The notes below the pieces were generated by a model. That model was not told the DNA's origin, ran no database searches, and was given only the letters and a program-made list of their open reading frames with translations. A program made the translations under genes and the position numbers. From NCBI RefSeq assembly GCF_020193575.1, contig NZ_JADYVD010000017.1, positions 62,001 through 126,000 on the forward strand: a stretch of DNA of 64,000 nt, read 5' to 3'. The DNA is from Ensifer sp. IC4062 (GTDB taxonomy: Bacteria; Pseudomonadota; Alphaproteobacteria; Rhizobiales; Rhizobiaceae). Positions 1-64,000 of the stretch are shown here, one piece after another; the first letter of the stretch is position 1; every line of letters starts with the position of its first letter.

Positions 1-1
1 C

Positions 2-310
2 ATCCCGCTCAATCTCGTCGGGAAGCCGGTCGAGATCACCACCGGCCGGCGGCTTGCCGAAAGTTTTCCGGAAAAAAGCGAAACGGCAGCCGTCATGCTC
101 GACGGGGAGCAGGCGTTCGAGAAGATCGATGACCCGGATGCCGAGATCTATTGGGGAGCCTATCTTGGTACGCCGGACGAGATCGTCATCTCCGGCCGTC
201 TCGCGGATGTGAAGGAGGAGATCATCAGGGTGCGTGCCGACGCGCGGCAGCGCATCGGCTGGATCATGGATATCTACCTGCTGCGCAAAGGCGCCGATTT
301 CGACAAGTAG
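2..310 (+). CDS. cobF: Precorrin-6A synthase (deacetylating), C-terminal part
   Basis: This is the last 102 codons of a gene that enters from the left edge; the frame is open from base 2 to a TAG stop. The residues LVGKPVEITTGRRLA and the closing IYWGAYLGTPDEIVISG and GWIMDIYLLR stretches match my memory of the C-terminal half of CobF, a tetrapyrrole methylase-fold enzyme. CobF methylates precorrin-5 at C-1 and releases the C-20-derived acetate in the aerobic cobalamin pathway. The position directly before cobG supports the call, since cobF-cobG-cobH is the classical order in this group. The N-terminal SAM-binding part lies outside the window. The gap to cobG is about 135 bp, with no clear terminator. 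Confidence 0.82.
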   Translation: MPLNLVGKPVEITTGRRLAESFPEKSETAAVMLDGEQAFEKIDDPDAEIYWGAYLGTPDEIVISGRLADVKEEIIRVRADARQRIGWIMDIYLLRKGADFDK

Positions 311-445
311 AAGCAGGCTCGCCGCAACGTCGAATGCAATTTAGGTTGCCCTTTTGATCTCTCTCAAAGCGCGCGCCTGTGATATAGCGTTCATCGAAAG
401 CGGCGGGGACCATTGCCCTGTTGCCGGGAGGATTTGACCGAAGCG

Positions 446-1822
446 ATGACAAGCTGTGCTATGCCCAGACCAGACGCAGCCGCTCCCGATGCCCCGATGC
501 GGCGGGGTGCTTGTCCGTCGCTTGCGAAACCGATGCAGACGGGCGACGGGTTGCTGGTCCGGCTGCGGCCCGCGACCGGCAGCTTGACGCCCGCGGAGCT
601 GCAGGCGCTTGCCGTCGCCGGCGAGCGCTTCGGCAATGGCATTCTGGAAGTGACCGCCCGGGGCAATCTACAGGTCCGAGGCCTCTCAGCCGCGAACGTC
701 GCAGGCTTCGCATTGGCGATCGGCGAGGCAGGTATTGCCGTTGCCGAAGGGGTTGCGATCGAAATGCCGCCGCTTGCCGGGGTCGATAGGGACGAGATCA
801 TCGATCCCCGTCCGCTGGCACTCGCGCTTCGCGAAGCGATCGCCGCGCTCGACCCGCCTCTCAAGCTCGCGCCGAAGCTCTCAATCATCATCGACGGTGG
901 TGGCCGCTTTCATCTCGATGACATCGTTTCCGATCTGCGTTTGAAGGCGGTGAAAACGGATAACGGCGCAGCCTGGCTGCTTTCGCTTGGCGGAACTGCG
1001 CGCGCGGCGCGGCCGGTTGTACTGCTCGGTCAGCGCGCGGCAATTCCCGGACTCCTCGCCGTTCTCCGCAGGCTCGCCGCCATGGGTGACGCGGTGCGTG
1101 GCCGTGACCTCGACGCGGAGGTGGTCAAGGCCGAGTTGGCGGGCGGAGCGCGTCCGCCGGTGACATCAGCCCTGGCAATAGAACCGGCCGTGCCGGTTGC
1201 CGGCCTGCACACGCTTGCCGGCGGCACCATCGCGCTTGGCGTGGGCCTCGCCTTCGCCCAGGTCGACGCGGTCAGCCTGACAGCCTTCCTGAGCAAGGCC
1301 GAGGAATTGGGTGTTACTGAGATACGGCTTGCACCGGGGCACGCGCTTTTTGCGCTCGGACTCGAGCGCGATGCCGCAGTGATATTGCAACGGCTGGCCC
1401 TCTCGCTGGGCTTCCGCATCGCCCCGGATGATCCGCGCAACCATATTACCACCTGCGCCGGCACCGGAGCCTGCGCTTCAGCGCTGATGAAGACCAAAGC
1501 CGTCGCGCGGTTGATGATCGAGGCAGCATCCGAGTTGCTCGACGGCTCGTTGACCGTGCATCTCTCCGGCTGTCCCAAAGGATGCGCGCGACCGTCGTCT
1601 TCCGAGCTGACGCTTGTCGGTGCGCCATCAGGATATGCGCTTGTCGTAAATGGTACTGCTTCCGTCGCGCCGAGCGCCTACACGGATGCGAGTGGAATAG
1701 AATCCGCGTTCTCGCATCTCGGTGCGCTGGTGCGGGAAAACAAAGACGCTGGCGAATCGGCGCGGTCCTGTCTTACACGGCTCGGGGCTGCGCGCATCGC
1801 CGCCGCGTTTGAACAGGGATAG
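446..1822 (+). CDS. cobG: Precorrin-3B synthase
   Basis: CobG is the oxygen-dependent monooxygenase that turns precorrin-3A into precorrin-3B, the step that defines the aerobic cobalamin route. The protein has the ferredoxin/nitrite-sulfite reductase-like layout: an N-terminal half-domain and, near residues 330-390, the paired cysteine motifs CAGTGAC and CPKGC that hold the 4Fe-4S centre. I chose the ATG at 446, giving 458 residues, close to the roughly 459 known for the family. It is preceded by GGGAGGA at 426-432. In-frame TTG codons at 413 and 434 would lengthen it but are less likely. The stop is followed two bases later by cobH, so the two are probably co-transcribed. Confidence 0.93.
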   Translation: MTSCAMPRPDAAAPDAPMRRGACPSLAKPMQTGDGLLVRLRPATGSLTPAELQALAVAGERFGNGILEVTARGNLQVRGLSAANVAGFALAIGEAGIAVAEGVAIEMPPLAGVDRDEIIDPRPLALALREAIAALDPPLKLAPKLSIIIDGGGRFHLDDIVSDLRLKAVKTDNGAAWLLSLGGTARAARPVVLLGQRAAIPGLLAVLRRLAAMGDAVRGRDLDAEVVKAELAGGARPPVTSALAIEPAVPVAGLHTLAGGTIALGVGLAFAQVDAVSLTAFLSKAEELGVTEIRLAPGHALFALGLERDAAVILQRLALSLGFRIAPDDPRNHITTCAGTGACASALMKTKAVARLMIEAASELLDGSLTVHLSGCPKGCARPSSSELTLVGAPSGYALVVNGTASVAPSAYTDASGIESAFSHLGALVRENKDAGESARSCLTRLGAARIAAAFEQG

Positions 1823-1824
1823 AA

Positions 1825-2457
1825 ATGCCGGACTACGACTACATCCGCGATGGCAACGCCATCTATGAGCGTTCCTTTGCGATCATCCGGGCGGAGGCCG
1901 ATCTTTCCGGCTTTTCCGAGGAAGAGGCCGATCTCGCCGTGCGCATGGTGCACGCCTGCGGCTCGGTCGAGGCCGCGCGCCAATTCGTCTTCTCTCCGGA
2001 CTTCGTTTCCGCCGCACGCACGGCGCTGAAAAACGGCGCACCGATCTTCTGCGATGCAGAAATGGTGGCGCATGGCGTGACGCGGGCGCGGCTGCCGGCA
2101 GGAAACGACGTCATCTGTGCGCTTCGCGATCCACAAACCGTCACGCTCGCGGCCGAGATCGGCAATACGCGTTCGGCGGCGGCGCTGAAACTCTGGGGCG
2201 AGCGCATGGCCGGCTCCGTCGTGGCGATCGGCAATGCGCCGACGGCACTCTTCTACCTGCTCGAAATGCTGCGCGACGGCGCGCCAAAGCCGGCGGCAAT
2301 CCTCGGCATGCCGGTCGGCTTCGTCGGCGCGGCGGAATCGAAAGACGCACTCGCCGAAAATTCCTATGGCGTTCCCTTCGCGATCGTGCGTGGCCGGCTC
2401 GGCGGCAGCGCCATGACTGCCGCCGCGCTCAACTCACTCGCGAGGCCGGGCCTGTGA
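1825..2457 (+). CDS. cobH: Precorrin-8X methylmutase
   Basis: CobH moves the C-11 methyl group of precorrin-8X to C-12, producing hydrogenobyrinic acid. The 210-residue product has the usual family length and typical segments: an N-terminal MPDYDYIRDGNAIYERSF block and a central INDIC-like VICALRDPQTV region, followed by the GNAPTALFYLLE segment and the VGFVGAAESKDAL segment that shape the active site. It starts two bases after cobG and its TGA stop overlaps the GTG start of cobI by four bases, so translation is likely coupled through the operon. Confidence 0.95.
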   Translation: MPDYDYIRDGNAIYERSFAIIRAEADLSGFSEEEADLAVRMVHACGSVEAARQFVFSPDFVSAARTALKNGAPIFCDAEMVAHGVTRARLPAGNDVICALRDPQTVTLAAEIGNTRSAAALKLWGERMAGSVVAIGNAPTALFYLLEMLRDGAPKPAAILGMPVGFVGAAESKDALAENSYGVPFAIVRGRLGGSAMTAAALNSLARPGL

Positions 2458-3206
2458 GCGCGGTCGAGATGGGCAGATTGATTGGCGTCGGCACCGGCCC
2501 CGGCGATCCCGAGCTTCTGACGGTGAAGGCGGTGCGGGCGCTCGGCGAGGCTGATGTCGTCGCCTATTTCGCCAAGGCGGGGCGCAACGGCAATGGCCGC
2601 GCGGTGGTCGAGGGCTTGCTGAAACCGGGCCTGCTCGAGCTGCCGCTCTATTATCCGGTGACGACCGAGATCGATAAGGACGACGGCGCCTACAAGAGCC
2701 AGATCACCGATTTCTACAATGCCTCCGCTGAGGCTGTCGCGACGCATCTCAAAGCCGGACGCATCGTCGCCGTGCTCAGCGAAGGCGACCCGCTCTTCTA
2801 CGGATCCTACATGCACCTGCATGTGCGGCTCGCCGGCCGGTTCCCGGTCGAGGTTATCCCGGGAATCACCGCCATGTCCGGATGCTGGTCGCTTGCGGGG
2901 CTGCCGCTCGTCCAAGGCGACGACGTCCTTTCCGTTCTGCCCGGCACTATGGGCGAGGGCGAGCTTCAGCGCCGCCTTGCCGATACCGAGGCCGCAGTGA
3001 TCATGAAGGTCGGCCGCAACCTGCCAAAAATCCGCCGGGCGCTTGCCGCCGCCGGCAAGCTCGGCGCCGCCGTCTATGTCGAACGCGGTACGATGAAGAA
3101 TTCGGCTATGATCCCGCTTGGCGAGAAGCCGGACGACGAGGCGCCCTATTTCTCGCTGGTGCTCGTTCCCGGTTGGGAGGATAGGCCCCGGGAGGACAGA
3201 CGATGA
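2454..3206 (+). CDS. cobI: Precorrin-2 C20-methyltransferase
   Basis: CobI is a SAM-dependent tetrapyrrole methylase that methylates precorrin-2 at C-20 to give precorrin-3A. The N-terminal GVGTGPGDPELLTVKAVRAL block is the family's SAM/substrate signature, and the SEGDPLFYGSYMHL segment around residue 105 is the conserved GDP loop. At 250 residues it has normal length. The start is a GTG overlapping the cobH stop (GTGA); an ATG at 2469 is the alternative and would still keep the whole signature. The downstream cobJ start overlaps this stop by ATGA. Confidence 0.95.
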   Translation: MSAVEMGRLIGVGTGPGDPELLTVKAVRALGEADVVAYFAKAGRNGNGRAVVEGLLKPGLLELPLYYPVTTEIDKDDGAYKSQITDFYNASAEAVATHLKAGRIVAVLSEGDPLFYGSYMHLHVRLAGRFPVEVIPGITAMSGCWSLAGLPLVQGDDVLSVLPGTMGEGELQRRLADTEAAVIMKVGRNLPKIRRALAAAGKLGAAVYVERGTMKNSAMIPLGEKPDDEAPYFSLVLVPGWEDRPREDRR

Positions 3207-3967
3207 CTGGCAGGCTTTTCATCGTCGGCACGGGGCCTGGCAATCCGGCACAGATGACGCCGGAGACTCGCGAGGCGATTTCCGCCGCGACCGAGTTCTT
3301 CGGCTACGGTCCCTATCTCGACCGTCTCGACCTTAGGGCCGATCAGCGCCGCATCGCCTCTGACAACCGCGAGGAACTGGACCGGGCCCAGGCGGCGCTT
3401 GTGCGCGCGGCGTCCGGCGCCGATGTTTGCGTCGTTTCGGGCGGCGATCCCGGCATCTTCGCCATGGCGGCCGCCGTCTGCGAGGCAATCGACAAGGGGC
3501 CGGCGGAATGGCGCAAGGTCGATCTCACGATCACGCCCGGCGTGACCGCGATGCTCGCGGTAGCCGCCCGCATCGGCGCGCCGCTCGGCCATGATTTCTG
3601 CGTTATGTCGCTTTCCGATAACCTGAAGCCCTGGGAAGTGATCACGAAAAGGCTGCGGCTTGCCGCCGAGGCCGGGCTGGTGATTGCACTCTACAACCCG
3701 ATCAGCAAGGCGAGGCCATGGCAGCTCGGAGAGGCTTTTGCCATCCTGGGACAGGTTCTGCCTCCTCACGTGCCGGTCATCTTCGGCCGCGCGGCCGGAC
3801 GACCGGATGAGCGCATTACGGTGACGCCGCTCGGCGAGGCCGATGCAGACCGCGCCGACATGGCGACCTGCGTGATCATCGGCTCTCCGGAAACGCGCAT
3901 CGTTGCACGCGACGGCAAGCCCGATCTCGTCTACACGCCACGGTCCTTTACTGGGGAAAGCCGCTGA
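3203..3967 (+). CDS. cobJ: Precorrin-3B C17-methyltransferase
   Basis: CobJ methylates precorrin-3B at C-17 and contracts the ring to precorrin-4. The 254-residue product starts with the tetrapyrrole-methylase block VGTGPGNPAQMTPET and carries SGGDPGIFAMAAAV at about residue 78 and the ITPGVTAMLAVAARIGAPLGHDF segment typical of this enzyme. The ATG overlaps the cobI stop. Its last 37 bases overlap the 3' end of cobK, which runs the other way, so transcription of the two converges inside coding sequence. Confidence 0.95.
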   Translation: MTGRLFIVGTGPGNPAQMTPETREAISAATEFFGYGPYLDRLDLRADQRRIASDNREELDRAQAALVRAASGADVCVVSGGDPGIFAMAAAVCEAIDKGPAEWRKVDLTITPGVTAMLAVAARIGAPLGHDFCVMSLSDNLKPWEVITKRLRLAAEAGLVIALYNPISKARPWQLGEAFAILGQVLPPHVPVIFGRAAGRPDERITVTPLGEADADRADMATCVIIGSPETRIVARDGKPDLVYTPRSFTGESR

Positions 3968-4710
3968 TGGATGCGGTCGAGCGCCTCATTGCAATCGCCG
4001 ACCGACGGCACGTCGGCGGGCTTGTGGCGCTCGACCATGATCACCTCGATGCCGAGCTTGCGCGCCGCGGCGATCTTGCCATAAGTCGCGGTGCCGCCGC
4101 TGTTCTTGGCGACGACGATGTCGATGCCGTGCTCCTCGAACAGGTCGATCTCGTCCGCTTCCGCGAAAGGACCGCAGGCGAGAATTGCGGTGACGTCAGG
4201 CAGGGCAAGCGGCGGCGTCACCGGGTCGACGCTGCGAACGACGTACTTGTGGTGCGGCGCCTTCTCGAAGTGGAACGCTTCCTGCCGGCCGATCGCCAGG
4301 AAAACACGACGTGGCGCTTCACCGAGCGCCGACACGGCCTCGGCCATGCTCTCGACGCGCGTCCAGCGGTCTCCGCGTTCAAGCTCCCAAGCGGGGCGAC
4401 GGAGCGCGAAAATCGGCGTTCCGGTTGCTTCCGCCGCCGCGGCGGCATTGTGAGAAATACGGGCGGCGAAGGGATGCGTCGCATCGATCAGCAGCGCGAC
4501 ATTCTCCGCCTTCAGGAAGGCGGCAAGCCCTTCCGCGCCGCCGAAACCACCGACGCGGGTCGGCAGCGGTTGCGGGCGCGGGTCGGCGGTACGGCCTGCG
4601 AGCGAGATGGCCGCATCGTAGTCAGAATCGGCCGCAAGACGCTCGGCGAGCTGCCGCGCCTCGGTCGTGCCGCCGAGGATCAGAATGCGGGGTCTGTCCA
4701 TGGCTGACAT
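3931..4710 (-). CDS. cobK: Precorrin-6A reductase
   Basis: CobK reduces precorrin-6A to precorrin-6B with NADPH. The N-terminal RILILGGTTEARQLAERL is the Rossmann-like nucleotide motif; ATHPFAARISHNA and FLAIGRQEAFHF are conserved segments, and VVAKNSGGTATYGKI near the C terminus is characteristic. The ATG at 4710 gives 259 residues and the ATG at 4701 gives 256; the family is about 260. The gene is inverted relative to its neighbours: its 5' end overlaps the start of cobL and its 3' end overlaps the end of cobJ. Any promoter for it must lie inside cobL coding sequence. Confidence 0.93.
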   Translation of the reverse strand: MSAMDRPRILILGGTTEARQLAERLAADSDYDAAISLAGRTADPRPQPLPTRVGGFGGAEGLAAFLKAENVALLIDATHPFAARISHNAAAAAEATGTPIFALRRPAWELERGDRWTRVESMAEAVSALGEAPRRVFLAIGRQEAFHFEKAPHHKYVVRSVDPVTPPLALPDVTAILACGPFAEADEIDLFEEHGIDIVVAKNSGGTATYGKIAAARKLGIEVIMVERHKPADVPSVGDCNEALDRIHQRLSPVKDRGV

Positions 4711-5941
4711 GTCGAACAGCGCTTCGGCCATCGTCACCCCCTGGTTGGTCATCATCGGTATCGGTGAGGATGGTGTAGCGGGTCTCGGCGACGAGGCCAA
4801 GCGGTTGATTGCGACCGCTCCGGTCGTCTTCGGCGGTGTCCGGCATCTCGAGCTTGCGGCCTCTTTGATCACGGGCGAGCGACAGGCCTGGCAGAGCCCC
4901 TTCGAAAAGTCCGTCGAGGCGATTGTTGCAAGACGCGGCAGCCCCGTCGTCGTGCTCGCTTCTGGCGACCCTTTCCTCTTCGGTGTCGGCGCGACGATTG
5001 CTCGCCGGATCGAGGCCAGCGAAATGCGAACCATTCCTGCACCATCCTCCTTCAGCCTTGCGGCATCACGGCTCGGCTGGGCATTGCAGGACGTGGCGAC
5101 GGTTTCGCTGCATGGGCGCCCGCTCGATCTCATCCGGCCGCATCTGCAGCCAGGCGCTCGTGTTTTGGCGTTGACCTCGGACGAAGGTGGTCCGAAGGCG
5201 CTTGCCGGCCTCCTTTGTGACAGCGGCTTCGGTCAATCCCAGGTTATCGTTCTGGAGGCGCTGGGTGGCGAACGCGAACGTATCTCACGGCAGATCGCAT
5301 CGAGCTTCGCCCTCGAAGACCTGCATTCCCTGAACGTCTGCGCCATTGAAGTCGTTGCCGATTCCAAGGCACGGGTGTTGCCGCTCGCCGCCGGTCTCGA
5401 CGATGCCCTGTTCGAGCATGACGGCCAGATCACCAAGCGCGAGGTGCGCGCGTTGACGCTTTCGGCGCTGGCGCCGCGCAAGGGTGAGTTGCTGTGGGAC
5501 ATCGGCGCCGGTTCCGGTTCCATCGCCATCGAATGGATGCTGGCGGACCCGGGAATGCGCGCCATCGCCATCGAGGCCGCGCCCGAGCGGGCGGCACGGA
5601 TCGGCCGCAATGCGGCACGCTTTGGAGTGCCCGGGCTGGCGGTGGTCGAGGGTGAGGCGCCGGGGGCGCTTCATGGTCTTGCGCCGCCGGACGTCATCTT
5701 CATTGGCGGCGGCGGCAGCGAGCCGGGAGTGATGGATGCGGCGATCGCCGCGCTCGGACCCGGCGGGCGGCTGGTGGCGAATGCGGTGACGACGGAAATG
5801 GAAGCCGTTCTCATCGCACAGCATGCGCGGCTCGGCGGCACGCTGATCCGGATCGATATTGCCCGGGCCTCCCCGGTCGGAATGATGACCGGCTGGCGAC
5901 CGGCGATGCCGGTCACGCAATGGTCGTGGATCAAGCCCTGA
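4700..5941 (+). CDS. cobL: Precorrin-6B C5,15-methyltransferase (decarboxylating)
   Basis: CobL methylates precorrin-6B at C-5 and C-15 and decarboxylates the C-12 acetate. It is a two-domain protein. The N-terminal part (about 1-200) is a tetrapyrrole methylase with the LASGDPFLFGVG loop, and the C-terminal part (about 220-400) is a CbiT-like SAM methyltransferase with the glycine-rich LLWDIGAGSGSIAIEW motif. From the ATG at 4700 it has 413 residues, the length I recall for the reference enzyme, and GGGG lies seven bases upstream. The start overlaps the start of the oppositely oriented cobK by about ten bases. Confidence 0.95.
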   Translation: MADMSNSASAIVTPWLVIIGIGEDGVAGLGDEAKRLIATAPVVFGGVRHLELAASLITGERQAWQSPFEKSVEAIVARRGSPVVVLASGDPFLFGVGATIARRIEASEMRTIPAPSSFSLAASRLGWALQDVATVSLHGRPLDLIRPHLQPGARVLALTSDEGGPKALAGLLCDSGFGQSQVIVLEALGGERERISRQIASSFALEDLHSLNVCAIEVVADSKARVLPLAAGLDDALFEHDGQITKREVRALTLSALAPRKGELLWDIGAGSGSIAIEWMLADPGMRAIAIEAAPERAARIGRNAARFGVPGLAVVEGEAPGALHGLAPPDVIFIGGGGSEPGVMDAAIAALGPGGRLVANAVTTEMEAVLIAQHARLGGTLIRIDIARASPVGMMTGWRPAMPVTQWSWIKP

Positions 5942-5964
5942 GCGAATTTCTAAGAGGATAAGAC

Positions 5965-6723
5965 ATGACGGTTCATTTCATCGGCGCAGGCCCGGGTGCA
6001 GCAGACCTGATCACGGTCAGGGGCCGGGACCTGATTGGCCGCTGCCCGGTCTGCCTCTATGCCGGGTCGATAGTATCGCCCGAGCTTCTGCAGTATTGCC
6101 CGCCCGGTGCTCGCATCATCGATACGGCGCCGATGTCGCTCGATGAGATCGAAGCGGAATACGTTCGCGCGGCAGAGGCCGGCGAGGAGGTGGCTCGACT
6201 GCATTCTGGCGACCTTTCCGTGTGGAGCGCGGTCGCCGAACAGATCCGCCGGCTTGAGAAGCACGGCATCGCCTACACTATGACGCCCGGTGTGCCGGCG
6301 TTCGCCGCGGCCGCGGCAACGCTCGGCCGGGAGCTGACAATTCCAGCCCTAGCGCAAAGCCTGGTGTTGACTCGCGTTTCCGGTCGGGCCTCTCCGATGC
6401 CGAACAGCGAGACGCTTGCCGCCTTCGGCGCCACGGGCTCGACGCTGGCGATCCACTTGGCGATCCATGCGCTCGACCGGGTCGTCGAGGAGTTGACGCC
6501 GCTCTATGGCGCCGACTGCCCGGTTGCGATCGTCGTCAAGGCGACGTGGCCGGATGAGCGGGTGCTGCGCGGCACCCTCGGTGACATCGCCGCAAGGGTC
6601 GCGCTCGAGCCGATCGAACGCACTGCGCTGATCTTCGTCGGCCCTGGCCTCGAAGCGGCGGATTTCCGCGAGAGTTCGCTCTACGATCCCGCCTACCAGC
6701 GCCGTTTCCGCGGTCGCGAATAA
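5965..6723 (+). CDS. cobM: Precorrin-4 C11-methyltransferase
   Basis: CobM methylates precorrin-4 at C-11 to make precorrin-5. The 252-residue protein opens with [22 protein letters not shown], carries [16 protein letters not shown] around residue 80 and has the [21 protein letters not shown] block shared by CobM/CbiF. AGAGGATAAGAC precedes the ATG at good spacing. It lies 23 bp after cobL and ends seven bases before the convergent phaG stop, so it closes the cob block. Confidence 0.95.
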
Positions 6724-6730
6724 TCCTCGA

Positions 6731-7102
6731 TCAATCCGGGCCTTTCTCGCCTTCCGGCCGGTGCTTGCGCGGAACGCCGTTCTCTTCTTCAAAGCGGTCG
6801 CGGTAGAGCGTCGCCTGCCCGAGCAGCGCCAGCGTCACCGGCGTCGTCACGGTGACGAAGAAGATGATCAGCAGCTCGTGGAAGATCCAGCGACTTTGCA
6901 GCACGGCAAAGCAGAGCATCGACGCCAGGCAGATCAGGATGGTGCCGCCGCTCGTCGCAATTGTCGGGGCGTGCAGCCGTTCATAGAAATTGGAAAGGCG
7001 CAGCAGACCGAGCGAACCGATCAGCGTCATCGCCGCGCCGAAAAGCAGGAGGCCGCAGACTCCGACGGCGGCCCAGGTCGGCAGGTCAGTCAGATGGCTC
7101 AT
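6731..7102 (-). CDS. phaG: Cation/proton antiporter subunit G (Mrp/Pha type)
   Basis: This 123-residue membrane protein is the MrpG/MnhG-like subunit of a multisubunit monovalent-cation/H+ antiporter. It has three hydrophobic segments (about 10-33, 43-63 and 68-92). The motif GSLGLLRLSNFYERLHAPT after the first segment is the family hallmark. It is the last gene of a six-gene minus-strand operon, and its ATG overlaps the phaF stop (ATGA). The charged tail after residue 95 is hydrophilic and probably cytoplasmic. Confidence 0.92.
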   Translation of the reverse strand: MSHLTDLPTWAAVGVCGLLLFGAAMTLIGSLGLLRLSNFYERLHAPTIATSGGTILICLASMLCFAVLQSRWIFHELLIIFFVTVTTPVTLALLGQATLYRDRFEEENGVPRKHRPEGEKGPD

Positions 7103-7380
7103 TCGATCACCTCGCCTCGCATCAGGAATTTCGCGAAGGCGATCGAAGAGGCAAAGCCGATCAGCGCTATGATCAGGGCGGTCTCGAAATAGATCGCGTT
7201 CGCACTGCGGATGCCGAAGGAGAGCAGCATCAGCATCGCGTTGATGTAGAGTGTGTCGAGCGCGAGTATCCTGTCCTGCGCGCGTGGCCCCCTGGCGATG
7301 CGGTAAAGCGCGCAGGCCATCCCCAGGCCGAGCATGACCTGGGAAAGCAGGACCGACCAGGTGATCGCAAGCTCAGTCAT
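7099..7380 (-). CDS. phaF: Cation/proton antiporter subunit F
   Basis: This is the small MrpF/MnhF-like subunit: 93 residues with three membrane segments. The conserved ALYRIARGPRAQDRILALDTL stretch after the first segment is the family signature. I start it at the ATG ending at 7380; the open frame extends further upstream but only into phaE coding sequence. The start overlaps the phaE stop by four bases and the stop overlaps the phaG start, so the three small subunits are translationally linked. Confidence 0.92.
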   Translation of the reverse strand: MTELAITWSVLLSQVMLGLGMACALYRIARGPRAQDRILALDTLYINAMLMLLSFGIRSANAIYFETALIIALIGFASSIAFAKFLMRGEVIE

Positions 7381-7862
7381 TGAAATATCTCCTTCAACGC
7401 CGCTTCGTAGCGCTTGACGGTCCCCAGCCACACTTCCTCGTTCTGCAAGTCAAGCACATGGAAAAGCAAGGTCTTCCGACGGCGATCGTATTCGAGCCAT
7501 GCGGTACCCGGGGTCGCTGTCATAATGCAGGCCAGGAGTGCTAGAGCGTTCTCGTCTTCGAGATCGAGATCGACTGTCAGAAAGCCGGCAATTGGGGGGA
7601 TGCGGCCGGAGCGCAGGATGATCGACGCAACAGCGATGTTCGAGCGGATTATGTCGGCGATGACCTCAAGGGCGAAGCCAACCGCGCGGCCGATGCGCTG
7701 CAGATGCGATCTTGCCGGATGCAGCTTGAGCGTCACCCAGCCGAGCACCATGCTGAGAACGAGGCCGATGAGGATCGAGCCCGGCGCCAGCGACTGATTC
7801 AAAAGCAACCACATTATGAGCAGCGCGAGCGACAGCAGCGGATAGGGGAACCAGGTGCGCAT
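7377..7862 (-). CDS. phaE: Cation/proton antiporter subunit E
   Basis: This 161-residue protein is the MrpE/MnhE-like subunit. It has two N-terminal membrane segments (about 5-45), then a soluble region containing RSNIAVASIILRSGR and the ITATPGT-like MTATPGTAWLEYD motif that marks the family. The ATG at 7862 is two bases after the phaD stop, and the stop overlaps the phaF start. The long open frame further upstream is phaD read in another phase. Confidence 0.92.
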   Translation of the reverse strand: MRTWFPYPLLSLALLIMWLLLNQSLAPGSILIGLVLSMVLGWVTLKLHPARSHLQRIGRAVGFALEVIADIIRSNIAVASIILRSGRIPPIAGFLTVDLDLEDENALALLACIMTATPGTAWLEYDRRRKTLLFHVLDLQNEEVWLGTVKRYEAALKEIFQ

Positions 7863-7864
7863 TG

Positions 7865-9481
7865 CTATTGCCCTCCCGCCCTTGGCGCGGAAAGGATGCG
7901 CTCGCTCTGGAACAACGGGTTGAGCAGGTCGTCGGCGGTTGCCTGCATGTAGCGCATGGCGGGGCCGGCCTGAAGGCTCAGGAAGATGCAAGCGGCAAGC
8001 AGAACGAGAACGGGCGTGATCTCGATGACGAAGACCCGCGGCACGGTGCCTTCGATCGAGGCCCAAAAGGTGCGGATGCCGATGCGGTTCATCGCGATCA
8101 TGGCGGCAAGCCCCGACAGGATGAGAAGCACGACATAGGTCCAATCGGCGGCAGACATCGCCGCCGACAGATCGGCGCCCGGCATGTCGAAGAGGCCGCG
8201 CAGGATCGCGAACTTGGCGACGAAGCCCGACAAGGGTGGCAGGCCGGAAAGAAGCACGGCACAGAGGCAGAAGCAGAGGCCGAGAACGGCCATTGTCCCC
8301 GGTATCGCGACGCCGACCTCTTCCTCTTCTTCATCCTCATCGAAATCGCCATAGGCTTCCATCGTCACCGCCAGAACGTCGGCGCCGGCGTCGCGGCCGC
8401 GGTCGACGAGTTCGATGAGCAGGAAGAAGGCGGAGATCGTCAGTGTCGAGCTGACGAGATAGAAGAGGGCGCCGGCGAGCATCCCCGCGTGGCCGAGGCC
8501 GATCGCCGCAAGCAGCGTTCCGGAGGAGACAAGAACCGAATAGCCCGCGAGCCTGCCCATGGCCTGTGAGGCGAGCACGCCGATTGCGCCGAAAGCAATC
8601 GTCAGCATGCCGCCGGCAACGAGCCAATCCTGGCCGAAGCCTGCCGAGGCACCGGCGGCCGCACCGAAAATGAGGAAGTGCAGGCGGACGATGACGTAGA
8701 CGCCGACCTTGGTCAAAATGGCAAAGACTGCGGCGACCGGCGGCGTCGCGGCCGCGTAGGCCGGCGGCAGCCAGAAGCTCAGCGGCCACATGCCGGCCTT
8801 GACGAGAAAGGCGATGCCGAGGATCGCGGCACCGGTTTCGACGAGCTGCCGGTTATCGGGTGCAAGTGTTGCGAGCTTCGTCGCGAGGTCGGCCATGTTG
8901 AGCGTGCCGGTGACGCCGTAGATCAGGCTGACGCCGATGAGGAACAGCGACGAAGCGGCAAGATTGATGGCGATATAGTGCAGCCCGGCCTTGACGCGCA
9001 CGGGACCGGAGCCGTGCAGCAGCAGGCCGTACGACGCCGCCAGCATCATTTCGAAGAAAACGAAAAGATTGAAGAGATCGCCGGTCAGAAAGGCACCGTT
9101 GAGACCGGCGATCAGTAGCTGGAACAGCGAATGGAAATGGTGGCCCGCCGTGTGCCAGCGCGCCATGGAATAGACCTGGGCGGCAAGCGCCAGACCTGCC
9201 GTCAGGCAGAGCATCAGCGCGGACAACCGGTCGAGCACAAGAACGATGCCGAAGGGCGCCGGCCAGTTGCCAAGCTGATAAATGCCTGTCCCCGGCGGGT
9301 TGCCAGCGTTCGCAGCAATGCGCATGAGGATCATGGCGATCACGAAGACGATGAGCGTCGAGCCGAAGCCGAACAGCCCCTTCAGCATCCGATTGCGCTC
9401 GTCGACCGGGATCAGCGCCGCGCCAACGGCGAGCGGCAGGAGGATCGGCAGGATGAGAAGGTGCTGCAGCCAATCAGTCAT
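7865..9481 (-). CDS. phaD: Cation/proton antiporter subunit D
   Basis: This 538-residue, highly hydrophobic protein belongs to the MrpD / NuoL-M-N family of proton-translocating subunits, with about 14 predicted membrane segments. The block VKAGMWPLSFWLPPAYAAATPPVAAVFA around residues 220-250 contains the lysine and proline residues typical of ion-conducting antiporter subunits, and the early FEMMLAASYGLLLHG segment carries the conserved glutamate. I use the ATG at 9481; an ATG at 9499 inside phaC is possible. An acidic run DFDEDEEEEEV in a loop near residue 380 is unusual. The start overlaps phaC by eight bases. Confidence 0.93.
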   Translation of the reverse strand: MTDWLQHLLILPILLPLAVGAALIPVDERNRMLKGLFGFGSTLIVFVIAMILMRIAANAGNPPGTGIYQLGNWPAPFGIVLVLDRLSALMLCLTAGLALAAQVYSMARWHTAGHHFHSLFQLLIAGLNGAFLTGDLFNLFVFFEMMLAASYGLLLHGSGPVRVKAGLHYIAINLAASSLFLIGVSLIYGVTGTLNMADLATKLATLAPDNRQLVETGAAILGIAFLVKAGMWPLSFWLPPAYAAATPPVAAVFAILTKVGVYVIVRLHFLIFGAAAGASAGFGQDWLVAGGMLTIAFGAIGVLASQAMGRLAGYSVLVSSGTLLAAIGLGHAGMLAGALFYLVSSTLTISAFFLLIELVDRGRDAGADVLAVTMEAYGDFDEDEEEEEVGVAIPGTMAVLGLCFCLCAVLLSGLPPLSGFVAKFAILRGLFDMPGADLSAAMSAADWTYVVLLILSGLAAMIAMNRIGIRTFWASIEGTVPRVFVIEITPVLVLLAACIFLSLQAGPAMRYMQATADDLLNPLFQSERILSAPRAGGQ

Positions 9482-9821
9482 GGCGCTGCTCCCTTCCATC
9501 GACGTGGTCGGTTCCGGTGAAGCCGCGCGAGGCGAGCAGCACGACGAGGAAGAGCGCCGTCATCGCAAAGCCGATGACGATCGCCGTCAGCACAAGCGCC
9601 TGGGGGACGGGATCCGTATAGCTGGCAAGGTCGCCGGCGCCTGCCGGCTCGAGCACCGGCGGCGCGTTCACACGCAACCTCCCCATGCCGAAGATGAAGA
9701 GATTGACGGCATAGGAGAGCAGCGAGAGACCGATGATGACCTGGTAAGTTCGCGGCCTCAGTAACAAGTAAACGCCTGAGGCGGTCAGCGCGCCAATTCC
9801 CGCGGAGAGAATGAGTTCCAT
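9474..9821 (-). CDS. phaC: Cation/proton antiporter subunit C
   Basis: This 115-residue protein is the MrpC/MnhC-like subunit, related to NuoK. It has three membrane segments: about 1-22, 28-50 and 70-97. The sequence GVYLLLRPRTYQVIIGLSLL and the following LSYAVNLFIFGMGRL are conserved in the family. Its ATG overlaps the phaAB TAA stop by one base (TAATG), and its end overlaps the phaD start by eight bases. Confidence 0.93.
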   Translation of the reverse strand: MELILSAGIGALTASGVYLLLRPRTYQVIIGLSLLSYAVNLFIFGMGRLRVNAPPVLEPAGAGDLASYTDPVPQALVLTAIVIGFAMTALFLVVLLASRGFTGTDHVDGREQRHD

Positions 9822-12800
9822 TACCGAACCCCTTCTTTTTCGGCACGGGCAGCCCGCATCTGGGCGCGCGGCGCGCGGACAGACTGGTGGGCGATCGCAA
9901 TGAGCATCAGCACCGTCGCACCGAGAACCAGGGAAAAGACGCCGAGATCGAAGAGGATGGCGCTCGCCAACGGAAATCTGCCGACGATCGGTAGGGTCAC
10001 ATACTGCGCATGCGACGTGAGAAACGGATAGCCGAAGAGCCACGATCCGGCACCGGTCGCAACGGCGACCAGAAGGCCTATGCTCATCCAGCGCAGCGGA
10101 TGGATGCGCAACCGTTCCTCGACCCACCGGGTTCCGCCCGACATATATTGCAGGATGAACCCGATAGACATGGCGATACCGGCGGCAAAGCCGCCGCCCG
10201 GCAGATCGTGCCCGCGCAGGAAGAGATAGCCGGCCAGTAGCCCGGTGATGGGGAACATCCAGCGCATGATGACGGAGGGTACGAAGAGATAGTCGGCGAC
10301 ACTGTCGCCGGCTGCCCGATCCGGGTGATCGTCGTCGAAGGCATTCTGCACCCGCTGTTGCTCCGGGGTCTCCAGACTGTCGGCCTGCGGACGGAAGCGC
10401 AGGAGAAGCGCAAAGACGGTCAAGGCAACGATGCAGAGTACGGCGATCTCGCCAAGCGTGTCGAAGCCGCGGAAATCGACAAGGATCACGTTGACGACGT
10501 TGGTGCCGCCGCCCTCCGTATAGGCGCGCTCAAGGAAATAGCTTGCGATGGTCTCGGGCAGCGGCCGTGTCATGACTGTGTAGGCAATGAGCATCATCCC
10601 GCCGCCGGCCAGGATCGCGAGAATGAAGTCTCTGAGGCGTCTGAGGCGGATGCGGAACGAAAGATCCTCGGCATCTTCTCGCTGTTTGATGCGCTTCGGC
10701 AGCCAGCGCAAACCGAGCAGGATGAGGACCGTCGTGACGATTTCGACGAGAAGCTGGGTTACCGCGAGGTCGGGTGCGGAAAGCCAGACGAAGGTGATGC
10801 AGGTGACGAGACCCGCGCCGCCGAGCAACACGAGCGATGCCAGCCGATGAAACTTCGCCTGGTAGGCCGAGCCGACGGCACAGGCGATGCCGATCACCCA
10901 GAGCAGCGCGAAAGCTGGATCAACGCCGCGTATGAGCAGGGGCGGCAGCTTGAAGCCGCCGAGCACAAGCGGCGCTGCCCCTGCGACGAGCGCAAGGAGA
11001 ACGACGAAGCACATTTGCGGCTGCAGGCGGCGTGTGCCGAGGTGCTGCTCCAGCGAGCGGGCCCACTTCCATGAAAGCGTCACCAGCACGCGTTCGAAGA
11101 TGCGCTGGCCCTGGAGCAGGCGGAAGACCGGCGGCCCTTCGACGCTGCTCGCGAGGTAGGAGCGCATCAGGAAATAGAGGCCGACCCCGCCCGAAAGCGC
11201 CACGAAACTCATGATCAACGGGATATTCCAGCCGTGCCAGACAGCAAGGCTATACTGCGGTGTGCGCTCGCCGAGGATCGAGACGACGGCCGTATGCAGG
11301 AAGGGACCGATCGTCTGCGCGGGAATGATGCCGACGACGAGGCAGGCAAGTACGAGGAAGTCCACCGGCGCCCGCATCCAGCGCGGCGGCTCGTGCGGTT
11401 TCTTCGGCAGATCATTCGGCGCGGGGCCATAAAAGACGCTATGGATGAAGCGTAGCGAATAGGTGACGGCAAACATGCTCGCGACCGTCGCGACATAGGG
11501 CGTCATCGTGTCGAGCGCGTTGACGAGGTGCGTCTCGATCGCCTCGGCAAAGAACATTTCCTTGGAAAGGAAGCCGTTGAGCAGCGGCACGCCGGCCATA
11601 GCCGCGCTTGCGACCATCGCGAGCGTGGCGGTGATCGGCATGTAATGGAAGAGGCCGCTGAGCCTTCGCATGTCGCGCGTGCCGGTTTCGTGGTCGATGA
11701 TGCCGGCCGCCATGAACAGCGAGGCCTTGAAGGTGGCGTGATTTACGATGTGGAAGACCGCGGCGACGGCCGCCAGCGGGCTGCCGAGGCTCAGGAGTAC
11801 GGTGATGAGGCCGAGATGGCTGATCGTCGAATAGGCGAGGAGCCCCTTCAGATCCTGCTGAAAGATCGCGAAATAGGCGCCGAGCAAGAGGGTCGTGAGA
11901 CCGGCGAGACCAACGATCCAGAACCAAGCCTCGGTGCCGGCCATCACCGGCCAGAGCCGCGCGAGCAAGAAGACGCCGGCCTTCACCATGGTCGCCGAAT
12001 GCAGGTAGGCGGATACCGGCGTCGGCGCAGCCATCGCGTGCGGCAGCCAGAAATGAAAGGGGAACTGCGCGCTCTTCGTGAGTGCGCCAAGCAGCAGAAG
12101 GATGAGGACGGTCAAGTAGAGCGGGTGGTTGCGGATCGCGTCGCCGGAGGCGAGCACGACATCGAGATCGTAGCTCCCGACGATCCGGCCCATGATCAGC
12201 AATCCGACCAGCATGCAGAGCCCGCCCATGCCGGTCATTGTCAGCGCTATGCGCGCGCCGTCGCGGGCGTGCGCATTGTGATGCCAGTAGCCGATCAGCA
12301 GGAACGAGACGATGCTCGTCAACTCCCAGAAGACCGCAAGCAGGATGAGGTTACCGGAAAGCACGACGCCGAGCATCGAGGCCATGAAGGCAAGGAACAG
12401 CGCGAAGAAGCGCGGGACCGGATCCTCGGCAGCCATGTAGTAGCGGGCATAAAGGACGACGAGAACGCCGATCGCCGTGATCAGCGCCGAAAACAGCCAC
12501 GCGAAACCGTCCATCCGCAGTGTGAAGTCAAGCCCAAGCTCGGGGATCCAGTCGAGCTGATAACGCAGCACCCCGCCTGAAGCGACGAAAGGATAGAGGC
12601 CCGCGGTCACCAGAAAGCAGACAAGGGCGATCGCACCTGCGAACCAGGCCGTGGCACCGCGTTGATCGGACGGAAAGAAGATTACGATGAGGCTTCCCGC
12701 AAAAGGAGCGAGAATGAAAATAGGCAGCAATTTCCCCGCGTATTCTATCGTTCCGTTCCCCTCGTTGGGTATGTTGGAGAGTGGGACCTGGGTCCCTGCA

Positions 12801-12865
12801 GGAGTGTCGCCCAAAAACGACCACCGCAAACGATGCCCGGACAATCCGCGAAGCGGCAAAGGCAT
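9821..12865 (-). CDS. phaAB: Cation/proton antiporter fused subunit A/B
   Basis: This is the large subunit of the Pha/Mrp antiporter, implicated in pH and K+/Na+ homeostasis. The first 780 or so residues form MrpA: a NuoL-like core with the LTSIVSFLLIGYW and FPFHFWLPHAMAAPTPVSAYLHSATMVKAG blocks, plus the MrpA C-terminal extension. The last 200 are MrpB, with GHDLPGGGFAAGIAMS. Fusion of A and B is usual in rhizobia. The start is uncertain. The ATG at 12865 has no ribosome site, and similarity to the family only begins near residue 46 (LLPIFILAPFAG). A GAGGGG at 12763-12758 lies nine bases before an in-frame ATA at 12748, and an in-frame TTG sits at 12730. Confidence 0.9.
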   Translation of the reverse strand: MPLPLRGLSGHRLRWSFLGDTPAGTQVPLSNIPNEGNGTIEYAGKLLPIFILAPFAGSLIVIFFPSDQRGATAWFAGAIALVCFLVTAGLYPFVASGGVLRYQLDWIPELGLDFTLRMDGFAWLFSALITAIGVLVVLYARYYMAAEDPVPRFFALFLAFMASMLGVVLSGNLILLAVFWELTSIVSFLLIGYWHHNAHARDGARIALTMTGMGGLCMLVGLLIMGRIVGSYDLDVVLASGDAIRNHPLYLTVLILLLLGALTKSAQFPFHFWLPHAMAAPTPVSAYLHSATMVKAGVFLLARLWPVMAGTEAWFWIVGLAGLTTLLLGAYFAIFQQDLKGLLAYSTISHLGLITVLLSLGSPLAAVAAVFHIVNHATFKASLFMAAGIIDHETGTRDMRRLSGLFHYMPITATLAMVASAAMAGVPLLNGFLSKEMFFAEAIETHLVNALDTMTPYVATVASMFAVTYSLRFIHSVFYGPAPNDLPKKPHEPPRWMRAPVDFLVLACLVVGIIPAQTIGPFLHTAVVSILGERTPQYSLAVWHGWNIPLIMSFVALSGGVGLYFLMRSYLASSVEGPPVFRLLQGQRIFERVLVTLSWKWARSLEQHLGTRRLQPQMCFVVLLALVAGAAPLVLGGFKLPPLLIRGVDPAFALLWVIGIACAVGSAYQAKFHRLASLVLLGGAGLVTCITFVWLSAPDLAVTQLLVEIVTTVLILLGLRWLPKRIKQREDAEDLSFRIRLRRLRDFILAILAGGGMMLIAYTVMTRPLPETIASYFLERAYTEGGGTNVVNVILVDFRGFDTLGEIAVLCIVALTVFALLLRFRPQADSLETPEQQRVQNAFDDDHPDRAAGDSVADYLFVPSVIMRWMFPITGLLAGYLFLRGHDLPGGGFAAGIAMSIGFILQYMSGGTRWVEERLRIHPLRWMSIGLLVAVATGAGSWLFGYPFLTSHAQYVTLPIVGRFPLASAILFDLGVFSLVLGATVLMLIAIAHQSVRAPRAQMRAARAEKEGVR

Positions 12866-12946
12866 GTGTTTTTATGACTTTTTTCCGGTCGACTGCCAAG
12901 CCTCGCGGAAAGAAAAACGTGCTGGCCCGGTGACGTTTCCGCGTGC

Positions 12947-15574
12947 CTATGCGGCCTGCCAGCGGCGTTCGAAAACGAAGGTCGCGAGATCGTTGGCATT
13001 CATGGGTCGGGCAAAGGCGTAACCCTGCAGCCCGTGGCAGCCCAACTCCTTGAGAATGCGGGCATGCTCCAGGGTCTCGACGCCCTCGGCGATCACCTCG
13101 ATGCCCAGGGAGGTGCCGATGTCGATGATCGATTCGACGAGCCGTCGCTGCGCCGGCGAAGTCAGGATCGGCAGGATTAGCTGCCGATCGATCTTCAGCC
13201 GGCGCGGCGTCAGTTTCGTAAGGCTGAGAATCGAGGCGTAGCCGGTTCCGAAATCGTCGATCTCGATCTCTATTCCTAATTCCTTGATGCGCTCGATGTT
13301 CGAAAGCACGGTCACGTCGTTCTCGTCGAAGGAGATCGATTCGAGCAGTTCGAAGGAAAGTCGCCCTTCCGGTATCCGCATCTGCTTGAGTCGCTCGATT
13401 AGGCCGTCGTCGCATAGCCGCGCATAGGAGAGGTTGACTGAGACCTTCGGGATACGAATCCCGTTTGCTTCCCACCTCCAGATCTGGAACAGGGCCTGTT
13501 CCAGGATCTTCTGATCGATCGATGCGACGACGTTGATATCCTCCGCCGTCTCGAGGAAGGCGTGCGGGCTCAGCACCCCCTTGGTCGGGTGATCCCACCG
13601 CACGAGCGCTTCGACGCCGATGACGTCAAGAGAGGTCGGGCAGAATTGCGGTTGGAAATAGGCAATGAATTCATTGCGCTCGAGACCGCGAAGAATTTCG
13701 TCGGCGGTCTGTTTCATCTGGAAAACCGCCGTCTTCAGCGCGCCGGTGAAGGTTTCGTGCCTGTTGCGCCCGCGGCGCTTCGCCTCATAAAGCGCGATGT
13801 CGGCGTTCACGAGAATCTGCGAAAGCTCGTCACCCGCAAGCGACTGGGCGGCAATGCCGATGCTGACGCCGATGCGGCATTCCTGATCCTTGTAGCGGAT
13901 CGGCACGCTCATCGCTTCGATTACACGTGACGCAAGCGCGGCGTCCTCGTCCCGATCGTGGCTCTGCCGGATGATCACAAATTCGTCGCCGCCGATGCGG
14001 GCGACGAAGTCCCCGTCGCGCGCATTCTTCCGCAAGAGTTCGGCCGCGTGCCTCAGGATTTCGTCGCCGGCAGCATGGCCGAGCGTGTCGTTGATCTGCT
14101 TGAAGCGGTCGAGATCCATGTGAAAGATGCTGAGCTTCGCTCGATCATCGAAATGCTGGCTACGGTCGGCGAGGATCTGGTCGAGGAAGCGGCGGTTTGG
14201 CAGGCCGGTGAGCGGGTCGTGCAGCGCATTGAACTCCATGCGATGGCGCGCGGCTTCCAGTTCGGTGCTATGGGCCTCGGCAAGCCGCTTGGCCTCGGAA
14301 AGCGTGGCCCTCGTCTCGAAATCGGCCGTCACGTCCCAGTTGACGCCGACGACCTTGCTGCGCCCGTCTGCGCCGGCATAGGTAGAGCCAATCGCACGGA
14401 TATGACGGACCTCGCCGTCGGCGAGACAGATGCGGAACTCGGAATTGTAGGCGCCGCCGCTCGCAAGCGCCTCGGCAAACTCCTCCTCAGCGCGCGCAAG
14501 ATCGTCCGGGTGCAGCGTATCCCTCCAGTCGTCGTAAACTTCGCGCATCGATTTCCCGATGCCGTAGAGTTCCTTCATCCGGCTGTCCCACAACAACTTC
14601 CCGCTCTCGATATCGAGTTCCCAGATACCGATCTCGGAGGTGTCGAGCGCGATCTTCAGCCGATGTGAAACTTCCTGAAGCTGATCCTTGCTTTGCTTCA
14701 GGGCGCGAATGTTACTCTGGCGCTCGGCCAAGAGTCGGCCCGTGATAAGCATGGGGACGACGATCATCAACCCGCCGACTACGATCAGGAGACGGATCTG
14801 CCAGGCGTTGGCCGGCGTTGTCGGCCAGCCGCCCTTGGGAATTGCGGCAATGCGCCATGAACCTCCGGGGAGTGATACGCTCATCTCCACCGGGGTACGG
14901 CTGAAAACCGCGGGATCGCCGAAGAAGACCGCTCCCTCGCGTCCCAGGCCGTCGCGACCGGCGATCGCGATGTCGATGCCGCCAGTCGCCGAGACAAGCC
15001 CGCTGTCATGGTAGAGGCGGTCGACATCGATCGCCGCAGACACGACGCCCCAGAAACGGTTGCTGTCGGTCATAACCGGAAACCGGGCGATCAGGCCCTT
15101 ACCGCCCTGGACCAGGTCGACGGGGCCGGCGAGCACCATCTTTCCACTTGCGACCACCCGCATGACGGCTCCGCGCTGTTTGTCGTTGGTGCGGTAGTCG
15201 AGGCCGATGGCTTTTTCGTTGCCCGCAAGGGGATAAACCATCGAGATGACCAGATTGGGCGCGGCGGCGATGTTGCGGAGCTGCGATCGCTCGCTGAAGA
15301 TGCTCCGCGCAAGCTCGCCGAAGCGCTGCTGTCGCATATCGGGTTCGGTCGAGATCGTGCCGATCAGGCCGCGGACGAGCTGTATATTGCCGTTGATGCT
15401 GCTCTCGAGGCTCGAGCGTATCGAATTAAGTTCATCCGCGACCTCCGAGCGCATGCGTGCTTCCGACACGACTTGGTTCTGATTGTCGGCAAGAATTCCG
15501 GCGACGATCACCACGAAGATCGCGATGATCGCTGGAAGGTAGTTGGGGGTGAGAAATCGCGACAGTCGGGACAT
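12947..15574 (-). CDS. Membrane sensor with CHASE-like, PAS, GGDEF and EAL domains
   Basis: This 875-residue protein is a predicted c-di-GMP enzyme. Order: membrane segment about 12-29, periplasmic CHASE-like sensor about 35-250, second membrane segment about 260-281, PAS domain about 304-417, GGDEF domain about 440-600 and EAL domain about 625-860. The cyclase site is intact (RIGGDEF at about 526-532). The phosphodiesterase side keeps EALVRW, VNLSYA, ELLES, IDDFGTGYAS, LKIDRQ, EGVET and LQGYAFARP, so both activities look possible. I start at the ATG ending at 15574, which puts MSRLSRFL before the first membrane segment; an upstream extension has no signal-like character. It is 82 bp upstream of phaAB on the same strand, probably a separate unit. 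Confidence 0.93.
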   Translation of the reverse strand: MSRLSRFLTPNYLPAIIAIFVVIVAGILADNQNQVVSEARMRSEVADELNSIRSSLESSINGNIQLVRGLIGTISTEPDMRQQRFGELARSIFSERSQLRNIAAAPNLVISMVYPLAGNEKAIGLDYRTNDKQRGAVMRVVASGKMVLAGPVDLVQGGKGLIARFPVMTDSNRFWGVVSAAIDVDRLYHDSGLVSATGGIDIAIAGRDGLGREGAVFFGDPAVFSRTPVEMSVSLPGGSWRIAAIPKGGWPTTPANAWQIRLLIVVGGLMIVVPMLITGRLLAERQSNIRALKQSKDQLQEVSHRLKIALDTSEIGIWELDIESGKLLWDSRMKELYGIGKSMREVYDDWRDTLHPDDLARAEEEFAEALASGGAYNSEFRICLADGEVRHIRAIGSTYAGADGRSKVVGVNWDVTADFETRATLSEAKRLAEAHSTELEAARHRMEFNALHDPLTGLPNRRFLDQILADRSQHFDDRAKLSIFHMDLDRFKQINDTLGHAAGDEILRHAAELLRKNARDGDFVARIGGDEFVIIRQSHDRDEDAALASRVIEAMSVPIRYKDQECRIGVSIGIAAQSLAGDELSQILVNADIALYEAKRRGRNRHETFTGALKTAVFQMKQTADEILRGLERNEFIAYFQPQFCPTSLDVIGVEALVRWDHPTKGVLSPHAFLETAEDINVVASIDQKILEQALFQIWRWEANGIRIPKVSVNLSYARLCDDGLIERLKQMRIPEGRLSFELLESISFDENDVTVLSNIERIKELGIEIEIDDFGTGYASILSLTKLTPRRLKIDRQLILPILTSPAQRRLVESIIDIGTSLGIEVIAEGVETLEHARILKELGCHGLQGYAFARPMNANDLATFVFERRWQAA

Positions 15575-15713
15575 TCCAGGCTTGATACGGTTCTTATCCG
15601 GCACGAGGACACAGGGAGCGCGGATGGCGAGGCAACGGCCCGGATAATTCCAGACTCTTCTTAACAATTCTTCATTCGGATTTGCTGAAATAGACCCGGC
15701 TGCGAGATCTGCT

Positions 15714-15789
15714 CTACTGCAGGTTTCCGATTTGAGAGTAAAACATGCGGCAACTCAACGTGCTGCGGCATCCTTTGCGCGTCCGATAG
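15714..15789. repeat. Modular intergenic repeat, truncated copy
   Basis: The stretch shares its layout with three other intergenic sites in this window (24872-24979, 26018-26118, 42993-43099): a fragment of the first arm, then AAACATGCGGCAACTCAA, GTGCTGCGGCATCCTTTG and the start of a GCGCGTC hairpin. The second arm is missing here; the element breaks off where the ligase gene ends. It sits between the divergent-side end of the GGDEF/EAL promoter region and the ligase stop codon. Confidence 0.6.
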
Positions 15790-15793
15790 GCCG

Positions 15794-17407
15794 CTATTCC
15801 TTCGTCTCGATCATCGCCTGCAATGTTTCGAGTCTATCGGCGTCCCGCGGCAGTTTGTCCGCCCTCAGGCGGGCAATGCGCGGAAAGCGCATCGCAACGC
15901 CCGACTTGTGCCGGGTGGAACGGTTCAGGCCTTCGAAGGCGACCTCGACTACAAAGCCGGCATCGGGCTCGGCGCGGACCGCTCGCACCGGGCCGAAGCG
16001 CTCGACCGTATTGTCGCGGACGAAACGGTCCAGAATTTCGAGTTCGGCATCGGTGAAGCCGAAATAGGCCTTTCCGACTGGGACCAAGACTGTTTGCCCG
16101 TCGCTCTCCGTCCAGACGCCGAAGGTGAAGTCCGAATAGTAGCTCGATCGTTTGCCGTGGCCGCGTTGCGCATACATCAGCACCGCGTCGATATTGAAGG
16201 GCTCCCGCTTCCATTTGAACCAGGGTCCCTTCGCCCGGCCGGCGACATAGGGAGAGTCCAGCCGCTTCAGCATGACCCCTTCAATGACCGGGTCCGGCGG
16301 GTTTGAACGAAGCCGATCGAGCTCTTCCCAGGTTGAGAACGGGACGAGCGGCGATAGGTCGAAATGTTGCGGCGATGCCGCGTCGATCAGCGTGCCGAGG
16401 GCCTGGCGACGCGCTTGGAAGGGTTCGCTCCGGATGTCCCGTTCGCCGGAAAAGAGGATGTCGTAGCCGCGAATGAAAGCGGGATAATCCTCGAGCAGCT
16501 TGCGGTTAACGGTCTTGCGGTTCAGGCGCTGCTGCAGGTCGGCGAAAGTGCCGGTCGCCTGATTACTTCGGGCCGTTCCACCCACCAGCAGCTCGCCGTC
16601 GATGACGCCAGTGAAGTCGGCCGCTTCGAGGATTTCAGGAAAGGCGCCGGAGATCTCGTCGCCGCTGCGCGAATAGAGCCGTCGCGCGCCGCCGATATTC
16701 GCCAGCTGAACGCGAATCCCATCCCATTTCCACTCGGCGGCGAACTCTGCCGGATCCAGTCCTTCGAGATCGCCTTCGCCAACCGGTGTGGCGAGCATCA
16801 CGGCATGAAAGACCGCGGGCATTGTCGGGACGGGCATGTCCGCTTCGCCGGTGAGCCAGAGGAAAAGCGGCAGATAGGGCGGTGCAAGGCCATGCCAGAG
16901 TCTCTCTATCTCGCTCACGTCCTTGTCGCCCATTTCCGCCAGCGCCTGTTTCGCCAATCGTGCGGAAACGCCTATCCTGAGGCCCCCGGTGACGAGCTTC
17001 AGCAGGGCGAAGCGGCCCGATACATCGAGTTGATCGAGCATGTCGCGGACCAGCGATCGCACCTCGGACCGGCCGGCCATCTGCAGCCGTTCGACGACCT
17101 CTCCGAGCGGAATATCGGATGCAACGCGCTGCTGCGGTGGCTCCCAGACCAGCGAGACGGTCTCCGCAAGATCGCCAACATAATCGTAGGAATAGCGAAA
17201 CAGCACCTCGTCCATGCGTTCGAGCAAGAGGTCGCGGATCAGTTGGGGCTTGACCGTGTTGAGCTTCAGCGTACCGGCGATCGCGGCAAGGGCGTAGCCG
17301 CGGCTCGGGTCGCCGGCCTCGCGAAAATAGTCCGCAAGCAGGCGGATCTTGGCATTTCGCTGCGGCGTCAGAACCAGCCGGTCGAGCAGTTCGGCGAAGG
17401 CCCTCAT
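15794..17407 (-). CDS. ATP-dependent DNA ligase of the exonuclease-linked repair type
   Basis: This 537-residue protein is a nick-sealing ligase that uses ATP. The N-terminal 210 residues form the helical DNA-binding domain. The nucleotidyltransferase domain carries the active-site lysine in EWKWDGIR (K227), then VIDGELLV, EGVMLKRLDSPY and WFKWKRE as motifs III, IV and V, and the OB domain follows to the end. It is five bases downstream of a metallo-beta-lactamase exonuclease gene. This pair is known from the MPE-Lhr-Exo-Lig gene set described in bacteria and annotated as a DNA damage response ligase. I start at the ATG at 17407, where MRAFAELLDRL begins the conserved domain. The housekeeping NAD-dependent ligase would be elsewhere. 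Confidence 0.92.
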   Translation of the reverse strand: MRAFAELLDRLVLTPQRNAKIRLLADYFREAGDPSRGYALAAIAGTLKLNTVKPQLIRDLLLERMDEVLFRYSYDYVGDLAETVSLVWEPPQQRVASDIPLGEVVERLQMAGRSEVRSLVRDMLDQLDVSGRFALLKLVTGGLRIGVSARLAKQALAEMGDKDVSEIERLWHGLAPPYLPLFLWLTGEADMPVPTMPAVFHAVMLATPVGEGDLEGLDPAEFAAEWKWDGIRVQLANIGGARRLYSRSGDEISGAFPEILEAADFTGVIDGELLVGGTARSNQATGTFADLQQRLNRKTVNRKLLEDYPAFIRGYDILFSGERDIRSEPFQARRQALGTLIDAASPQHFDLSPLVPFSTWEELDRLRSNPPDPVIEGVMLKRLDSPYVAGRAKGPWFKWKREPFNIDAVLMYAQRGHGKRSSYYSDFTFGVWTESDGQTVLVPVGKAYFGFTDAELEILDRFVRDNTVERFGPVRAVRAEPDAGFVVEVAFEGLNRSTRHKSGVAMRFPRIARLRADKLPRDADRLETLQAMIETKE

Positions 17408-17412
17408 GGTTC

Positions 17413-18423
17413 TTACTCTCCCTCGTCGTCGTACCCGACGAGGTGAAGGGGACGTGCCGGAATACCCTGCAATTCGCACCAGCGCACCAGGGCCTCTTCG
17501 CGGCCATGGGTCACCCAGACCTCGGCGGGCGCGATCTCGCGTATCGTTCCCGTGAGTTCGGCCCAGTCGCAGTGATCGGATATGACGAGGGGCAGTTCGA
17601 CGCCGCGTTGCTTGGCGCGCTGGCGGATGAGCATCCAACCCGAGGCGAAAACGGCGAGGGGATCGGCGAAGCGTCGCGCCCAGCGATCGGCAAAGGCCGA
17701 CGGCGGGCCGATGACGATGGCGCCGGCGAGATCCTTCCGGCTCTCGCCGGCCAACGTCGCCGGGCGGATCTCACCGAGATCGATGCCTTCGTTCTGGTAG
17801 TACTCGCAGAGCCTGGCGAGCGCCCCGTGGATATGGATGGGCTCGTCATAGCCCTGCTGACGCAGGAGGGCTATGACCCTCTGCGCCTTGCCAAGTGCAT
17901 AGGCGCCGACGATGTGGGCGCGCTCGGGAAACTGCCTTAGCGACATCAGCAGCCGGGCGATCTCTGCGCCGTCGTCCGGATGGTGGAAGACCGGAAGGCC
18001 GAAAGTCGCCTCGGTGATGAAGACGTCGCAGGGGACGGGTTCGAAAGCCCGGCAGGTCCGATCCGGCCGCCGTTTATAGTCGCCGGAGACGACGATCCGC
18101 GTTCCATCGGCCTCGATGGCGATCTGCGCCGAACCGAGGACGTGGCCGGCCGGATGAAAACGGACGGTGACGCCATTGACGGTGATCGTTTCGCCAAGGG
18201 GAGCGATCTGGCCGGCCCCACAAAAGGCATCGCCGTAGCGGATGCGCATGATGTCCAGCGTCTCGCGTGTCGCGAGCACATGGGCATGGCCCGCGCGGGC
18301 ATGATCGGCATGCCCATGCGTGATGAGCGCTCGTTCGACCGGCTGAACCGGGTCGATGTAGAAGTCTCCCATTCCGCAATAGAGGCCCTTGGGGGCGGGA
18401 TAGAGCAAGGTGTCCGGCTTCAT
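17413..18423 (-). CDS. Ligase-associated DNA exonuclease (metallo-beta-lactamase/beta-CASP type)
   Basis: This 336-residue protein belongs to the metallo-beta-lactamase fold nucleases related to SNM1 and CPSF73. The metal-binding motif THGHADHA is at residues 35-42, with further ligands in HPAGHVLGSAQI and VVSGDYKRR. The later ISDHCDWAEL and VWVTHGREEALVRW blocks fit the beta-CASP part of the ligase-associated exonucleases. The ATG at 18423 begins MKPDTLLYPAPKGLYC; an in-frame upstream extension is low complexity and probably untranslated. The stop is five bases before the ligase start, so the two genes form one unit. Confidence 0.92.
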   Translation of the reverse strand: MKPDTLLYPAPKGLYCGMGDFYIDPVQPVERALITHGHADHARAGHAHVLATRETLDIMRIRYGDAFCGAGQIAPLGETITVNGVTVRFHPAGHVLGSAQIAIEADGTRIVVSGDYKRRPDRTCRAFEPVPCDVFITEATFGLPVFHHPDDGAEIARLLMSLRQFPERAHIVGAYALGKAQRVIALLRQQGYDEPIHIHGALARLCEYYQNEGIDLGEIRPATLAGESRKDLAGAIVIGPPSAFADRWARRFADPLAVFASGWMLIRQRAKQRGVELPLVISDHCDWAELTGTIREIAPAEVWVTHGREEALVRWCELQGIPARPLHLVGYDDEGE

Positions 18424-18504
18424 GCCGACAAAGATAGCCGGCAAACGCGCATCTGCCAGCGCCAGCTCGCGTTTTTTGTTGCGCGCAACACGGCCGCGAA
18501 TCCT

Positions 18505-18654
18505 GGCACACCCCAATCCCTCCCCACAAGGGGGAGGGGGCTTACACGGGCCGCACGTCTCCTTCTCCATCGGGACGTTTGCGCCAATCGCTGGGTAGAA
18601 ATGGCAGGCGATCGCCGCGAGCGCTGAAGCCCCTCTCGCCTGTGGGGGCCCCCT
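18505..18654. repeat. GC-rich palindromic intergenic sequence
   Basis: The gap between the nucleoside hydrolase end and the exonuclease start contains several G-run/C-run inverted repeats, for example CCCTCCCC facing GGGGGAGGG around 18519-18540, and CTGTGGGGGCCCCCTC near 18640-18655. This resembles the palindromic repeats that are dispersed between rhizobial genes. It has no coding potential that I can support. Confidence 0.5.
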
Positions 18655-19608
18655 CTATCGACCGTTCGCGAGCGTCTCGGCGATCAGTTCCAGTACAGCC
18701 TCTGCATCGATGCCGGTGCAGACCTTCTGACTTGGAAGGCCATCCCAGGGGCTCGGCGGAAACAGCCGCGCATCCGGTTTCTGGATCGTCTGGCCATCGG
18801 CGATGCCACCGCAGATGACGCGCACCGAGCCGCCGCGGGTGCGGAACAGTTCCGGCGCAACGACATAGGCGCAGGCGCAGCTGTCATGGACGATCATGCC
18901 GTCATCGACATGCTGCTCGTAGAAGGTGATGTAGAACTGCGATATGTCGGACAGGAGTCTTGCCGGCGCTCCGCCGCGCTCGGCGATCTCGACCAGCATG
19001 GCCCGCGTCATCACCGTTCGCGTGGTCACATCGAGACCGATGACGGTCACGGGCCACGCGGCCGTCATCACCACGTCGGCGGCTTCGGGGTCTCCATGGA
19101 TATTGGCTTCCGCTGCCGGCGTGATGTTGCCCGGAACGTCGAAGGCACCGCCCATGATCACGACATCCTTGACCAGCCCGGCGATTTCCGGATCTTCGCG
19201 AAGTGCCAGCGCCAGATTGGTCATCCGTCCTACGGCGATGAGCGTCACTTCGCCTGGATTGGCGCGCACCGTATCGATGATGAAGCGATGCGCAGGACGG
19301 GGGTCGAGCGGCAGGTCGATCTTTTCCGGCACGTCGATATTCCCGAGCCCATCTTCGCCATGAATGCCGGTCGGCCAGCCGACATGGGGGCGACCATGAT
19401 CGAACGTCTCGCCAAGCCCCTTGGCAACCGGCGCTGCGATGTTCCACGCTTGCTTCAGGAAGAGGGCGTTGCGCGTCGTCGTCTCAACCGAGGCATTGCC
19501 GAAAACGGAGGTGATGCCGATGAGATCGATGTCTGGGTGCCGGTGCAGGAAGAGCAGCGCCATCGCGTCGTCGACGCCGGGGTCCGTATCGAAAATCACC
19601 TTGTGCAT
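18655..19608 (-). CDS. Inosine-uridine preferring nucleoside hydrolase family protein
   Basis: The 317-residue protein cleaves the N-glycosidic bond of ribonucleosides, releasing base and ribose, for nucleoside salvage or catabolism. The calcium-binding motif DTDPGVDDA at residues 7-15 defines the family. FGNASVETTTRNALF, VIMGGAFDVPGNITPAAEANIHGDPEAAD and the C-terminal HDSCACAYVV with its catalytic-region histidine and aspartate are all present. Exact base preference cannot be read from the sequence. It stands alone, transcribed from a 330-bp divergent region shared with an unknown gene. Confidence 0.93.
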   Translation of the reverse strand: MHKVIFDTDPGVDDAMALLFLHRHPDIDLIGITSVFGNASVETTTRNALFLKQAWNIAAPVAKGLGETFDHGRPHVGWPTGIHGEDGLGNIDVPEKIDLPLDPRPAHRFIIDTVRANPGEVTLIAVGRMTNLALALREDPEIAGLVKDVVIMGGAFDVPGNITPAAEANIHGDPEAADVVMTAAWPVTVIGLDVTTRTVMTRAMLVEIAERGGAPARLLSDISQFYITFYEQHVDDGMIVHDSCACAYVVAPELFRTRGGSVRVICGGIADGQTIQKPDARLFPPSPWDGLPSQKVCTGIDAEAVLELIAETLANGR

Positions 19609-19766
19609 GTGTTCTTCTTTTCTTTTTGGAAGTGGGATTAGGAAGGTGAGAACGCCGCTGACGCGCCACGATGCGGCCCCTCATACGAAGAATTTGCCGC
19701 TCCCTTTTAATTGAGCCCGGCGCCAGAGCAAGACCTGCGCGCGATCGGTCGCCATAACGGCTACAT

Positions 19767-19824
19767 CGTGGCCGTTTCAGAGTTCCGACGGCCACGCAGG
19801 ATGGAAACAGGTGATCCGGATCAC
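19767..19824. promoter_or_regulatory. Hairpin and 14-bp palindrome in the divergent region
   Basis: The 330-bp gap 19609-19938 has two inverted repeats. Bases 19767-19775 (CGTGGCCGT) pair perfectly with 19788-19796 (ACGGCCACG) across a 12-base loop. Bases 19811-19824, GTGATCCGGATCAC, are a perfect palindrome and look like an operator. Either could serve the nucleoside hydrolase (start 19608, minus strand) or the unknown gene (start 19939, plus strand). The rest of the gap shows nothing I can name. Confidence 0.4.
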
Positions 19825-19938
19825 GCATTCTTCTTATCCCGCTGAACGGATTTAAACTTTCCGAAAGGTCGTTGACCTATCGTGGCAAAGGCCTGCGGGC
19901 TTTTCTGTGCAATTTTGAAGACGACAGCGGAGCCGCGT

Positions 19939-20583
19939 GTGAAGGCTATTTTCAGCAGATTGCGTCCTTCCAAAAGGCTGGTGGTAATCCTGTCCGCCGC
20001 GCTCAGCGTTTCCGCGGCATCCGGTGGTGCGGCCGTCTATGTCGGTCGCGACAGGCTTATTGCCCGTCTCGCCGAGCCGTCCCCATCCGGGCTCGAATGT
20101 ACAACGATCCGGACGCTGAGGCTCGATCACAATGGTCAACGCTGGGTCCGGATGCATGTAAAGACCGACAGAGCGAGCGGACCGGACCGCATCAGGACGG
20201 CGCTGCGCGTGGTTGGCGCGCTATCGCGAGAGGAGAAGGCCGATCTCTATCAGGTCGTCGTGCTCGACGCGGCCGGACCGGAGGAGCGGGCTGCAGTGCG
20301 GGGCGCGGCGATCGGCGCCGAGGTTCTTTTTGCCCCCGGTCCCCAAAGCGTCAGAGGCATGGAGGAGCCGTTCCGCGCTTCCTATAATGAGGGATCCGCG
20401 AACGCCTCCGGCATGTTCCGCGGCAAGACCGTTCGGCTTGAGCTTGACGAGGTGCGCGCCCTGATGAGTGCAATGCAGGATCGTTCGCTCTGCATCGATC
20501 CGTCGGCAGCGACGGAAAGCGCGGAGGCTGACGAAGCCGCCGAGCAAACCATCGAGAGTGCCGAGGCGCCCGCCGGCCATTAA
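19939..20583 (+). CDS. Unrecognised protein with an N-terminal membrane segment or signal
   Basis: I do not recognise this 214-residue protein. A basic start (VKAIFSRLRPSKR) is followed by one hydrophobic segment (about 14-36), which could be a signal anchor or signal peptide. The rest is soluble and moderately acidic. It includes LYQVVVLDAAGPEERAAVRGAAIGAEVLFAPG in the middle and a glutamate/alanine-rich tail. I chose the GTG at 19939 because GGAG lies seven bases upstream; a GTG at 19882 would add 19 residues with less membrane character. A single C appears before the soluble region (LECTT) and another near the end (SLCID), perhaps a disulfide. A strong terminator follows 22 bases after the stop. 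Confidence 0.75.
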   Translation: MKAIFSRLRPSKRLVVILSAALSVSAASGGAAVYVGRDRLIARLAEPSPSGLECTTIRTLRLDHNGQRWVRMHVKTDRASGPDRIRTALRVVGALSREEKADLYQVVVLDAAGPEERAAVRGAAIGAEVLFAPGPQSVRGMEEPFRASYNEGSANASGMFRGKTVRLELDEVRALMSAMQDRSLCIDPSAATESAEADEAAEQTIESAEAPAGH

Positions 20584-20605
20584 GGCAATTCGTCGCGACA
20601 AATGC

Positions 20606-20636
20606 AAAAGCCCGCCTGATTGAAGGCGGGCTTTTT
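20606..20636 (+). terminator. Rho-independent terminator
   Basis: AAAAGCCCGCCT pairs with AGGCGGGCTTTTT across a five-base loop, ending in a run of T. It ends the unknown gene at 19939-20583. Because the stem begins with a run of A it could also stop transcription coming from lysS on the minus strand. Confidence 0.85.
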
Positions 20637-20661
20637 GCTTGGCTCTGCTTGTCCGCGTGGC

Positions 20662-22106
20662 TCAATCAGCCTTGTGGCGTCGGGCCGGGAACAGAATTAC
20701 GTCGCGGATCGACGGCGCGTTTGTGAGCAGCATGATCAGGCGGTCGACGCCGATGCCGAGGCCGCCGGCCGGCGGCATGCCCTGATCGATCGCGTCGAGG
20801 AATTCGTCATCGAGCTGTTTTGCCTTTTCGCCGCGTGCATGTGCCTGTTCGAGCTGCTCGACCATGCGGGCGCGCTGCTCTTCCGGATCGTTGAGCTCCG
20901 AGAAGGCATTGCCGAGTTCCCAGGTGTTGCAATAGGTCTCGAAACGTTCAACGAGGCGCGGCTCGCTTGGCACTTCCTTGGCGAAGGGCGAGATGTCCTT
21001 CGGGAAATGCGTGACGTGGGCGGGCTGGATCAACGTCGGTTCCACCTTCTCTTCGAAGACGAACGCCAGGCATTCGCCCCAGGTCCAGTCCTTCTCGACC
21101 TCGAAGCCGGCGGCGGCTGCTGCGGCGCGCGCCTCCGCGTCGGTCTTCATCGCCAGGAAGTCGATTCCGGTGGCTTCCTTGACGGCTTCCGGCATGGGCA
21201 CTCGGCGGAACGGCCCCTTGAAGGAGATTTCCTTGTCCCCGTAGGTGAATTCCGTCTTGCCGTGGACCAGGAGCGCCAATTCGGCGAACAGCCGCTCGAC
21301 GAGGTCCATCACGTCCTCGTAGTCGGCATAGGCCCAGTAGCACTCCATCATCGTGAATTCCGGATTGTGCCGGGTCGAGACGCCTTCGTTGCGGAAGTTG
21401 CGGTTGATCTCGAAGACCTTGTCGGTCAGCCCTGAAACCAGCGTGCGCTTCAGGTAGAGTTCCGGCGCGATGCGCAGGAACATGTCGAGCTTCAGCGTGT
21501 TGTGATGCGTCTTGAAGGGCTCGGCGGTGGCGCCACCATAGACCGAGTGCAGCATCGGCGTCTCGACTTCCATGAAGCCGTCATTTTCCATGAAGCGGCG
21601 AATCCCGGATACGATCCGGCTGCGCTGCTGGAAGCGCAGCTTCGACTCCTCATTGGTCATGATGTCGAGATGGCGCTTGCGGTAGCGCAGCTCGATGTCG
21701 TGATCGTTTTTGCGTTGATGGTGAGCTCGCCGCGTTTGGTGCGGCGGACGATGCCGGTAATGCCGATGATGTCGCCGATGTCGATCAGCGGCAGCAACGT
21801 CCGCGCATCTTCCGGGGTCGTATCCTTGTGCGAGAAAATCTGGATCTTGCCCGAGGCATCATGAATATCCATGAACATGCCGGAGTTGCGCGAGGAAAAG
21901 ACGCGGCCGGCGACGGTCACGACGTCCTGCGTTTCGGTGTCCGGCTCCAGGCTCTCGTATTTCGCCGCGAGTTCCGCATTGGTCATCGTCCGGTGGAAAT
22001 GCGCCGGATAGACGTCGCCGATCTGCTCGCGCAGGAGCTTCAACTTCTGTGCACGCACTTCCGTAGCGTCGGAGGAAAGGCTGGCCGTTGCTGTCTTCTC
22101 GTTCAT
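20662..22106 (-). pseudogene. lysS: Lysyl-tRNA synthetase (class II), broken by an internal frameshifting deletion
   Basis: Two open frames make up one lysS. Bases 22106-21657 encode 135 residues of the N-terminal OB-fold anticodon-binding domain (to GELTINAKTI) and then 14 out-of-frame residues. Bases 21660-20662 encode 332 residues of the class II catalytic core (NEESKLRFQQR, FRNEGVSTRHNPEFTMMECY, GLGIGVDRLIMLL). The two reading frames differ. Between them the second frame still reads DIELRYRKRHLDI just upstream of its ATG. The linker that normally joins the domains, about 18 residues ending in a PMPEK..HGL-type segment, is absent near base 21700. This points to a deletion of about 52 bases. 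The downstream ATG overlaps the upstream TGA (ATGA), so coupled translation of two pieces is conceivable. An assembly error is also possible. Confidence 0.85.
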
Positions 22107-22116
22107 GGTCCTGTCC

Positions 22117-23574
22117 TTACTTTCCGCTGCCGGCCATCGAAGCGATCACCTGGGCCGCGACCTTCAGGCGCTGGCGCACGACCGCGCGGCCGAGCAGTTC
22201 CATCGAATCGAACAGCGGCAGCGAGCGCTGCGAGCCCGAGACGGCGACGAAGAGCGGCGCGACGATAGCTTTCAGCTTCTTGCCCATGCGCTCGGCGACC
22301 GCGCGCAGTTCCGCTTCGATCGATTCCTTGTTCCATTCGAGGACCTTTTCAAGATCCGGCTGAACGGTATTGAGGATCTCGAGCAGTTCTTCCGGCGAGG
22401 CCTTCACGCCGGCAAAAGCCGCCGGCTGCAGGCCGAGATCCGACTTGAACAGGAAGGCCGCGAGATCGGGCAGTTCGCCGAGCTTCGAGATGCGCGACTG
22501 GGCGAGTTTCAGGCCTTCCTTGAGGCGGTCGTTTTCCGCCGCCCAGGTGAAGACCCGTGCGGTAAAATCTTCCTCGGAAAGCTTCTCGCGGATCCAGCGC
22601 GCGTTCAGCCAGTCGAGTTTCTGGATGTCGAAGATCGCGCCAGCCTTCGAGAGGTTTTCCGGATCGAACTTTTCCGCCAGTTCGTCCATCGTCAGCAGTT
22701 CTTCGCCCTCGGCGATCTGGATGAAGAACAGGCCGAGGAAGTTCATCAGCGCTTCCGGCAGGTAGCCGAGCGCTGTGTAGTAGGAGATCGACGTCGGGTT
22801 CTTGCGCTTCGACAGCTTCGACTTGTCGGCATTGCGCATCAGCGACAAGTGCATGAATTTCGGCGGTTCGAGGCCGAGATACTGATAGATCAGGATGTGC
22901 TTCGGCACCGAAGCCAGCCATTCCTCGCCGCGCGCGACGTGGGTAATCTTCATCAGATGGTCGTCGACGACGTTCGCCATGTGATAGGTCGGCATGCCGT
23001 CCGCCTTGAGCAGAACCTGCATGTCGACCGCATCCCACGGAATCTCCACGTCACCATAGACGCCGTCGTGGAACTTGCATGAGCCTTCGGTCGGGATCTT
23101 CATGCGCACGACATGCGGCTCGCCGGCGGCTACGCGCGCGGTCACTTCCTCGGCGGAGAGGCTGAGGCAGAGCCCGTCATATTTCGGCGGCTTGCCGGCG
23201 GCGCGCTGCGCCTCGCGCATCTGCTCCAGCCGCTCGGGCGTGCAGAAGCAGCGGAAGCCGTGGCCATTCTCGACGATCTTCTCGACATAGGGCTTGTAGA
23301 TGTCCTTGCGGTCGCTCTGCCGGTAGGGACCGTAGGGACCGCCGATATCGGGGCCTTCGGACCACTTCAGCCCACACCATTTCAGCGCGTCGAGCACCTT
23401 CTGTTCGAACTCCGGCGTCGAGCGCGTCGCGTCGGTGTCCTCGATGCGCAGGATGAACTCGCCGCCGTGCTTCTTTGCGAAGAGATAGTTGAACAGCGCA
23501 ATATAGGCTGTGCCGACATGCGGTTCGCCGGTGGGAGAGGGTGCAATGCGCACCCGGACTGCTGAATCTGCCAT
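22117..23574 (-). CDS. gltX: Glutamyl-tRNA synthetase
   Basis: This class I synthetase charges tRNA-Glu (and in many alphaproteobacteria also tRNA-Gln) with glutamate. At 485 residues it has the usual length. The HIGH-type motif is PSPTGEPHVGTAY near residue 12, and the KMSKS-type motif is KLSKRKN near residue 255. IEDTDATRSTPEFEQ and WSEGPDIGGPYGPYRQS are conserved substrate-binding blocks, and the C-terminal third is the helical anticodon-binding domain. It is ten bases upstream of lysS on the same strand, so the two are probably one operon. Confidence 0.96.
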   Translation of the reverse strand: MADSAVRVRIAPSPTGEPHVGTAYIALFNYLFAKKHGGEFILRIEDTDATRSTPEFEQKVLDALKWCGLKWSEGPDIGGPYGPYRQSDRKDIYKPYVEKIVENGHGFRCFCTPERLEQMREAQRAAGKPPKYDGLCLSLSAEEVTARVAAGEPHVVRMKIPTEGSCKFHDGVYGDVEIPWDAVDMQVLLKADGMPTYHMANVVDDHLMKITHVARGEEWLASVPKHILIYQYLGLEPPKFMHLSLMRNADKSKLSKRKNPTSISYYTALGYLPEALMNFLGLFFIQIAEGEELLTMDELAEKFDPENLSKAGAIFDIQKLDWLNARWIREKLSEEDFTARVFTWAAENDRLKEGLKLAQSRISKLGELPDLAAFLFKSDLGLQPAAFAGVKASPEELLEILNTVQPDLEKVLEWNKESIEAELRAVAERMGKKLKAIVAPLFVAVSGSQRSLPLFDSMELLGRAVVRQRLKVAAQVIASMAGSGK

Positions 23575-23938
23575 GGTCTTTGCCCGTTTCGACGTGCTTA
23601 TGGCCCCCTGCCGGAGTGCATTTCCGGCTTATGGGCTCGCATTTTATGGGAAGGAAAGGCCCACAAGGGTGCCGCACCAGCGGTATCGGCGGGCAATTCC
23701 AGTCGGCTGGCGTGAGACCATAGAAAGCCCTGCGTGTCAACGGAAAGTGGATAGGGTCGTTTTGTTGGAACGTTCGCGGTCCTCAGGCGTTTATGCAGTC
23801 GAGGACGCGGACCGTGTCAACCGGACGCGACGGAAGTGGAGAATGCGGGAATTTTTCCGGTTTCTTCCCGCAACCAACGAAAACGGTAGTCGAACTCCCA
23901 ACCCGCCCGGTTCGTATCCTCACTTGTCTCCCGCAGTC
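23575..23938 (+). other. Gene-free region with a hairpin, possible small RNA
   Basis: The 524 bp between gltX and the TerC gene hold no supported protein. TGCGGGAA at 23844-23851 pairs exactly with TTCCCGCA at 23865-23872. A strong plus-strand terminator follows at 23939-23981, although no plus-strand gene is upstream. A sequence near 23910 (GGTTCGTATCC) resembles a tRNA T-arm, but no cloverleaf could be built around it. The gltX promoter must also lie here. Confidence 0.4.
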
Positions 23939-23981
23939 AAAGGGGCCTGCATTCGCAGAACGCAGGCCTCTTCATTTTTTT
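23939..23981 (+). terminator. Rho-independent terminator with no protein gene upstream
   Basis: AAGGGGCCTGC pairs with GCAGGCCTCTT (one G-T wobble) across an eleven-base loop and is followed by CATTTTTTTG. The T-run is on the plus strand. On the minus strand, toward which the TerC gene is transcribed, the hairpin is followed by CCTTTGAC and would be a weaker terminator. Confidence 0.7.
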
Positions 23982-24098
23982 GCGTTTCGCCGCGCGGCTA
24001 TGCACGAAGCATCGTTTGTGCGTCTATTTGAACGCTCTGACGCCTTGAAACGACGCGATTCCGGGTCGAAAACTGCTGCGCACCTTTCCTGGACTTGC

Positions 24099-24854
24099 TT
24101 AGTGCAGCTTTTGGGCCTGCTGCCTTCTCAGCCGGGCATTGCGCGCCATCATGTTCAGCATCTCGACGAGTGCCGAGAAGGCCATGGCGGCGTAGACGTA
24201 GCCCTTCGGAACGTGGAAGCCCATGCCTTCGGCCATCAGCGTGGTGCCGATCATCAGCAGGAAGGCAAGCGCCAGCATCACGATCGTCGGGTTTCTTTCG
24301 ATGAAGTTGGCGAGCGGCGTCGCCGCCAACAGCATGACGGTAACGGCGACAACCACGGCGATGACCATGATCGGCAAATGCGGGGTCATGCCGACGGCGG
24401 TGATGATGCTGTCGACCGAGAAGACGAGGTCGAGCAGGAGGATTTGGCCGATCGCTGCAGCAAAGCTGTTGATCGCCGAAGTCGCGATGAAATCCTCGTC
24501 GTGATCGCTCGGATCGACATTGTGGTGGATCTCCTTGGTCGCCTTCCAGACGAGAAAGAGACCGCCGGCAAGCAGGATCATGTCCTTCCAAGAGAAGGGA
24601 TGGCCGAAGGCCTCGAAGACCGGCTCTGTCAATTGCACGATCCAGGCAATAGTGCCGAGCAGCGCCAGGCGCATGATCAGTGCGAGGCCGATGCCGATGC
24701 GGCGGGCGCTGACGCGGTTTTCGGGGGGAAGCTTATTCGTGAGAATGGAAATGAAGATCAAGTTGTCGATGCCGAGCACGACCTCCATGACAATGAGCGT
24801 GATCAGAGCGACCCAAGCCTCCGGGCTTTGGGCGAGCGTCAGGATTTCCTGCAT
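24099..24854 (-). CDS. TerC family integral membrane protein
   Basis: The 251-residue protein has seven to eight membrane segments. The family signature acidic motifs are [11 protein letters not shown] at about 24-34 and [13 protein letters not shown] near 145. TerC relatives include metal (notably manganese) exporters and tellurite-resistance proteins; which cation is moved here is not visible. The central loop [13 protein letters not shown] is rich in histidine and acidic residues, fitting metal binding. AGGAGAGGAAAG precedes the ATG. It is transcribed alone. Confidence 0.88.
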
Positions 24855-24871
24855 CGGCGATCTTTCCTCTC

Positions 24872-24979
24872 CTGCTGCATGTTTCCTTAAATCGCACCCG
24901 ATTTAGGATAAAAACATGTAAGTAATTCAAAACGCTACAGCATCCTTTGCGCGTCTGATATGACGCGCGGGCGCTGTAG
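24872..24979. repeat. Modular intergenic repeat, copy A
   Basis: One of four related elements in the window. In order it has CTGCATGTTTCCTTAAATCG facing CGATTTAGGATAAAAACATG, then AATTCAAAACGCTACAG, then CATCCTTTG, then a GCGCGTC hairpin (TGATAT loop, GACGCGC) and GCGCTGTAG, which mirrors CTACAG. It lies just upstream of the TerC start and may carry or disturb its promoter. Confidence 0.65.
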
Positions 24980-25036
24980 ATCACGACGATCTTGGTCGAA
25001 ACGACCAGATCATTCAACATCCTCGGTCCCGACAAT

Positions 25037-25080
25037 CAGAGCGGGGCGGGAAACTGCGCACAGTTTTCCGCCCCGCTCTG
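25037..25080. repeat. 44-bp inverted repeat with a 20-bp stem
   Basis: Bases 25037-25056 (ending in GCGGGGCGGGAAACTG) pair with 25061-25080 (starting CAGTTTTCCGCCCCGC) over all 20 positions, with a single G-T wobble and a four-base CGCA loop. No T-run follows on either strand, so it is not a standard terminator. It lies between the ends of the AraC-type gene (25166) and the TerC promoter region. The remaining bases of the 311-bp gap carry copy A of the modular repeat and nothing else I can name. Confidence 0.7.
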
Positions 25081-25165
25081 GGCGTGCCCAAGACTCACCG
25101 GAGTATTTAAGGATCATCGCCGCAGTGACAAGCGTCGCTGCCTTTTCGCGGCTGCGATTTACCGT

Positions 25166-26005
25166 TTACTGTTTTATCGGCACCCAAATTTCGACGACGC
25201 CCATTCCCGTGCGGGGATCGAAGCGCTCGTCATATTTTTCCATCAGGTCCGGGAGCTGACCGTGCTCCAGCCCGGACTGCGGAAACCATGACCCGAAAAT
25301 GTGATGGGCGGTCGTGGAGATCGCGGATATGTGTCCTTTGTGGAGGAATACTGCATAGCGTTGCCTGGGCAACTTCAGAACGGTGAAGCCGGCCGGCAAA
25401 CCATCAGTATCCTCGACTTCTACCGAGGCCATGTAACGAAAGCGCCCGGCCTCGCCGTCCGACTGGGTGCATACGCCATAAGCAATATTGCCACGTTGGC
25501 CGGGCACATTGCCGAAATGGGCGTTGAAGCGCTGCCAGAGCGAAGGGATGCCTTCGGTGCGATTATAGGCATAGGTTTCAGCGAGACCGGCGAGGAGAAG
25601 GCCGGGGCTCTCCTCGAAACGGGGTGGCTCGATCTTCAATGTGCGTGCGTCGTCCATCCTGATTGGCTCCATCAGTTCGACATTGCGGACGTGCCCTTGC
25701 TTGCGGACGGATTCGGGTGTCACGCCGAACTGCTCGCGAAAGGCACGGGTGAAGGCCTCATGCGAGCCATAACCCGCATCGAGGGCCACTTCGAGAATGC
25801 TGGATGTGCCATTGGCAAGCGCCTCAGCGGCGCCGCTGAGGCGCCGGCCGCGGATGTAGGCGCTGATCGAGCGGCCGGTCGAAAGCCCGAAGACGCGTGA
25901 CAGATGATAGCGCGAAAGGCCCGCGGCCTCGGCGATCTCGTCCAGCGATATGTCTCCCGCGAAATGGCTCTCGATGAACCAGATCGCCCTGCCGATGGCA
26001 CTCAT
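25166..26005 (-). CDS. AraC family regulator with a GyrI-like effector domain
   Basis: This 279-residue protein has its two helix-turn-helix units at the N terminus (about 1-105): DISLDEIAEAAGLSRYHLSRVFG and ILEVALDAGYGSHEAFTRAFREQFGVTP. A GyrI-like ligand-binding domain follows (about 120-279), ending in GMGVVEIWVPIK. That order is the same as in Rob-type regulators. Such proteins bind small hydrophobic or cationic compounds and often control drug-response genes. The ATG at 26005 was chosen because MSAIGRAIWFIESHF begins the domain; further upstream is the modular repeat. Confidence 0.9.
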   Translation of the reverse strand: MSAIGRAIWFIESHFAGDISLDEIAEAAGLSRYHLSRVFGLSTGRSISAYIRGRRLSGAAEALANGTSSILEVALDAGYGSHEAFTRAFREQFGVTPESVRKQGHVRNVELMEPIRMDDARTLKIEPPRFEESPGLLLAGLAETYAYNRTEGIPSLWQRFNAHFGNVPGQRGNIAYGVCTQSDGEAGRFRYMASVEVEDTDGLPAGFTVLKLPRQRYAVFLHKGHISAISTTAHHIFGSWFPQSGLEHGQLPDLMEKYDERFDPRTGMGVVEIWVPIKQ

Positions 26006-26017
26006 GCTCACTCCCTT

Positions 26018-26118
26018 ACAGCGCCGCGCGTCTCGTGAGACGCGCAAGGGTCGCTGTAGCACTTTGAAACGCTGCATGATTGGCCCTCAAATCGAATGAT
26101 TTGAGGAATCATGCAGTG
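26018..26118. repeat. Modular intergenic repeat, copy B
   Basis: This copy is in inverted orientation to copy A: ACAGCGCC, hairpin GCGCGTC/GACGCGC, AAGGGTCGCTGTAGCACTTTGAAACG, then CTGCATGATTGGCCCTCAAATCG facing its mate and ending in CATGCAG. It begins only 12 bases upstream of the AraC-type start codon, so it must overlap the untranslated leader or promoter of that gene. Confidence 0.65.
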
Positions 26119-26216
26119 TGAACTTGCACGTCTTACGGCCTCACGGCCGGGCGCGTTTGATCGCAATTGCTAGATTGGCAGAGAATGGTGCACGCGCGGC
26201 GCCGCAGGCCCGGGCC

Positions 26217-26912
26217 TCAGCCGTCGTTCGATTTCCGGCCGTAGGCGGCCAGGAACACGCGGATGGCCGATCTCACGTTCTTCTCGATCCGGTCGGCGGT
26301 AGGTGCCTCGCACATGCCGAAGAGGCGGCCCTTGAAGATTCCGGCCGAGCACAGTTCGATGAATTGTTTTGCGGCTATTTCCGTATCATCGATCGACAGC
26401 GTGCCGGCCTCGACCTGCTTGTCGAGATAAGCCTTCAAGACCGTGTAGCCGTTCTCCGGTGTTGCGGTGAAGAAGCGCTGCGCCAGCTGCGGCATCCGAT
26501 CGGTCACGCTGAGCACGGTGCGCATGGCCCGGATCGTGTAGTCCGACGTCATGCTCGTCACGAGGGTCACGCCGAAATCATGAAGCGCGTCTTCAAGCGG
26601 CGCGTTGTCGTTCAGCAACTGCTTGACGCTGTTGACGATGAGGCTGCGTTCGCGCGCGATCAGCGCCTCGAACAGGTCTTCCTTGTTCTCGAAATAGACG
26701 TAGAGCGTGCCCTTCGAAACGCCTGCCTCGCGGGTGATATCGTTCATGCTGGCAGCATCGAAGTTGCTCCTCATGAAAACGCGTTTTGCGCCTTCGAGGA
26801 TTTGCTCGCGTTTGGCCGGATCCTCGCCGGCGGCGTGCCGCCCCCCGCTCGAAGCGTGCTGTTGCTCATCCTGCAGGGACTTTTCCTGCTGTAGGCTTTT
26901 CGCTGACGTCAT
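26217..26912 (-). CDS. TetR family repressor of the adjacent efflux pump
   Basis: The 231-residue protein has a TetR DNA-binding domain at about 30-80 (REQILEGAKRVFMRSNFDAASMNDI and AGVSKGTLYVYFENKEDLFEALI), followed by a helical ligand domain. The first 30 residues are a polar extension. It is divergent from a membrane-fusion and MFS pump gene pair, with inverted repeats in the 245-bp space between them, the usual arrangement for a repressor of the pump and itself. The ligand cannot be told. The ribosome site for the ATG at 26912 is weak. Confidence 0.92.
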   Translation of the reverse strand: MTSAKSLQQEKSLQDEQQHASSGGRHAAGEDPAKREQILEGAKRVFMRSNFDAASMNDITREAGVSKGTLYVYFENKEDLFEALIARERSLIVNSVKQLLNDNAPLEDALHDFGVTLVTSMTSDYTIRAMRTVLSVTDRMPQLAQRFFTATPENGYTVLKAYLDKQVEAGTLSIDDTEIAAKQFIELCSAGIFKGRLFGMCEAPTADRIEKNVRSAIRVFLAAYGRKSNDG

Positions 26913-27045
26913 GGCTGCCGGACGTTTCCACTCCTTTCATCAGGATGATCTTAGATGAATTTATCCAAAACCATAAACACGGCCAACTCCAGCAAAGACA
27001 AGTGGCGCGAAGATGCCCGCACATTTTTCTTTGCGATTTGAATAG

Positions 27046-27126
27046 CAATCGAACCGGCCAGTTCGATTGCCTCTTGATATGCGATGCAAAAGGTATTATG
27101 TCAAGTTTAATCGAACCGAACGGTTC
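27046..27126. promoter_or_regulatory. Two inverted repeats, likely TetR operators
   Basis: At 27046-27069, CAATCGAAC and GTTCGATTG form a perfect nine-base inverted repeat around CGGCCA. At 27113-27126, GAACCG and CGGTTC flank AA. The half sites share the TCGAACCG core. Between them, a possible -10 box TATTAT lies at 27094-27099. Binding at both sites would bracket the promoter of the pump genes starting at 27157. Confidence 0.65.
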
Positions 27127-27156
27127 AGTTTAATTCCATCCAGAAACCGGTGTCAC

Positions 27157-28365
27157 ATGTCCGCTTCCAGCACCTCCAGCGCTGTCCGTGTTCGTCCCGT
27201 CGGCGATAATCTTGAAGTCGTGGATTCTCCGAAAGCCGAGGTCACCACGAGCGAGGCTTCGTCGCCCGCCGAGCGCCCCGCCGCCGATGTTGCCGCGCCC
27301 CAGAAAAAACGCCGCAGGCCCGTGTTGCCGGTCCTGGGGCTGGCGCTGCTCGCGGCCGCTGCCTGGTACGGCTATGACTGGTGGACCAACGGGCGTTTCA
27401 TGGTTTCGACCGATGATGCCTATATCGAGGGCGATATCGCGACCATCTCGCCGAAGGTGTCCGGCTATGTCGCCAAGGTCGACGTGGTTGCCAACCAGCA
27501 TGTGAAGGCGGGTGATCCGCTGGTTACGCTCGACGACGGCGATTATCGAATCGCTGCGGAGCAGGCCGAGGCGCAGATCGCCACGCAGAAGCTGGCGCTC
27601 ACACGCTTCGATGCGCAGATCGCCGGAGCAAAGGCGAGCCTCAGCCAGGCCGAAGCCCAGAAGACAGCCCTTGAAGCGACCGTCCGCGGCGCCGAGTTGA
27701 CGCAGAAGCGCGCCAGTGATCTCCAGTCCAAGGCCGTCGGAACGGTCGCCTCGCGTGACAATGCCGATGTCGCGCTCGATCAGGCGCGCGCAAATCTCGT
27801 CGGTGCCGAGGCCAATATCGCTGCGGCCAAGGCGAATATCACCGTGCTCGAGGCGCAGCGTACCGAAGCGGAAAGTACGATCCGCTCGCTGGAACTCGCG
27901 CGCGACAAGGCCAATCGCGATCTGGGCTTCACGGTGCTCAAGGCACCCTATGACGGTGTCGTCGGCAATGTCGCGGTTCAGGTTGGCGATCTCGTTTCCG
28001 CCGGACAGCGGCTCGCTGCGCTCGTGCCGACGGATCAGCTCTATATCGACGCCAATTTCAAGGAAACGCAGATCGCGCATCTGGTGCCGGGCTCCAAAGT
28101 CCAGATCCATGTCGACGCCTACGACGACCACCCGATCGAAGGCACGGTCGCCTCGATCTCGCCGGCATCCGGCTCGGTCTTCTCGCTGCTGCCCGCGGAA
28201 AATGCGACTGGCAACTTCACCAAGGTCATCCAGCGCGTTCCTGTGCGCATCAAACTGCCGGCCGACGTGCTGGCCGAAGGGCACTTGCGCGCGGGCCTGA
28301 GCGTCGTCGTCGACGTCGATACCCGCACGGCGCCCGAACAGTCGAACGTGGCTGCAGCAAAGTAA
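27157..28365 (+). CDS. HlyD/EmrA-type membrane fusion protein
   Basis: This 402-residue periplasmic adaptor links an inner-membrane transporter to an outer-membrane channel. It has a cytoplasmic N-terminal 50 residues, a single membrane anchor (VLPVLGLALLAAAAWYGYDWW, about 52-72), a barrel-sandwich half (MVSTDDAYIEGDIATISPKVSGYVAKV), an alanine-rich alpha-hairpin (about 140-270), the second half (FTVLKAPYDGVVGNVAVQVGD) and a beta-barrel. I start at ATG 27157; an upstream frame is less likely since it contains the operator sites. It is 29 bp before the MFS gene. Confidence 0.93.
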   Translation: MSASSTSSAVRVRPVGDNLEVVDSPKAEVTTSEASSPAERPAADVAAPQKKRRRPVLPVLGLALLAAAAWYGYDWWTNGRFMVSTDDAYIEGDIATISPKVSGYVAKVDVVANQHVKAGDPLVTLDDGDYRIAAEQAEAQIATQKLALTRFDAQIAGAKASLSQAEAQKTALEATVRGAELTQKRASDLQSKAVGTVASRDNADVALDQARANLVGAEANIAAAKANITVLEAQRTEAESTIRSLELARDKANRDLGFTVLKAPYDGVVGNVAVQVGDLVSAGQRLAALVPTDQLYIDANFKETQIAHLVPGSKVQIHVDAYDDHPIEGTVASISPASGSVFSLLPAENATGNFTKVIQRVPVRIKLPADVLAEGHLRAGLSVVVDVDTRTAPEQSNVAAAK

Positions 28366-28394
28366 AGCCGCGCAGCGGACGAGGAGTGGCAGAG

Positions 28395-29984
28395 ATGGCC
28401 GCAACGGCGACGGCGGGCTCGGTCGCGGCAAGCGCGCCGAGAGCCGAGGAGCAAATGGACCGGAGACGGCTGATCGCCTTCTTCGCGATGGTGATCGGCA
28501 TGTTCATGGCGATCCTCGACATTCAGATCGTGTCGGCCTCGCTCGCCGAAATCCAGGCCGGCCTTTCGGCCGGCTCGGATGAGATCGGCTGGGTGCAGAC
28601 CTCCTATCTCATCGCCGAAGTCATCATGATCCCATTATCGGGAACGCTCGCCCGCATCGTCTCGACGCGGGTCCTGTTTTCCGTCGCCGCCGCCGGCTTC
28701 ACCGCGGCGAGCGCGCTTGCCGCGACCGCCACCAATATCGACCAGATGATCGTCTACCGGGCGATCCAGGGCTTTATCGGCGGCGGCATGATCCCGTCGG
28801 TCTTCGCTGCCGCCTTCACGATCTTCCCGCCGTCGAAGCGCAATATCGTCTCGCCGATCATCGGCCTCATCGCAACGCTCGCGCCGACTATCGGCCCGAC
28901 GGTCGGCGGCTATCTCAGCCACGCCTTCTCCTGGCATTGGCTGTTTCTCGTCAACGTCATCCCAGGCATTATCGTCGCGACGCTGACCTGGACCTTTATC
29001 GACTTCGACAAGCCCGAGTTGGGGCTGATTAAGAAATTCGACTGGTGGGGACTGCTGTCCATGGCGATCTTTCTCGGCTCGCTCGAATATGTTCTGGAGG
29101 AAGGCAATTCCAACGACTGGTTCAATGACGACCACATCGTCATCGGCGCAGTTGCCACAGCGATCGCTGCCGCCGTGTTCTTCTACCGCGCTTTCAAGGT
29201 CGAGTTCCCGGTGGTTGATCTCAGGGCCTTCACCAATCGCAACTTCGCCTTCGGTTCGCTGTTCTCCTTCGTCATGGGCATCGGCCTCTACGGCCTCACC
29301 TATCTCTACCCGCTCTATCTCGGGAGTATCCGCGGTTACGATTCGCTGATGATCGGCGAGACCATGTTCGTTTCCGGTCTTGCCATGTTTGTCACGGCGC
29401 CGATCGCCGGCTTCCTCTCGGGACGGCTGGACCCGCGGGTGCTGATGACCGTCGGCTTTGCCGGCTTTGCGGCGGGCACTTGGACGATGAGCCAATTGAC
29501 CGCCGACTGGGATTTCTGGGAACTGCTCGTGCCGCAGATCCTGCGCGGTTGCTCGCTGATGCTCTGCATGGTGCCGATCAACAACATCGCGCTCGGCACG
29601 CTGCCGCCCGGCCGCATCCGCAACGCCTCCGGTCTCTATAACCTGACGCGCAACCTCGGCGGCGCGGTCGGCCTTGCGGTCATCAACACCATCCTGACGC
29701 AGCGCCAGGACTTCCACTATGCCCGGCTTGCCGAGCATATCCAGTGGGGAAACCCGGAGGCCGTCGAACGGCTCCGGACCATGGCCTCGAACTTTACCGC
29801 GCATGGCCTCGACGGAGCGACGATCGCGGTCAAGCAACTGGCGGCGATGGTTCAGAAGCAGGCGGTGATCCTGTCCTTTGTCGATGTCTTCGTGATCCTG
29901 ACCGCGCTGTTCCTGTCGCTGATCATCGGCGTCATGATGATCAGCAAGCCGCAGGGCGCCGGTGCCGGCGGCAGCGGCCACTGA
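28395..29984 (+). CDS. EmrB/DHA2-type MFS drug exporter
   Basis: A 529-residue major facilitator with about 14 membrane segments, the DHA2 drug:H+ antiporter layout. MAILDIQIVSASLAEIQ in the first segment is the typical motif D1, and IGPTVGGYLSHAFSWHWLFLVNVIPG is motif C followed by the WRW-type segment. With the fusion protein in front it would form an EmrAB-like tripartite exporter for hydrophobic toxic compounds. The ATG at 28395 has AGGAG eight bases upstream; the GTG at 28386 is less likely. A GCGGCACG/CGTGCCGC hairpin follows the stop. Confidence 0.93.
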   Translation: MAATATAGSVAASAPRAEEQMDRRRLIAFFAMVIGMFMAILDIQIVSASLAEIQAGLSAGSDEIGWVQTSYLIAEVIMIPLSGTLARIVSTRVLFSVAAAGFTAASALAATATNIDQMIVYRAIQGFIGGGMIPSVFAAAFTIFPPSKRNIVSPIIGLIATLAPTIGPTVGGYLSHAFSWHWLFLVNVIPGIIVATLTWTFIDFDKPELGLIKKFDWWGLLSMAIFLGSLEYVLEEGNSNDWFNDDHIVIGAVATAIAAAVFFYRAFKVEFPVVDLRAFTNRNFAFGSLFSFVMGIGLYGLTYLYPLYLGSIRGYDSLMIGETMFVSGLAMFVTAPIAGFLSGRLDPRVLMTVGFAGFAAGTWTMSQLTADWDFWELLVPQILRGCSLMLCMVPINNIALGTLPPGRIRNASGLYNLTRNLGGAVGLAVINTILTQRQDFHYARLAEHIQWGNPEAVERLRTMASNFTAHGLDGATIAVKQLAAMVQKQAVILSFVDVFVILTALFLSLIIGVMMISKPQGAGAGGSGH

Positions 29985-29991
29985 CGGAAAT

Positions 29992-30012
29992 GCGGCACGC
30001 TTTACGTGCCGC
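29992..30012 (+). terminator. Hairpin after the efflux pump genes
   Basis: GCGGCACG (29992-29999) pairs exactly with CGTGCCGC (30005-30012) across CTTTA. There is no T-run, so it would be a weak intrinsic terminator or an RNA-stabilising end. Confidence 0.45.
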
Positions 30013-30106
30013 GCCGCGTGTTGCACACTCCATGGCGGCTGAGGCCCGACGGATTATCCAGTTCCGTTCATGCTGAAAGCGGACCTCACTGCGGGAGGTG
30101 TCTAAC

Positions 30107-31228
30107 GTGAGCAATCCGGATTGCCGTGGCCTGTCCCGGCGGACCTTTCTCGCGACGGCTGCAGGCGTAAGTCTGTCAATCGTTGCCGGTCGCGTCCGTG
30201 CCGCCAACGCGTGGCCTCCTGTCGATGCCACCTTTCTCTTCTCCAACGACATTCACGCCTGCATCGTTTCCACCGACGGGCTGGCGCCGAACTGCGAGGC
30301 GGAGGGCAAGACCGACGCCAGCCTCTTGCGCCATGTCGCGGCGCTCAACGCCACTTCCGCGCAGCGCTGGCCGGCGACCATCGATGGGGAACCGAGCGGC
30401 CTCGCCAGTGCGGGGGAGAAAATCGGACGCCCCCTCGGTCTTGTTCTAGGCGGCGACATCACTGACGACGGCGGCGGTCAGGTTCGCCAGCCGCGCGAGG
30501 GACGGCAGCTACAGCAATTCCAGAGCCGATACGAGCAAGGTCCAGGCCCGCACCACATTCACTTTCCTGTCTATGTCGGCCTCGGGAACCACGATCTCGA
30601 TCAGGACGGTCCGCCGCCGAATGTCGACTGGTACCGCCGGGAACTGCGCGATTATGTCGAGCTTACCCACCGCCAGACCGTGTTCTACAAGCCGCCGGTG
30701 CCGGTAACAAATTACGATCCATTGTCGGACAGCTATTCCTGGGACTGGGGCGGCCTCCATCTTGTCCAGCTGCAGCGCTTCGGCGGCGACGAGAACAAGG
30801 GCGCGGTGAGCGGCCTCGGCTGGCTCAAGGGGGACCTTGCGTATTACGCCGCCGACGGCCGACCGATCGTGCTGTTCCAGCATTATGGCTGGGATGCGTT
30901 CTCAACGGAGGTCTGGGATACAACGGCGGGGACCTTCGACGACCAGGGAGACGGGAAGCCCCACTGGTGGAGCCTGGAGCAGCGGCAGGCGTTGCTCGAT
31001 CTCCTGAAAGGCTACAATGTCGTCGGTCTTTTTCACGGGCATGAACATGACAGAGTCATGGCCTACCGCGCCGACGGGATCGATCTCTTCAAGCCGAAGG
31101 CGGCCTATCTCGGCGGCTTTGCCGTCGTCCGCGTCACTGACGCTTTCATGGACGTCGCTTTTGGCGAAGCCCAAGCCGAGGCCGGTCGCATCGTTTTCAC
31201 CCACGCCTTCAGCAAACGTTTCAGCTGA
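30107..31228 (+). CDS. Tat-exported calcineurin-like metallophosphoesterase
   Basis: The 373-residue protein opens with a twin-arginine signal: GLSRRTFLATAAGVSLSIVAGRVRA, cut probably after about residue 33. The mature part has the phosphoesterase metal motifs: NDIHACI, LVLGGDITDDGG, VYVGLGNHDLD, the histidine of FQHYGWD and the closing GLFHGHEHDR. It should act in the periplasm on a phosphate ester; the substrate is not evident. The GTG at 30107 has GGGAGG eight bases upstream; the GTG at 30098 overlaps that site. It is not obviously part of the pump operon. Confidence 0.9.
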   Translation: MSNPDCRGLSRRTFLATAAGVSLSIVAGRVRAANAWPPVDATFLFSNDIHACIVSTDGLAPNCEAEGKTDASLLRHVAALNATSAQRWPATIDGEPSGLASAGEKIGRPLGLVLGGDITDDGGGQVRQPREGRQLQQFQSRYEQGPGPHHIHFPVYVGLGNHDLDQDGPPPNVDWYRRELRDYVELTHRQTVFYKPPVPVTNYDPLSDSYSWDWGGLHLVQLQRFGGDENKGAVSGLGWLKGDLAYYAADGRPIVLFQHYGWDAFSTEVWDTTAGTFDDQGDGKPHWWSLEQRQALLDLLKGYNVVGLFHGHEHDRVMAYRADGIDLFKPKAAYLGGFAVVRVTDAFMDVAFGEAQAEAGRIVFTHAFSKRFS

Positions 31229-31279
31229 AAATACCCTTCGCCGGAAGACAACGGATCCGGTTTCGCTCGCGGCGGCGAC

Positions 31280-31305
31280 ATTTTTGATTTACGTACATCA
31301 AAAAT
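31280..31305. promoter_or_regulatory. 26-bp LacI-type operator
   Basis: The sequence is an inverted repeat centred on ACGT at 31291-31294, with TTTTTGAT on the left and ATCAAAAA on the right. Twelve of thirteen base pairs match. The central CG and the A/T-rich arms fit LacI-family operators. It lies 30 bases upstream of the LacI-family start codon, suggesting autoregulation of the regulator-xylB unit. Confidence 0.7.
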
Positions 31306-31334
31306 TCCTCTAAGGGGGTCCCAGGGAGGAAGGG

Positions 31335-32372
31335 ATGCGACCAACGGTTCACGATATCGCCGCGAAAGCGGGCGTCAGCCTGGCGACGGTCGACCGGGTT
31401 CTCAACAATCGCCCAGGTGTAAGGAGCATCACACGTGACAAGGTCGAGCGCGCGATTGCCACGCTCGGCTATGTGCGCGACGTTGCCGCCGCCAACCTCG
31501 CCAAGGGTCGTAACTACCCCTTCGTATTCATCCTGCCGGCGGGCGATAATTCCTTCATGCGCGGCCTCGAGGGCGAAGTGAGCGACGCAATGGCACGTTC
31601 CGCTTCCGAGCGAACGCAGATCACCATTCTTCCCGTTCCGGCCTTTGACGCGCAGGCCCTGGTGCAGGCGCTGTCGGAGGCGCATCAGCGCCGGCCGGCC
31701 GGGGTGGCCGTCGTCGCCGTCGACGCCCCCGAGGTGGCCGAAGCGGTGAAGCAATTGCGGGGCGACGGCATCGCGGTCGTAACGCTCGTGTCGGACCTGC
31801 CGGGATCGGGACGCGACCATTTTGCCGGCGTCGACAACATTGCGGCAGGACGCACCGCCGGCACCCTGATGGGCCGCTTCACCGGTGGCCGAGGAGGTCC
31901 GATCGCCGTGCTGGCCGGGTCGATGCTGGTGCGCGACCATCGCGACCGGCTGGAGGGGTTCAGCGCCGTCATGGCCGAGGAATTTCCGGCGCGCCCGCTG
32001 CTTCCGGTGATCGAGGGACAGGACGATCCGGTCCTCGTCGAAAAGCTGGTGCACGCGCTCATCGAGCGCGAGCCGGATCTGGCGGGCATCTACAGCCTCG
32101 GTGCCGGCAATCGCGGTCTCGTCGCCGCGCTCGAGAAAACCGGCAAGAGCACGACGATCTGCACCATCGCCCACGAGCTGACTCCACATAGCCGCGCCGC
32201 GCTTCGCTCCGGCACGATCGACGCCGTGCTCAACCAAGATGCCGGGCACGAGGTGAGAAGCGCGATCCGGGTTCTGAAGGCCAAGGCCGACGGGCTCGCC
32301 GTTATCGAGGCGCAGGAACGCATCCGCATCGACATTTTCCTGAAGGACAACCTGCCGCTCGAGCAGGCATAG
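31335..32372 (+). CDS. LacI family regulator of the xylose region
   Basis: This 345-residue protein begins with the LacI helix-turn-helix and hinge: TVHDIAAKAGVSLATVDRVLNNRPGV, then LGYVRDVAAANLAKG. A periplasmic-binding-protein-like sugar-binding core follows (about 62-335). The variant TVDRVLN in place of TVSRVLN occurs in one branch of the family that responds to sugars or sugar acids. It is ten bases upstream of xylB, and a long palindrome lies just upstream of it. The inducer is plausibly xylose or a related sugar, by position only. Confidence 0.92.
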   Translation: MRPTVHDIAAKAGVSLATVDRVLNNRPGVRSITRDKVERAIATLGYVRDVAAANLAKGRNYPFVFILPAGDNSFMRGLEGEVSDAMARSASERTQITILPVPAFDAQALVQALSEAHQRRPAGVAVVAVDAPEVAEAVKQLRGDGIAVVTLVSDLPGSGRDHFAGVDNIAAGRTAGTLMGRFTGGRGGPIAVLAGSMLVRDHRDRLEGFSAVMAEEFPARPLLPVIEGQDDPVLVEKLVHALIEREPDLAGIYSLGAGNRGLVAALEKTGKSTTICTIAHELTPHSRAALRSGTIDAVLNQDAGHEVRSAIRVLKAKADGLAVIEAQERIRIDIFLKDNLPLEQA

Positions 32373-32382
32373 GAGGACACCC

Positions 32383-33837
32383 ATGTATCTCGGACTGGAT
32401 CTCGGCACATCCGGTGTCAAGGCGATGCTGATCGATGACGAGCAGAAGATCATCGGCTCGGCATCGGGAGCGCTCGACGTTTCGCGGCCGCATCCTGGCT
32501 GGTCGGAACAGGATCCGGCCGACTGGATCCGTGCCGCGGAAGAGGCAATCGCCGGTCTCAAGTTGGCGCATCCGGATGCGCTCGCGGCCGTCCGCGGCAT
32601 CGGCCTTTCCGGCCAGATGCATGGCGCGACACTGCTCGACGAGAACGACGCAGTGCTTCGTCCCTGCATTCTGTGGAACGATACCCGCAGCTTCCGCCAG
32701 GCCGCAGTCCTTGATAGCGATCCGCAATTCCGTGCGCTGACCGGCAATATCGTCTTTCCGGGTTTCACCGCGCCGAAGCTCGCTTGGGTACGCGAGAACG
32801 AGCCGGAGATTTTCGCCAAGGTGCGTTGGGTCCTGCTGCCCAAGGATTATCTCCGCCTATGGTTAAGTGGCGAACACATGTCGGAAATGTCCGATTCCGC
32901 CGGCACATCCTGGCTCGATACGGGCAAGCGCAAATGGTCGGAGAGCCTGCTTGCGGCGACCGATCTCGACGAACGGCAGATGCCGGATCTCGTTGAAGGC
33001 ACGGATAGCGCAGGCACGCTCAGGCCGGAGCTTGCGAGCCGCTGGGGCATGGGCACTGGCGTCGTCGTTGCCGGCGGCGCCGGTGACAACGCTGCCTCGG
33101 CCTGCGGCATGGGCACGGTCGCCGAGGGGCAGGCCTTCGTGTCGCTCGGCACCTCCGGCGTGCTCTTTGCCGCGAATGCGAGCTATCTTCCCAATCCGGA
33201 AAGTGCCGTCCATGCCTTTTGCCATGCGCTGCCGAATACCTGGCACCAGATGGGCGTCATCCTCTCGGCGACCGATGCTCTGAACTGGCATTCGGGCGTC
33301 ACCGGCAAGAGTGCCGCAGAGCTTACCGGCGAGCTCGGCGACGTCCTGAAGGCGCCTGGATCCGTCACTTTCCTTCCCTATCTTTCCGGCGAACGTACGC
33401 CCCACAACGATGCGTCGATCCGCGGCGCCTTTGCGGGACTCGGCCACGAAAGCTCGCGTGCGGTGCTGACGCAGGCGGTGCTCGAAGGTGTGTCCTTCGC
33501 CATCCGCGACAGCCTGGAAGCGCTCCGCGCGGCCGGCACGAGGCTCCAGCGCGTGACCGCGATCGGCGGCGGCTCGCGCTCACGCTACTGGCTGAAGTCG
33601 ATCGCTACGGCGCTGAACCTACCGGTCGACCTGCCGGCGGACGGCGACTTCGGTGCGGCTTTTGGCGCCGCGCGGCTCGGGCTTATCGCTGCGACCGGCG
33701 CCGATGCTGTCGCAACCTGCTTCGCACCGGCAACCGCCGAAAGCATCGCGCCGGAAGCGTCTTTGGTTTCGGCCTATGAGGATGCCTATCAGCGTTATCG
33801 TCGCCTCTATCCGGCGATCAGGGATGCGACTCTATGA
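32383..33837 (+). CDS. xylB: Xylulokinase
   Basis: The 484-residue FGGY-family kinase phosphorylates D-xylulose with ATP to D-xylulose 5-phosphate. The ATP-binding start YLGLDLGTSGVKAML, the substrate block SGQMHGATLLD with the conserved MHG motif, WNDTRS, the catalytic aspartate region GAGDNAASACGMG and the FGGY signature region IGGGSRSRYWLKSIA are all present. AGGAGGACACCC precedes the ATG. It follows the LacI gene directly; the next gene on the same strand, xylA, is separated by a small gene on the other strand. Confidence 0.95.
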   Translation: MYLGLDLGTSGVKAMLIDDEQKIIGSASGALDVSRPHPGWSEQDPADWIRAAEEAIAGLKLAHPDALAAVRGIGLSGQMHGATLLDENDAVLRPCILWNDTRSFRQAAVLDSDPQFRALTGNIVFPGFTAPKLAWVRENEPEIFAKVRWVLLPKDYLRLWLSGEHMSEMSDSAGTSWLDTGKRKWSESLLAATDLDERQMPDLVEGTDSAGTLRPELASRWGMGTGVVVAGGAGDNAASACGMGTVAEGQAFVSLGTSGVLFAANASYLPNPESAVHAFCHALPNTWHQMGVILSATDALNWHSGVTGKSAAELTGELGDVLKAPGSVTFLPYLSGERTPHNDASIRGAFAGLGHESSRAVLTQAVLEGVSFAIRDSLEALRAAGTRLQRVTAIGGGSRSRYWLKSIATALNLPVDLPADGDFGAAFGAARLGLIAATGADAVATCFAPATAESIAPEASLVSAYEDAYQRYRRLYPAIRDATL

Positions 33838-33863
33838 TCAGCCGCGGCACATCCGACCGTCGC

Positions 33864-34223
33864 CTATTGCGCCGGGATCTTGTCGAGGAAGCCGGTCACC
33901 TGTTTCAGTCGGCCATCCTCGATGAGGCCGACGTCCGTGCCCTCGATGACGGAGGTGCCGTTGGGCCCGAGCGTCCAGGAAAAGCGGATCGTGTCGGAGA
34001 ACCCGTCCGGCTTGCCCTTGAGGGCGAAGCGGAAGCCGGGGAACTGGTGTTGCACACCGGCAATCAGCGTGTTGATCGCTTCGTGACCCTCGCCCTGCAT
34101 GACCGGGTCGCGGTAGCCGATATCAGGCGTGAACGCTCTTTCGATGAGCGTGCCGCGTCTCGCGGCATCGGTTTCGTTCCAGGCGGCAACATAGGCTTCG
34201 GCAATGTGATCGAGGTCGTGCAT
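33864..34223 (-). CDS. NTF2-like / SnoaL-like protein
   Basis: A 119-residue protein of the NTF2-like fold, as in SnoaL-type cyclases and many small hydrolases or binding proteins. MHDLDHIAEAYVAAWNETDAARRGTLIERAFTPDI is the typical helical start, followed by YRDPVMQGEGHEAINTLI and the cone-forming beta strands (FRFALKGKPDGFSDTIRFSWTLG). Its function cannot be assigned. It sits on the minus strand between xylB and xylA. Codon use and length look like a true gene rather than a shadow frame, and no alternative plus-strand gene covers this space. Confidence 0.82.
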   Translation of the reverse strand: MHDLDHIAEAYVAAWNETDAARRGTLIERAFTPDIGYRDPVMQGEGHEAINTLIAGVQHQFPGFRFALKGKPDGFSDTIRFSWTLGPNGTSVIEGTDVGLIEDGRLKQVTGFLDKIPAQ

Positions 34224-34357
34224 CGGAATTTTCCCTTCGGTTTGTGTTTCGATGTGCCGACTGTCGGCGATCGAGGGAATGAAACCAATTACCTTCCACG
34301 TAATGGCCGACCGCCGCTTGGCGCCGGCGATCCATCATCCATGAGAGGAGCAAGACC

Positions 34358-35668
34358 GTGAGCACGGGATTTTTCGGCGACATAGCCAAGATCAAATATG
34401 AGGGGCCGGAGAGCACCAATCCGCTCGCCTTCCGTCACTACAATCCGGACGAAATCGTTCTCGGCAAGCGGATGGAGGATCACCTTCGCTTTGCCGTGGC
34501 CTATTGGCACACCTTCGTCTGGCCGGGCGGCGATCCATTCGGCGGCCAGACCTTCGAGCGTCCCTGGTTCAAGGACACGATGGATGCGGCGAAGCTCAAG
34601 GCCGACGTCGCTTTCGAATTCTTCCAGCTTCTCGGTGTGCCCTTCTACTGCTTCCACGACGCGGACGTGCGTCCGGAGGGCAAAAACTTCGCCGAGAACA
34701 CAAGCAACCTCGACGAGATCGTCGACTATTTCGCAAAGAAGCAGGCCGAAACCGGCGTCAAGCTGCTCTGGGGCACCGCGAACCTCTTCTCGAACCGGCG
34801 CTACATGTCGGGGGCGGCCACCAATCCGGACCCGGACGTCTTCGCCTTTGCCGCAGCAACGGTGAAGACCTGCATCGACGCGACACAGAAGCTCGGCGGA
34901 GAGAACTACGTTCTCTGGGGCGGACGCGAAGGCTACGAGACGCTGCTTAACACCGATCTCAAGCGCGAGCTCGACCAGCTCGGCCGCTTCCTCAATCTGG
35001 TGGTCGAGTACAAGCACAAGATCGGCTTCAAAGGTATGATCCTGATCGAGCCGAAGCCGCAGGAGCCGACCAAGCACCAGTACGACTTCGACGTCGCCAC
35101 GGTCTACGGCTTCCTCAAGAAATACGGGCTCGAGAACGAGGTGAAGGTCAATATCGAGCAGGGCCATGCCATCCTCGCCGGCCACTCCTTCGAGCATGAG
35201 CTGGCGCTCGCCAATGCGCTCGGCATCTTCGGTTCGATCGACATGAACCGCAACGACTATCAGTCCGGTTGGGATACCGACCAGTTCCCGAACAATGTTC
35301 CGGAAATGGCCCTTGCCTACTATCACGTGCTCGCGGGCGGCGGCTTCAAGACCGGCGGCACCAATTTCGACGCCAAGCTGCGCCGTCAGTCGCTCGATCC
35401 GGAAGACCTGCTGATCGGCCATATCGGCGGCATGGATTGCTGCGCGCGCGGCCTCAAGGCGGCGGCGAAGATGATCGAGGACAAGGCGCTCTCCGCGCCT
35501 CTCGAAAATCGCTATGCCGGCTGGAACGTTCCCGAGGCGAAGAAGATGCTCGACGGCGGCTTCTCGCTTGACGAGATCGAGGCCTGGGTGCGCAAGGCTG
35601 ACCTCAATCCGCAGCCGAAATCCGGCAAGCAGGAATTCCTGGAGAACGTGGTGAACCGCTACGTCTAA
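34358..35668 (+). CDS. xylA: Xylose isomerase
   Basis: The 436-residue enzyme interconverts D-xylose and D-xylulose with two divalent metal ions. The length and N-terminal extension fit the class II enzymes. [13 protein letters not shown] contains the catalytic histidine, [16 protein letters not shown] and [22 protein letters not shown] are conserved, and [19 protein letters not shown] and [20 protein letters not shown] carry metal ligands. The start is a GTG at 34358 with AGAGGAG about eight bases upstream. A 10-bp-arm inverted repeat follows the stop. Confidence 0.96.
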
Positions 35669-35679
35669 TCGCTGCAAGT

Positions 35680-35708
35680 GATGGGCGCTCCCGTTCCGGG
35701 CGCCCATC
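35680..35708 (+). terminator. Hairpin after xylA
   Basis: GATGGGCGC pairs with GCGCCCATC around a short loop directly after xylA. No T-run follows, so it is a possible weak terminator or RNA stabiliser that separates xylA from the downstream genes. Confidence 0.5.
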
Positions 35709-35817
35709 CTCTCACTCGAATACATAGCCATGCGTTTTGGCGAGGACCGAAAATGCGGCTTGCAGGATACGCAGAAGCGGGATTGCCCCTCGTGAAAAAT
35801 CTGTTAGTTTCTGTCTC

Positions 35818-35831
35818 CTGCAACGTTTCAG
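35818..35831. promoter_or_regulatory. 14-bp LacI-type operator candidate
   Basis: CTGCAACGTTTCAG is symmetric about AACGTT except for one pair. It lies about 92 bases upstream of the isomerase/epimerase start and would suit a LacI-family repressor. It differs in sequence from the site at 31280-31305, so a different regulator may bind. Confidence 0.45.
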
Positions 35832-35923
35832 GTCCATCAGTAATCGCGAAAATTGGGGTGCAGCCGCACCTTTTCAGCAACCGGTCATACGGGCCGGATC
35901 CGTGATCTAGGGAGGAAATCGGG

Positions 35924-36976
35924 ATGAAGACCATCAAGGGCCCAGGGCTTTTTCTTGCGCAGTTCGCCGGTGACACGGCTCCGTTCAATTCCTGGGACTC
36001 GATCACCAAATGGGCGGCCGACTGCGGCTACAAGGGCGTGCAGATTCCAAGCTGGGACGGGCGGCTCTTCGACCTGAAGAAGGCGGCGGAATCGAAAACC
36101 TACTGCGACGAGGTCGCCGGCAAGGCGCGCGACAACGGCGTCGAGGTCACGGAACTCTCGACCCATCTGCAGGGCCAGCTCGTCGCTGTGCACCCGGCCT
36201 ATGACGAGGCTTTCGACGGCTTCGCCGCACCCGAGGTGCGGGGCAATCCGAAGGCGCGCCAGCAATGGGCGGTGGAGCAGGTGAAGATGGCGCTGACGGC
36301 GTCCCGCAATCTCGGTTTGAACGCCATGGCAAGCTTCTCCGGCGCGCTCGCCTGGCCCTTCGTCTATCCTTGGCCGCAGCGTCCTGCGGGCCTCGTGGAA
36401 ACCGCCTTCGACGAGCTTGCCCGGCGATGGAAGCCAATCCTCGATCATGCCGAGGATTGCGGCGTCGATGTCTGTTACGAGATCCATCCGGGCGAAGACC
36501 TGCACGACGGCATCACCTATGAGATGTTCCTGGAACGCACCGGCAACCACGCCCGCGCCTGCATGCTCTACGATCCGTCGCATTACGTGCTGCAGTGCCT
36601 GGACTATCTCGACAATATCGACATCTACAAGGACCGGATCCGGATGTTCCACGTCAAGGACGCGGAGTTCAACCCGACCGGCCGGCAGGGTGTTTATGGC
36701 GGCTACCAGGGCTGGGTGAACCGCGCCGGTCGCTTCCGCTCCCTCGGTGACGGCCAGGTCGATTTCGGCGCGGTCTTCTCGAAGATGGCGGCGAACGATT
36801 TCGCTGGCTGGGCCGTCGTCGAGTGGGAGTGCTGCCTGAAGCATCCGGAAGATGGCGCACGCGAAGGCGCTGAGTTCGTCAAGGCGCACATCATCCGCGT
36901 CACCGAAAAGGCCTTCGACGATTTCGCCGACAGCGGAACGGACGAGGCAGCGAACCGGCGGATGCTGGGCATTTAG
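35924..36976 (+). CDS. Sugar phosphate isomerase/epimerase family protein (AP endonuclease 2 fold)
   Basis: The 350-residue TIM-barrel protein belongs to the xylose isomerase-like / AP endonuclease 2 family. Conserved metal-site segments are visible: VCYEIHPGEDLHDG, MLYDPSHYVLQCLDY and MFHVKDAEFNPTG, with VEWECCLKHPEDGA near the end. Members epimerise or lyase keto-sugars and often work with Gfo/Idh/MocA dehydrogenases, as in inositol or 3-keto-glycoside pathways. Such a dehydrogenase is encoded next. GGGAGGAAATCGGG precedes the ATG. The exact substrate is unknown. Confidence 0.88.
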   Translation: MKTIKGPGLFLAQFAGDTAPFNSWDSITKWAADCGYKGVQIPSWDGRLFDLKKAAESKTYCDEVAGKARDNGVEVTELSTHLQGQLVAVHPAYDEAFDGFAAPEVRGNPKARQQWAVEQVKMALTASRNLGLNAMASFSGALAWPFVYPWPQRPAGLVETAFDELARRWKPILDHAEDCGVDVCYEIHPGEDLHDGITYEMFLERTGNHARACMLYDPSHYVLQCLDYLDNIDIYKDRIRMFHVKDAEFNPTGRQGVYGGYQGWVNRAGRFRSLGDGQVDFGAVFSKMAANDFAGWAVVEWECCLKHPEDGAREGAEFVKAHIIRVTEKAFDDFADSGTDEAANRRMLGI

Positions 36977-36981
36977 TCCTC

Positions 36982-37120
36982 TGCCCCTCACCTTAACCCT
37001 CTCCCGGCACACGGGGAGAGAGGACGTCTCCGACTCTTGCGCTGTGACAAGCGGAAGCGTCGCCACGAGTCCCTTCTCCCCGCCTGCGGGGAGAAGTTGC
37101 CGGCAGGCGGATGAGGGGCA
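36982..37120. repeat. Rhizobial palindromic intergenic element
   Basis: It opens with TGCCCCTCACC and closes with GATGAGGGGCA, and between them has a second hairpin, CTTCTCCCCGC facing GCGGGGAGAAG. Related pieces occur at 43532-43643 and 56005-56156. It lies between two genes that otherwise look like one operon, so it is transcribed and would fold in the message. Confidence 0.7.
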
Positions 37121-37155
37121 ATTCCACCGCAAATACTTCAGGAGAGGAAAACACG

Positions 37156-38340
37156 ATGGCAATTGAGGGAAGCAGCACGGAAGGTCGTCAAAAGCGCATC
37201 CGGCTCGGCATGGTTGGCGGCGGTTCCGGCGCCTTTATCGGCGCAGTCCACCGCATCGCGGCAAGGCTCGACGATCACTATGAGTTGGTGGCCGGCGCGC
37301 TGTCGTCCACGCCGGAAAAGGCGCAAGCCTCCGGCCGTGAACTGGGGCTCGATCCGAAGCGCGTCTATTCGGACTTCAAGGAGATGGCGATCCGCGAGGC
37401 GAAGCTCAAGGACGGAATCGAGGCGGTTGCGATCGTGACCCCGAACCATGTCCACTACGCCGCGGCCAAGGAGTTCCTGAAGCGCGGCATCCACGTCATC
37501 TGCGACAAGCCGCTGACTGCCACGCTTGCGGACGCGAAAAAGCTCAAGAAGGCGGCAGACGAAAGCGATGCGCTGTTCGTGCTCACGCATAACTACACCG
37601 GCTATCCGATGATTCGCCAAGCGCGCGAAATGGTGGCGAACGGTGATATCGGCGCCGTCCGGCTCGTGCAGATGGAATACCCTCAGGACTGGCTGACCGA
37701 GAATATCGAACAATCCGGCCAGAAGCAGGCAGCGTGGCGAACCGATCCGGCCCGATCCGGCGCGGGCGGCTCCACCGGGGATATCGGCACCCATGCCTAC
37801 AATCTCGGTTGCTTCGTCTCCGGCCTCGAGCTCGAGGAACTTTCCGCCGATCTCGACAGCTTTGTCGGTGGGCGTCAACTCGACGACAATGCCCATGTGA
37901 TGATGCGCTTCAAGGCCAAGGACGGCGCGCGCGCCAAGGGCATGCTCTGGTGCAGCCAGGTGGCGCCCGGCCATGAGAACGGCCTGATGGTCCGCGTCTA
38001 CGGCACCAGGGGCGGCCTCGAGTGGACGCAGAAGGACCCGAACTATCTCTGGTATACGCCGTTCGGCGAACCGAAGCGCCTGCTGACGCGCGCCGGCGCC
38101 GGCGCGGGGCCGGCCGCAGCCCGCGTCTCGCGTGTGCCCTCCGGCCATCCGGAAGGCTATCTCGAGGGGTTCGCCAATATCTACTCGGAAGCCGCACGGG
38201 CGATTTTCGCCAAGCGCAATGGCGAGAAGGTGGATGCGGCCGTCATTTACCCGACGATCGACGACGGCATGAAGGGCATGATCTTCGTCGATGCCTGCGT
38301 GCAGTCCTCGAAGCGCAACGGCGCCTGGATCAAGGTCTGA
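37156..38340 (+). CDS. Gfo/Idh/MocA family oxidoreductase
   Basis: A 394-residue NAD(P)-dependent dehydrogenase acting on a sugar or polyol. The Rossmann motif GMVGGGSGAFIGAVHR is near residue 20. The EKP-type signature is CDKPLTATLADAKKL, and the catalytic C-terminal domain has the DIGTHAYNL motif with its histidine. AGGAGAGGAAAACACG precedes the ATG at 37156. It follows the isomerase/epimerase gene. A coupled pair of this kind commonly oxidises a glycoside or sugar at C-3 and then rearranges it, but that role here is inference. Confidence 0.9.
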   Translation: MAIEGSSTEGRQKRIRLGMVGGGSGAFIGAVHRIAARLDDHYELVAGALSSTPEKAQASGRELGLDPKRVYSDFKEMAIREAKLKDGIEAVAIVTPNHVHYAAAKEFLKRGIHVICDKPLTATLADAKKLKKAADESDALFVLTHNYTGYPMIRQAREMVANGDIGAVRLVQMEYPQDWLTENIEQSGQKQAAWRTDPARSGAGGSTGDIGTHAYNLGCFVSGLELEELSADLDSFVGGRQLDDNAHVMMRFKAKDGARAKGMLWCSQVAPGHENGLMVRVYGTRGGLEWTQKDPNYLWYTPFGEPKRLLTRAGAGAGPAAARVSRVPSGHPEGYLEGFANIYSEAARAIFAKRNGEKVDAAVIYPTIDDGMKGMIFVDACVQSSKRNGAWIKV

Positions 38341-38357
38341 CGTCGACTGCCAAAGTC

Positions 38358-38379
38358 AGGGGCGGGGAACCTCGCCCCT
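38358..38379 (+). terminator. Weak hairpin after the dehydrogenase gene
   Basis: AGGGGCG pairs with CGCCCCT across eight bases, followed by TTCG only. It may be a partial terminator in the 206-bp space before the GH1 gene. Confidence 0.4.
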
Positions 38380-38546
38380 TTCGCGGGTTGACATTTGCTT
38401 GTGTGGATTTAGGCCACCTTCGAAAACGAGAGCTGGATGAGGAAAAGCGCCGTGCGATTTTCCGTCGGCCTCCGCTCTGCCCGATGAAAACGAAATGCAG
38501 CAGCGTCGGTTTCGGCGTCCGGCTGTGCAGACGACGAGACGGAACA

Positions 38547-39920
38547 ATGATCGAAGCCAAGAAACTCGCAGAACGCTTCCCTGGCGACTTTGTCTTCGGA
38601 GTAGCAACCGCCTCCTTCCAGATCGAGGGGGCGAGCAAGGCGGACGGACGCAAGCCATCCATCTGGGATGCCTTCGCCAACATGCCAGGCCGCGTCTTCG
38701 AGCGCCACAATGGCGACGTTGCTTGCGATCATTACAATCGGTTGGAGCAAGATCTCGGCCTTATCAAGAGCCTGGGCGTCGAGGCCTATCGCTTCTCGAT
38801 CGCTTGGCCGCGCATCATTCCGGAAGGCACCGGGCCGATCAACGAGAAGGGACTCGATTTCTACGACCGGCTTGTCGACGGGCTGAAGGCGCGCGGCATC
38901 AAGGCCTTCGCGACGCTTTACCACTGGGATCTGCCGCTCGCGCTAATGGGCGACGGCGGCTGGACGGCGCGCACGACCGCCTACGCCTACCAGCGCTATG
39001 CCAAGACCGTAATCGCCCGCCTTGGCGACAGGCTCGATGCGGTCGCCACCTTCAACGAGCCCTGGTGCTCGGTATGGCTCAGCCATCTCTACGGCGTTCA
39101 CGCGCCGGGCGAGCGCAACATGGATGCGGCGCTCGCCGCGCTCCACTTCACCAATCTCGCGCATGGTCTTGGCGTCGAGGCGATCCGTTCGGAGAGGCCG
39201 AGCCTGCCGACGGGCATCGTCATCAACGCCCATTCGGTCTATCCGGGCAGCGCCGGTGCCAAGGACAAGGCCGCAGCCGAACGTGCTTTCGACTTCCACA
39301 ACGGCGTCTTCTTCGGTCCAATCTTCAAGGGCGAGTATCCCGAAGGCTTCCTGGCGGCACTCGGCAGCCACATGCCGCTGATCGAGGACGGCGATATGGC
39401 GACGATCTCGCAGCCGCTCGATTGGTGGGGTCTCAACTACTACACGCCGATGCGGGTATCCGATGACCCGTCCGAGGGTGTGGAATACCCCGCGACGGTC
39501 AATGCCAAGCCGGTCAGCGACGTGAAGACGGATATCGGCTGGGAAGTCTATGCCCCGGCGCTCGGCACGCTCGTCGAAACGCTCAATGCCCGCTACAAGC
39601 TGCCCGACTGCTACATCACCGAGAACGGCGCTTGCTATAACATGGGTGTCGAAAACGGCGCCGTCGACGATCAGCCGCGGCTCGACTACATCGCCGATCA
39701 TCTGTCGGTCACCGCTGATCTGATCGCCAAGGGCTATCCGATGCGCGGCTATTTTGCCTGGAGCCTGATGGACAATTTCGAATGGGCCGAGGGCTACCGG
39801 ATGCGGTTCGGTATCGTCCATGTGGACTACGAGACGCAGGTCCGCACAATCAAGAAGAGCGGCCACTGGTACAAGGAACTGGCAGGACAGTTCCCGAAGG
39901 GCAACCACAAGAGCGCGTAA
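38547..39920 (+). CDS. bglA: GH1 family beta-glucosidase
   Basis: This 457-residue glycoside hydrolase family 1 protein cleaves beta-linked glucosides or related glycosides by a retaining mechanism. The acid/base residue is E171 in ATFNEPW and the nucleophile is E359 in YITENGACY. FVFGVATASFQIEGA at about 16-30 and GYFAWSLMDNFEWAEGYRMRFGIVHVDY near the C terminus are conserved. There is no signal peptide, so it should act in the cytoplasm on imported disaccharides or aglycones. The ATG at 38547 was chosen because upstream frame is not conserved-looking. It follows the dehydrogenase gene on the same strand. Confidence 0.95.
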   Translation: MIEAKKLAERFPGDFVFGVATASFQIEGASKADGRKPSIWDAFANMPGRVFERHNGDVACDHYNRLEQDLGLIKSLGVEAYRFSIAWPRIIPEGTGPINEKGLDFYDRLVDGLKARGIKAFATLYHWDLPLALMGDGGWTARTTAYAYQRYAKTVIARLGDRLDAVATFNEPWCSVWLSHLYGVHAPGERNMDAALAALHFTNLAHGLGVEAIRSERPSLPTGIVINAHSVYPGSAGAKDKAAAERAFDFHNGVFFGPIFKGEYPEGFLAALGSHMPLIEDGDMATISQPLDWWGLNYYTPMRVSDDPSEGVEYPATVNAKPVSDVKTDIGWEVYAPALGTLVETLNARYKLPDCYITENGACYNMGVENGAVDDQPRLDYIADHLSVTADLIAKGYPMRGYFAWSLMDNFEWAEGYRMRFGIVHVDYETQVRTIKKSGHWYKELAGQFPKGNHKSA

Positions 39921-40216
39921 GATCGCGATTGGGCGAGGCGGCGCCACGCACGCTTCTGCGCCCCTTTACCATCGCGACGGCGACGGGAGCAGCGCGAACC
40001 TCGCGCCTTTCCCAGAAGAGCAACCTTTTGCGCGCAGCCCTGTCGTTTCGGAAAAATTTGCCTGTGAATGCCGCCGGACAAAAGCCATAAGAAATGTAGA
40101 TTGCGCGGCATGGCAGCCATGCTCGCAGTGACGTTGAACTGACCGGTTGCCTGATGATAGAGAGTTGCTCCGTGTTTCGAATGCGTTGTCGAATGTCGGC
40201 CTGATATAGTGAGACG
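39921..40216 (+). other. Gene-free stretch upstream of the metN leader
   Basis: I see no supported gene in these bases. The last part before 40217 should hold the metN promoter. Short open frames here are not convincing. Confidence 0.3.
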
Positions 40217-40360
40217 CGGGATGCGGGTAGAAACCGCACTCGTCCCGTCCCGACGCATTTTCCGTCCCGGCAACGCCTGGGACAAGAGTTTCGAACCTCC
40301 GAGAGCTTACATGTATCCTCATCCTATCGCCAAGTTCCCTCCTTCGGGGGTGACCGGACT
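40217..40360 (+). promoter_or_regulatory. Structured leader upstream of metN
   Basis: Two hairpins precede metN. At 40217-40247, CGGGA/TCCCG plus TGCGG/CCGCA form a stem with an internal bulge. At 40264-40283, GTCCC-GGC pairs with GCC-GGGAC around an AAC loop, with one bulged T. Neither has a T-run. The known alphaproteobacterial SAM-II consensus (including its GCTAAA segment) was not found, so I cannot name a riboswitch. Confidence 0.4.
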
Positions 40361-41434
40361 ATGAACGCTAGCGTTCCTGTGTTCGATGACGTCACGGTCG
40401 CCTTCCAACGCGTCTCCAAACGCTTTGCCGCGTCGGGCGAAAGTGGCGCCTTTACCGCGCTCAACAATGTCGACCTTAATGTCGGGCGAGGCTCCATTAC
40501 CGGCATCATCGGCCGCTCCGGCGCCGGCAAGTCGACGCTGATCCGGCTGGTGAATGGCCTCGAGAAGCCGTCGAGCGGCAAGGTTCTCGTCGATGGTGTC
40601 GATGTCGGCGCGCTTGACGAAGCGGGCTTGCGCAATCTCCGGCGCTCGGTCGGCATGATCTTCCAGCATTTCAACCTGCTCTCCTCGCACACCGTTTTCG
40701 GCAATGTCGCCTTGCCGCTGGAGATTGCCGGCATGGATCGCCGTGCCATCGAAGCGCGCGTGCGGCCGCTTCTCGACCTGGTTGGCCTCGCCGACAAGCA
40801 CGCCCGCTACCCGGCCGAACTCTCCGGTGGCCAGAAGCAGCGCATCGGCATTGCCCGTGCGCTTGCGACCGAGCCGAAGCTGCTGCTTTCGGACGAGGCG
40901 ACATCGGCGCTCGACCCGGAAACGACGCAATCCATCCTCGAACTCTTGAAGCGGATCAATGCCGAACTAGGACTGACCGTGCTCCTTATCACCCATGAGA
41001 TGGAAGTGGTGAAGGCCGTCACGTCGGATGTGGCCGTGATCGACAAGGGCGAGATCGTCGAACGAGGCCATACTTTCGATGTCTTCACTCATCCGAAGCA
41101 TGAGACGACGCGGGCGCTCCTCTCCGGCCTGCCTGGTTCGAAGTTGCCAGATGCCGTTGCGCGCGGGCTGAAGCCGGCGCCAAGCGCCGGCGACCGTGCG
41201 GTGGTGCGCCTCACTTTCTTCGGCGCGACGGCGGAACGGCCGTTGGTTTCGCAGCTCATCAAATCGGTCGGCGCCGAGGTCAATATCATCGCCGGCACGA
41301 TCGACGAAATCGGCGGCAAGCCTTACGGCTCGCTCGTCGTTGCCTATGCGGCGGACGCCGAGACATCGGGGAGGGCGGAACGCTTTTTCACCGAGAACGG
41401 ACTGGTCACGGAGGTGCTCGGCTATGTCGCCTGA
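40361..41434 (+). CDS. metN: Methionine ABC transporter ATP-binding protein
   Basis: This 357-residue ATPase energises MetNIQ-type methionine uptake. It has Walker A (GRSGAGKST), the ABC signature ([15 protein letters not shown]), Walker B ([12 protein letters not shown]) and the H-loop (LLITHEMEV). The last hundred residues are the NIL regulatory domain, which in family members binds methionine and inhibits transport. The ATG at 40361 is preceded by a weak ribosome site. Its stop overlaps the metI start by eleven bases. Confidence 0.94.
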
Positions 41435-42089
41435 TCTTCTGCTCCTCATCGCCAAGGCCACGTTCGACACGCTGCGCATGGTGGCGATTGCCGGCCTGAT
41501 CGGCTCGCTGATCGGCCTGCCGATCGGCATTTTCCTCGCAACCAGCGGCAAGGGCGAACTGTTTCCGGCGCCAAACATCAACCGTATCGTCGGGCTCATC
41601 GTCAACGCCACACGCTCGACACCCTTCATCATCCTGGTTGTCGCAATCATTCCCTTCACGCGTCTCGTCACCGGCACCTCGATCGGCACGAAGGCGGCGA
41701 TCGTGCCCCTGACCATCGCGACCATTCCTTTCTTCGCCCGGCTGGTCGAGGCGGCAATCCGTGACATCGACAAGGGCCTGATCGAGGCTGCCCGGGCGAT
41801 GGGCGCGACCCCGACGCAGATCGTCTTCAAGGTGCTTCTTGCCGAGGCCCGTCCGGCGCTGACGCTGGCGCTCACCATGACCATTGTCAGTCTCATCGGC
41901 TATTCGGCGATGGTCGGGGCGGTCGGCGGCGGCGGTCTCGGCGATCTCGGCATCCGCTATGGCTATCAGCGCTTCAGGCCGGACGTGATGCTGATTGTCG
42001 TCGTCGTGCTGATCGTGCTCGTGCAACTCGTGCAGAGCGCGGGGGACCGCCTCGCCCGCCGCTTCGACAAACGCAGCCGCAAAAACTGA
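41424..42089 (+). CDS. metI: Methionine ABC transporter permease
   Basis: The 221-residue permease has about five to six membrane segments. The EAA loop that docks the ATPase reads [26 protein letters not shown] at about 130-156. [25 protein letters not shown] is conserved in MetI proteins. The ATG at 41424 overlaps the end of metN by eleven bases, so the two are co-translated. Confidence 0.93.
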
Positions 42090-42128
42090 TCCTCCCCCAG
42101 GACACGAAACAGCAACAAGGAGACTTCC

Positions 42129-42905
42129 ATGAAAAAGCTCATTCTAGCCGCGGCCTTCGCCGCCCTGGCGGCCGGCAGCGCCCTCGCGGAGACCATTAAG
42201 GTCGGCGTCACTCCGGGCGAGCATGCCCAAATCATGGAGAAGGTGAAGGAAGTCGCCGCTCCCAAGGGCCTCGACATCGAGATCCTCGAATTCTCCGACT
42301 ATGTGGTTCCGAACCAGGCACTCGCCGATGGCGAGCTCAATGCCAATTCCTTCCAGCACCAGCCCTATCTCGACAACCAGATCGCCGATCGGGGCTACGA
42401 GATCGTCAGCGTGGGCCTGACCATCACCACGCCCATGGGAGTCTATTCGAACAAGGTGAAGAGCCTCGATGAGCTGACGGACGGCGCGACGATCGCCATT
42501 CCGAACGATCCGACCAACGGCGGCCGCGCGCTTCTGGTTCTCGCGTCGAAGGGCCTCATCAAGGTCAATCCCGATGTCGGGCTGAAGGCCACCCCGGCCG
42601 ACGTGACGGAAAATCCGAAGAACATCCAGTTCGCCGAACTCGATGCGGCCCAGCTTCCGCGCTCGCTGGCCGATGTCGACGCGGCCGTCATCAACACCAA
42701 CTACGCGCTCGAAGCCGACCTTCATCCCAAGGAAGACGCCATCGCCATTGAAAGCGAGAAGTCTCCTTACGCCAACGTCATTGCGGTGCGCGCCGCAGAT
42801 AAGGATGCCCCCTGGGTGAAGACGCTTGTCGAATCCTATCACGACGATAGCGTCAAGGCCTTCATCGTCGATACCTTCAAGGGCGCGCTGATCCCGAGCT
42901 GGTAA
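42129..42905 (+). CDS. metQ: Methionine ABC transporter substrate-binding protein
   Basis: This 258-residue protein of the NlpA/MetQ family captures methionine in the periplasm. A Sec signal peptide of about 20 residues (MKKLILAAAFAALAAGSALA) is followed by ETIKVGVTPGEH. FQHQPYLD and the IPNDPTNGGRALLVL segment form the binding site. The lipobox cysteine typical of MetQ lipoproteins is missing, so it is probably a free periplasmic protein. AAGGAGACTTCC precedes the ATG. A strong terminator follows. Confidence 0.94.
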   Translation: MKKLILAAAFAALAAGSALAETIKVGVTPGEHAQIMEKVKEVAAPKGLDIEILEFSDYVVPNQALADGELNANSFQHQPYLDNQIADRGYEIVSVGLTITTPMGVYSNKVKSLDELTDGATIAIPNDPTNGGRALLVLASKGLIKVNPDVGLKATPADVTENPKNIQFAELDAAQLPRSLADVDAAVINTNYALEADLHPKEDAIAIESEKSPYANVIAVRAADKDAPWVKTLVESYHDDSVKAFIVDTFKGALIPSW

Positions 42906-42929
42906 GCCCGGCCGTTGAACGCAGACATG

Positions 42930-42966
42930 AACCGCGCGCCGCACCCACGGCGCGCGGTTTTTCTTT
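42930..42966 (+). terminator. Rho-independent terminator after metQ
   Basis: CCGCGCGCCG pairs with CGGCGCGCGG across CACCCA and ends in TTTTTCTTT. It closes the metNIQ unit. Confidence 0.88.
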
Positions 42967-42992
42967 GACCGCGAGAGCCGCTTCGCTATCCT

Positions 42993-43099
42993 CTGCAGCG
43001 CCGTGCGTCTTTTCAGACGCACCAAGGATGCTGCAGCACTTTGAATTGCTGCATGTTTTTGCCCTTAAATCGGCTCGGATTTCAGGAAACATGCAGCAG
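42993..43099. repeat. Modular intergenic repeat, copy C
   Basis: It has the same parts as copy B, in the same plus-strand order: CTGCAGCGCC, a GTGCGTC/GACGCAC hairpin, AAGGATGCTGCAGCACTTTGAATTG, and CTGCATGTTTTTGCCCTTAAATC facing its mate to CATGCAG. It ends about 20 bases upstream of the GFA-type gene start. Confidence 0.65.
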
Positions 43100-43120
43100 G
43101 CAGTTTGAGGGGGACATGTC

Positions 43121-43519
43121 ATGAGCGGAATGAAGGGCGGGTGCCTCTGCGGCGCGGTAAGATACGAAGCCAAGGGTTCGCCGATCTATTCAGGCTTCTG
43201 CCATTGCCGCGACTGCCAACGGGTCACGGGTACCGGCCATAGCTGCTATATGATCTTCTCGCGCGCCGACGTCGATGTCACCGGCGATCTTCGCGCTTAC
43301 GAGAAGTTCGCTGAAAATGGCAATCTGACGATCCGCTACTTCTGCCCCACCTGCGGCAGCCAGATCTTCTCGTCCGGTGCCGACCGTTGGACGGTCTATG
43401 CCGGCACGCTCGACGATATGTCACTGTTTGAGCCGACCAACGTGGTCTTCACCCGCAGTCGTCCGCATTGGGACCGACTGGCTGCTGGCCTGGACGAGTA
43501 CGAGACGCTGCCGAGCTGA
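43121..43519 (+). CDS. GFA family zinc protein
   Basis: The 132-residue protein has the GFA (glutathione-dependent formaldehyde-activating enzyme-like) fold. Its zinc-binding cysteines are GGCLCGAVRY (start), FCHCRDCQRVTG at about 27-38 and FCPTCGSQIF at about 75-84. Most members have unproven activity, so the function is open. GAGGGG lies about eight bases before the ATG. Confidence 0.88.
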   Translation: MSGMKGGCLCGAVRYEAKGSPIYSGFCHCRDCQRVTGTGHSCYMIFSRADVDVTGDLRAYEKFAENGNLTIRYFCPTCGSQIFSSGADRWTVYAGTLDDMSLFEPTNVVFTRSRPHWDRLAAGLDEYETLPS

Positions 43520-43531
43520 TTGGCGACGATT

Positions 43532-43643
43532 TGCCCCTCACCCTAGCCCTCTCCCCGGAGGCCGGGATAGGGAAGTAAGCCGCCGCCATGAGTCTCCTCG
43601 CCCGTTGCGGGGAAGAAGGTGGCCGGCAGGCCGGATGAGGGCA
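43532..43643. repeat. Rhizobial palindromic intergenic element
   Basis: It begins TGCCCCTCACCCTAGCC and ends GGATGAGGGCA, like the element at 36982-37120, with a divergent middle part. It fills the gap between two convergent gene ends. Confidence 0.65.
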
Positions 43644-43657
43644 GATAACGGCGATAC

Positions 43658-44602
43658 TCAGCTTCCGAGATGTCGCTCGCCGCGCTTCTTCGCGAGCGCG
43701 ATCTGCTTCTGCCGCTCACGATAGCGCTCGCGGTCCTCGTCGCTGCGGATCTCATGACAATGGATGCAGGAGACGCCTTCCTCGTGGAGGGGAGATAACA
43801 GGTCATCTGGAGTTAGGGGCTGGCGGCAGGCGTGGCAGAGCGTGTGCTCGCCCTCCGCGAGGCCGTGGGTTACGGAAACGCGCTCGTCGAAGACGAAGCA
43901 GGCGCCATCCCAGAGGCTCTGCTCCTCGGGGATCTCCTCCAGATATTTGAGAATGCCGCCCTTCAGGTGGTAGACCTCTTCGAAGCCCTGCTCCCTCATG
44001 AAGGCGGTCGCCTTCTCGCAGCGGATGCCGCCGGTGCAGTACATCGCGATCTTCGGCTTGTTGTGCAGGCCGGTGTTGTTGCGCACCCAATCCGGAAACT
44101 CGCGGAAGGTCTTGGTCTTCGGATCGACGGCGCCGCGGAAAAGGCCGATCGCCGTCTCGTAGTCGTTGCGCGTGTCCACCACCAGCGTATCCGGATCGGA
44201 GATCAACGCGTTCCAATCCTTCGGCTCCACGTAGGTTCCGACCACCTTGTTGGGGTCGATGTTTTCGACCCCCATGGTGACGATCTCCTTCTTCAGCCGC
44301 ACCTTCATGCGCAGGAAGGGCATCGCCGACGCGCGGCTTTCCTTGTGTTCAAGGCGGGTCAATTCCGGCTGGGCGCGCAGATAGTCGAGCACTGCGGCAA
44401 TGCCCTCGTCGGAGCCGGCAATCGTGCCGTTGATGCCCTCATGCGCGACGAGCAGCGTGCCCTTCACGCCATTCGCGTCACAGACCGCCTGCAACGGTTC
44501 GCGGACGTCAGCGAAGCGCGGGAAGGAAACGAAATGGTAAAGCGCTGCCACCAGAAACTGGCCTTGTGTCTCCGGGCGCGGGGTCGTGGATATGTCGGTC
44601 AT
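43658..44602 (-). CDS. trhO: tRNA uridine-34 hydroxylase (rhodanese-type)
   Basis: TrhO (YceA) makes 5-hydroxyuridine at the wobble position of certain tRNAs with oxygen. The 314-residue protein has the N-terminal acylphosphatase-like part with [12 protein letters not shown], then a rhodanese domain with DTRNDYE and the active cysteine in [16 protein letters not shown]. The C-terminal segment has two CxxC pairs (CHACRQPL and CIHCHE) that could bind metal. I start at the ATG at 44602 ([11 protein letters not shown]); a longer frame extends further upstream. Confidence 0.92.
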
Positions 44603-44698
44603 GAGCTCGCCAATACAGGTTTCGGGCGTCAAGCGCAATTGCGGAGGTCCGCTCCAAATTGTTCCGGTGGCCGCGCGGAACAATGGTCTTCGGCGGCT

Positions 44699-45607
44699 CT
44701 ACGTCCCGGCTTTGCGCCAGAGCAGCGCAACGGTACGGCTTTCGCTTTTCGGCTCATCGCGAAAGACAGTGGCCGCCCGTTTCCGCGCCTCCGACCTCAG
44801 CGCCTCTTCCCGGGTGATGACCGCGGAAATGAGGTGCGCCTGGTTCTGGCTGCTGCCAGCGAGGCCCGGCTCCTCATTGATGAGCAATGTCAGCGTGGCG
44901 AGGTCGTTCAAATGTCCGAGCACGTCGACGAGTGCCTTGGCTTCCGCGCTCTTTGCCGCCATTGCCGACGGCCAGGCGGCCCGCATCAACGCCAGCTGCA
45001 GGCGGTAGTCCTGCGTTCGCTTACGCAATTCGTGGAAAAGCGCGGCGTCGGTGTCCGCTTCACAGGCGGCCTTCGCGCGCGCAGCGAGCTTCAGCGTGCG
45101 CCGCCAGCCCTTCTCCAGTCGGGCGACGGTTTTTCGTTTGCCGTCGTTGAAAGAAACCTCTGCGAGGGCGGCGATCGCCTGCCCACAGTTAGCAATCGTC
45201 GCGGCGATTTTTCCCTCTACATCCGTCTCGGTCTCAGCAATCCGGTCGCGGCGCTCCGCCAAAAGGGTGTAGACTTGGTCGAGGGCCGCGCCCTGTTCGT
45301 CGCTATTCGTCTGCCCACGCAGATAATTAATATTCTCGACGAGTGCCGCAGCGTCCCGAACGGTAGAGAGGTTTCGCCCTATGGCGCGTATGCGGGCGTT
45401 TTCCTGTTTCTGGAAGAGCGGCACATCGCAAGCAACCAGGCGGTAAAGCGAACGCAGGCGCTTGAAGTTCTTGCGGGCGTCGTGGATCGCTTCGTGAACG
45501 CCTTGCGGTCGCTGTTCGAGCACCGCGACCGCCCGCTCAATCTGCTCGGCCCCGACGGCCCGAAAGTCCTCGGTGAAGGGTCGGCCAGGATTGAACGCAT
45601 AACTCAT
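44699..45607 (-). CDS. CHAD domain protein
   Basis: The 302-residue helical protein has a CHAD domain: a histidine and arginine/lysine-rich bundle that binds polyphosphate. The start block VHEAIHDARKNFKRLRSLYRLV contains the conserved HDARK motif, and FHELRKRTQDYRLQLALMRAAWPSAM is its mirror copy in the second half. Its ATG overlaps the stop of the CYTH gene (ATGA). The pair suggests polyphosphate or triphosphate metabolism. Confidence 0.9.
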   Translation of the reverse strand: MSYAFNPGRPFTEDFRAVGAEQIERAVAVLEQRPQGVHEAIHDARKNFKRLRSLYRLVACDVPLFQKQENARIRAIGRNLSTVRDAAALVENINYLRGQTNSDEQGAALDQVYTLLAERRDRIAETETDVEGKIAATIANCGQAIAALAEVSFNDGKRKTVARLEKGWRRTLKLAARAKAACEADTDAALFHELRKRTQDYRLQLALMRAAWPSAMAAKSAEAKALVDVLGHLNDLATLTLLINEEPGLAGSSQNQAHLISAVITREEALRSEARKRAATVFRDEPKSESRTVALLWRKAGT

Positions 45608-46077
45608 GATTGCGCTTCCAGCAGCCCCTCTGTAGCAAGCGCCTGGTTGGAATAGCGGCGGTCTCCGGTAATCTCGCGACCCAGCCATTGCGGCAGCGCG
45701 GGCAGATCGGTTTCGCGCTTCATCTCGACCTCGGCCACGACGAGCCCTTCGAGCGCCCCTTCGTAGACGTCGACTTCCCAGGTAAAACCCCTGTGCGGCA
45801 CGCAATAACGCCGCTTCTCGATGACGATGCCGACCGCCTGGGTCAGTAGTTCGCGGGCGTCATCCATGGGCAGATCGTATTCGTATTCGTTGCGAACCAG
45901 TGCCGACTTGCCGATCTTGATGGTCAGCCGAGCCCATCTACTGCCGTGGATCCGCACGCGTACGGAGCGGTCATCCATGGTGACGATGTAGGCTTGCCGG
46001 AGCTTTATGCCCTTGTCCGCATGTTCTTTCCAACCGCTGGATGCGACCAGGAACTTGCGCTCTATCTCCTTCGCCAT
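45604..46077 (-). CDS. CYTH domain triphosphate tunnel enzyme
   Basis: The 157-residue protein is a triphosphate tunnel metalloenzyme with the EIERKFLV (ExExK) motif at residues 4-11. Basic and acidic tunnel residues follow (SVRVRIHG, LTIKIGK, RNEYEYDL, EKRRYCV, WEVDVYEG, VVAEVEM). Bacterial CYTH enzymes hydrolyse inorganic triphosphate or cleave related substrates. The ATG at 46077 is used because the motif begins directly there. It overlaps the CHAD gene. Confidence 0.9.
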   Translation of the reverse strand: MAKEIERKFLVASSGWKEHADKGIKLRQAYIVTMDDRSVRVRIHGSRWARLTIKIGKSALVRNEYEYDLPMDDARELLTQAVGIVIEKRRYCVPHRGFTWEVDVYEGALEGLVVAEVEMKRETDLPALPQWLGREITGDRRYSNQALATEGLLEAQS

Positions 46078-46281
46078 GGATTTCCCGCCCATATCGAGAG
46101 GTGGACCGCGGATAAATTATCGTTTTATTGCCAAGGCTCAAGCCATCTCTCTGTTGTCGATGACATTTTATTTTCCGCTACTATATGGGCGAGGTTGTGT
46201 TCACGACCTTCGGTCTCGACAAGGACGGCCGGGGGGAGTATGCGAAGCGCAGCATTCAATCGTTTTAAAAGGGTGACCGGC

Positions 46282-46920
46282 ATGAGCGCGAAAACCGACA
46301 AGCTTCTCTCCATCCTCAAGCTGCAACCGGTGGTTCCGGTATTGGTTGTCGATGATGCGGCAACCGCGGTGCCCTTGGCGCGGGCACTTGTCGCCGGCGG
46401 CCTGAAGGCGATCGAGATCACGCTGCGCACCCAGGCGGCGCTGGATGCGATCCGTGCGGTAGCGGCCGAGGTCGAGGGTGCCGTCGCCGGTGCCGGTACG
46501 ATTCTCAATGCCGCACAGTTCGAGCAGGCCGTTGAGGCAGGATCGCAGTTCATCGTCAGCCCCGGCGCGACCCAGGAGCTAATCGACGTTGCCAGCGATC
46601 ACGAAGTGCCGCTTTTGCCGGGCGCGGCGACGGCGAGCGAAGTCATGGGGCTGCGTGAGGAGGGCTATCAGGTGATGAAGTTCTTCCCGGCCGAGCAGGC
46701 CGGGGGTGCCGCCTATCTGAAGTCGCTTTCCTCCCCGCTCGCCGGCACTTTGTTCTGCCCGACCGGCGGCATCTCGCTTGACAACGCACGCGACTATCTT
46801 TCGCTGCCGAACGTCGTCTGCGTCGGCGGTTCCTGGGTGGCGCCTAAGGAACTGGTGGCGAAAGGCGATTGGGCGGGCATCACCGAGCTCGCCGCAGAAG
46901 CCTACGCCCTCAAGGGCTGA
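46282..46920 (+). CDS. eda: KDPG/KHG aldolase
   Basis: A 212-residue class I aldolase of the Entner-Doudoroff pathway, splitting 2-keto-3-deoxy-6-phosphogluconate into pyruvate and glyceraldehyde 3-phosphate. The catalytic base lies in EITLRT (E45) and the Schiff-base lysine in KFFPAE (K133). VSPGATQEL, GAATASEVM and FCPTGGIS line the phosphate site. The ATG at 46282 gives a normal length. A terminator follows closely. Confidence 0.94.
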   Translation: MSAKTDKLLSILKLQPVVPVLVVDDAATAVPLARALVAGGLKAIEITLRTQAALDAIRAVAAEVEGAVAGAGTILNAAQFEQAVEAGSQFIVSPGATQELIDVASDHEVPLLPGAATASEVMGLREEGYQVMKFFPAEQAGGAAYLKSLSSPLAGTLFCPTGGISLDNARDYLSLPNVVCVGGSWVAPKELVAKGDWAGITELAAEAYALKG

Positions 46921-46946
46921 TTTTGCGGGTCACCGAGGTTGCAACG

Positions 46947-46969
46947 GCCGGGCGCTTGCCCGGCTTTTT
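46947..46969 (+). terminator. Rho-independent terminator after eda
   Basis: GCCGGGC pairs with GCCCGGC across GCTT and is followed by TTTTT. It lies 26 bases after the eda stop. Confidence 0.88.
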
Positions 46970-47096
46970 CATCTTCAACGTCAATTTGTATTTTCCTCGC
47001 AACGTTCCTATGTCTCAATCCGCCGACAACGACGCGGGGGCGGGAGAGCGTTTTTTTTGCTTTGCCGTCGCGCGGTAACCGAAGAGGAGCGAAGCC

Positions 47097-47801
47097 ATGT
47101 TCGACGCGAAGAAGTTGCTGGATCAGTTCTTGGGTTCGCAGGTGCCGGGCGCCGGCGGCTCGGTGCGCGATCGCGCGGATCAAGTGACGAAGCTCGCCAA
47201 AGACAATCCGCTTGCCACAGGCGCGATTGCGGCGGTTCTTCTCGGAACGAAATCCGGCCGCAAGCTCGCTGGCAACGCGGCGGTGCTTGGCGGTCTCGCG
47301 GCGGTCGCCGGGCTTGGCTATCAAGCCTACAAGAATTATCAGGCCGGCAAGGCGCCGGCCGCCGAACCGGCTTCGCAGCCGACACCGGAGCTCCTGCCGC
47401 CGCCGTCCGACTCCGGCTTCACGGCACCGGGAGCCGTGAGCAACGATTTTGCCCTGATCCTGGTGCGTGCCATGATCGCCGCTTCGCGTGCCGACGGCCA
47501 TATCGACGAGACCGAGCGCGGCCACATCATGGACAAACTTTCGGTTTCCGGCCTCTCCGCCGACGCAGCAGCTTTCCTCGAGGCGGAGCTCGCCAATCCG
47601 GTCGATCTCGACGCGATCGTCGCTGCCGCCACGACGGAGGAGCAGCGCGTGGAGATCTACACCGCGTCGCGCCTCGCGATCGAGCCGGAGAGCCGGGCGG
47701 AACGCGGCTATCTCGATCTGCTCGCCGGCCGTCTCGGGCTTCCCGATGCGCTCGTCGATCACATCGAGGCGACAGTTTCGGGCGCTAAAGTCCCCGCCTG
47801 A
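47097..47801 (+). CDS. DUF533 / YebE-like protein
   Basis: The 234-residue protein has two parts. The N-terminal 90 residues are alanine/glycine-rich with hydrophobic stretches (TGAIAAVLLGTKSGRKLAGNAAVLGGLAAVAGLGYQAYKNYQ), which could associate with the membrane. The C-terminal part (about 112-230) is the TerB-like helical region of DUF533 proteins: LVRAMIAASRADGHIDETERGHIMDKL. Function unknown. GAGGAG is upstream of the ATG. Confidence 0.88.
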   Translation: MFDAKKLLDQFLGSQVPGAGGSVRDRADQVTKLAKDNPLATGAIAAVLLGTKSGRKLAGNAAVLGGLAAVAGLGYQAYKNYQAGKAPAAEPASQPTPELLPPPSDSGFTAPGAVSNDFALILVRAMIAASRADGHIDETERGHIMDKLSVSGLSADAAAFLEAELANPVDLDAIVAAATTEEQRVEIYTASRLAIEPESRAERGYLDLLAGRLGLPDALVDHIEATVSGAKVPA

Positions 47802-47829
47802 CGCGGCGGCGTGCAAACGGACAACACCG

Positions 47830-47847
47830 GGGAGCGCAATCGCTCCC
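47830..47847 (+). terminator. Hairpin after the DUF533 gene
   Basis: GGGAGCG pairs exactly with CGCTCCC across CAAT. No T-run follows, so its strength as a terminator is unclear. Confidence 0.4.
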
Positions 47848-47946
47848 TCCCATTCGTTCCGCTTCATGGGTCCATCACCAGTTTGAATTTGTAACGGCCA
47901 AGCGTCTGTCCTATTGCGAAGGCAAATGAAGACCCGGGAGCAATTG

Positions 47947-48633
47947 ATGCGTGATCTTGCCAATTGGAAGGGATGTCCGGCGCCGCAGCCGGTTCTTATC
48001 GAAGGGCGATACGTCAGGTTGGAGCCATATGATCGGGCGGCGCACCTCGAAGCGCTCTGGCACGACGCCTTCGGCGGCATGGCGATCAATCCGCTCCTTA
48101 AATATTTCACCCAGGACGATTTTTCCGGCATTGAAGATTTCGACGCCTGGCTTAGCTCGGTCCAGGAAAAGTCCGGTTGGATCACAGAGGTCTTTCGCGA
48201 AAAGGCGACCGGCAAGGTCGTCGGCATGGCAAATTACATGCGTGCGGACCCTGCTAATGGCGTCGTGGAAGTCGGCGGTGTGGCTCACGGGCCGGCCATG
48301 GCGCGCTCGCCGCTATCGACGGAGGCGCACTATCTGATGGCCAGGCATGTTTTCGAAGATCTGGGTTACCGCCGCTACGAATGGAAATGCCACAGCGAGA
48401 ATCAGGCGAGCCGCACCACGGCGGCGCGCCTCGGCTTCACGTTCGAAGGCATTTTCCGCCAGCATATGATTTCGAAGCACGCCAACCGCGATACCGCCTG
48501 GTTCTCGATCATTGACGGCGAATGGCCGCTCATAAAGGCCGCGCTCGAAGCCTGGCTGTCGCCTGAAAACTTCGACGGCGACGGCCGCCAGAAGCGGCGC
48601 CTCGAGGATATTCGCGCCGACCTAACTCTTTGA
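47947..48633 (+). CDS. GNAT family N-acetyltransferase
   Basis: A protein of the GNAT fold (acetyl-CoA transfer) resembling the RimJ/RimL-type. RYVRLEPYDRAAHLEALW near residue 20, VVGMANYMRADP, YEWKCHSENQASRTTAARLGFTFEG with the acetyl-CoA-binding helix, and the C-terminal WFSIIDGEWP fit. I prefer the ATG at 47947 because GGGAG is six bases upstream; an ATG at 47926 would add seven residues. The substrate is unknown. Confidence 0.88.
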   Translation: MRDLANWKGCPAPQPVLIEGRYVRLEPYDRAAHLEALWHDAFGGMAINPLLKYFTQDDFSGIEDFDAWLSSVQEKSGWITEVFREKATGKVVGMANYMRADPANGVVEVGGVAHGPAMARSPLSTEAHYLMARHVFEDLGYRRYEWKCHSENQASRTTAARLGFTFEGIFRQHMISKHANRDTAWFSIIDGEWPLIKAALEAWLSPENFDGDGRQKRRLEDIRADLTL

Positions 48634-48705
48634 ACTTACGCAATTCCGGACGGGAAAACCGTTACACCCTTTTTCTGGAATTGCCCTCGCGGCAAAGGAG
48701 CGAGC

Positions 48706-48921
48706 TTGAAACCGCCTGAGAAAAAGGAAAGATCCGCCACGATCGCGGCCGCGGTCATTCTTGCCGTCGTCGCCATCGGCTTCTTCGTGTTGCCGACGAT
48801 CATGCTTCGGCTGGGCGATATTTCGCCATGGCTCGCCGCTGCCTTTGGCGCACTCTTCGTCCTCGGCTTCTTCCTGATTTTCTGGCTGCGCGCCCGCCAT
48901 CAGCGCCGGCGCGGGGAGTAA
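48706..48921 (+). CDS. Small membrane protein
   Basis: This 71-residue protein has two membrane segments (about 12-30 and 42-62), joined by a short loop, with a basic end RARHQRRRGE. I do not recognise it. The start is a TTG at 48706 with AAAGGAG five bases upstream. Its stop is about 30 bases before the end of the NicO gene on the other strand. Confidence 0.65.
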   Translation: MKPPEKKERSATIAAAVILAVVAIGFFVLPTIMLRLGDISPWLAAAFGALFVLGFFLIFWLRARHQRRRGE

Positions 48922-48949
48922 AACACCTACTGCAAGCCTTAAGCTTGCT

Positions 48950-49975
48950 CTACCCCTGGAGCGCCGCGCCCAACAGCACAAGCCCAAGCACGAGCACCAT
49001 CGCGGCGCCGGCGATTTCGATGCCGTTGGAAATGCGCGCTGCGGCCGAACCGCTCGAGGCATAGCGGAGTGCCAAGCCCTTGGCGGTGACGGCCATGGTT
49101 GCGAGGATAGAGACGGTGATCGCCGTGCCGATCGACATGGCGAATACCGAGAGCACCCCACCAAGATAGAGCCCGTTCAAAAGCGCAAAGGAGAGCACGA
49201 TCAAGGCGCCGGAGCAGGGACGCAGGCCGACGGCGACGATAGCCGACCAGGCTTCGCTCAGCGCAAAACGATCACCCTTCAGCGTGGCCGGGTCCGGCGC
49301 ATGCGCATGGCCGCAGGTGGCGCAGACCTCGCCGTGAGCGTGCGCGTGATGATGGTGGTGGTGATCGCCATGGTGATCGTGTTGATGGTGGCCGTGCTCC
49401 GCCTGCGCGCTGGCTGAGGCAGGAGTGGGCCGCGCCAACGAACGCAGCTTGCGAAAGACCAGCCAGCCTCCGAAAGCCGCAATCAGCGCGTAGCTCGCGA
49501 TCTCAAGCGAGCGGGTGGCATCCGTCATGCTGATCGACGAGCCGCGCAACAGGAGATAGACGGCGCCGATGAGGAGGATTGCCACCACGCCCTGGAGGAT
49601 CGAGGATAGAAAGGAGAGAACGACTCCGCGGCGAAGTTCCGTCTCGTTGGCGATCATGTAGGAGGAAATGACCGCCTTGCCATGTCCGGGACCCGCTGCA
49701 TGGAAGACGCCATAGGCGAAAGAGAGGCCGATCAGTGACCAGAGCTGCCACGGATTGTCGCGCATGCCCTTGAGTGTGCCGGTGAGTAGCCGATAGAAGC
49801 TCTGCTGCTCCATGTTCACCCAGGCAAAGAAGCCTCGAAGGAAACCCGTCGTCTGGACCGACGGTTCGGCGGTTCCGATGCCGAGCGGCGACTGGGCCGC
49901 TGCTGCCGTCGCCGAAAGAAGCGCCAGCAAAAGCACGCCCGCCAGCGGTCCGCCAATCCTGCGTGCGTTCAGCAT
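48950..49975 (-). CDS. Nickel/cobalt exporter-type permease (NicO/RcnA family)
   Basis: A 341-residue membrane protein: signal-like segment at 1-27, then about six membrane segments. The motif FHAAGPGHGKAVISSYM near residue 91 and VGLRPCSGALIVLSFALLNGL near 255 are family hallmarks. A loop at about 190-225 is very rich in histidine (AEHGHHQHDHHGDHHHHHHAHAHG) and ends with CATCGHAH, fitting metal binding. It should move nickel or cobalt, direction unproven. Its ATG overlaps the end of the DUF1007 gene. Confidence 0.88.
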   Translation of the reverse strand: MLNARRIGGPLAGVLLLALLSATAAAAQSPLGIGTAEPSVQTTGFLRGFFAWVNMEQQSFYRLLTGTLKGMRDNPWQLWSLIGLSFAYGVFHAAGPGHGKAVISSYMIANETELRRGVVLSFLSSILQGVVAILLIGAVYLLLRGSSISMTDATRSLEIASYALIAAFGGWLVFRKLRSLARPTPASASAQAEHGHHQHDHHGDHHHHHHAHAHGEVCATCGHAHAPDPATLKGDRFALSEAWSAIVAVGLRPCSGALIVLSFALLNGLYLGGVLSVFAMSIGTAITVSILATMAVTAKGLALRYASSGSAAARISNGIEIAGAAMVLVLGLVLLGAALQG

Positions 49976-50613
49976 GTGACCTCGATCCTGGTTGCAAAGA
50001 GCTTCGACATGTCGGTGCCGGTAGGGTCGTTCCAGAACGCGTCGGTCAGCGTGTCCTTGTTTTCGGCGAGCACTTCGTCAGGATCCGGCCTGACTACCTT
50101 ATGCTCGCAGGCCTCGATCTTCTCGCCGACGACCGAGAGGTCGTCGTCAGTCGGGAAGTCCATCGCCGTGTACATGGTCGGGTCGTAGACGCCGAACGAG
50201 AGCTTGCCCTTGAGCGGCATCGCTTCTGCCGGCCTCACCGCGAAGATCATCAGGAGCTGGTTGTCCTTGTAGTCGACGTTGATGCTGTCGGGCCTCGACA
50301 CCTTTATCGATTTCCCGTTGTCGAAAATCGTCGTGTAATAATTGTATTCCGAAAGGGACTCGAGAACTGTCTGGCCCACCTCCTCGAGCTCGTCCGGGTC
50401 GAGGGTCGCGTTGGAGTTCTTGTCGAAGTCGAGCACGACGCTTGCGGAGAAGAGCTCGTCGAAGCGCCAGACATTGCGCAATTCGCTGATCTCGCCCTTG
50501 TCGTCGGAAACGATCTCCAGCCGCGCTTCTGCGAAAATGTGCGGATGTGCGACAGCCAGGGCGGGCGTGATCAGCGTGGCAAGGCCGGCCATGGCGAGGC
50601 ATTTTGTTTTCAT
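49969..50613 (-). CDS. DUF1007 family periplasmic protein
   Basis: The 214-residue protein has a Sec signal (about 1-22, MAGLATLITPALAVAHPHIF) and belongs to DUF1007, often encoded beside NicO-type permeases. HPHIFAEARLEIV directly after the cleavage site places histidines at the mature N terminus, which could bind metal. It overlaps the permease gene by seven bases. The likely role is as an accessory to nickel/cobalt transport. Confidence 0.88.
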   Translation of the reverse strand: MKTKCLAMAGLATLITPALAVAHPHIFAEARLEIVSDDKGEISELRNVWRFDELFSASVVLDFDKNSNATLDPDELEEVGQTVLESLSEYNYYTTIFDNGKSIKVSRPDSINVDYKDNQLLMIFAVRPAEAMPLKGKLSFGVYDPTMYTAMDFPTDDDLSVVGEKIEACEHKVVRPDPDEVLAENKDTLTDAFWNDPTGTDMSKLFATRIEVTC

Positions 50614-50715
50614 GGGAGTGGAAATCCTTTTCGGCCTGGGCCGCGTATCGCCTTCGAATGTACTGCAAATGGGACGGAATTGGGACTTGGTGGCGCGGCG
50701 CCATCGCCGGTGCAA

Positions 50716-51606
50716 TCACCGCGAGCGAAACCAGCCGTGCAGGAAGTCGACGAAAGTGCGCACCTTGGCCGGCAGATAGCGCCGATGCGGATAGATCGCG
50801 TAGATGCCGCGGTCCTTGGGCAGGAAGTCATCGAACAACGTCACCAGCTCGCCGGACAGGATTTTCGGCCGGGCGATGAAGTCCGGCACCGGGGCCACCC
50901 CGAGACCGGTCACCGCGGCGCGCGCGGAGGCAAGCGGACTGTTGACTTCGATCGGTCCTCCCACCGGCACCGTGAAGGGGGAACCGTCCGGCTCGACGAA
51001 GCGCCAGTTCGAATAAGAACGGCCATTCGTGTCGAGAATGCAGGAGATTTTCGAAAGCTCGCTCGGATGGTTGAGCGGGCCGACCTTTTCCACGAAATCC
51101 GGCGAGGCGCAGAGCAGCACCTGGAAGTCATCGAGCTTGCGCGCGATCAACGTCGAATCCTCGAGCCGCGTGATGCGGATCGCCACGTCGAAACCTTCCT
51201 CCACCAAATCGATGAAGCGGTCGTCCGAGACGATTTCAAGCGACAACTCGGGATGCTGCTTGCCGAAGTCGATCAGCGACTGGCCAATATCCGCATCCAC
51301 GAATGTCCTGGGCACGGTGATGCGTAGCCGGCCGCGCAGGTCGGAATTGTTGGCGCGCACGAGATCGGCGAGGTTGTCGATCTCCTTCAGGATCTCGGAG
51401 GCGGTGCGATAGTAGGTGTGGCCGGCCTCGGTCAGCGAGAACTGCCGCGTCGTGCGGTTGAGCAGGAGTGCGCCGAGCTCATCTTCCAGTTCACGCACAT
51501 ATTTCGACAGGAGCGCCTTGGATTTTCCGACGCGCCGGGCGGCAGCGGAAAAGCCTTCCGCGTCCACGACGTCGATGAAGGCACGGATACGGGTCAAGGT
51601 GTCCAT
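50716..51606 (-). CDS. LysR family regulator
   Basis: The 296-residue protein starts with the LysR helix-turn-helix (about 1-60: IRAFIDVVDAEGFSAAARRVGKSKALLSKYVRELEDELGALLLNRTTRQFSLTEAG) and has the periplasmic-type effector domain. It lies 102 bases before the DUF1007-NicO genes in the same direction and faces the decarboxylase across a 700-bp gap. Its target cannot be fixed; it may govern either neighbour. Confidence 0.92.
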   Translation of the reverse strand: MDTLTRIRAFIDVVDAEGFSAAARRVGKSKALLSKYVRELEDELGALLLNRTTRQFSLTEAGHTYYRTASEILKEIDNLADLVRANNSDLRGRLRITVPRTFVDADIGQSLIDFGKQHPELSLEIVSDDRFIDLVEEGFDVAIRITRLEDSTLIARKLDDFQVLLCASPDFVEKVGPLNHPSELSKISCILDTNGRSYSNWRFVEPDGSPFTVPVGGPIEVNSPLASARAAVTGLGVAPVPDFIARPKILSGELVTLFDDFLPKDRGIYAIYPHRRYLPAKVRTFVDFLHGWFRSR

Positions 51607-51949
51607 GGCTGACTTTCTTTCGTCTGTTCGCCGAGCTGATTCGGCCGCAATCTTCCGCGTGTCGAAGGATCATGAATAACGCCGCGCCGCTTGCGCTCGA
51701 TCCGATGCGCGCTTCTCAGCGCGCTCGTCTCGCGCTCTCGGGGTAAACCCCTTCGATTTCAAAGACTTGGCGCATTCTCCCCAGCAGGCTCGATTGTTCA
51801 GTGAATGTGAACACCGACAATGTCGGCGGCTTCGGAAAAAATTCAACAGCGGAACGCAAAAAACTCTTGATTACGACAAGGTTTTTTCTTACCTACCCCC
51901 TTGCCCAAAGTCGCACGTGCCTGTGGGTGTCCGCCGACCCTCGATTAGG
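51607..51949. other. Gene-free region between the LysR gene and the decarboxylase leader
   Basis: The stretch has GC-rich short repeats such as GCGCGCTTCTCAGCGCGC near 51710, and an A/T-rich piece near 51835-51900 that may hold promoters for the LysR gene and the leader RNA. No protein gene is supported. Confidence 0.35.
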
Positions 51950-52290
51950 TGAGGTTATCGGTAAGGTACCTGGAACTAACCCCTCCAGTCGCTATTCCGG
52001 CCAACCGGGAAATGCGAGGACATCTTGAAGCAACGACGGTGCGGGCCTTTCTGGTGTCTGCCGGCTTTCCAACAGCCGGGGTTACTGAAGAGGCACACCT
52101 TCATTGCCGGAAGTGCGGTTGGGATATTCCCTCCAATCCATGGCAGACAAAGTCGAATCTTAGCCTTTGCGGGCTTCGATTCATCGTTCGCGCATCCGGC
52201 GCATGCATGGTCCCGGGGTCTCCACCGGCTGGTTCCAGTGCAAGCGTACGTATGCCCTTTGTCCTCCACACTTGTGGAGTCTAATGGATC
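51950..52290 (+). ncRNA. Long leader RNA before the decarboxylase, speF-type candidate
   Basis: About 350 bases of GC-rich non-coding sequence precede the decarboxylase, with several inverted repeats. The last hairpin, CTCCACA/TGTGGAG at 52264-52279, ends just upstream of the GGGG ribosome site. The speF RNA motif is known upstream of ornithine decarboxylase genes in alphaproteobacteria, so position supports the call. I have not matched the consensus base by base, so treat the limits as approximate. Confidence 0.5.
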
Positions 52291-52303
52291 GGGGAATATG
52301 GCT

Positions 52304-53437
52304 ATGACCACCGCACGCATCATCGACTTCCTGAACACCCGACGACCGGAAGGCCCGTGCCTCGTTGTCGACCTCGACGTCGTGCGCGACAATTTCAAGG
52401 CCTTCCGTCACGCGCTGCCGGACAGCGCGATCTACTATGCCGTCAAGGCCAATCCGGCGCCGGAAATTCTGCGTCTTCTCGCCGGTCTCGGCTCCAATTT
52501 CGATTGCGCGTCCGTCGCCGAAATCGAAATGGCGCTTGATGCCGGTGGGACGCCGAACCGCATTTCTTATGGCAACACCATCAAGAAGGAGCGCGACATT
52601 GCCCGCGCCCATGCGCTCGGCATCAATCTTTTCGCGGTCGACAGCCACGAAGAGGTGGAGAAGGTCGCGCGTGCCGCTCCGGGCGCCCGTGTCTTCTGCC
52701 GCGTGCTGACGGATGGCGAGGGCGCCGAGTGGCCGCTGTCGCGCAAGTTCGGCTGCGTACCGCAGATGGCTGTCGACGTGCTCGTCTACGCCCATCAGCT
52801 CGGCCTCGTCTCCTACGGCGTATCGTTCCACGTCGGCTCGCAGATGACGAAGCTCGATGCCTGGGATTCGGCCCTTGCGGATGCCAAGCGCGTCTTCGTG
52901 CAGCTTGCCAAGCAGGGCATCGAGCTCAAGATGGTCAACATGGGCGGCGGCTTCCCGACGAAGTACCTGAGGGATGTCCCGTCGGCGGAAGCTTACGGCC
53001 AGGCGATCTTCGGTGCGCTGAAGCAGCACTTCGGCAACAACATTCCGGAGACCATCATCGAGCCGGGCCGCGGCATGGTCGGCAATGCGGGCGTGATCAA
53101 GGCGGAAGTCGTTCTCGTCTCGAAGAAGTCGGACAACGACAATCACCGCTGGGTCTTCCTCGACATCGGCAAGTTCGGCGGTCTCGCCGAGACGATGGAC
53201 GAGGCGATCCGCTATCCGATCCGCACCGCGCGCGACGCCGATCAGATGGAGCCCTGCGTGCTTGCCGGCCCGACCTGCGACTCGGCCGACGTGCTCTACG
53301 AGAAGAACATGTATCCGCTGCCGATCTCGCTGACGATCGGCGATGAGGTTCTGATCGAAGGCACAGGCGCCTACACGACGACCTACTCGGCCGTCGCCTT
53401 TAACGGCTTCGAGCCGCTGAAGGCCTATGTGATCTGA
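52304..53437 (+). CDS. odc2: PLP-dependent ornithine/lysine decarboxylase (alanine racemase fold)
   Basis: This 377-residue enzyme belongs to the eukaryotic-type ornithine decarboxylase family and makes putrescine from ornithine (or cadaverine from lysine). PLP attaches at K48 in YYAVKANPAPEIL. FHVGSQMTKLDAW, MVNMGGGFPTKY, EPGRGMVGNAG and the cysteine of AGPTCDSADVLYE are conserved. ATG at 52304 has GGGG nine bases upstream, while the ATG at 52298 would be too close to it. A GC hairpin follows the stop. The symbol follows the Sinorhizobium usage I recall. Confidence 0.92.
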   Translation: MTTARIIDFLNTRRPEGPCLVVDLDVVRDNFKAFRHALPDSAIYYAVKANPAPEILRLLAGLGSNFDCASVAEIEMALDAGGTPNRISYGNTIKKERDIARAHALGINLFAVDSHEEVEKVARAAPGARVFCRVLTDGEGAEWPLSRKFGCVPQMAVDVLVYAHQLGLVSYGVSFHVGSQMTKLDAWDSALADAKRVFVQLAKQGIELKMVNMGGGFPTKYLRDVPSAEAYGQAIFGALKQHFGNNIPETIIEPGRGMVGNAGVIKAEVVLVSKKSDNDNHRWVFLDIGKFGGLAETMDEAIRYPIRTARDADQMEPCVLAGPTCDSADVLYEKNMYPLPISLTIGDEVLIEGTGAYTTTYSAVAFNGFEPLKAYVI

Positions 53438-53445
53438 TCCTGCTA

Positions 53446-53467
53446 GCTCCCGCGCCACCGCGGGAGC
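53446..53467 (+). terminator. Hairpin after the decarboxylase gene
   Basis: GCTCCCGCG pairs exactly with CGCGGGAGC across CCAC, nine bases after the stop. Only AATTT follows, so termination may be partial and the next gene could be read through. Confidence 0.55.
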
Positions 53468-53527
53468 GGCAATTTCACAATTCTGTATCCGGTCCGCCTG
53501 AGCGGTTTTTGATGACGGGAGGCCCCG

Positions 53528-54118
53528 ATGGCCGCTGTTGTTGATGCCATGCGCGCGTTCTTCGCGCCGTCGACTTTTGTAATCGACTCCGAAAACCCGG
53601 GCGACGTCGTCGCGCGTGAAAACCTGCTCGACCGTGCCATGGGGCCGCATCGTCGCCGGAAGTCGTCTGAAAAGCTGCGCCGCGGCCGCGTACCGGCAGA
53701 GGGGCTTGCGCTTGTCGCACGCGACGAAGATGGCCACGTGATCGGCACGGTACGCCTCTGGAATGTCGAAGCCGGTGTCGATCGGGAAGGCCATGGTGTG
53801 CCGGCGCTTCTTCTCGGCCCGCTTGCCGTCGACCCGGCGCACGAGGGCAGGGGCATCGGCGGCATGCTGATGCGTGCGGCTATCCAGGAGGCCAAGAACC
53901 GCGGCCACGGGACGATCCTCCTCGTGGGCGATGCCGCCTACTACGAACGGTTCGGCTTCTTCGCGGAGCGGGCGCAGCATCTCGTCATGCCGGGACCATT
54001 CGAGCGCAATCGGTTCCTGGCGCTCGAGCTCAAGGACGGCTGGCTTGATGGTGCCGCTGGAATGCTGGTGGCGAGCGGCCGCAAACTTGCCCTGCCGCCG
54101 CTCAGGCGCGCCGCCTGA
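53528..54118 (+). CDS. GNAT family N-acetyltransferase
   Basis: The 196-residue protein has the GNAT core in residues 60-150: LALVARDEDGHVIGTVRLW, LLLGPLAVDPAHEGRGIGGMLMRAAIQEAK (acetyl-CoA loop RGIGG) and VGDAAYYERFGF. It resembles YhbS-type acetyltransferases. GGGAGG is upstream of the ATG. It follows the decarboxylase on the same strand by 90 bases, so a role in polyamine acetylation is possible but unproven. Confidence 0.88.
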   Translation: MAAVVDAMRAFFAPSTFVIDSENPGDVVARENLLDRAMGPHRRRKSSEKLRRGRVPAEGLALVARDEDGHVIGTVRLWNVEAGVDREGHGVPALLLGPLAVDPAHEGRGIGGMLMRAAIQEAKNRGHGTILLVGDAAYYERFGFFAERAQHLVMPGPFERNRFLALELKDGWLDGAAGMLVASGRKLALPPLRRAA

Positions 54119-54123
54119 CGTCG

Positions 54124-54147
54124 CCGCCTCCAACCCTGCGGAGGCGG
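54124..54147 (+). terminator. Hairpin between convergent genes
   Basis: CCGCCTCC pairs exactly with GGAGGCGG in the 68-bp gap between the acetyltransferase and VOC gene ends. No T-run is present. Confidence 0.45.
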
Positions 54148-54186
54148 ACAATGCACAGCGCTCCTGCGCCGGAATGTTTTGAGAGA

Positions 54187-54597
54187 TCAGTTTCTCAGGT
54201 TCCTCGCGTCGTAGCAGACAAAGGCAAGCTTGTTGCCGTCGGGATCGCGCACATAGGCCGCATAAAAGCCCTCGCCATATTGCGGACGAAAATCAGGTTC
54301 GCCTTCGCTGCTGCCGCCGTTTTCAAGCGCAATCCGGAAAAGGCGATCTATGACGTCCGCGGTTTCGACAAGAAACGCGGTCATTACGCCATTGCCGCCA
54401 TTGCCGACGTTCGCCTCGTCGCCGTTGAAGGGATAGCCGGTGAAGAAGCGCGGAGCCCTGTCGTCATCCCTCCGCCCCCAGGAGGTCACCTGGTCGTCGC
54501 AATAGCAGCGCTCCTGACCGATCAGGGCCATCAACGGGTCGTAAAAGCGTTCAGCCCGCTTCAGATCCCTTGTTCCGACCATGGTATATCCGATCAT
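54187..54597 (-). CDS. VOC family (glyoxalase/bleomycin resistance-like) protein
   Basis: The 136-residue protein shows the vicinal oxygen chelate fold: MIGYTMVGTRDLKRAERFYDPLM at the start, the second repeat with AFLVETADVIDRLFRIALENGG, and FYAAYVRDPDGNKLAFVCYD with a metal-site position near the end. The substrate is unknown. The ATG at 54597 was chosen since the upstream frame is the LysE gene read differently. Confidence 0.88.
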   Translation of the reverse strand: MIGYTMVGTRDLKRAERFYDPLMALIGQERCYCDDQVTSWGRRDDDRAPRFFTGYPFNGDEANVGNGGNGVMTAFLVETADVIDRLFRIALENGGSSEGEPDFRPQYGEGFYAAYVRDPDGNKLAFVCYDARNLRN

Positions 54598-54620
54598 CCG
54601 TTTTCCTCTTTGCACGCATG

Positions 54621-55256
54621 TCAGTTGGTGACGCGCCGATAGAATGCCAGCGAGCCGGCCAACGCCAGCAGCGCGCCCCCGCACACACGGTCGAGCCAGA
54701 TAGCACCGGAGTGTTTCAGGAAACGAACCGCTTGGGAGCCGATCAGCGCATAAGCGAACATCACCGCGAAATCGATCGAGGCGAAGACGATGGCGAGCAC
54801 GGCGTATTGCGGCGCCTGCGGTAGCGCCGGTTCGATAAACTGCGGCAGGAAGGCCGAGAAAAACAGATAACCCTTGGGGTTGGTGACGGCGACAAGGAAA
54901 CTCTTGAGGAGGATTGTGCGCGTCGTGGCCACCCGGCCCGGGCTCTCGCGGTCGGTGGCAATTTCCAGCGTGCCGTGGGAGCGCAGCAGCATGATGCCGA
55001 GGAAAGCGAGGTAGGCGGCACCCAGCCATTTGACGACCGTGAACCAGAACTCGGATGCGGCTAGGAGCGCGCCGAGGCCGAGCGCCACGGCGCCAATCAG
55101 CACGAAATCCGACAGGACCGCGCCGATCATGCCTGCCGTCGCCCGTCTCACGCCATGACGGGAGCCATTCGTGAGAGCGAGAAGCACGGTTGGTCCGGGG
55201 GTGGCTATGCCGATGAAAGCGACAAGCGCGAATGCAAGAATGGTGAATTCACTCAT
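54621..55256 (-). CDS. LysE/RhtB family amino acid exporter
   Basis: The 211-residue membrane protein has about six membrane segments. FALVAFIGIATPGPTVLLALTNGSRHG is the family signature (ATPGP) and VTNPKGYLFFSAFLPQFI is conserved in the second half. Members export amino acids or homoserine lactones; the substrate here cannot be read. The ATG at 55256 begins MSEFTILAF. It is 23 bases upstream of the VOC gene. Confidence 0.9.
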   Translation of the reverse strand: MSEFTILAFALVAFIGIATPGPTVLLALTNGSRHGVRRATAGMIGAVLSDFVLIGAVALGLGALLAASEFWFTVVKWLGAAYLAFLGIMLLRSHGTLEIATDRESPGRVATTRTILLKSFLVAVTNPKGYLFFSAFLPQFIEPALPQAPQYAVLAIVFASIDFAVMFAYALIGSQAVRFLKHSGAIWLDRVCGGALLALAGSLAFYRRVTN

Positions 55257-55527
55257 GGTGTCGTCCCTCCGCGACGCAAGTCCTCTCACAGCTTTGACGT
55301 GCGCGCAAGCATAGGTGAGGTCGTGGCCATCGTTGCCGAAGCGACACTCGTTTGACAGCCTGCCCGACTTCCCCTATGGAGGCGGCGGGCGAGGGCCCCA
55401 GCCGTCCGCGAGCTTGAAGCTTTGGTGAAGTCCCTCTTTTCGACACGGTCACGCCGAAACGGCATGCGAACCGATGGCAATGCGGGCACCCATCCTGAAA
55501 ATGCATGCCGCAGCAGGAGACCCTGTC

Positions 55528-55974
55528 ATGACGCATGGAAAACCGACCCTTCCCGCACTCGATGCGCTGAAGGACCAGGCAAGGCGCCTGCGTTCCCGGC
55601 TTGCGTCGGAGGGCGAGGCGATCAGTCACTCCAGATCGCTCGAACTCGTCGCCGCCCAATACGGCTATCGTGATTGGAACACGCTTCACGCCGCCGCCGG
55701 CAACCGGCTGCCGTTCAATCCGTGGATGCCGGGTTCGCGGGTGAAGGGCCACTATCTCGGCCAGGCATTCGAAGCGGAAGTCCTGTCGGTTCAGGCGCTA
55801 AGCGCACAGCCGGGGCGCTATCGCCTGACGTTCAAGTTCGATGAGCCGGTCGACGTCGTCACGTTCGAAAGCTTCTCGGCCTTTCGCCAGAGGGTAACGG
55901 CCACGATAGACGAGACCGGACGAACGGTCGAAAAGACTTCCAACGGGCGGCCGCATCTGGAGCTTGAGTGGTAG
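55528..55974 (+). CDS. Glyoxalase superfamily-related protein (Glyoxalase_8 type)
   Basis: A 148-residue protein with the N-terminal LPALDALKDQARRLRSRLASEGEAISHSRSLELVAAQYGYRDWNTLHAAA block that marks this small family, and a C-terminal half of beta strands. Its biochemical role is not established. AGGAG about eight bases before the ATG at 55528 supports this start. Confidence 0.72.
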   Translation: MTHGKPTLPALDALKDQARRLRSRLASEGEAISHSRSLELVAAQYGYRDWNTLHAAAGNRLPFNPWMPGSRVKGHYLGQAFEAEVLSVQALSAQPGRYRLTFKFDEPVDVVTFESFSAFRQRVTATIDETGRTVEKTSNGRPHLELEW

Positions 55975-56004
55975 GGTTTGGCGGTGAAGCGGTTTGCGAT
56001 TGGC

Positions 56005-56156
56005 TCCTCATCCGGCAGCCGCCACCTTCTCCCCGCAGGCGGGGAGAAGGGACATTTGGCGGCCGCTTCGCCACCGAATTGAGGAATAATTATTGGCGTC
56101 TGGCGTCCCTTCGCCCCGCATGCGGGGGTGGGCTAGTCCTCGGGTTAAACCCGAGG
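56005..56156. repeat. Palindromic repeats between genes
   Basis: Three inverted repeats: CCTTCTCCCCGC/GCGGGGAGAAGG at 56025-56050 (perfect 12-bp stem), the palindrome CCCCGCATGCGGGG at 56114-56127, and CCTCGGGTT/AACCCGAGG at 56138-56156. The first matches the core hairpin of the element at 36982-37120. Confidence 0.65.
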
Positions 56157-56190
56157 AGAGGGCCGTTCCACCTTCACTGCGGAAAACAGG

Positions 56191-57180
56191 CTACCCAGCA
56201 AGATCCACGACGCCGCAATCGCCGGACGCCGAACCGAAGGCGAGCTGGCGGCCGTTCTTGCTCCAGGCCATAGCGGTGATCGCACCCTTGCCGGGGCGGC
56301 GCAGCAGCACTTCCTTGCTGTCAGCGAACCGGGCGGCGAGGATCATGCCGTCCTCGTAACCGATGGCCACGATGTCCTCGGCCGGATGGCAGGCGACTGT
56401 CGTCACCATGGTGTTACCGCGGGTGCCGAGCTCCAGCGGGGCCTTTCCCATGGGGCCGTCCTTGCCCTGGAACGGCCAGACGATTGCCGCCGGCGCGCCG
56501 GAAGATGCGAGCCACCTGCCCTTAGCCGACCAGGAGAGCGACTTCACCTTGGCCGGATAGCCGGTCATGCGCATGTGGCGCGCTTCGGCCCCTGCCTTGG
56601 CGTCGAGCTTCCATCCGTGCAGGGCGTTCTCCTGCATGGTGGTGACGACGAAACGGCCGTCGGGGGAAAAGGTGATGCCGGTGTGGGCGCCCTTCCATTC
56701 GAGATCGGCCGGCTGGCCGGCGATCGCCACCCAATGCATGGAAACGCCGTTGTAGCGGGCAACGGCGATGCGCAGGCCCTTGGGGGCAAAGGCTATGCCT
56801 TCGACCGTGCGCTCTTCGGGAAAATCCTTGGTTGTGCCGTCAGCCAAGCGAACATGAGTCGTCTTGCCATAGGCATAGGCGACCGCGCCCTGAGGGCCGG
56901 CCGCGACCTGCGATATCCATTTGCGCGGTGCTTCGGCAACGAGGCTGATGGTACCGTCGGCTAAGGTCCGCATCACCTTGCCGTCCTCGCCGCCGGTCAG
57001 AAGGCTGTCGCTCGCTTCGTCATGGTCGAGCGAGAGCAGGCCATCGTGGGCTTCAATGGTCTTGTGGCCGTGATCGAGGCGATGAATAGTGCCGGAGGCT
57101 TCGGCGAAGAAGGGGGTGTCCTTGAGAAAGGCCACGCCGAGGACGTGGCCTTCGAGATCGAGCGGAGCGACTGTCGGCAT
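56191..57180 (-). CDS. WD40 repeat protein linked to a COG0523 GTPase
   Basis: The 329-residue protein is built of WD40-type blades (for example GEDGKVMRTLADG, ITFSPDGRFVVTTMQENALHGWKLD, LSWSAKGRWLASSG and MAWSKNGRQLAFGSASG). It should form a beta-propeller for binding a partner. There is no signal peptide. It lies 43 bases downstream of the COG0523 GTPase in the same direction, so a role connected with metal supply is possible, but no activity is known to me. Confidence 0.82.
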   Translation of the reverse strand: MPTVAPLDLEGHVLGVAFLKDTPFFAEASGTIHRLDHGHKTIEAHDGLLSLDHDEASDSLLTGGEDGKVMRTLADGTISLVAEAPRKWISQVAAGPQGAVAYAYGKTTHVRLADGTTKDFPEERTVEGIAFAPKGLRIAVARYNGVSMHWVAIAGQPADLEWKGAHTGITFSPDGRFVVTTMQENALHGWKLDAKAGAEARHMRMTGYPAKVKSLSWSAKGRWLASSGAPAAIVWPFQGKDGPMGKAPLELGTRGNTMVTTVACHPAEDIVAIGYEDGMILAARFADSKEVLLRRPGKGAITAMAWSKNGRQLAFGSASGDCGVVDLAG

Positions 57181-57223
57181 CAGTTGGCCAGGCTTTCTTG
57201 TTTCAGCATGATCTTATCGGGGA

Positions 57224-58321
57224 TCATGCCTGGACCTCGCAGGCCTTGAAGGTGCGCTCGAGCTTCTCGCGGTCGAGATCACGGCCGATGAAGACGAGCC
57301 GGGTCTCGCGCTTCTCGCCGTCCTTCCATGCGCGCTGGTGGTCGCCCTCGATGATCATGTGCACGCCCTGGACAACGTAGCGCTCGGCATCGCCGGCAAA
57401 GGCGATGATGCCTTTGAGACGCAGGATGTTCGGACCATCGGTCTGGGTGATCTTCTGGATCCACGGGAAGAAGCGGTCAGGGTTCATCTCGCCGCCGCGC
57501 AGCGAAATCGATTGCACCGTCACGTCATGGATGGGCGACGGCGCGTGGTCGTGGTGGTGATGATGGTGGTGATCGTGGCCATGGTCATGATCATGATGGT
57601 CATGGTGATGATGGTGATCGTGATCGCAATCGGGGCCGCAGACGTGCTCGTCGTGCTCATCCTGGTCAAGGAAATGCGGATCGTTTTCGAGCGCCTTTTC
57701 GAGGTTGAATGCACCCTGATCGAGCACCTTCGTCAGGTCGATCTCAGAGCGCTGCGTGCGGTAAATGCGTGCGGACGGATTGATGACGCGCACCGTTGCC
57801 TCGATCCGCTCCAGCTCTTCCGGCGTCACGAGATCAGTCTTGTTCAGGAGCACGACGTCGGCGAAGGCGATCTGATCCTCGGCTTCGCGGCTGTCCTTGA
57901 GACGCAGCGGCAGGTGCTTGGCATCGACCAGTGCCACGACGGCATCGAGCTCGGTCTTGGCGCGCACGTCGTCGTCCATGAAGAAGGTCTGGGCGACCGG
58001 CACCGGATCGGCAAGACCGGTGGTCTCGACGACGATCGCATCGAAGCGGCCCGGGCGGCGCATCAGGCCTTCCACGACACGGATCAGATCGCCGCGCACG
58101 GTGCAGCAGACGCAGCCGTTGTTCATCTCGTAGATTTCCTCGTCGGACTCGACGATCAGGTCGTTGTCGATGCCGATTTCGCCGAATTCGTTGACGATCA
58201 CCGCATATTTGCGGCCGTGGTTCTCGCTGAGGATACGGTTGAGGAGCGTCGTCTTGCCGGCACCGAGATAACCCGTGAGCACGGTGACGGGGATCGGCTT
58301 CTGCGTGGATGTTTCGGTCAT
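57224..58321 (-). CDS. COG0523 / CobW-like metal chaperone GTPase
   Basis: The 365-residue GTPase has Walker A (GYLGAGKTTLLN, residues 17-28), the metal-binding GCVCC (CxCC) motif at 69-73, the switch region ETTGLADPVPVAQTF and LLNKTDLV. A loop at about 215-255 is extremely rich in histidine and aspartate (repeats of HDHHHHH), typical of zinc-handling members. CobW-type proteins insert metals into target enzymes; this one is more likely a zinc chaperone than the cobalt one since cob genes are far away. The C-terminal CobW_C domain ends the protein. Confidence 0.9.
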   Translation of the reverse strand: MTETSTQKPIPVTVLTGYLGAGKTTLLNRILSENHGRKYAVIVNEFGEIGIDNDLIVESDEEIYEMNNGCVCCTVRGDLIRVVEGLMRRPGRFDAIVVETTGLADPVPVAQTFFMDDDVRAKTELDAVVALVDAKHLPLRLKDSREAEDQIAFADVVLLNKTDLVTPEELERIEATVRVINPSARIYRTQRSEIDLTKVLDQGAFNLEKALENDPHFLDQDEHDEHVCGPDCDHDHHHHHDHHDHDHGHDHHHHHHHDHAPSPIHDVTVQSISLRGGEMNPDRFFPWIQKITQTDGPNILRLKGIIAFAGDAERYVVQGVHMIIEGDHQRAWKDGEKRETRLVFIGRDLDREKLERTFKACEVQA

Positions 58322-58455
58322 GGGAGCCTCGAGGATTGGGGATGCGCCGCGGGCATCTATGTCGCGTCCTCATATAGGAGATGAAGCGACGATGCGCAAA
58401 TGGCGCCAGTCGAATTCGCCGGGATCCTTTCGGCTCTTCTCCGAGCGAGAAGCGA

Positions 58456-59247
58456 TCAGGAAAGTTCGCTGACGTTGAAGGCGTTCACGTCCTCGAGCAA
58501 TTCGATGATGCCCTTCACTGCATGGTCGAGCAGGGCTTCGCCGCGCTCGGCCGTGGCGGCGGCGGCATTGCCGGCAACACCTTCGGGGTTCAGATCGGAC
58601 ATCTTCCAGCCGAAGGCGTGCAGGCCGTAGGCACGCAAATGCGTGAACCGGGCGATAAAGTCGCTCTGGCGGGACGGGAACCGGGCGGCTCGGGTCATAT
58701 CCACCTTGTCCGGGTGGAGCGCTAGCATTACCGACGTCTCGATGCAGCCGCCATGGATGTCGAGCGCCTTATCGTCGGGGTCGATCCAGCCCTCCGGCTG
58801 CCCGAAACGCGTCCAGCTCGTCGCGACCGCGAGCATGCCGAAGCGCACCCGCGCCTCCGTCGCGACGATCGTCATCAGCGGCGAGTTGCCGCCGTGGGCG
58901 TTGAGCATGACGAATTTGCGGATGCCGAGGCGATGGAGACTTTCGGCGATCCCGACCCAGCGGCCGATCGCTTCGTCATAGGCAAGCGTTCGTGTACCGG
59001 CTACATCCATATGTTCGATCGAGTAGCCGACTGGCTCGACCGGCAGGAACGTTACCGGCAGATCCGCGGGCAGCGCGGCGGTGAGGCGCCGAACGATGCC
59101 CTCTACAATCAGCCGATCGGTTTCGAAGGGAAGATGCGGCCCATGCTGCTCATGCGCTCCGAGCGGCAGCACCGCGATCCACTGCTGCCGCTCGGGAGGC
59201 GCGAGATCGGCGGGGTTATCGTTCCAGTGGGGCTCGGGCATCGACAT
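58456..59247 (-). CDS. Creatininase family amidohydrolase
   Basis: The 263-residue protein has the creatininase metal-site motifs: LPLGAHEQHGPHLPFETD, NAHGGNSPLM and HGGCIETSVMLAL. Members hydrolyse small amides such as creatinine, or act in cofactor synthesis; the substrate is not visible. The ATG at 59247 (MSMPEPHWNDN) was chosen because it gives family length; an ATG at 59265 is possible. It is divergent from a MarR gene across about 110 bp. Confidence 0.88.
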   Translation of the reverse strand: MSMPEPHWNDNPADLAPPERQQWIAVLPLGAHEQHGPHLPFETDRLIVEGIVRRLTAALPADLPVTFLPVEPVGYSIEHMDVAGTRTLAYDEAIGRWVGIAESLHRLGIRKFVMLNAHGGNSPLMTIVATEARVRFGMLAVATSWTRFGQPEGWIDPDDKALDIHGGCIETSVMLALHPDKVDMTRAARFPSRQSDFIARFTHLRAYGLHAFGWKMSDLNPEGVAGNAAAATAERGEALLDHAVKGIIELLEDVNAFNVSELS

Positions 59248-59359
59248 TTCTCTTCGGTTCTCCATCCCTTCTGTCGTAAAATTGTTATTTGAGTCATACA
59301 GTTCGTAATCACAAGCCGTATTGCTATAAAAGAGCGTACGGGATTCGGCGGGAGGTCCA

Positions 59360-59857
59360 ATGGGCAAGAAGAGCAAGGCCGAAAAGAAGGGCAAAAACGG
59401 CAGGAAAAAGGACGAGCTTGCCGTCGAGCCGCACGATCTTGCTTCGGTTCTTGTACAAGCGGCGCGTTCGATGCGTACCGTACTTTCCCGCAATCTCGTC
59501 GAAAGCGGTCTCTATGCGGGGCAGGATGGCGTGATGCTCGCGCTGGCTGAGACCGACGGTCTGACGGCAGGCGCACTCGCCGCAAAACTTGGTGTCAAGG
59601 CACCGACAATGACGCGCACCATCGGCCGCATGGAGGCGCAAGGTTTCCTCGAACGCCGGCCGGATGAGGAAGATGCGCGATTGACCAAGGTATATCTTAC
59701 CGTGCCAGGGCGCGAACGGCTGCAGACCATTGCAGAGGCCGGTCAGCATTCCGAAAAGCTTGCCACGCGAGGTTTGACCGACAAGCAGGTGCGTACGCTC
59801 CTGAAACTGCTGCGGGCGGTCGACAGCAATCTACAGGCGGCAAGGGCGCCCGATTGA
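59360..59857 (+). CDS. MarR family regulator
   Basis: The 165-residue protein opens with a lysine-rich tail (GKKSKAEKKGKNGRKKDE, unusually basic) and has the winged-helix core: LTAGALAAKLGVKAPTMTRTIGRMEAQGFLERRPDEEDARLTKVYLT. GGGAGG precedes the ATG. It is divergent from the creatininase gene, which it may control; the 112-bp gap would hold the operators. It could also act on the LacI unit that follows. Confidence 0.92.
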   Translation: MGKKSKAEKKGKNGRKKDELAVEPHDLASVLVQAARSMRTVLSRNLVESGLYAGQDGVMLALAETDGLTAGALAAKLGVKAPTMTRTIGRMEAQGFLERRPDEEDARLTKVYLTVPGRERLQTIAEAGQHSEKLATRGLTDKQVRTLLKLLRAVDSNLQAARAPD

Positions 59858-59897
59858 TCCCACGCCCTGCGGCGACACTTCCTGATTGCGACGATCA

Positions 59898-59925
59898 TTT
59901 AAACAGTTTAAAGAGGTTTTAAAAC
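59898..59925. promoter_or_regulatory. Two palindromes upstream of the LacI-type gene
   Basis: TTTAAACAGTTTAAA at 59898-59912 is a perfect seven-base inverted repeat around one base. GTTTTAAAAC at 59916-59925 is a perfect palindrome. They lie in the 102-bp gap before the LacI-family gene and are likely operator sites for it. Confidence 0.55.
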
Positions 59926-59959
59926 GGGCTGAAGACAATGGTGGAACTTGGGGGACATA

Positions 59960-60982
59960 GTGGCGCAAAAGGTCAAGCTTTCGACAATCGCGGAAACACT
60001 CGGCCTTTCGACGGCGACAGTATCCCTGGCATTGCGTGACAGCCCACTGGTGGCGACCGTCACCCGCGACAAGATCAAGGAGCAGGCACGCGCGCTCGGC
60101 TACATATACAATCGCCGCGCCGCGAGCTTGAGAACATCCCGATCCGGCATCATCGGTGTCGTCGTGCACGACATCATGAACCCGTTCTACGGCGAAATCC
60201 TCAAGGCGATCGAAGCGGAGCTAGATCGCGACAAGCAGACCTTCATCCTCTCCAACCACTACGATTCCGTCGAGAAGCAGCGCGACTTCATAGAAACGCT
60301 GCTGCAGCTTGGCGGCGACGGCGTCATCATGTCGCCGGCGATCGGCACTCCGCCGGAGGATATCCAGCTTGCCGAGGACAACGGCATGCCGGCGATCCTG
60401 ATTGCCCGGTCGATTGAAGGACTCGACGTGCCGATTTTCCGCGGCGATGATGCCTATGGCATTTCGCTTGCGACCAATCACCTTATCGGCCTCGGTCACC
60501 GCTGCATCGCGATGGTTGGCGGCACCGACCAGACCTCGACGGGCCGCGATCGCTACCAGGGCTATGTGAATGCTCTGCGCAAGGCGAATATCGAGGTTGA
60601 TCCGGACTTGCGCATTCCCGGGCCACGCTCCAAGCAGGGCGGGTTCGAAGCGGCCGTGCATCTTTTGTCGCTGCCGCAAAAACCCACGGCGGTCGTCTGC
60701 TGGAATGACCTGGTGGCAATCGGAATGATGAATGGTATTGCCCGCGCCGGGCTTGTGCCGGGTGTCGACATTTCGGTCACCGGCTATGACGACCTGGAGG
60801 AAGCCTCGATTGCGACCCCGGCGCTGACGACCGTCTGGAACGGCCAGGCCGAGGTCGGCCGCAGCGCGGCGCGCGCGCTTCTCGACAAGCTTTCCGGCAG
60901 CCACGAGCCGGACGGAATTCATCTGATCAAGCCGGAGATGCGCATTCGCCAATCGACCGGCCCACTCCGCGTGACCGCCTGA
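59960..60982 (+). CDS. LacI family regulator
   Basis: A 340-residue protein with LacI helix-turn-helix and hinge (KLSTIAETLGLSTATVSLALRDSPLV, then ALGYIYNRRAASLRTSRSG) and a sugar-binding-like core, including DGVIMSPAIGTPPED. I start at the GTG at 59960, which has GGGGG five bases upstream; a TTG at 59948 is less likely. The hydroxyacid dehydrogenase lies 25 bases downstream, so it is probably co-regulated. The effector is unknown. Confidence 0.9.
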   Translation: MAQKVKLSTIAETLGLSTATVSLALRDSPLVATVTRDKIKEQARALGYIYNRRAASLRTSRSGIIGVVVHDIMNPFYGEILKAIEAELDRDKQTFILSNHYDSVEKQRDFIETLLQLGGDGVIMSPAIGTPPEDIQLAEDNGMPAILIARSIEGLDVPIFRGDDAYGISLATNHLIGLGHRCIAMVGGTDQTSTGRDRYQGYVNALRKANIEVDPDLRIPGPRSKQGGFEAAVHLLSLPQKPTAVVCWNDLVAIGMMNGIARAGLVPGVDISVTGYDDLEEASIATPALTTVWNGQAEVGRSAARALLDKLSGSHEPDGIHLIKPEMRIRQSTGPLRVTA

Positions 60983-61007
60983 GCGCGTATTCCCGAAAGG
61001 AGGAACG

Positions 61008-61973
61008 ATGTCGGAGAGCCGTCCCAGAATTCTTGTGCCCGGCAAGATCAACGAGCGAGTTCTCGACCGGCTTCCGGACATGTTCGAGACCGTGCGCATC
61101 GAGCGGGCCGATGTGGAACTGGTGACCCCGGACATAGCGGACGTCGCCGGCGTAGCGGTCTCCGGCCGCCTGCCGGTGGAGCTGATGGATGCGTTACCCC
61201 ACCTCGAGATCATCGCCAACTTCGGCGTCGGCTATGATGGTGTCGATGTTGCTCGCGCGGCGGCACGAGGGATCGTCGTCACCAATACGCCCGATGTCCT
61301 GACGGAAGAAGTTGCCGACACCGCGGTCGCCTTGCTCCTCAATACGCTGCGGCGTCTGCCGCAGGCCGAGCAATGGCTGCGGGGGGGCCGCTGGGTGCGG
61401 GAAGGGGCGTTTCCTCTATCGCCGCTTTCGCTCCGGGGACGGAAGGTCGGGCTTTTCGGCCTCGGGCGGATTGGACTTGCGATCGCTAGGAGACTGGAGG
61501 CTTTCGCCGTTCCGATCGCCTATCACACGCGCACACCGCGCGAGGGGCTTGCCTATGACTATTACTCGAGCCTCAAGGGCCTTGCCGAAGCCGTCGACAC
61601 GATGATCGTGATCGTGCCGGGCACGCCAAGCACGCTGAAAGCCGTCAACGCCGGCATCCTAGGCGCGCTCGGCCCTGAGGGTGTGCTGATCAGTATCGGC
61701 CGCGGCTCGACTGTGGACGAGACCGCGCTCGTTGCTGCGCTTCAAAATGGCGTTATCGCCGGGGCGGGGCTAGATGTTTTCGAGAACGAGCCACATGTGC
61801 CGGAGGCACTGTTCACGCTTCCGAACGTATCGCTTCTGCCGCATGTGGCCTCCGCTTCGGTGGCGACCCGCAATGCGATGTCCGACCTCGTCGTCGACAA
61901 TCTGAAGGCTTGGTTTTCGACGGGAGAGGCCCTTACACCGGTTATTGAAACGCCGTTCCGCCGCAAAGTGTAA
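61008..61973 (+). CDS. D-2-hydroxyacid dehydrogenase
   Basis: A 321-residue NAD(P)-dependent enzyme of the glyoxylate/hydroxypyruvate reductase type. VGLFGLGRIGLAIARRLEAF near residue 148 is the dinucleotide motif. ISIGRGSTVDETAL, GAGLDVFENEPHVPE and LLPHVASASVATR (catalytic histidine) are the family blocks. AGGAGGAACG precedes the ATG. It forms a unit with the LacI gene; the substrate could be glyoxylate or a related keto acid. It faces a class I amidotransferase gene three bases away. Confidence 0.92.
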   Translation: MSESRPRILVPGKINERVLDRLPDMFETVRIERADVELVTPDIADVAGVAVSGRLPVELMDALPHLEIIANFGVGYDGVDVARAAARGIVVTNTPDVLTEEVADTAVALLLNTLRRLPQAEQWLRGGRWVREGAFPLSPLSLRGRKVGLFGLGRIGLAIARRLEAFAVPIAYHTRTPREGLAYDYYSSLKGLAEAVDTMIVIVPGTPSTLKAVNAGILGALGPEGVLISIGRGSTVDETALVAALQNGVIAGAGLDVFENEPHVPEALFTLPNVSLLPHVASASVATRNAMSDLVVDNLKAWFSTGEALTPVIETPFRRKV

Positions 61974-61976
61974 AGA

Positions 61977-62732
61977 TCAGGCCCTTGCCTCTCTGTAGGC
62001 ACGCACCGCATCGCCGAAGGCCTTGAAAAGCGAGGCCGAAGGGGCGTCGGTTTTCACCCAGTATTCCGGGTGCCATTGCACGCCGACGGCGAAGGCTTTG
62101 GCGCCGATCACCGACACCGCCTCGATTGTGCCGTCATCGGCAACCGCTTCGACGGCGAGGCGCGGCGCGGTTGCGGCGATTGCCTGCCGGTGCAGGGAGT
62201 TGACCCTGATGCGGCCGGCGCCGAGAACCGGCGCCAGGCAGCTTTCTTCCTTGACGATCACGTCCTGGCGGATGCCGTAGGCAACGTCGAGTTCGGGAAC
62301 GTCAGGCTTGCGGTGATCCCATATACCGGGCTGATCCTGAATTTCGGTCGCGAGCGTACCGCCGAGCGCGACATTGAGCTCCTGAATGCCGCGGCAGATC
62401 GCAAGCAAGGGGATACCGCGGTCGAGAGCACGGCGGATCAGCGGCAGGCTGGTGGCGTCGCGGCCCGGATCGAACGGACCGTCCGTATCCGTCGCTTGCC
62501 TTCCATAAAGTGAAGGGTGGACGTTGGAGCGTGCCCCGCTGGCGAGGACGCCATCCACGCGATCGAGGATCTCGTCGATGTCATTGCCGGTTTCAAGCGC
62601 CGGTATGAGAAACGGCATAACGCCGGCACCTTCGACAGCCGCGCGCACATATTGATGGGCGGCAACATGCCAGACGTTGCCGTCGAATTCGCGAAAATCG
62701 CAAGGGATCGCAACGACAGCTTTCGACATCAT
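61977..62732 (-). CDS. Gamma-glutamyl-gamma-aminobutyrate hydrolase family (class I glutamine amidotransferase)
   Basis: The 251-residue protein resembles PuuD. The catalytic cysteine lies in PLLAICRGIQELNVALGG and the histidine in FAVGVQWHPEYW. VNSLHRQAI and VDGVLASGARSNVHPSLYG are conserved. Such enzymes cut gamma-glutamyl bonds in polyamine or amine degradation. ATGs at 62732 and 62729 lie downstream of a GGAG site; I use the first. It converges on the dehydrogenase gene with a three-base gap. Confidence 0.9.
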   Translation of the reverse strand: MMSKAVVAIPCDFREFDGNVWHVAAHQYVRAAVEGAGVMPFLIPALETGNDIDEILDRVDGVLASGARSNVHPSLYGRQATDTDGPFDPGRDATSLPLIRRALDRGIPLLAICRGIQELNVALGGTLATEIQDQPGIWDHRKPDVPELDVAYGIRQDVIVKEESCLAPVLGAGRIRVNSLHRQAIAATAPRLAVEAVADDGTIEAVSVIGAKAFAVGVQWHPEYWVKTDAPSASLFKAFGDAVRAYREARA

Positions 62733-63159
62733 CAAACTCCGTTTCCATTCGGAAAGCCTTGCAGCCAGATATTGGTTAAAGTCAACTGTGAGAATCGCTA
62801 TCGACGATCTGCGTCGGTGACTGCGCTTCTCCGGTAGGCTAGAATAAAGAACGCGGGAGGATTTAAGGGCATTTCTTCAAGGTCGGGTAACCATCTCATC
62901 CGGAAAACGGCGGTGGCGCCTGCGCCAGTTGAAGAAATGTGTAAGTCGCAGTCCGAATTTCCCGACGTAGAAATACCTATGCATGGTTGTAGAAAGCGGT
63001 TATTATTGCGAGCTTCTGCAATATTGGGTTGAATCTGTGCGTGTAGCCCCAGTGCCGTTTTGCTACTATCCTGCAATTCGGCAGATGTTTCGGGGGCTTA
63101 GACGAAATCTTTCGTTAAGTCCTCGACCCTAACAATCCGGCAAACCCGGAGCTTGGTTC
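62733..63159. other. Gene-free region before the right-edge sensor gene
   Basis: About 427 bp that must hold the promoters of the divergent hydrolase and sensor genes. I see only short inverted repeats, such as TGGCGC/GCGCCA near 62927. Nothing more can be supported. Confidence 0.3.
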
Positions 63160-64000
63160 ATGATGCCCAATGAACGGGGCGCTCTTCCGACAGATGTCTA
63201 CCTGTCGTCTGTGAGTTCGCTCTATGAACATCGCCGGACGCTGGTAATCGGCATGCTGTCGCATGTCGTGACCTTCCTGCTTGTCTTCCTCAAGACCTCC
63301 GATCCGTTTTATCTGATCTGCGCCGCGACCATTGTCGTCGTTTGGGTGCTCCGTAACCTCGACATGGCTCGCTTCGACCGGCAGGACTTTTCCGGCGCCG
63401 ACAATGCGATGGTCAGAAAATGGGAGAACCGGTACATCGTCGGTGGCGTCAGCGTGACTCTGACCTGCGGTATTGCATGCGGATATGCAATCGTCGTCAG
63501 TCAGGATTCCTTTGCGGAACTTGCGTGTATCTCGGTGACGCTGGCATCGATGATTTCCCTCGTGGGCCGGAACTATGGTTCCGAACGAGCGGTGCTTTTG
63601 TTGTCCTCGTCGGCCTGCCTGCCGATCGTGATCGGTCTCTTGACCTTGCGAGACCCCTACATGCTCGTCCTGGCGGTGCTGATACTGCCGTTCATTCTGA
63701 CGACCTGGACGATGGCGAACAATGTGCGCGCCTTCCTCTACGAGAATGTCCTTGCCGCGCGGGAAATCTCGACAATCGCCGGCCAATTCGACGCGGCGCT
63801 CAACAATATGACGCATGGGCTCTTCATGCTCGACGGCGACCGTCGCATTGTGGTGGCGAACGAACGCGCCTGCGAACTCCTTGGTCTTGGCGACAAGGCC
63901 GTTCTCAAGGAGCGCCTGCTCAGCGAAGTGCTTGATCAGGCCGCCGACCGCATGGCGCTAGGCACGGAGAAAAAGGAGAAGATCGCGCGACAGCTCGACC
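63160..64000 (+). CDS. Membrane PAS-domain sensor protein, N-terminal part
   Basis: The frame from the ATG at 63160 stays open to the window edge, 280 codons. It starts MMPNERGALPTDVYLSSVSS, then has about five to six membrane segments (residues about 28-190: LVIGMLSHVVTFLLVF, FYLICAATIVVVWVL, VSVTLTCGIACGYAIVV, LACISVTLASMISLV, LPIVIGLLTLRDPYMLVLAVLILPFIL). A PAS-type domain starts about residue 205 (AALNNMTHGLFMLDGDRRIVVANERACELLGLG). Proteins of this layout in rhizobia usually continue with GGDEF or EAL domains, but the rest is outside. Confidence 0.8.
   Translation, partial: MMPNERGALPTDVYLSSVSSLYEHRRTLVIGMLSHVVTFLLVFLKTSDPFYLICAATIVVVWVLRNLDMARFDRQDFSGADNAMVRKWENRYIVGGVSVTLTCGIACGYAIVVSQDSFAELACISVTLASMISLVGRNYGSERAVLLLSSSACLPIVIGLLTLRDPYMLVLAVLILPFILTTWTMANNVRAFLYENVLAAREISTIAGQFDAALNNMTHGLFMLDGDRRIVVANERACELLGLGDKAVLKERLLSEVLDQAADRMALGTEKKEKIARQLD

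Follow-up and report, generated by a model that had tools for sequence, protein, structure and literature searches.

A 52-base gap splits the single lysS gene of an Ensifer genome assembly into two reading frames

In the window, the 64,000-base stretch of Ensifer sp. IC4062 DNA analysed here, the gene for class II lysyl-tRNA synthetase (LysRS), lysS, is written in two frames across a 52-base gap. Very probably, we conclude, the living strain makes an ordinary one-chain class II LysRS, and the gap reflects either an error in the submitted sequence or a dispensable lesion carried by some of the sequenced DNA. The existence of a working gene free of the gap is the part of this explanation that we infer. 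The gap would stem from a miscall, bad gap closure or a mixed culture, and an intact one-chain LysS would still serve the living strain. Most weight is placed on an error or a non-working lesion, since the loss of a single-copy synthetase gene that nothing else covers for would be hard to survive.

Results

The lysS locus

The lysS gene lies at 22106..20662 on the minus strand of the window, as two overlapping ORFs in different frames. The features of the region are as follows.

21657..22106, minus strand: 5' part of lysS (ORF 1), 149 aa, N-terminal extension and OB-fold anticodon-binding domain
20662..21660, minus strand: 3' part of lysS (ORF 2), 332 aa, class II catalytic core, from native Met167 to the stop
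21698..21701, minus strand: 52-base loss relative to kin, with 3 bases common to both ends
22117..23574, minus strand: intact gltX-like gene, 485 aa, directly upstream of lysS
24099-24854: TerC-family gene, neighbour of the Atu_At1 sRNA

ORF 1 consists of 136 native residues followed by 13 out-of-frame residues and a TGA (stop at 21657-21659), which is overlapped by the ATG of ORF 2. The gene at 22117..23574, which we take to be gltX from its protein, has a gltX-like equivalent at lysS in all 12 genus loci inspected. On the plus strand at 23805-23913, the Rhizobiales sRNA Atu_At1 (101.9 bits) lies between the gltX-like and TerC-family genes.

Reading the sequence alone had suggested that the anticodon-binding and catalytic parts are both preserved but lie in different frames, and the two ORFs bear this out. 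The native part of ORF 1 is 96-97% identical, and ORF 2 98% identical, to the LysS of a relative (G026). ORF 1 carries the OB-fold anticodon-binding domain over residues 63-136 (PF01336, 52.9 bits against a cut-off of 27). ORF 2 passes both LysS cut-offs (TIGR00499, 439.3 against 427.6 bits; NF001756, 483.1 against 468 bits) and falls below that for EpmA (TIGR00462, 239.3 against 286.9 bits). The OB fold and the core do not share one open frame; they are split over two.

Size and place of the gap

Aligned with its kin, the window lysS lacks exactly 52 bases within 21698-21701. Three bases are common to both ends of the gap, which leaves its exact position open by 3 bases. The sequence-only reading had proposed a 52-base internal deletion near base 21700, and the size it gave was exact. 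Its figure of about 18 missing residues came near; the loss amounts to 17 whole residues (137-153 of 498) and one base. Across 28 of the 29 genus loci (L032 left out), 14 of these 17 residues are invariant. ORF 2 additionally lacks residues 154-166, of which 9 of 13 are invariant in the same 28 sequences, RYRKR among them. Pfam places the end of the OB domain at residue 138 and the start of the class II core at 155 in an intact relative, so the gap nearly coincides with the inter-domain linker. For an accident, a position so close to the boundary of two Pfam domains is slightly unexpected.

The three bases shared by the ends are too few for a collapse between long direct repeats to explain the gap. 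An inverted repeat in one relative, with 12-base arms and 12 bases between them, straddles one gap end. Hairpin-driven loss was considered and given no weight: the DNA folds no better than shuffles (z of -0.26 and 0.06).

Ribosomal or transcriptional slippage could in principle join the two frames into a shortened chain of ~481 residues, and a five-A run just upstream of the gap would offer a place for it. However, the same run occurs in 3 of 9 intact kin compared, and the stretch from about codon 120 to the stop holds no canonical -1 heptamer. The slippage product would still lack the 17 conserved residues, and we regard this reading as very improbable.

The gap is confined to one genome

Alignment with lysS of related strains, a check proposed by the sequence-only reading, showed that the window alone carries the gap. 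In a DNA search, the match coordinates give a lysS span 52 bases longer in 32 of the 32 other genus genomes. None of these shares the loss, and a split at this site is therefore not kept in related species. LysS aligns as one open frame over residues 137-166 in all 29 genus loci (L007-L035). It is also open through this region in all 80 loci of named genomes, which are the 80 kept out of 463 relatives, the nearest kin being named Ensifer or Sinorhizobium. Two of the five rep loci of the genome were compared with known plasmids and reached best identities of about 92% and 89%. The exception among all these loci is that of the window (L006).

A second lysS in two frames was seen in the wider family. 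Apart from the window genome, 35 of the sampled family genomes have class II LysS, and one of them (G076) has a frame break in the gene (locus L158, G076:C1:700600-702900), with ORFs of 402 and 128 aa. The break lies at roughly residue 360-390, a place different from that in the window. The G076 genome is a single contig of 1,504,659 bases, in which no LysK match was obtained.

Quality of the contig

Two properties of the assembly count against an error. The contig of 138,257 bases contains no N, and the gap site lies at least 54 kb from either contig end. We also considered a generally error-prone assembly and rejected it. Among the well-matched genes on the contig (C84), 4 of 68, 3 of 91 and 6 of 93 looked frame-broken against the ORFs of three relatives; comparisons of relative with relative gave 1-4 of 81-113 genes. 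Just two genes, lysS and a decarboxylase gene, read as broken against all three relatives, the remaining cases doing so against one or two. The apparent break in the decarboxylase gene arises because its 5' part is a leader RNA, which leaves lysS as the sole clear case on the contig and counts against a generally bad assembly. An alignment to three relatives, covering 89,868 bases of the contig, yields 53 genome-specific indels, counted where size and place are the same against all three, so that larger differences in variable stretches can escape. Of these, 52 are 1-6 bases long; the remaining one, the 52-base gap, is an outlier.

The leader RNA is an observation in its own right. At 51903-52213 on the plus strand, an Rfam ar45 sRNA (172.8 bits) and a speF leader (124.7 bits) stand in tandem upstream of a gene ending at ~53434, which by recognition is presumably ornithine/lysine decarboxylase-like. 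The tandem stretch is nearly identical over much of its DNA in four Sinorhizobium genomes, and read as protein it mimics a broken gene.

Selection on lysS

Where three close relatives agree, 26 of the genome-specific codon changes in lysS are synonymous and 1 is non-synonymous; counted likewise, the three relatives give 14:3, 14:6 and 20:4. These codon counts indicate that both halves of lysS are under purifying selection. The 26:1 ratio therefore suggests that lysS was selected until very recently or until now. Codons 154-166, read out of frame in ORF 1 and located ahead of the ORF 2 start, show no change in the window genome; two of the three relatives have none there either, which makes this stretch little informative. 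Apart from the gap, lysS shows no decay.

M. smegmatis cannot do without its canonical LysRS (PMC4721953). In S. meliloti, Tn-seq found 18 of 20 annotated aminoacyl-tRNA synthetases essential; the main text of that study does not name 'lysS' (PMC5929573).

Search for another LysRS

A PF00152 profile search of the assembly found three genes: lysS, a gene whose size and match pattern suggest aspS, and epmA, identified by TIGR00462 (377.6 bits against a cut-off of 286.9). Together with a DNA search, this gives one lysS and no second copy in the assembly. The epmA locus (L003, G000:C87, ~128267-129238) also holds a gene that we take by recognition to be KamA/EpmB-like on the same strand, and one presumed on the same grounds to be efp-like on the opposite strand. 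The surroundings of epmA thus form a compact EF-P modification locus.

The search for class I LysK took in 13 genomes, six of them without class II LysS at 1e-60. In the assembly, PF01921 gave two short matches, which match ileS and valS best, and no lysK. A full-length PF01921 match at 1e-20 was absent from the window genome and three close relatives, and a match at this threshold was also absent from G076, G102 and G146, all of which have class II LysS. As a positive control, PF01921 scored 403-442 bits in all six tested family genomes without class II LysS at 1e-60. In the family sample of 131, class II LysS was found at 1e-60 in 36, including the window genome, and not in the other 95. These profile matches indicate that LysRS class changes within one family (36 of 131 class II; LysK in 6 of 6 tested others). 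The mixture agrees with the swaps between class I and class II LysRS reported in alphaproteobacteria (PMC1475646).

With LysRS classes swapped in this way, lysS could have been left a pseudogene after a takeover by class I LysK or by a further lysS. The sequence-only reading had raised such cover, and the search of the assembly speaks against it: neither gene is there, the weak PF01921 matches fit ileS and valS best, and lysS itself, apart from the gap, is free of the decay of a pseudogene. We consider a takeover extremely improbable.

The gap could also be real in the sequenced cells, with an intact lysS copy, on a duplication or on a stretch missing from the assembly, sustaining the strain. 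The clean junction with 3 common bases is a possible trace of a small real deletion, and assembly into a draft of 175 contigs could have collapsed a second copy that is nearly identical. However, the assembly holds neither a second lysS nor a good match to the lost stretch. The best match (37 bits, E 0.003, half the query) is on inspection an 18-base near match. We consider an intact extra copy unlikely.

Could the two ORFs form a split enzyme?

With no other LysRS in the assembly, the two ORFs themselves might provide the activity. Translation would then yield an OB-fold chain and, through re-initiation at the ATGA overlap, a separate catalytic chain, and the two would assemble into a working enzyme. 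The position of the loss favours this, residues 137-153 falling between the end of the OB domain and the start of the core in the intact relative. The structure model of ORF 1 appears to keep five OB strands (57-73, 78-82, 88-92, 113-122 and 128-137), and the best 50 PDB matches listed for it are LysRS (TM ~0.6, rmsd ~8). Its confidence is modest, however, with a mean pLDDT of 65.5 and low values in the foreign tail. The ORF 2 model, with a mean pLDDT of 41.5, is too low to weigh either way. Both kinds of part are also found as separate chains in the PDB. Entry 1krs is a 120-residue chain of E. coli LysS that aligns to residues 30-140, and 3g1z and 3a5z ('putative lysyl-tRNA synthetase') are stand-alone cores aligned from residue 177. 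The latter two are presumably EpmA. As a natural stand-alone core, however, EpmA lysylates EF-P (cited in PMC4721953).

Several features of the gene argue against a split enzyme. The catalytic chain would also lack residues 154-166, including the invariant RYRKR. Shine-Dalgarno pairing is absent at the inner ATG, with +0.3 kcal/mol compared with -5.7 kcal/mol for the start of lysS. The overlap of this ATG with the ORF 1 stop had been read as a hint of two chains; the hint loses its force on comparison, as the ATGA string is inherited and 12 of 28 intact kin carry it out of frame. The string is older than the gap, and the split is shared by no relative examined. We consider two separately made, assembling chains quite improbable. 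The same low probability applies to the underlying event, in which an essential class II LysRS would have been split naturally and very recently by a 52-base deletion that removed almost exactly the linker and coupled the ORFs via the ancestral ATGA.

Discussion

The sequence-only reading had left three options: a sequence error, two parts acting as separate chains, or cover by another LysRS. An error is the most strongly supported of these, by inference rather than demonstration. The two-chain option fares less well; it is weakly supported, by the place of the loss on the linker, while the overlap offered as a hint is inherited and the inner ATG lacks Shine-Dalgarno pairing. There is precedent for errors of this kind. 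In the finished genome of V. fischeri, 75 of 82 suspect loci held a sequence error, the majority of them frameshifts (PMC2330054). As in those records, a single gene in the window reads as two adjacent ORFs where its kin differ. Unlike the V. fischeri errors, which were confirmed by resequencing, the case made here for a fault or a dispensable lesion rests on sequence comparison.

Comparison with other known systems points to an ordinary LysS with an unusual interruption. Like bacterial class II LysS (TIGR00499/NF001756), both window halves are 96-98% identical to the G026 protein; unlike it, the window lysS as written is spread over two ORFs in different frames and lacks 17 linker residues. 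ORF 2 has about the same domain content as EpmA (GenX/PoxA), the stand-alone class II core that modifies EF-P. However, it scores under the TIGR00462 cut-off, and the genome has its own epmA elsewhere. Split synthetases are known in LeuRS of Aquifex and AlaRS of Nanoarchaeum, which are long-lived and shown experimentally. The window resembles them in spreading one synthetase over two ORFs, but its split, as read from the DNA, occurs in one assembly only.

No split LysRS was announced among the literature titles listed, a thin check covering titles only. To our knowledge no two-chain LysRS has been described, and a real split here would be the first. If true, it would be a two-chain LysRS caught soon after the splitting event. 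On the far more probable explanation, that the strain has an ordinary one-chain LysS and the gap is a fault or a dispensable lesion, the locus illustrates that a single faulty stretch is enough for an essential single-copy gene to seem lost, which misleads annotation.
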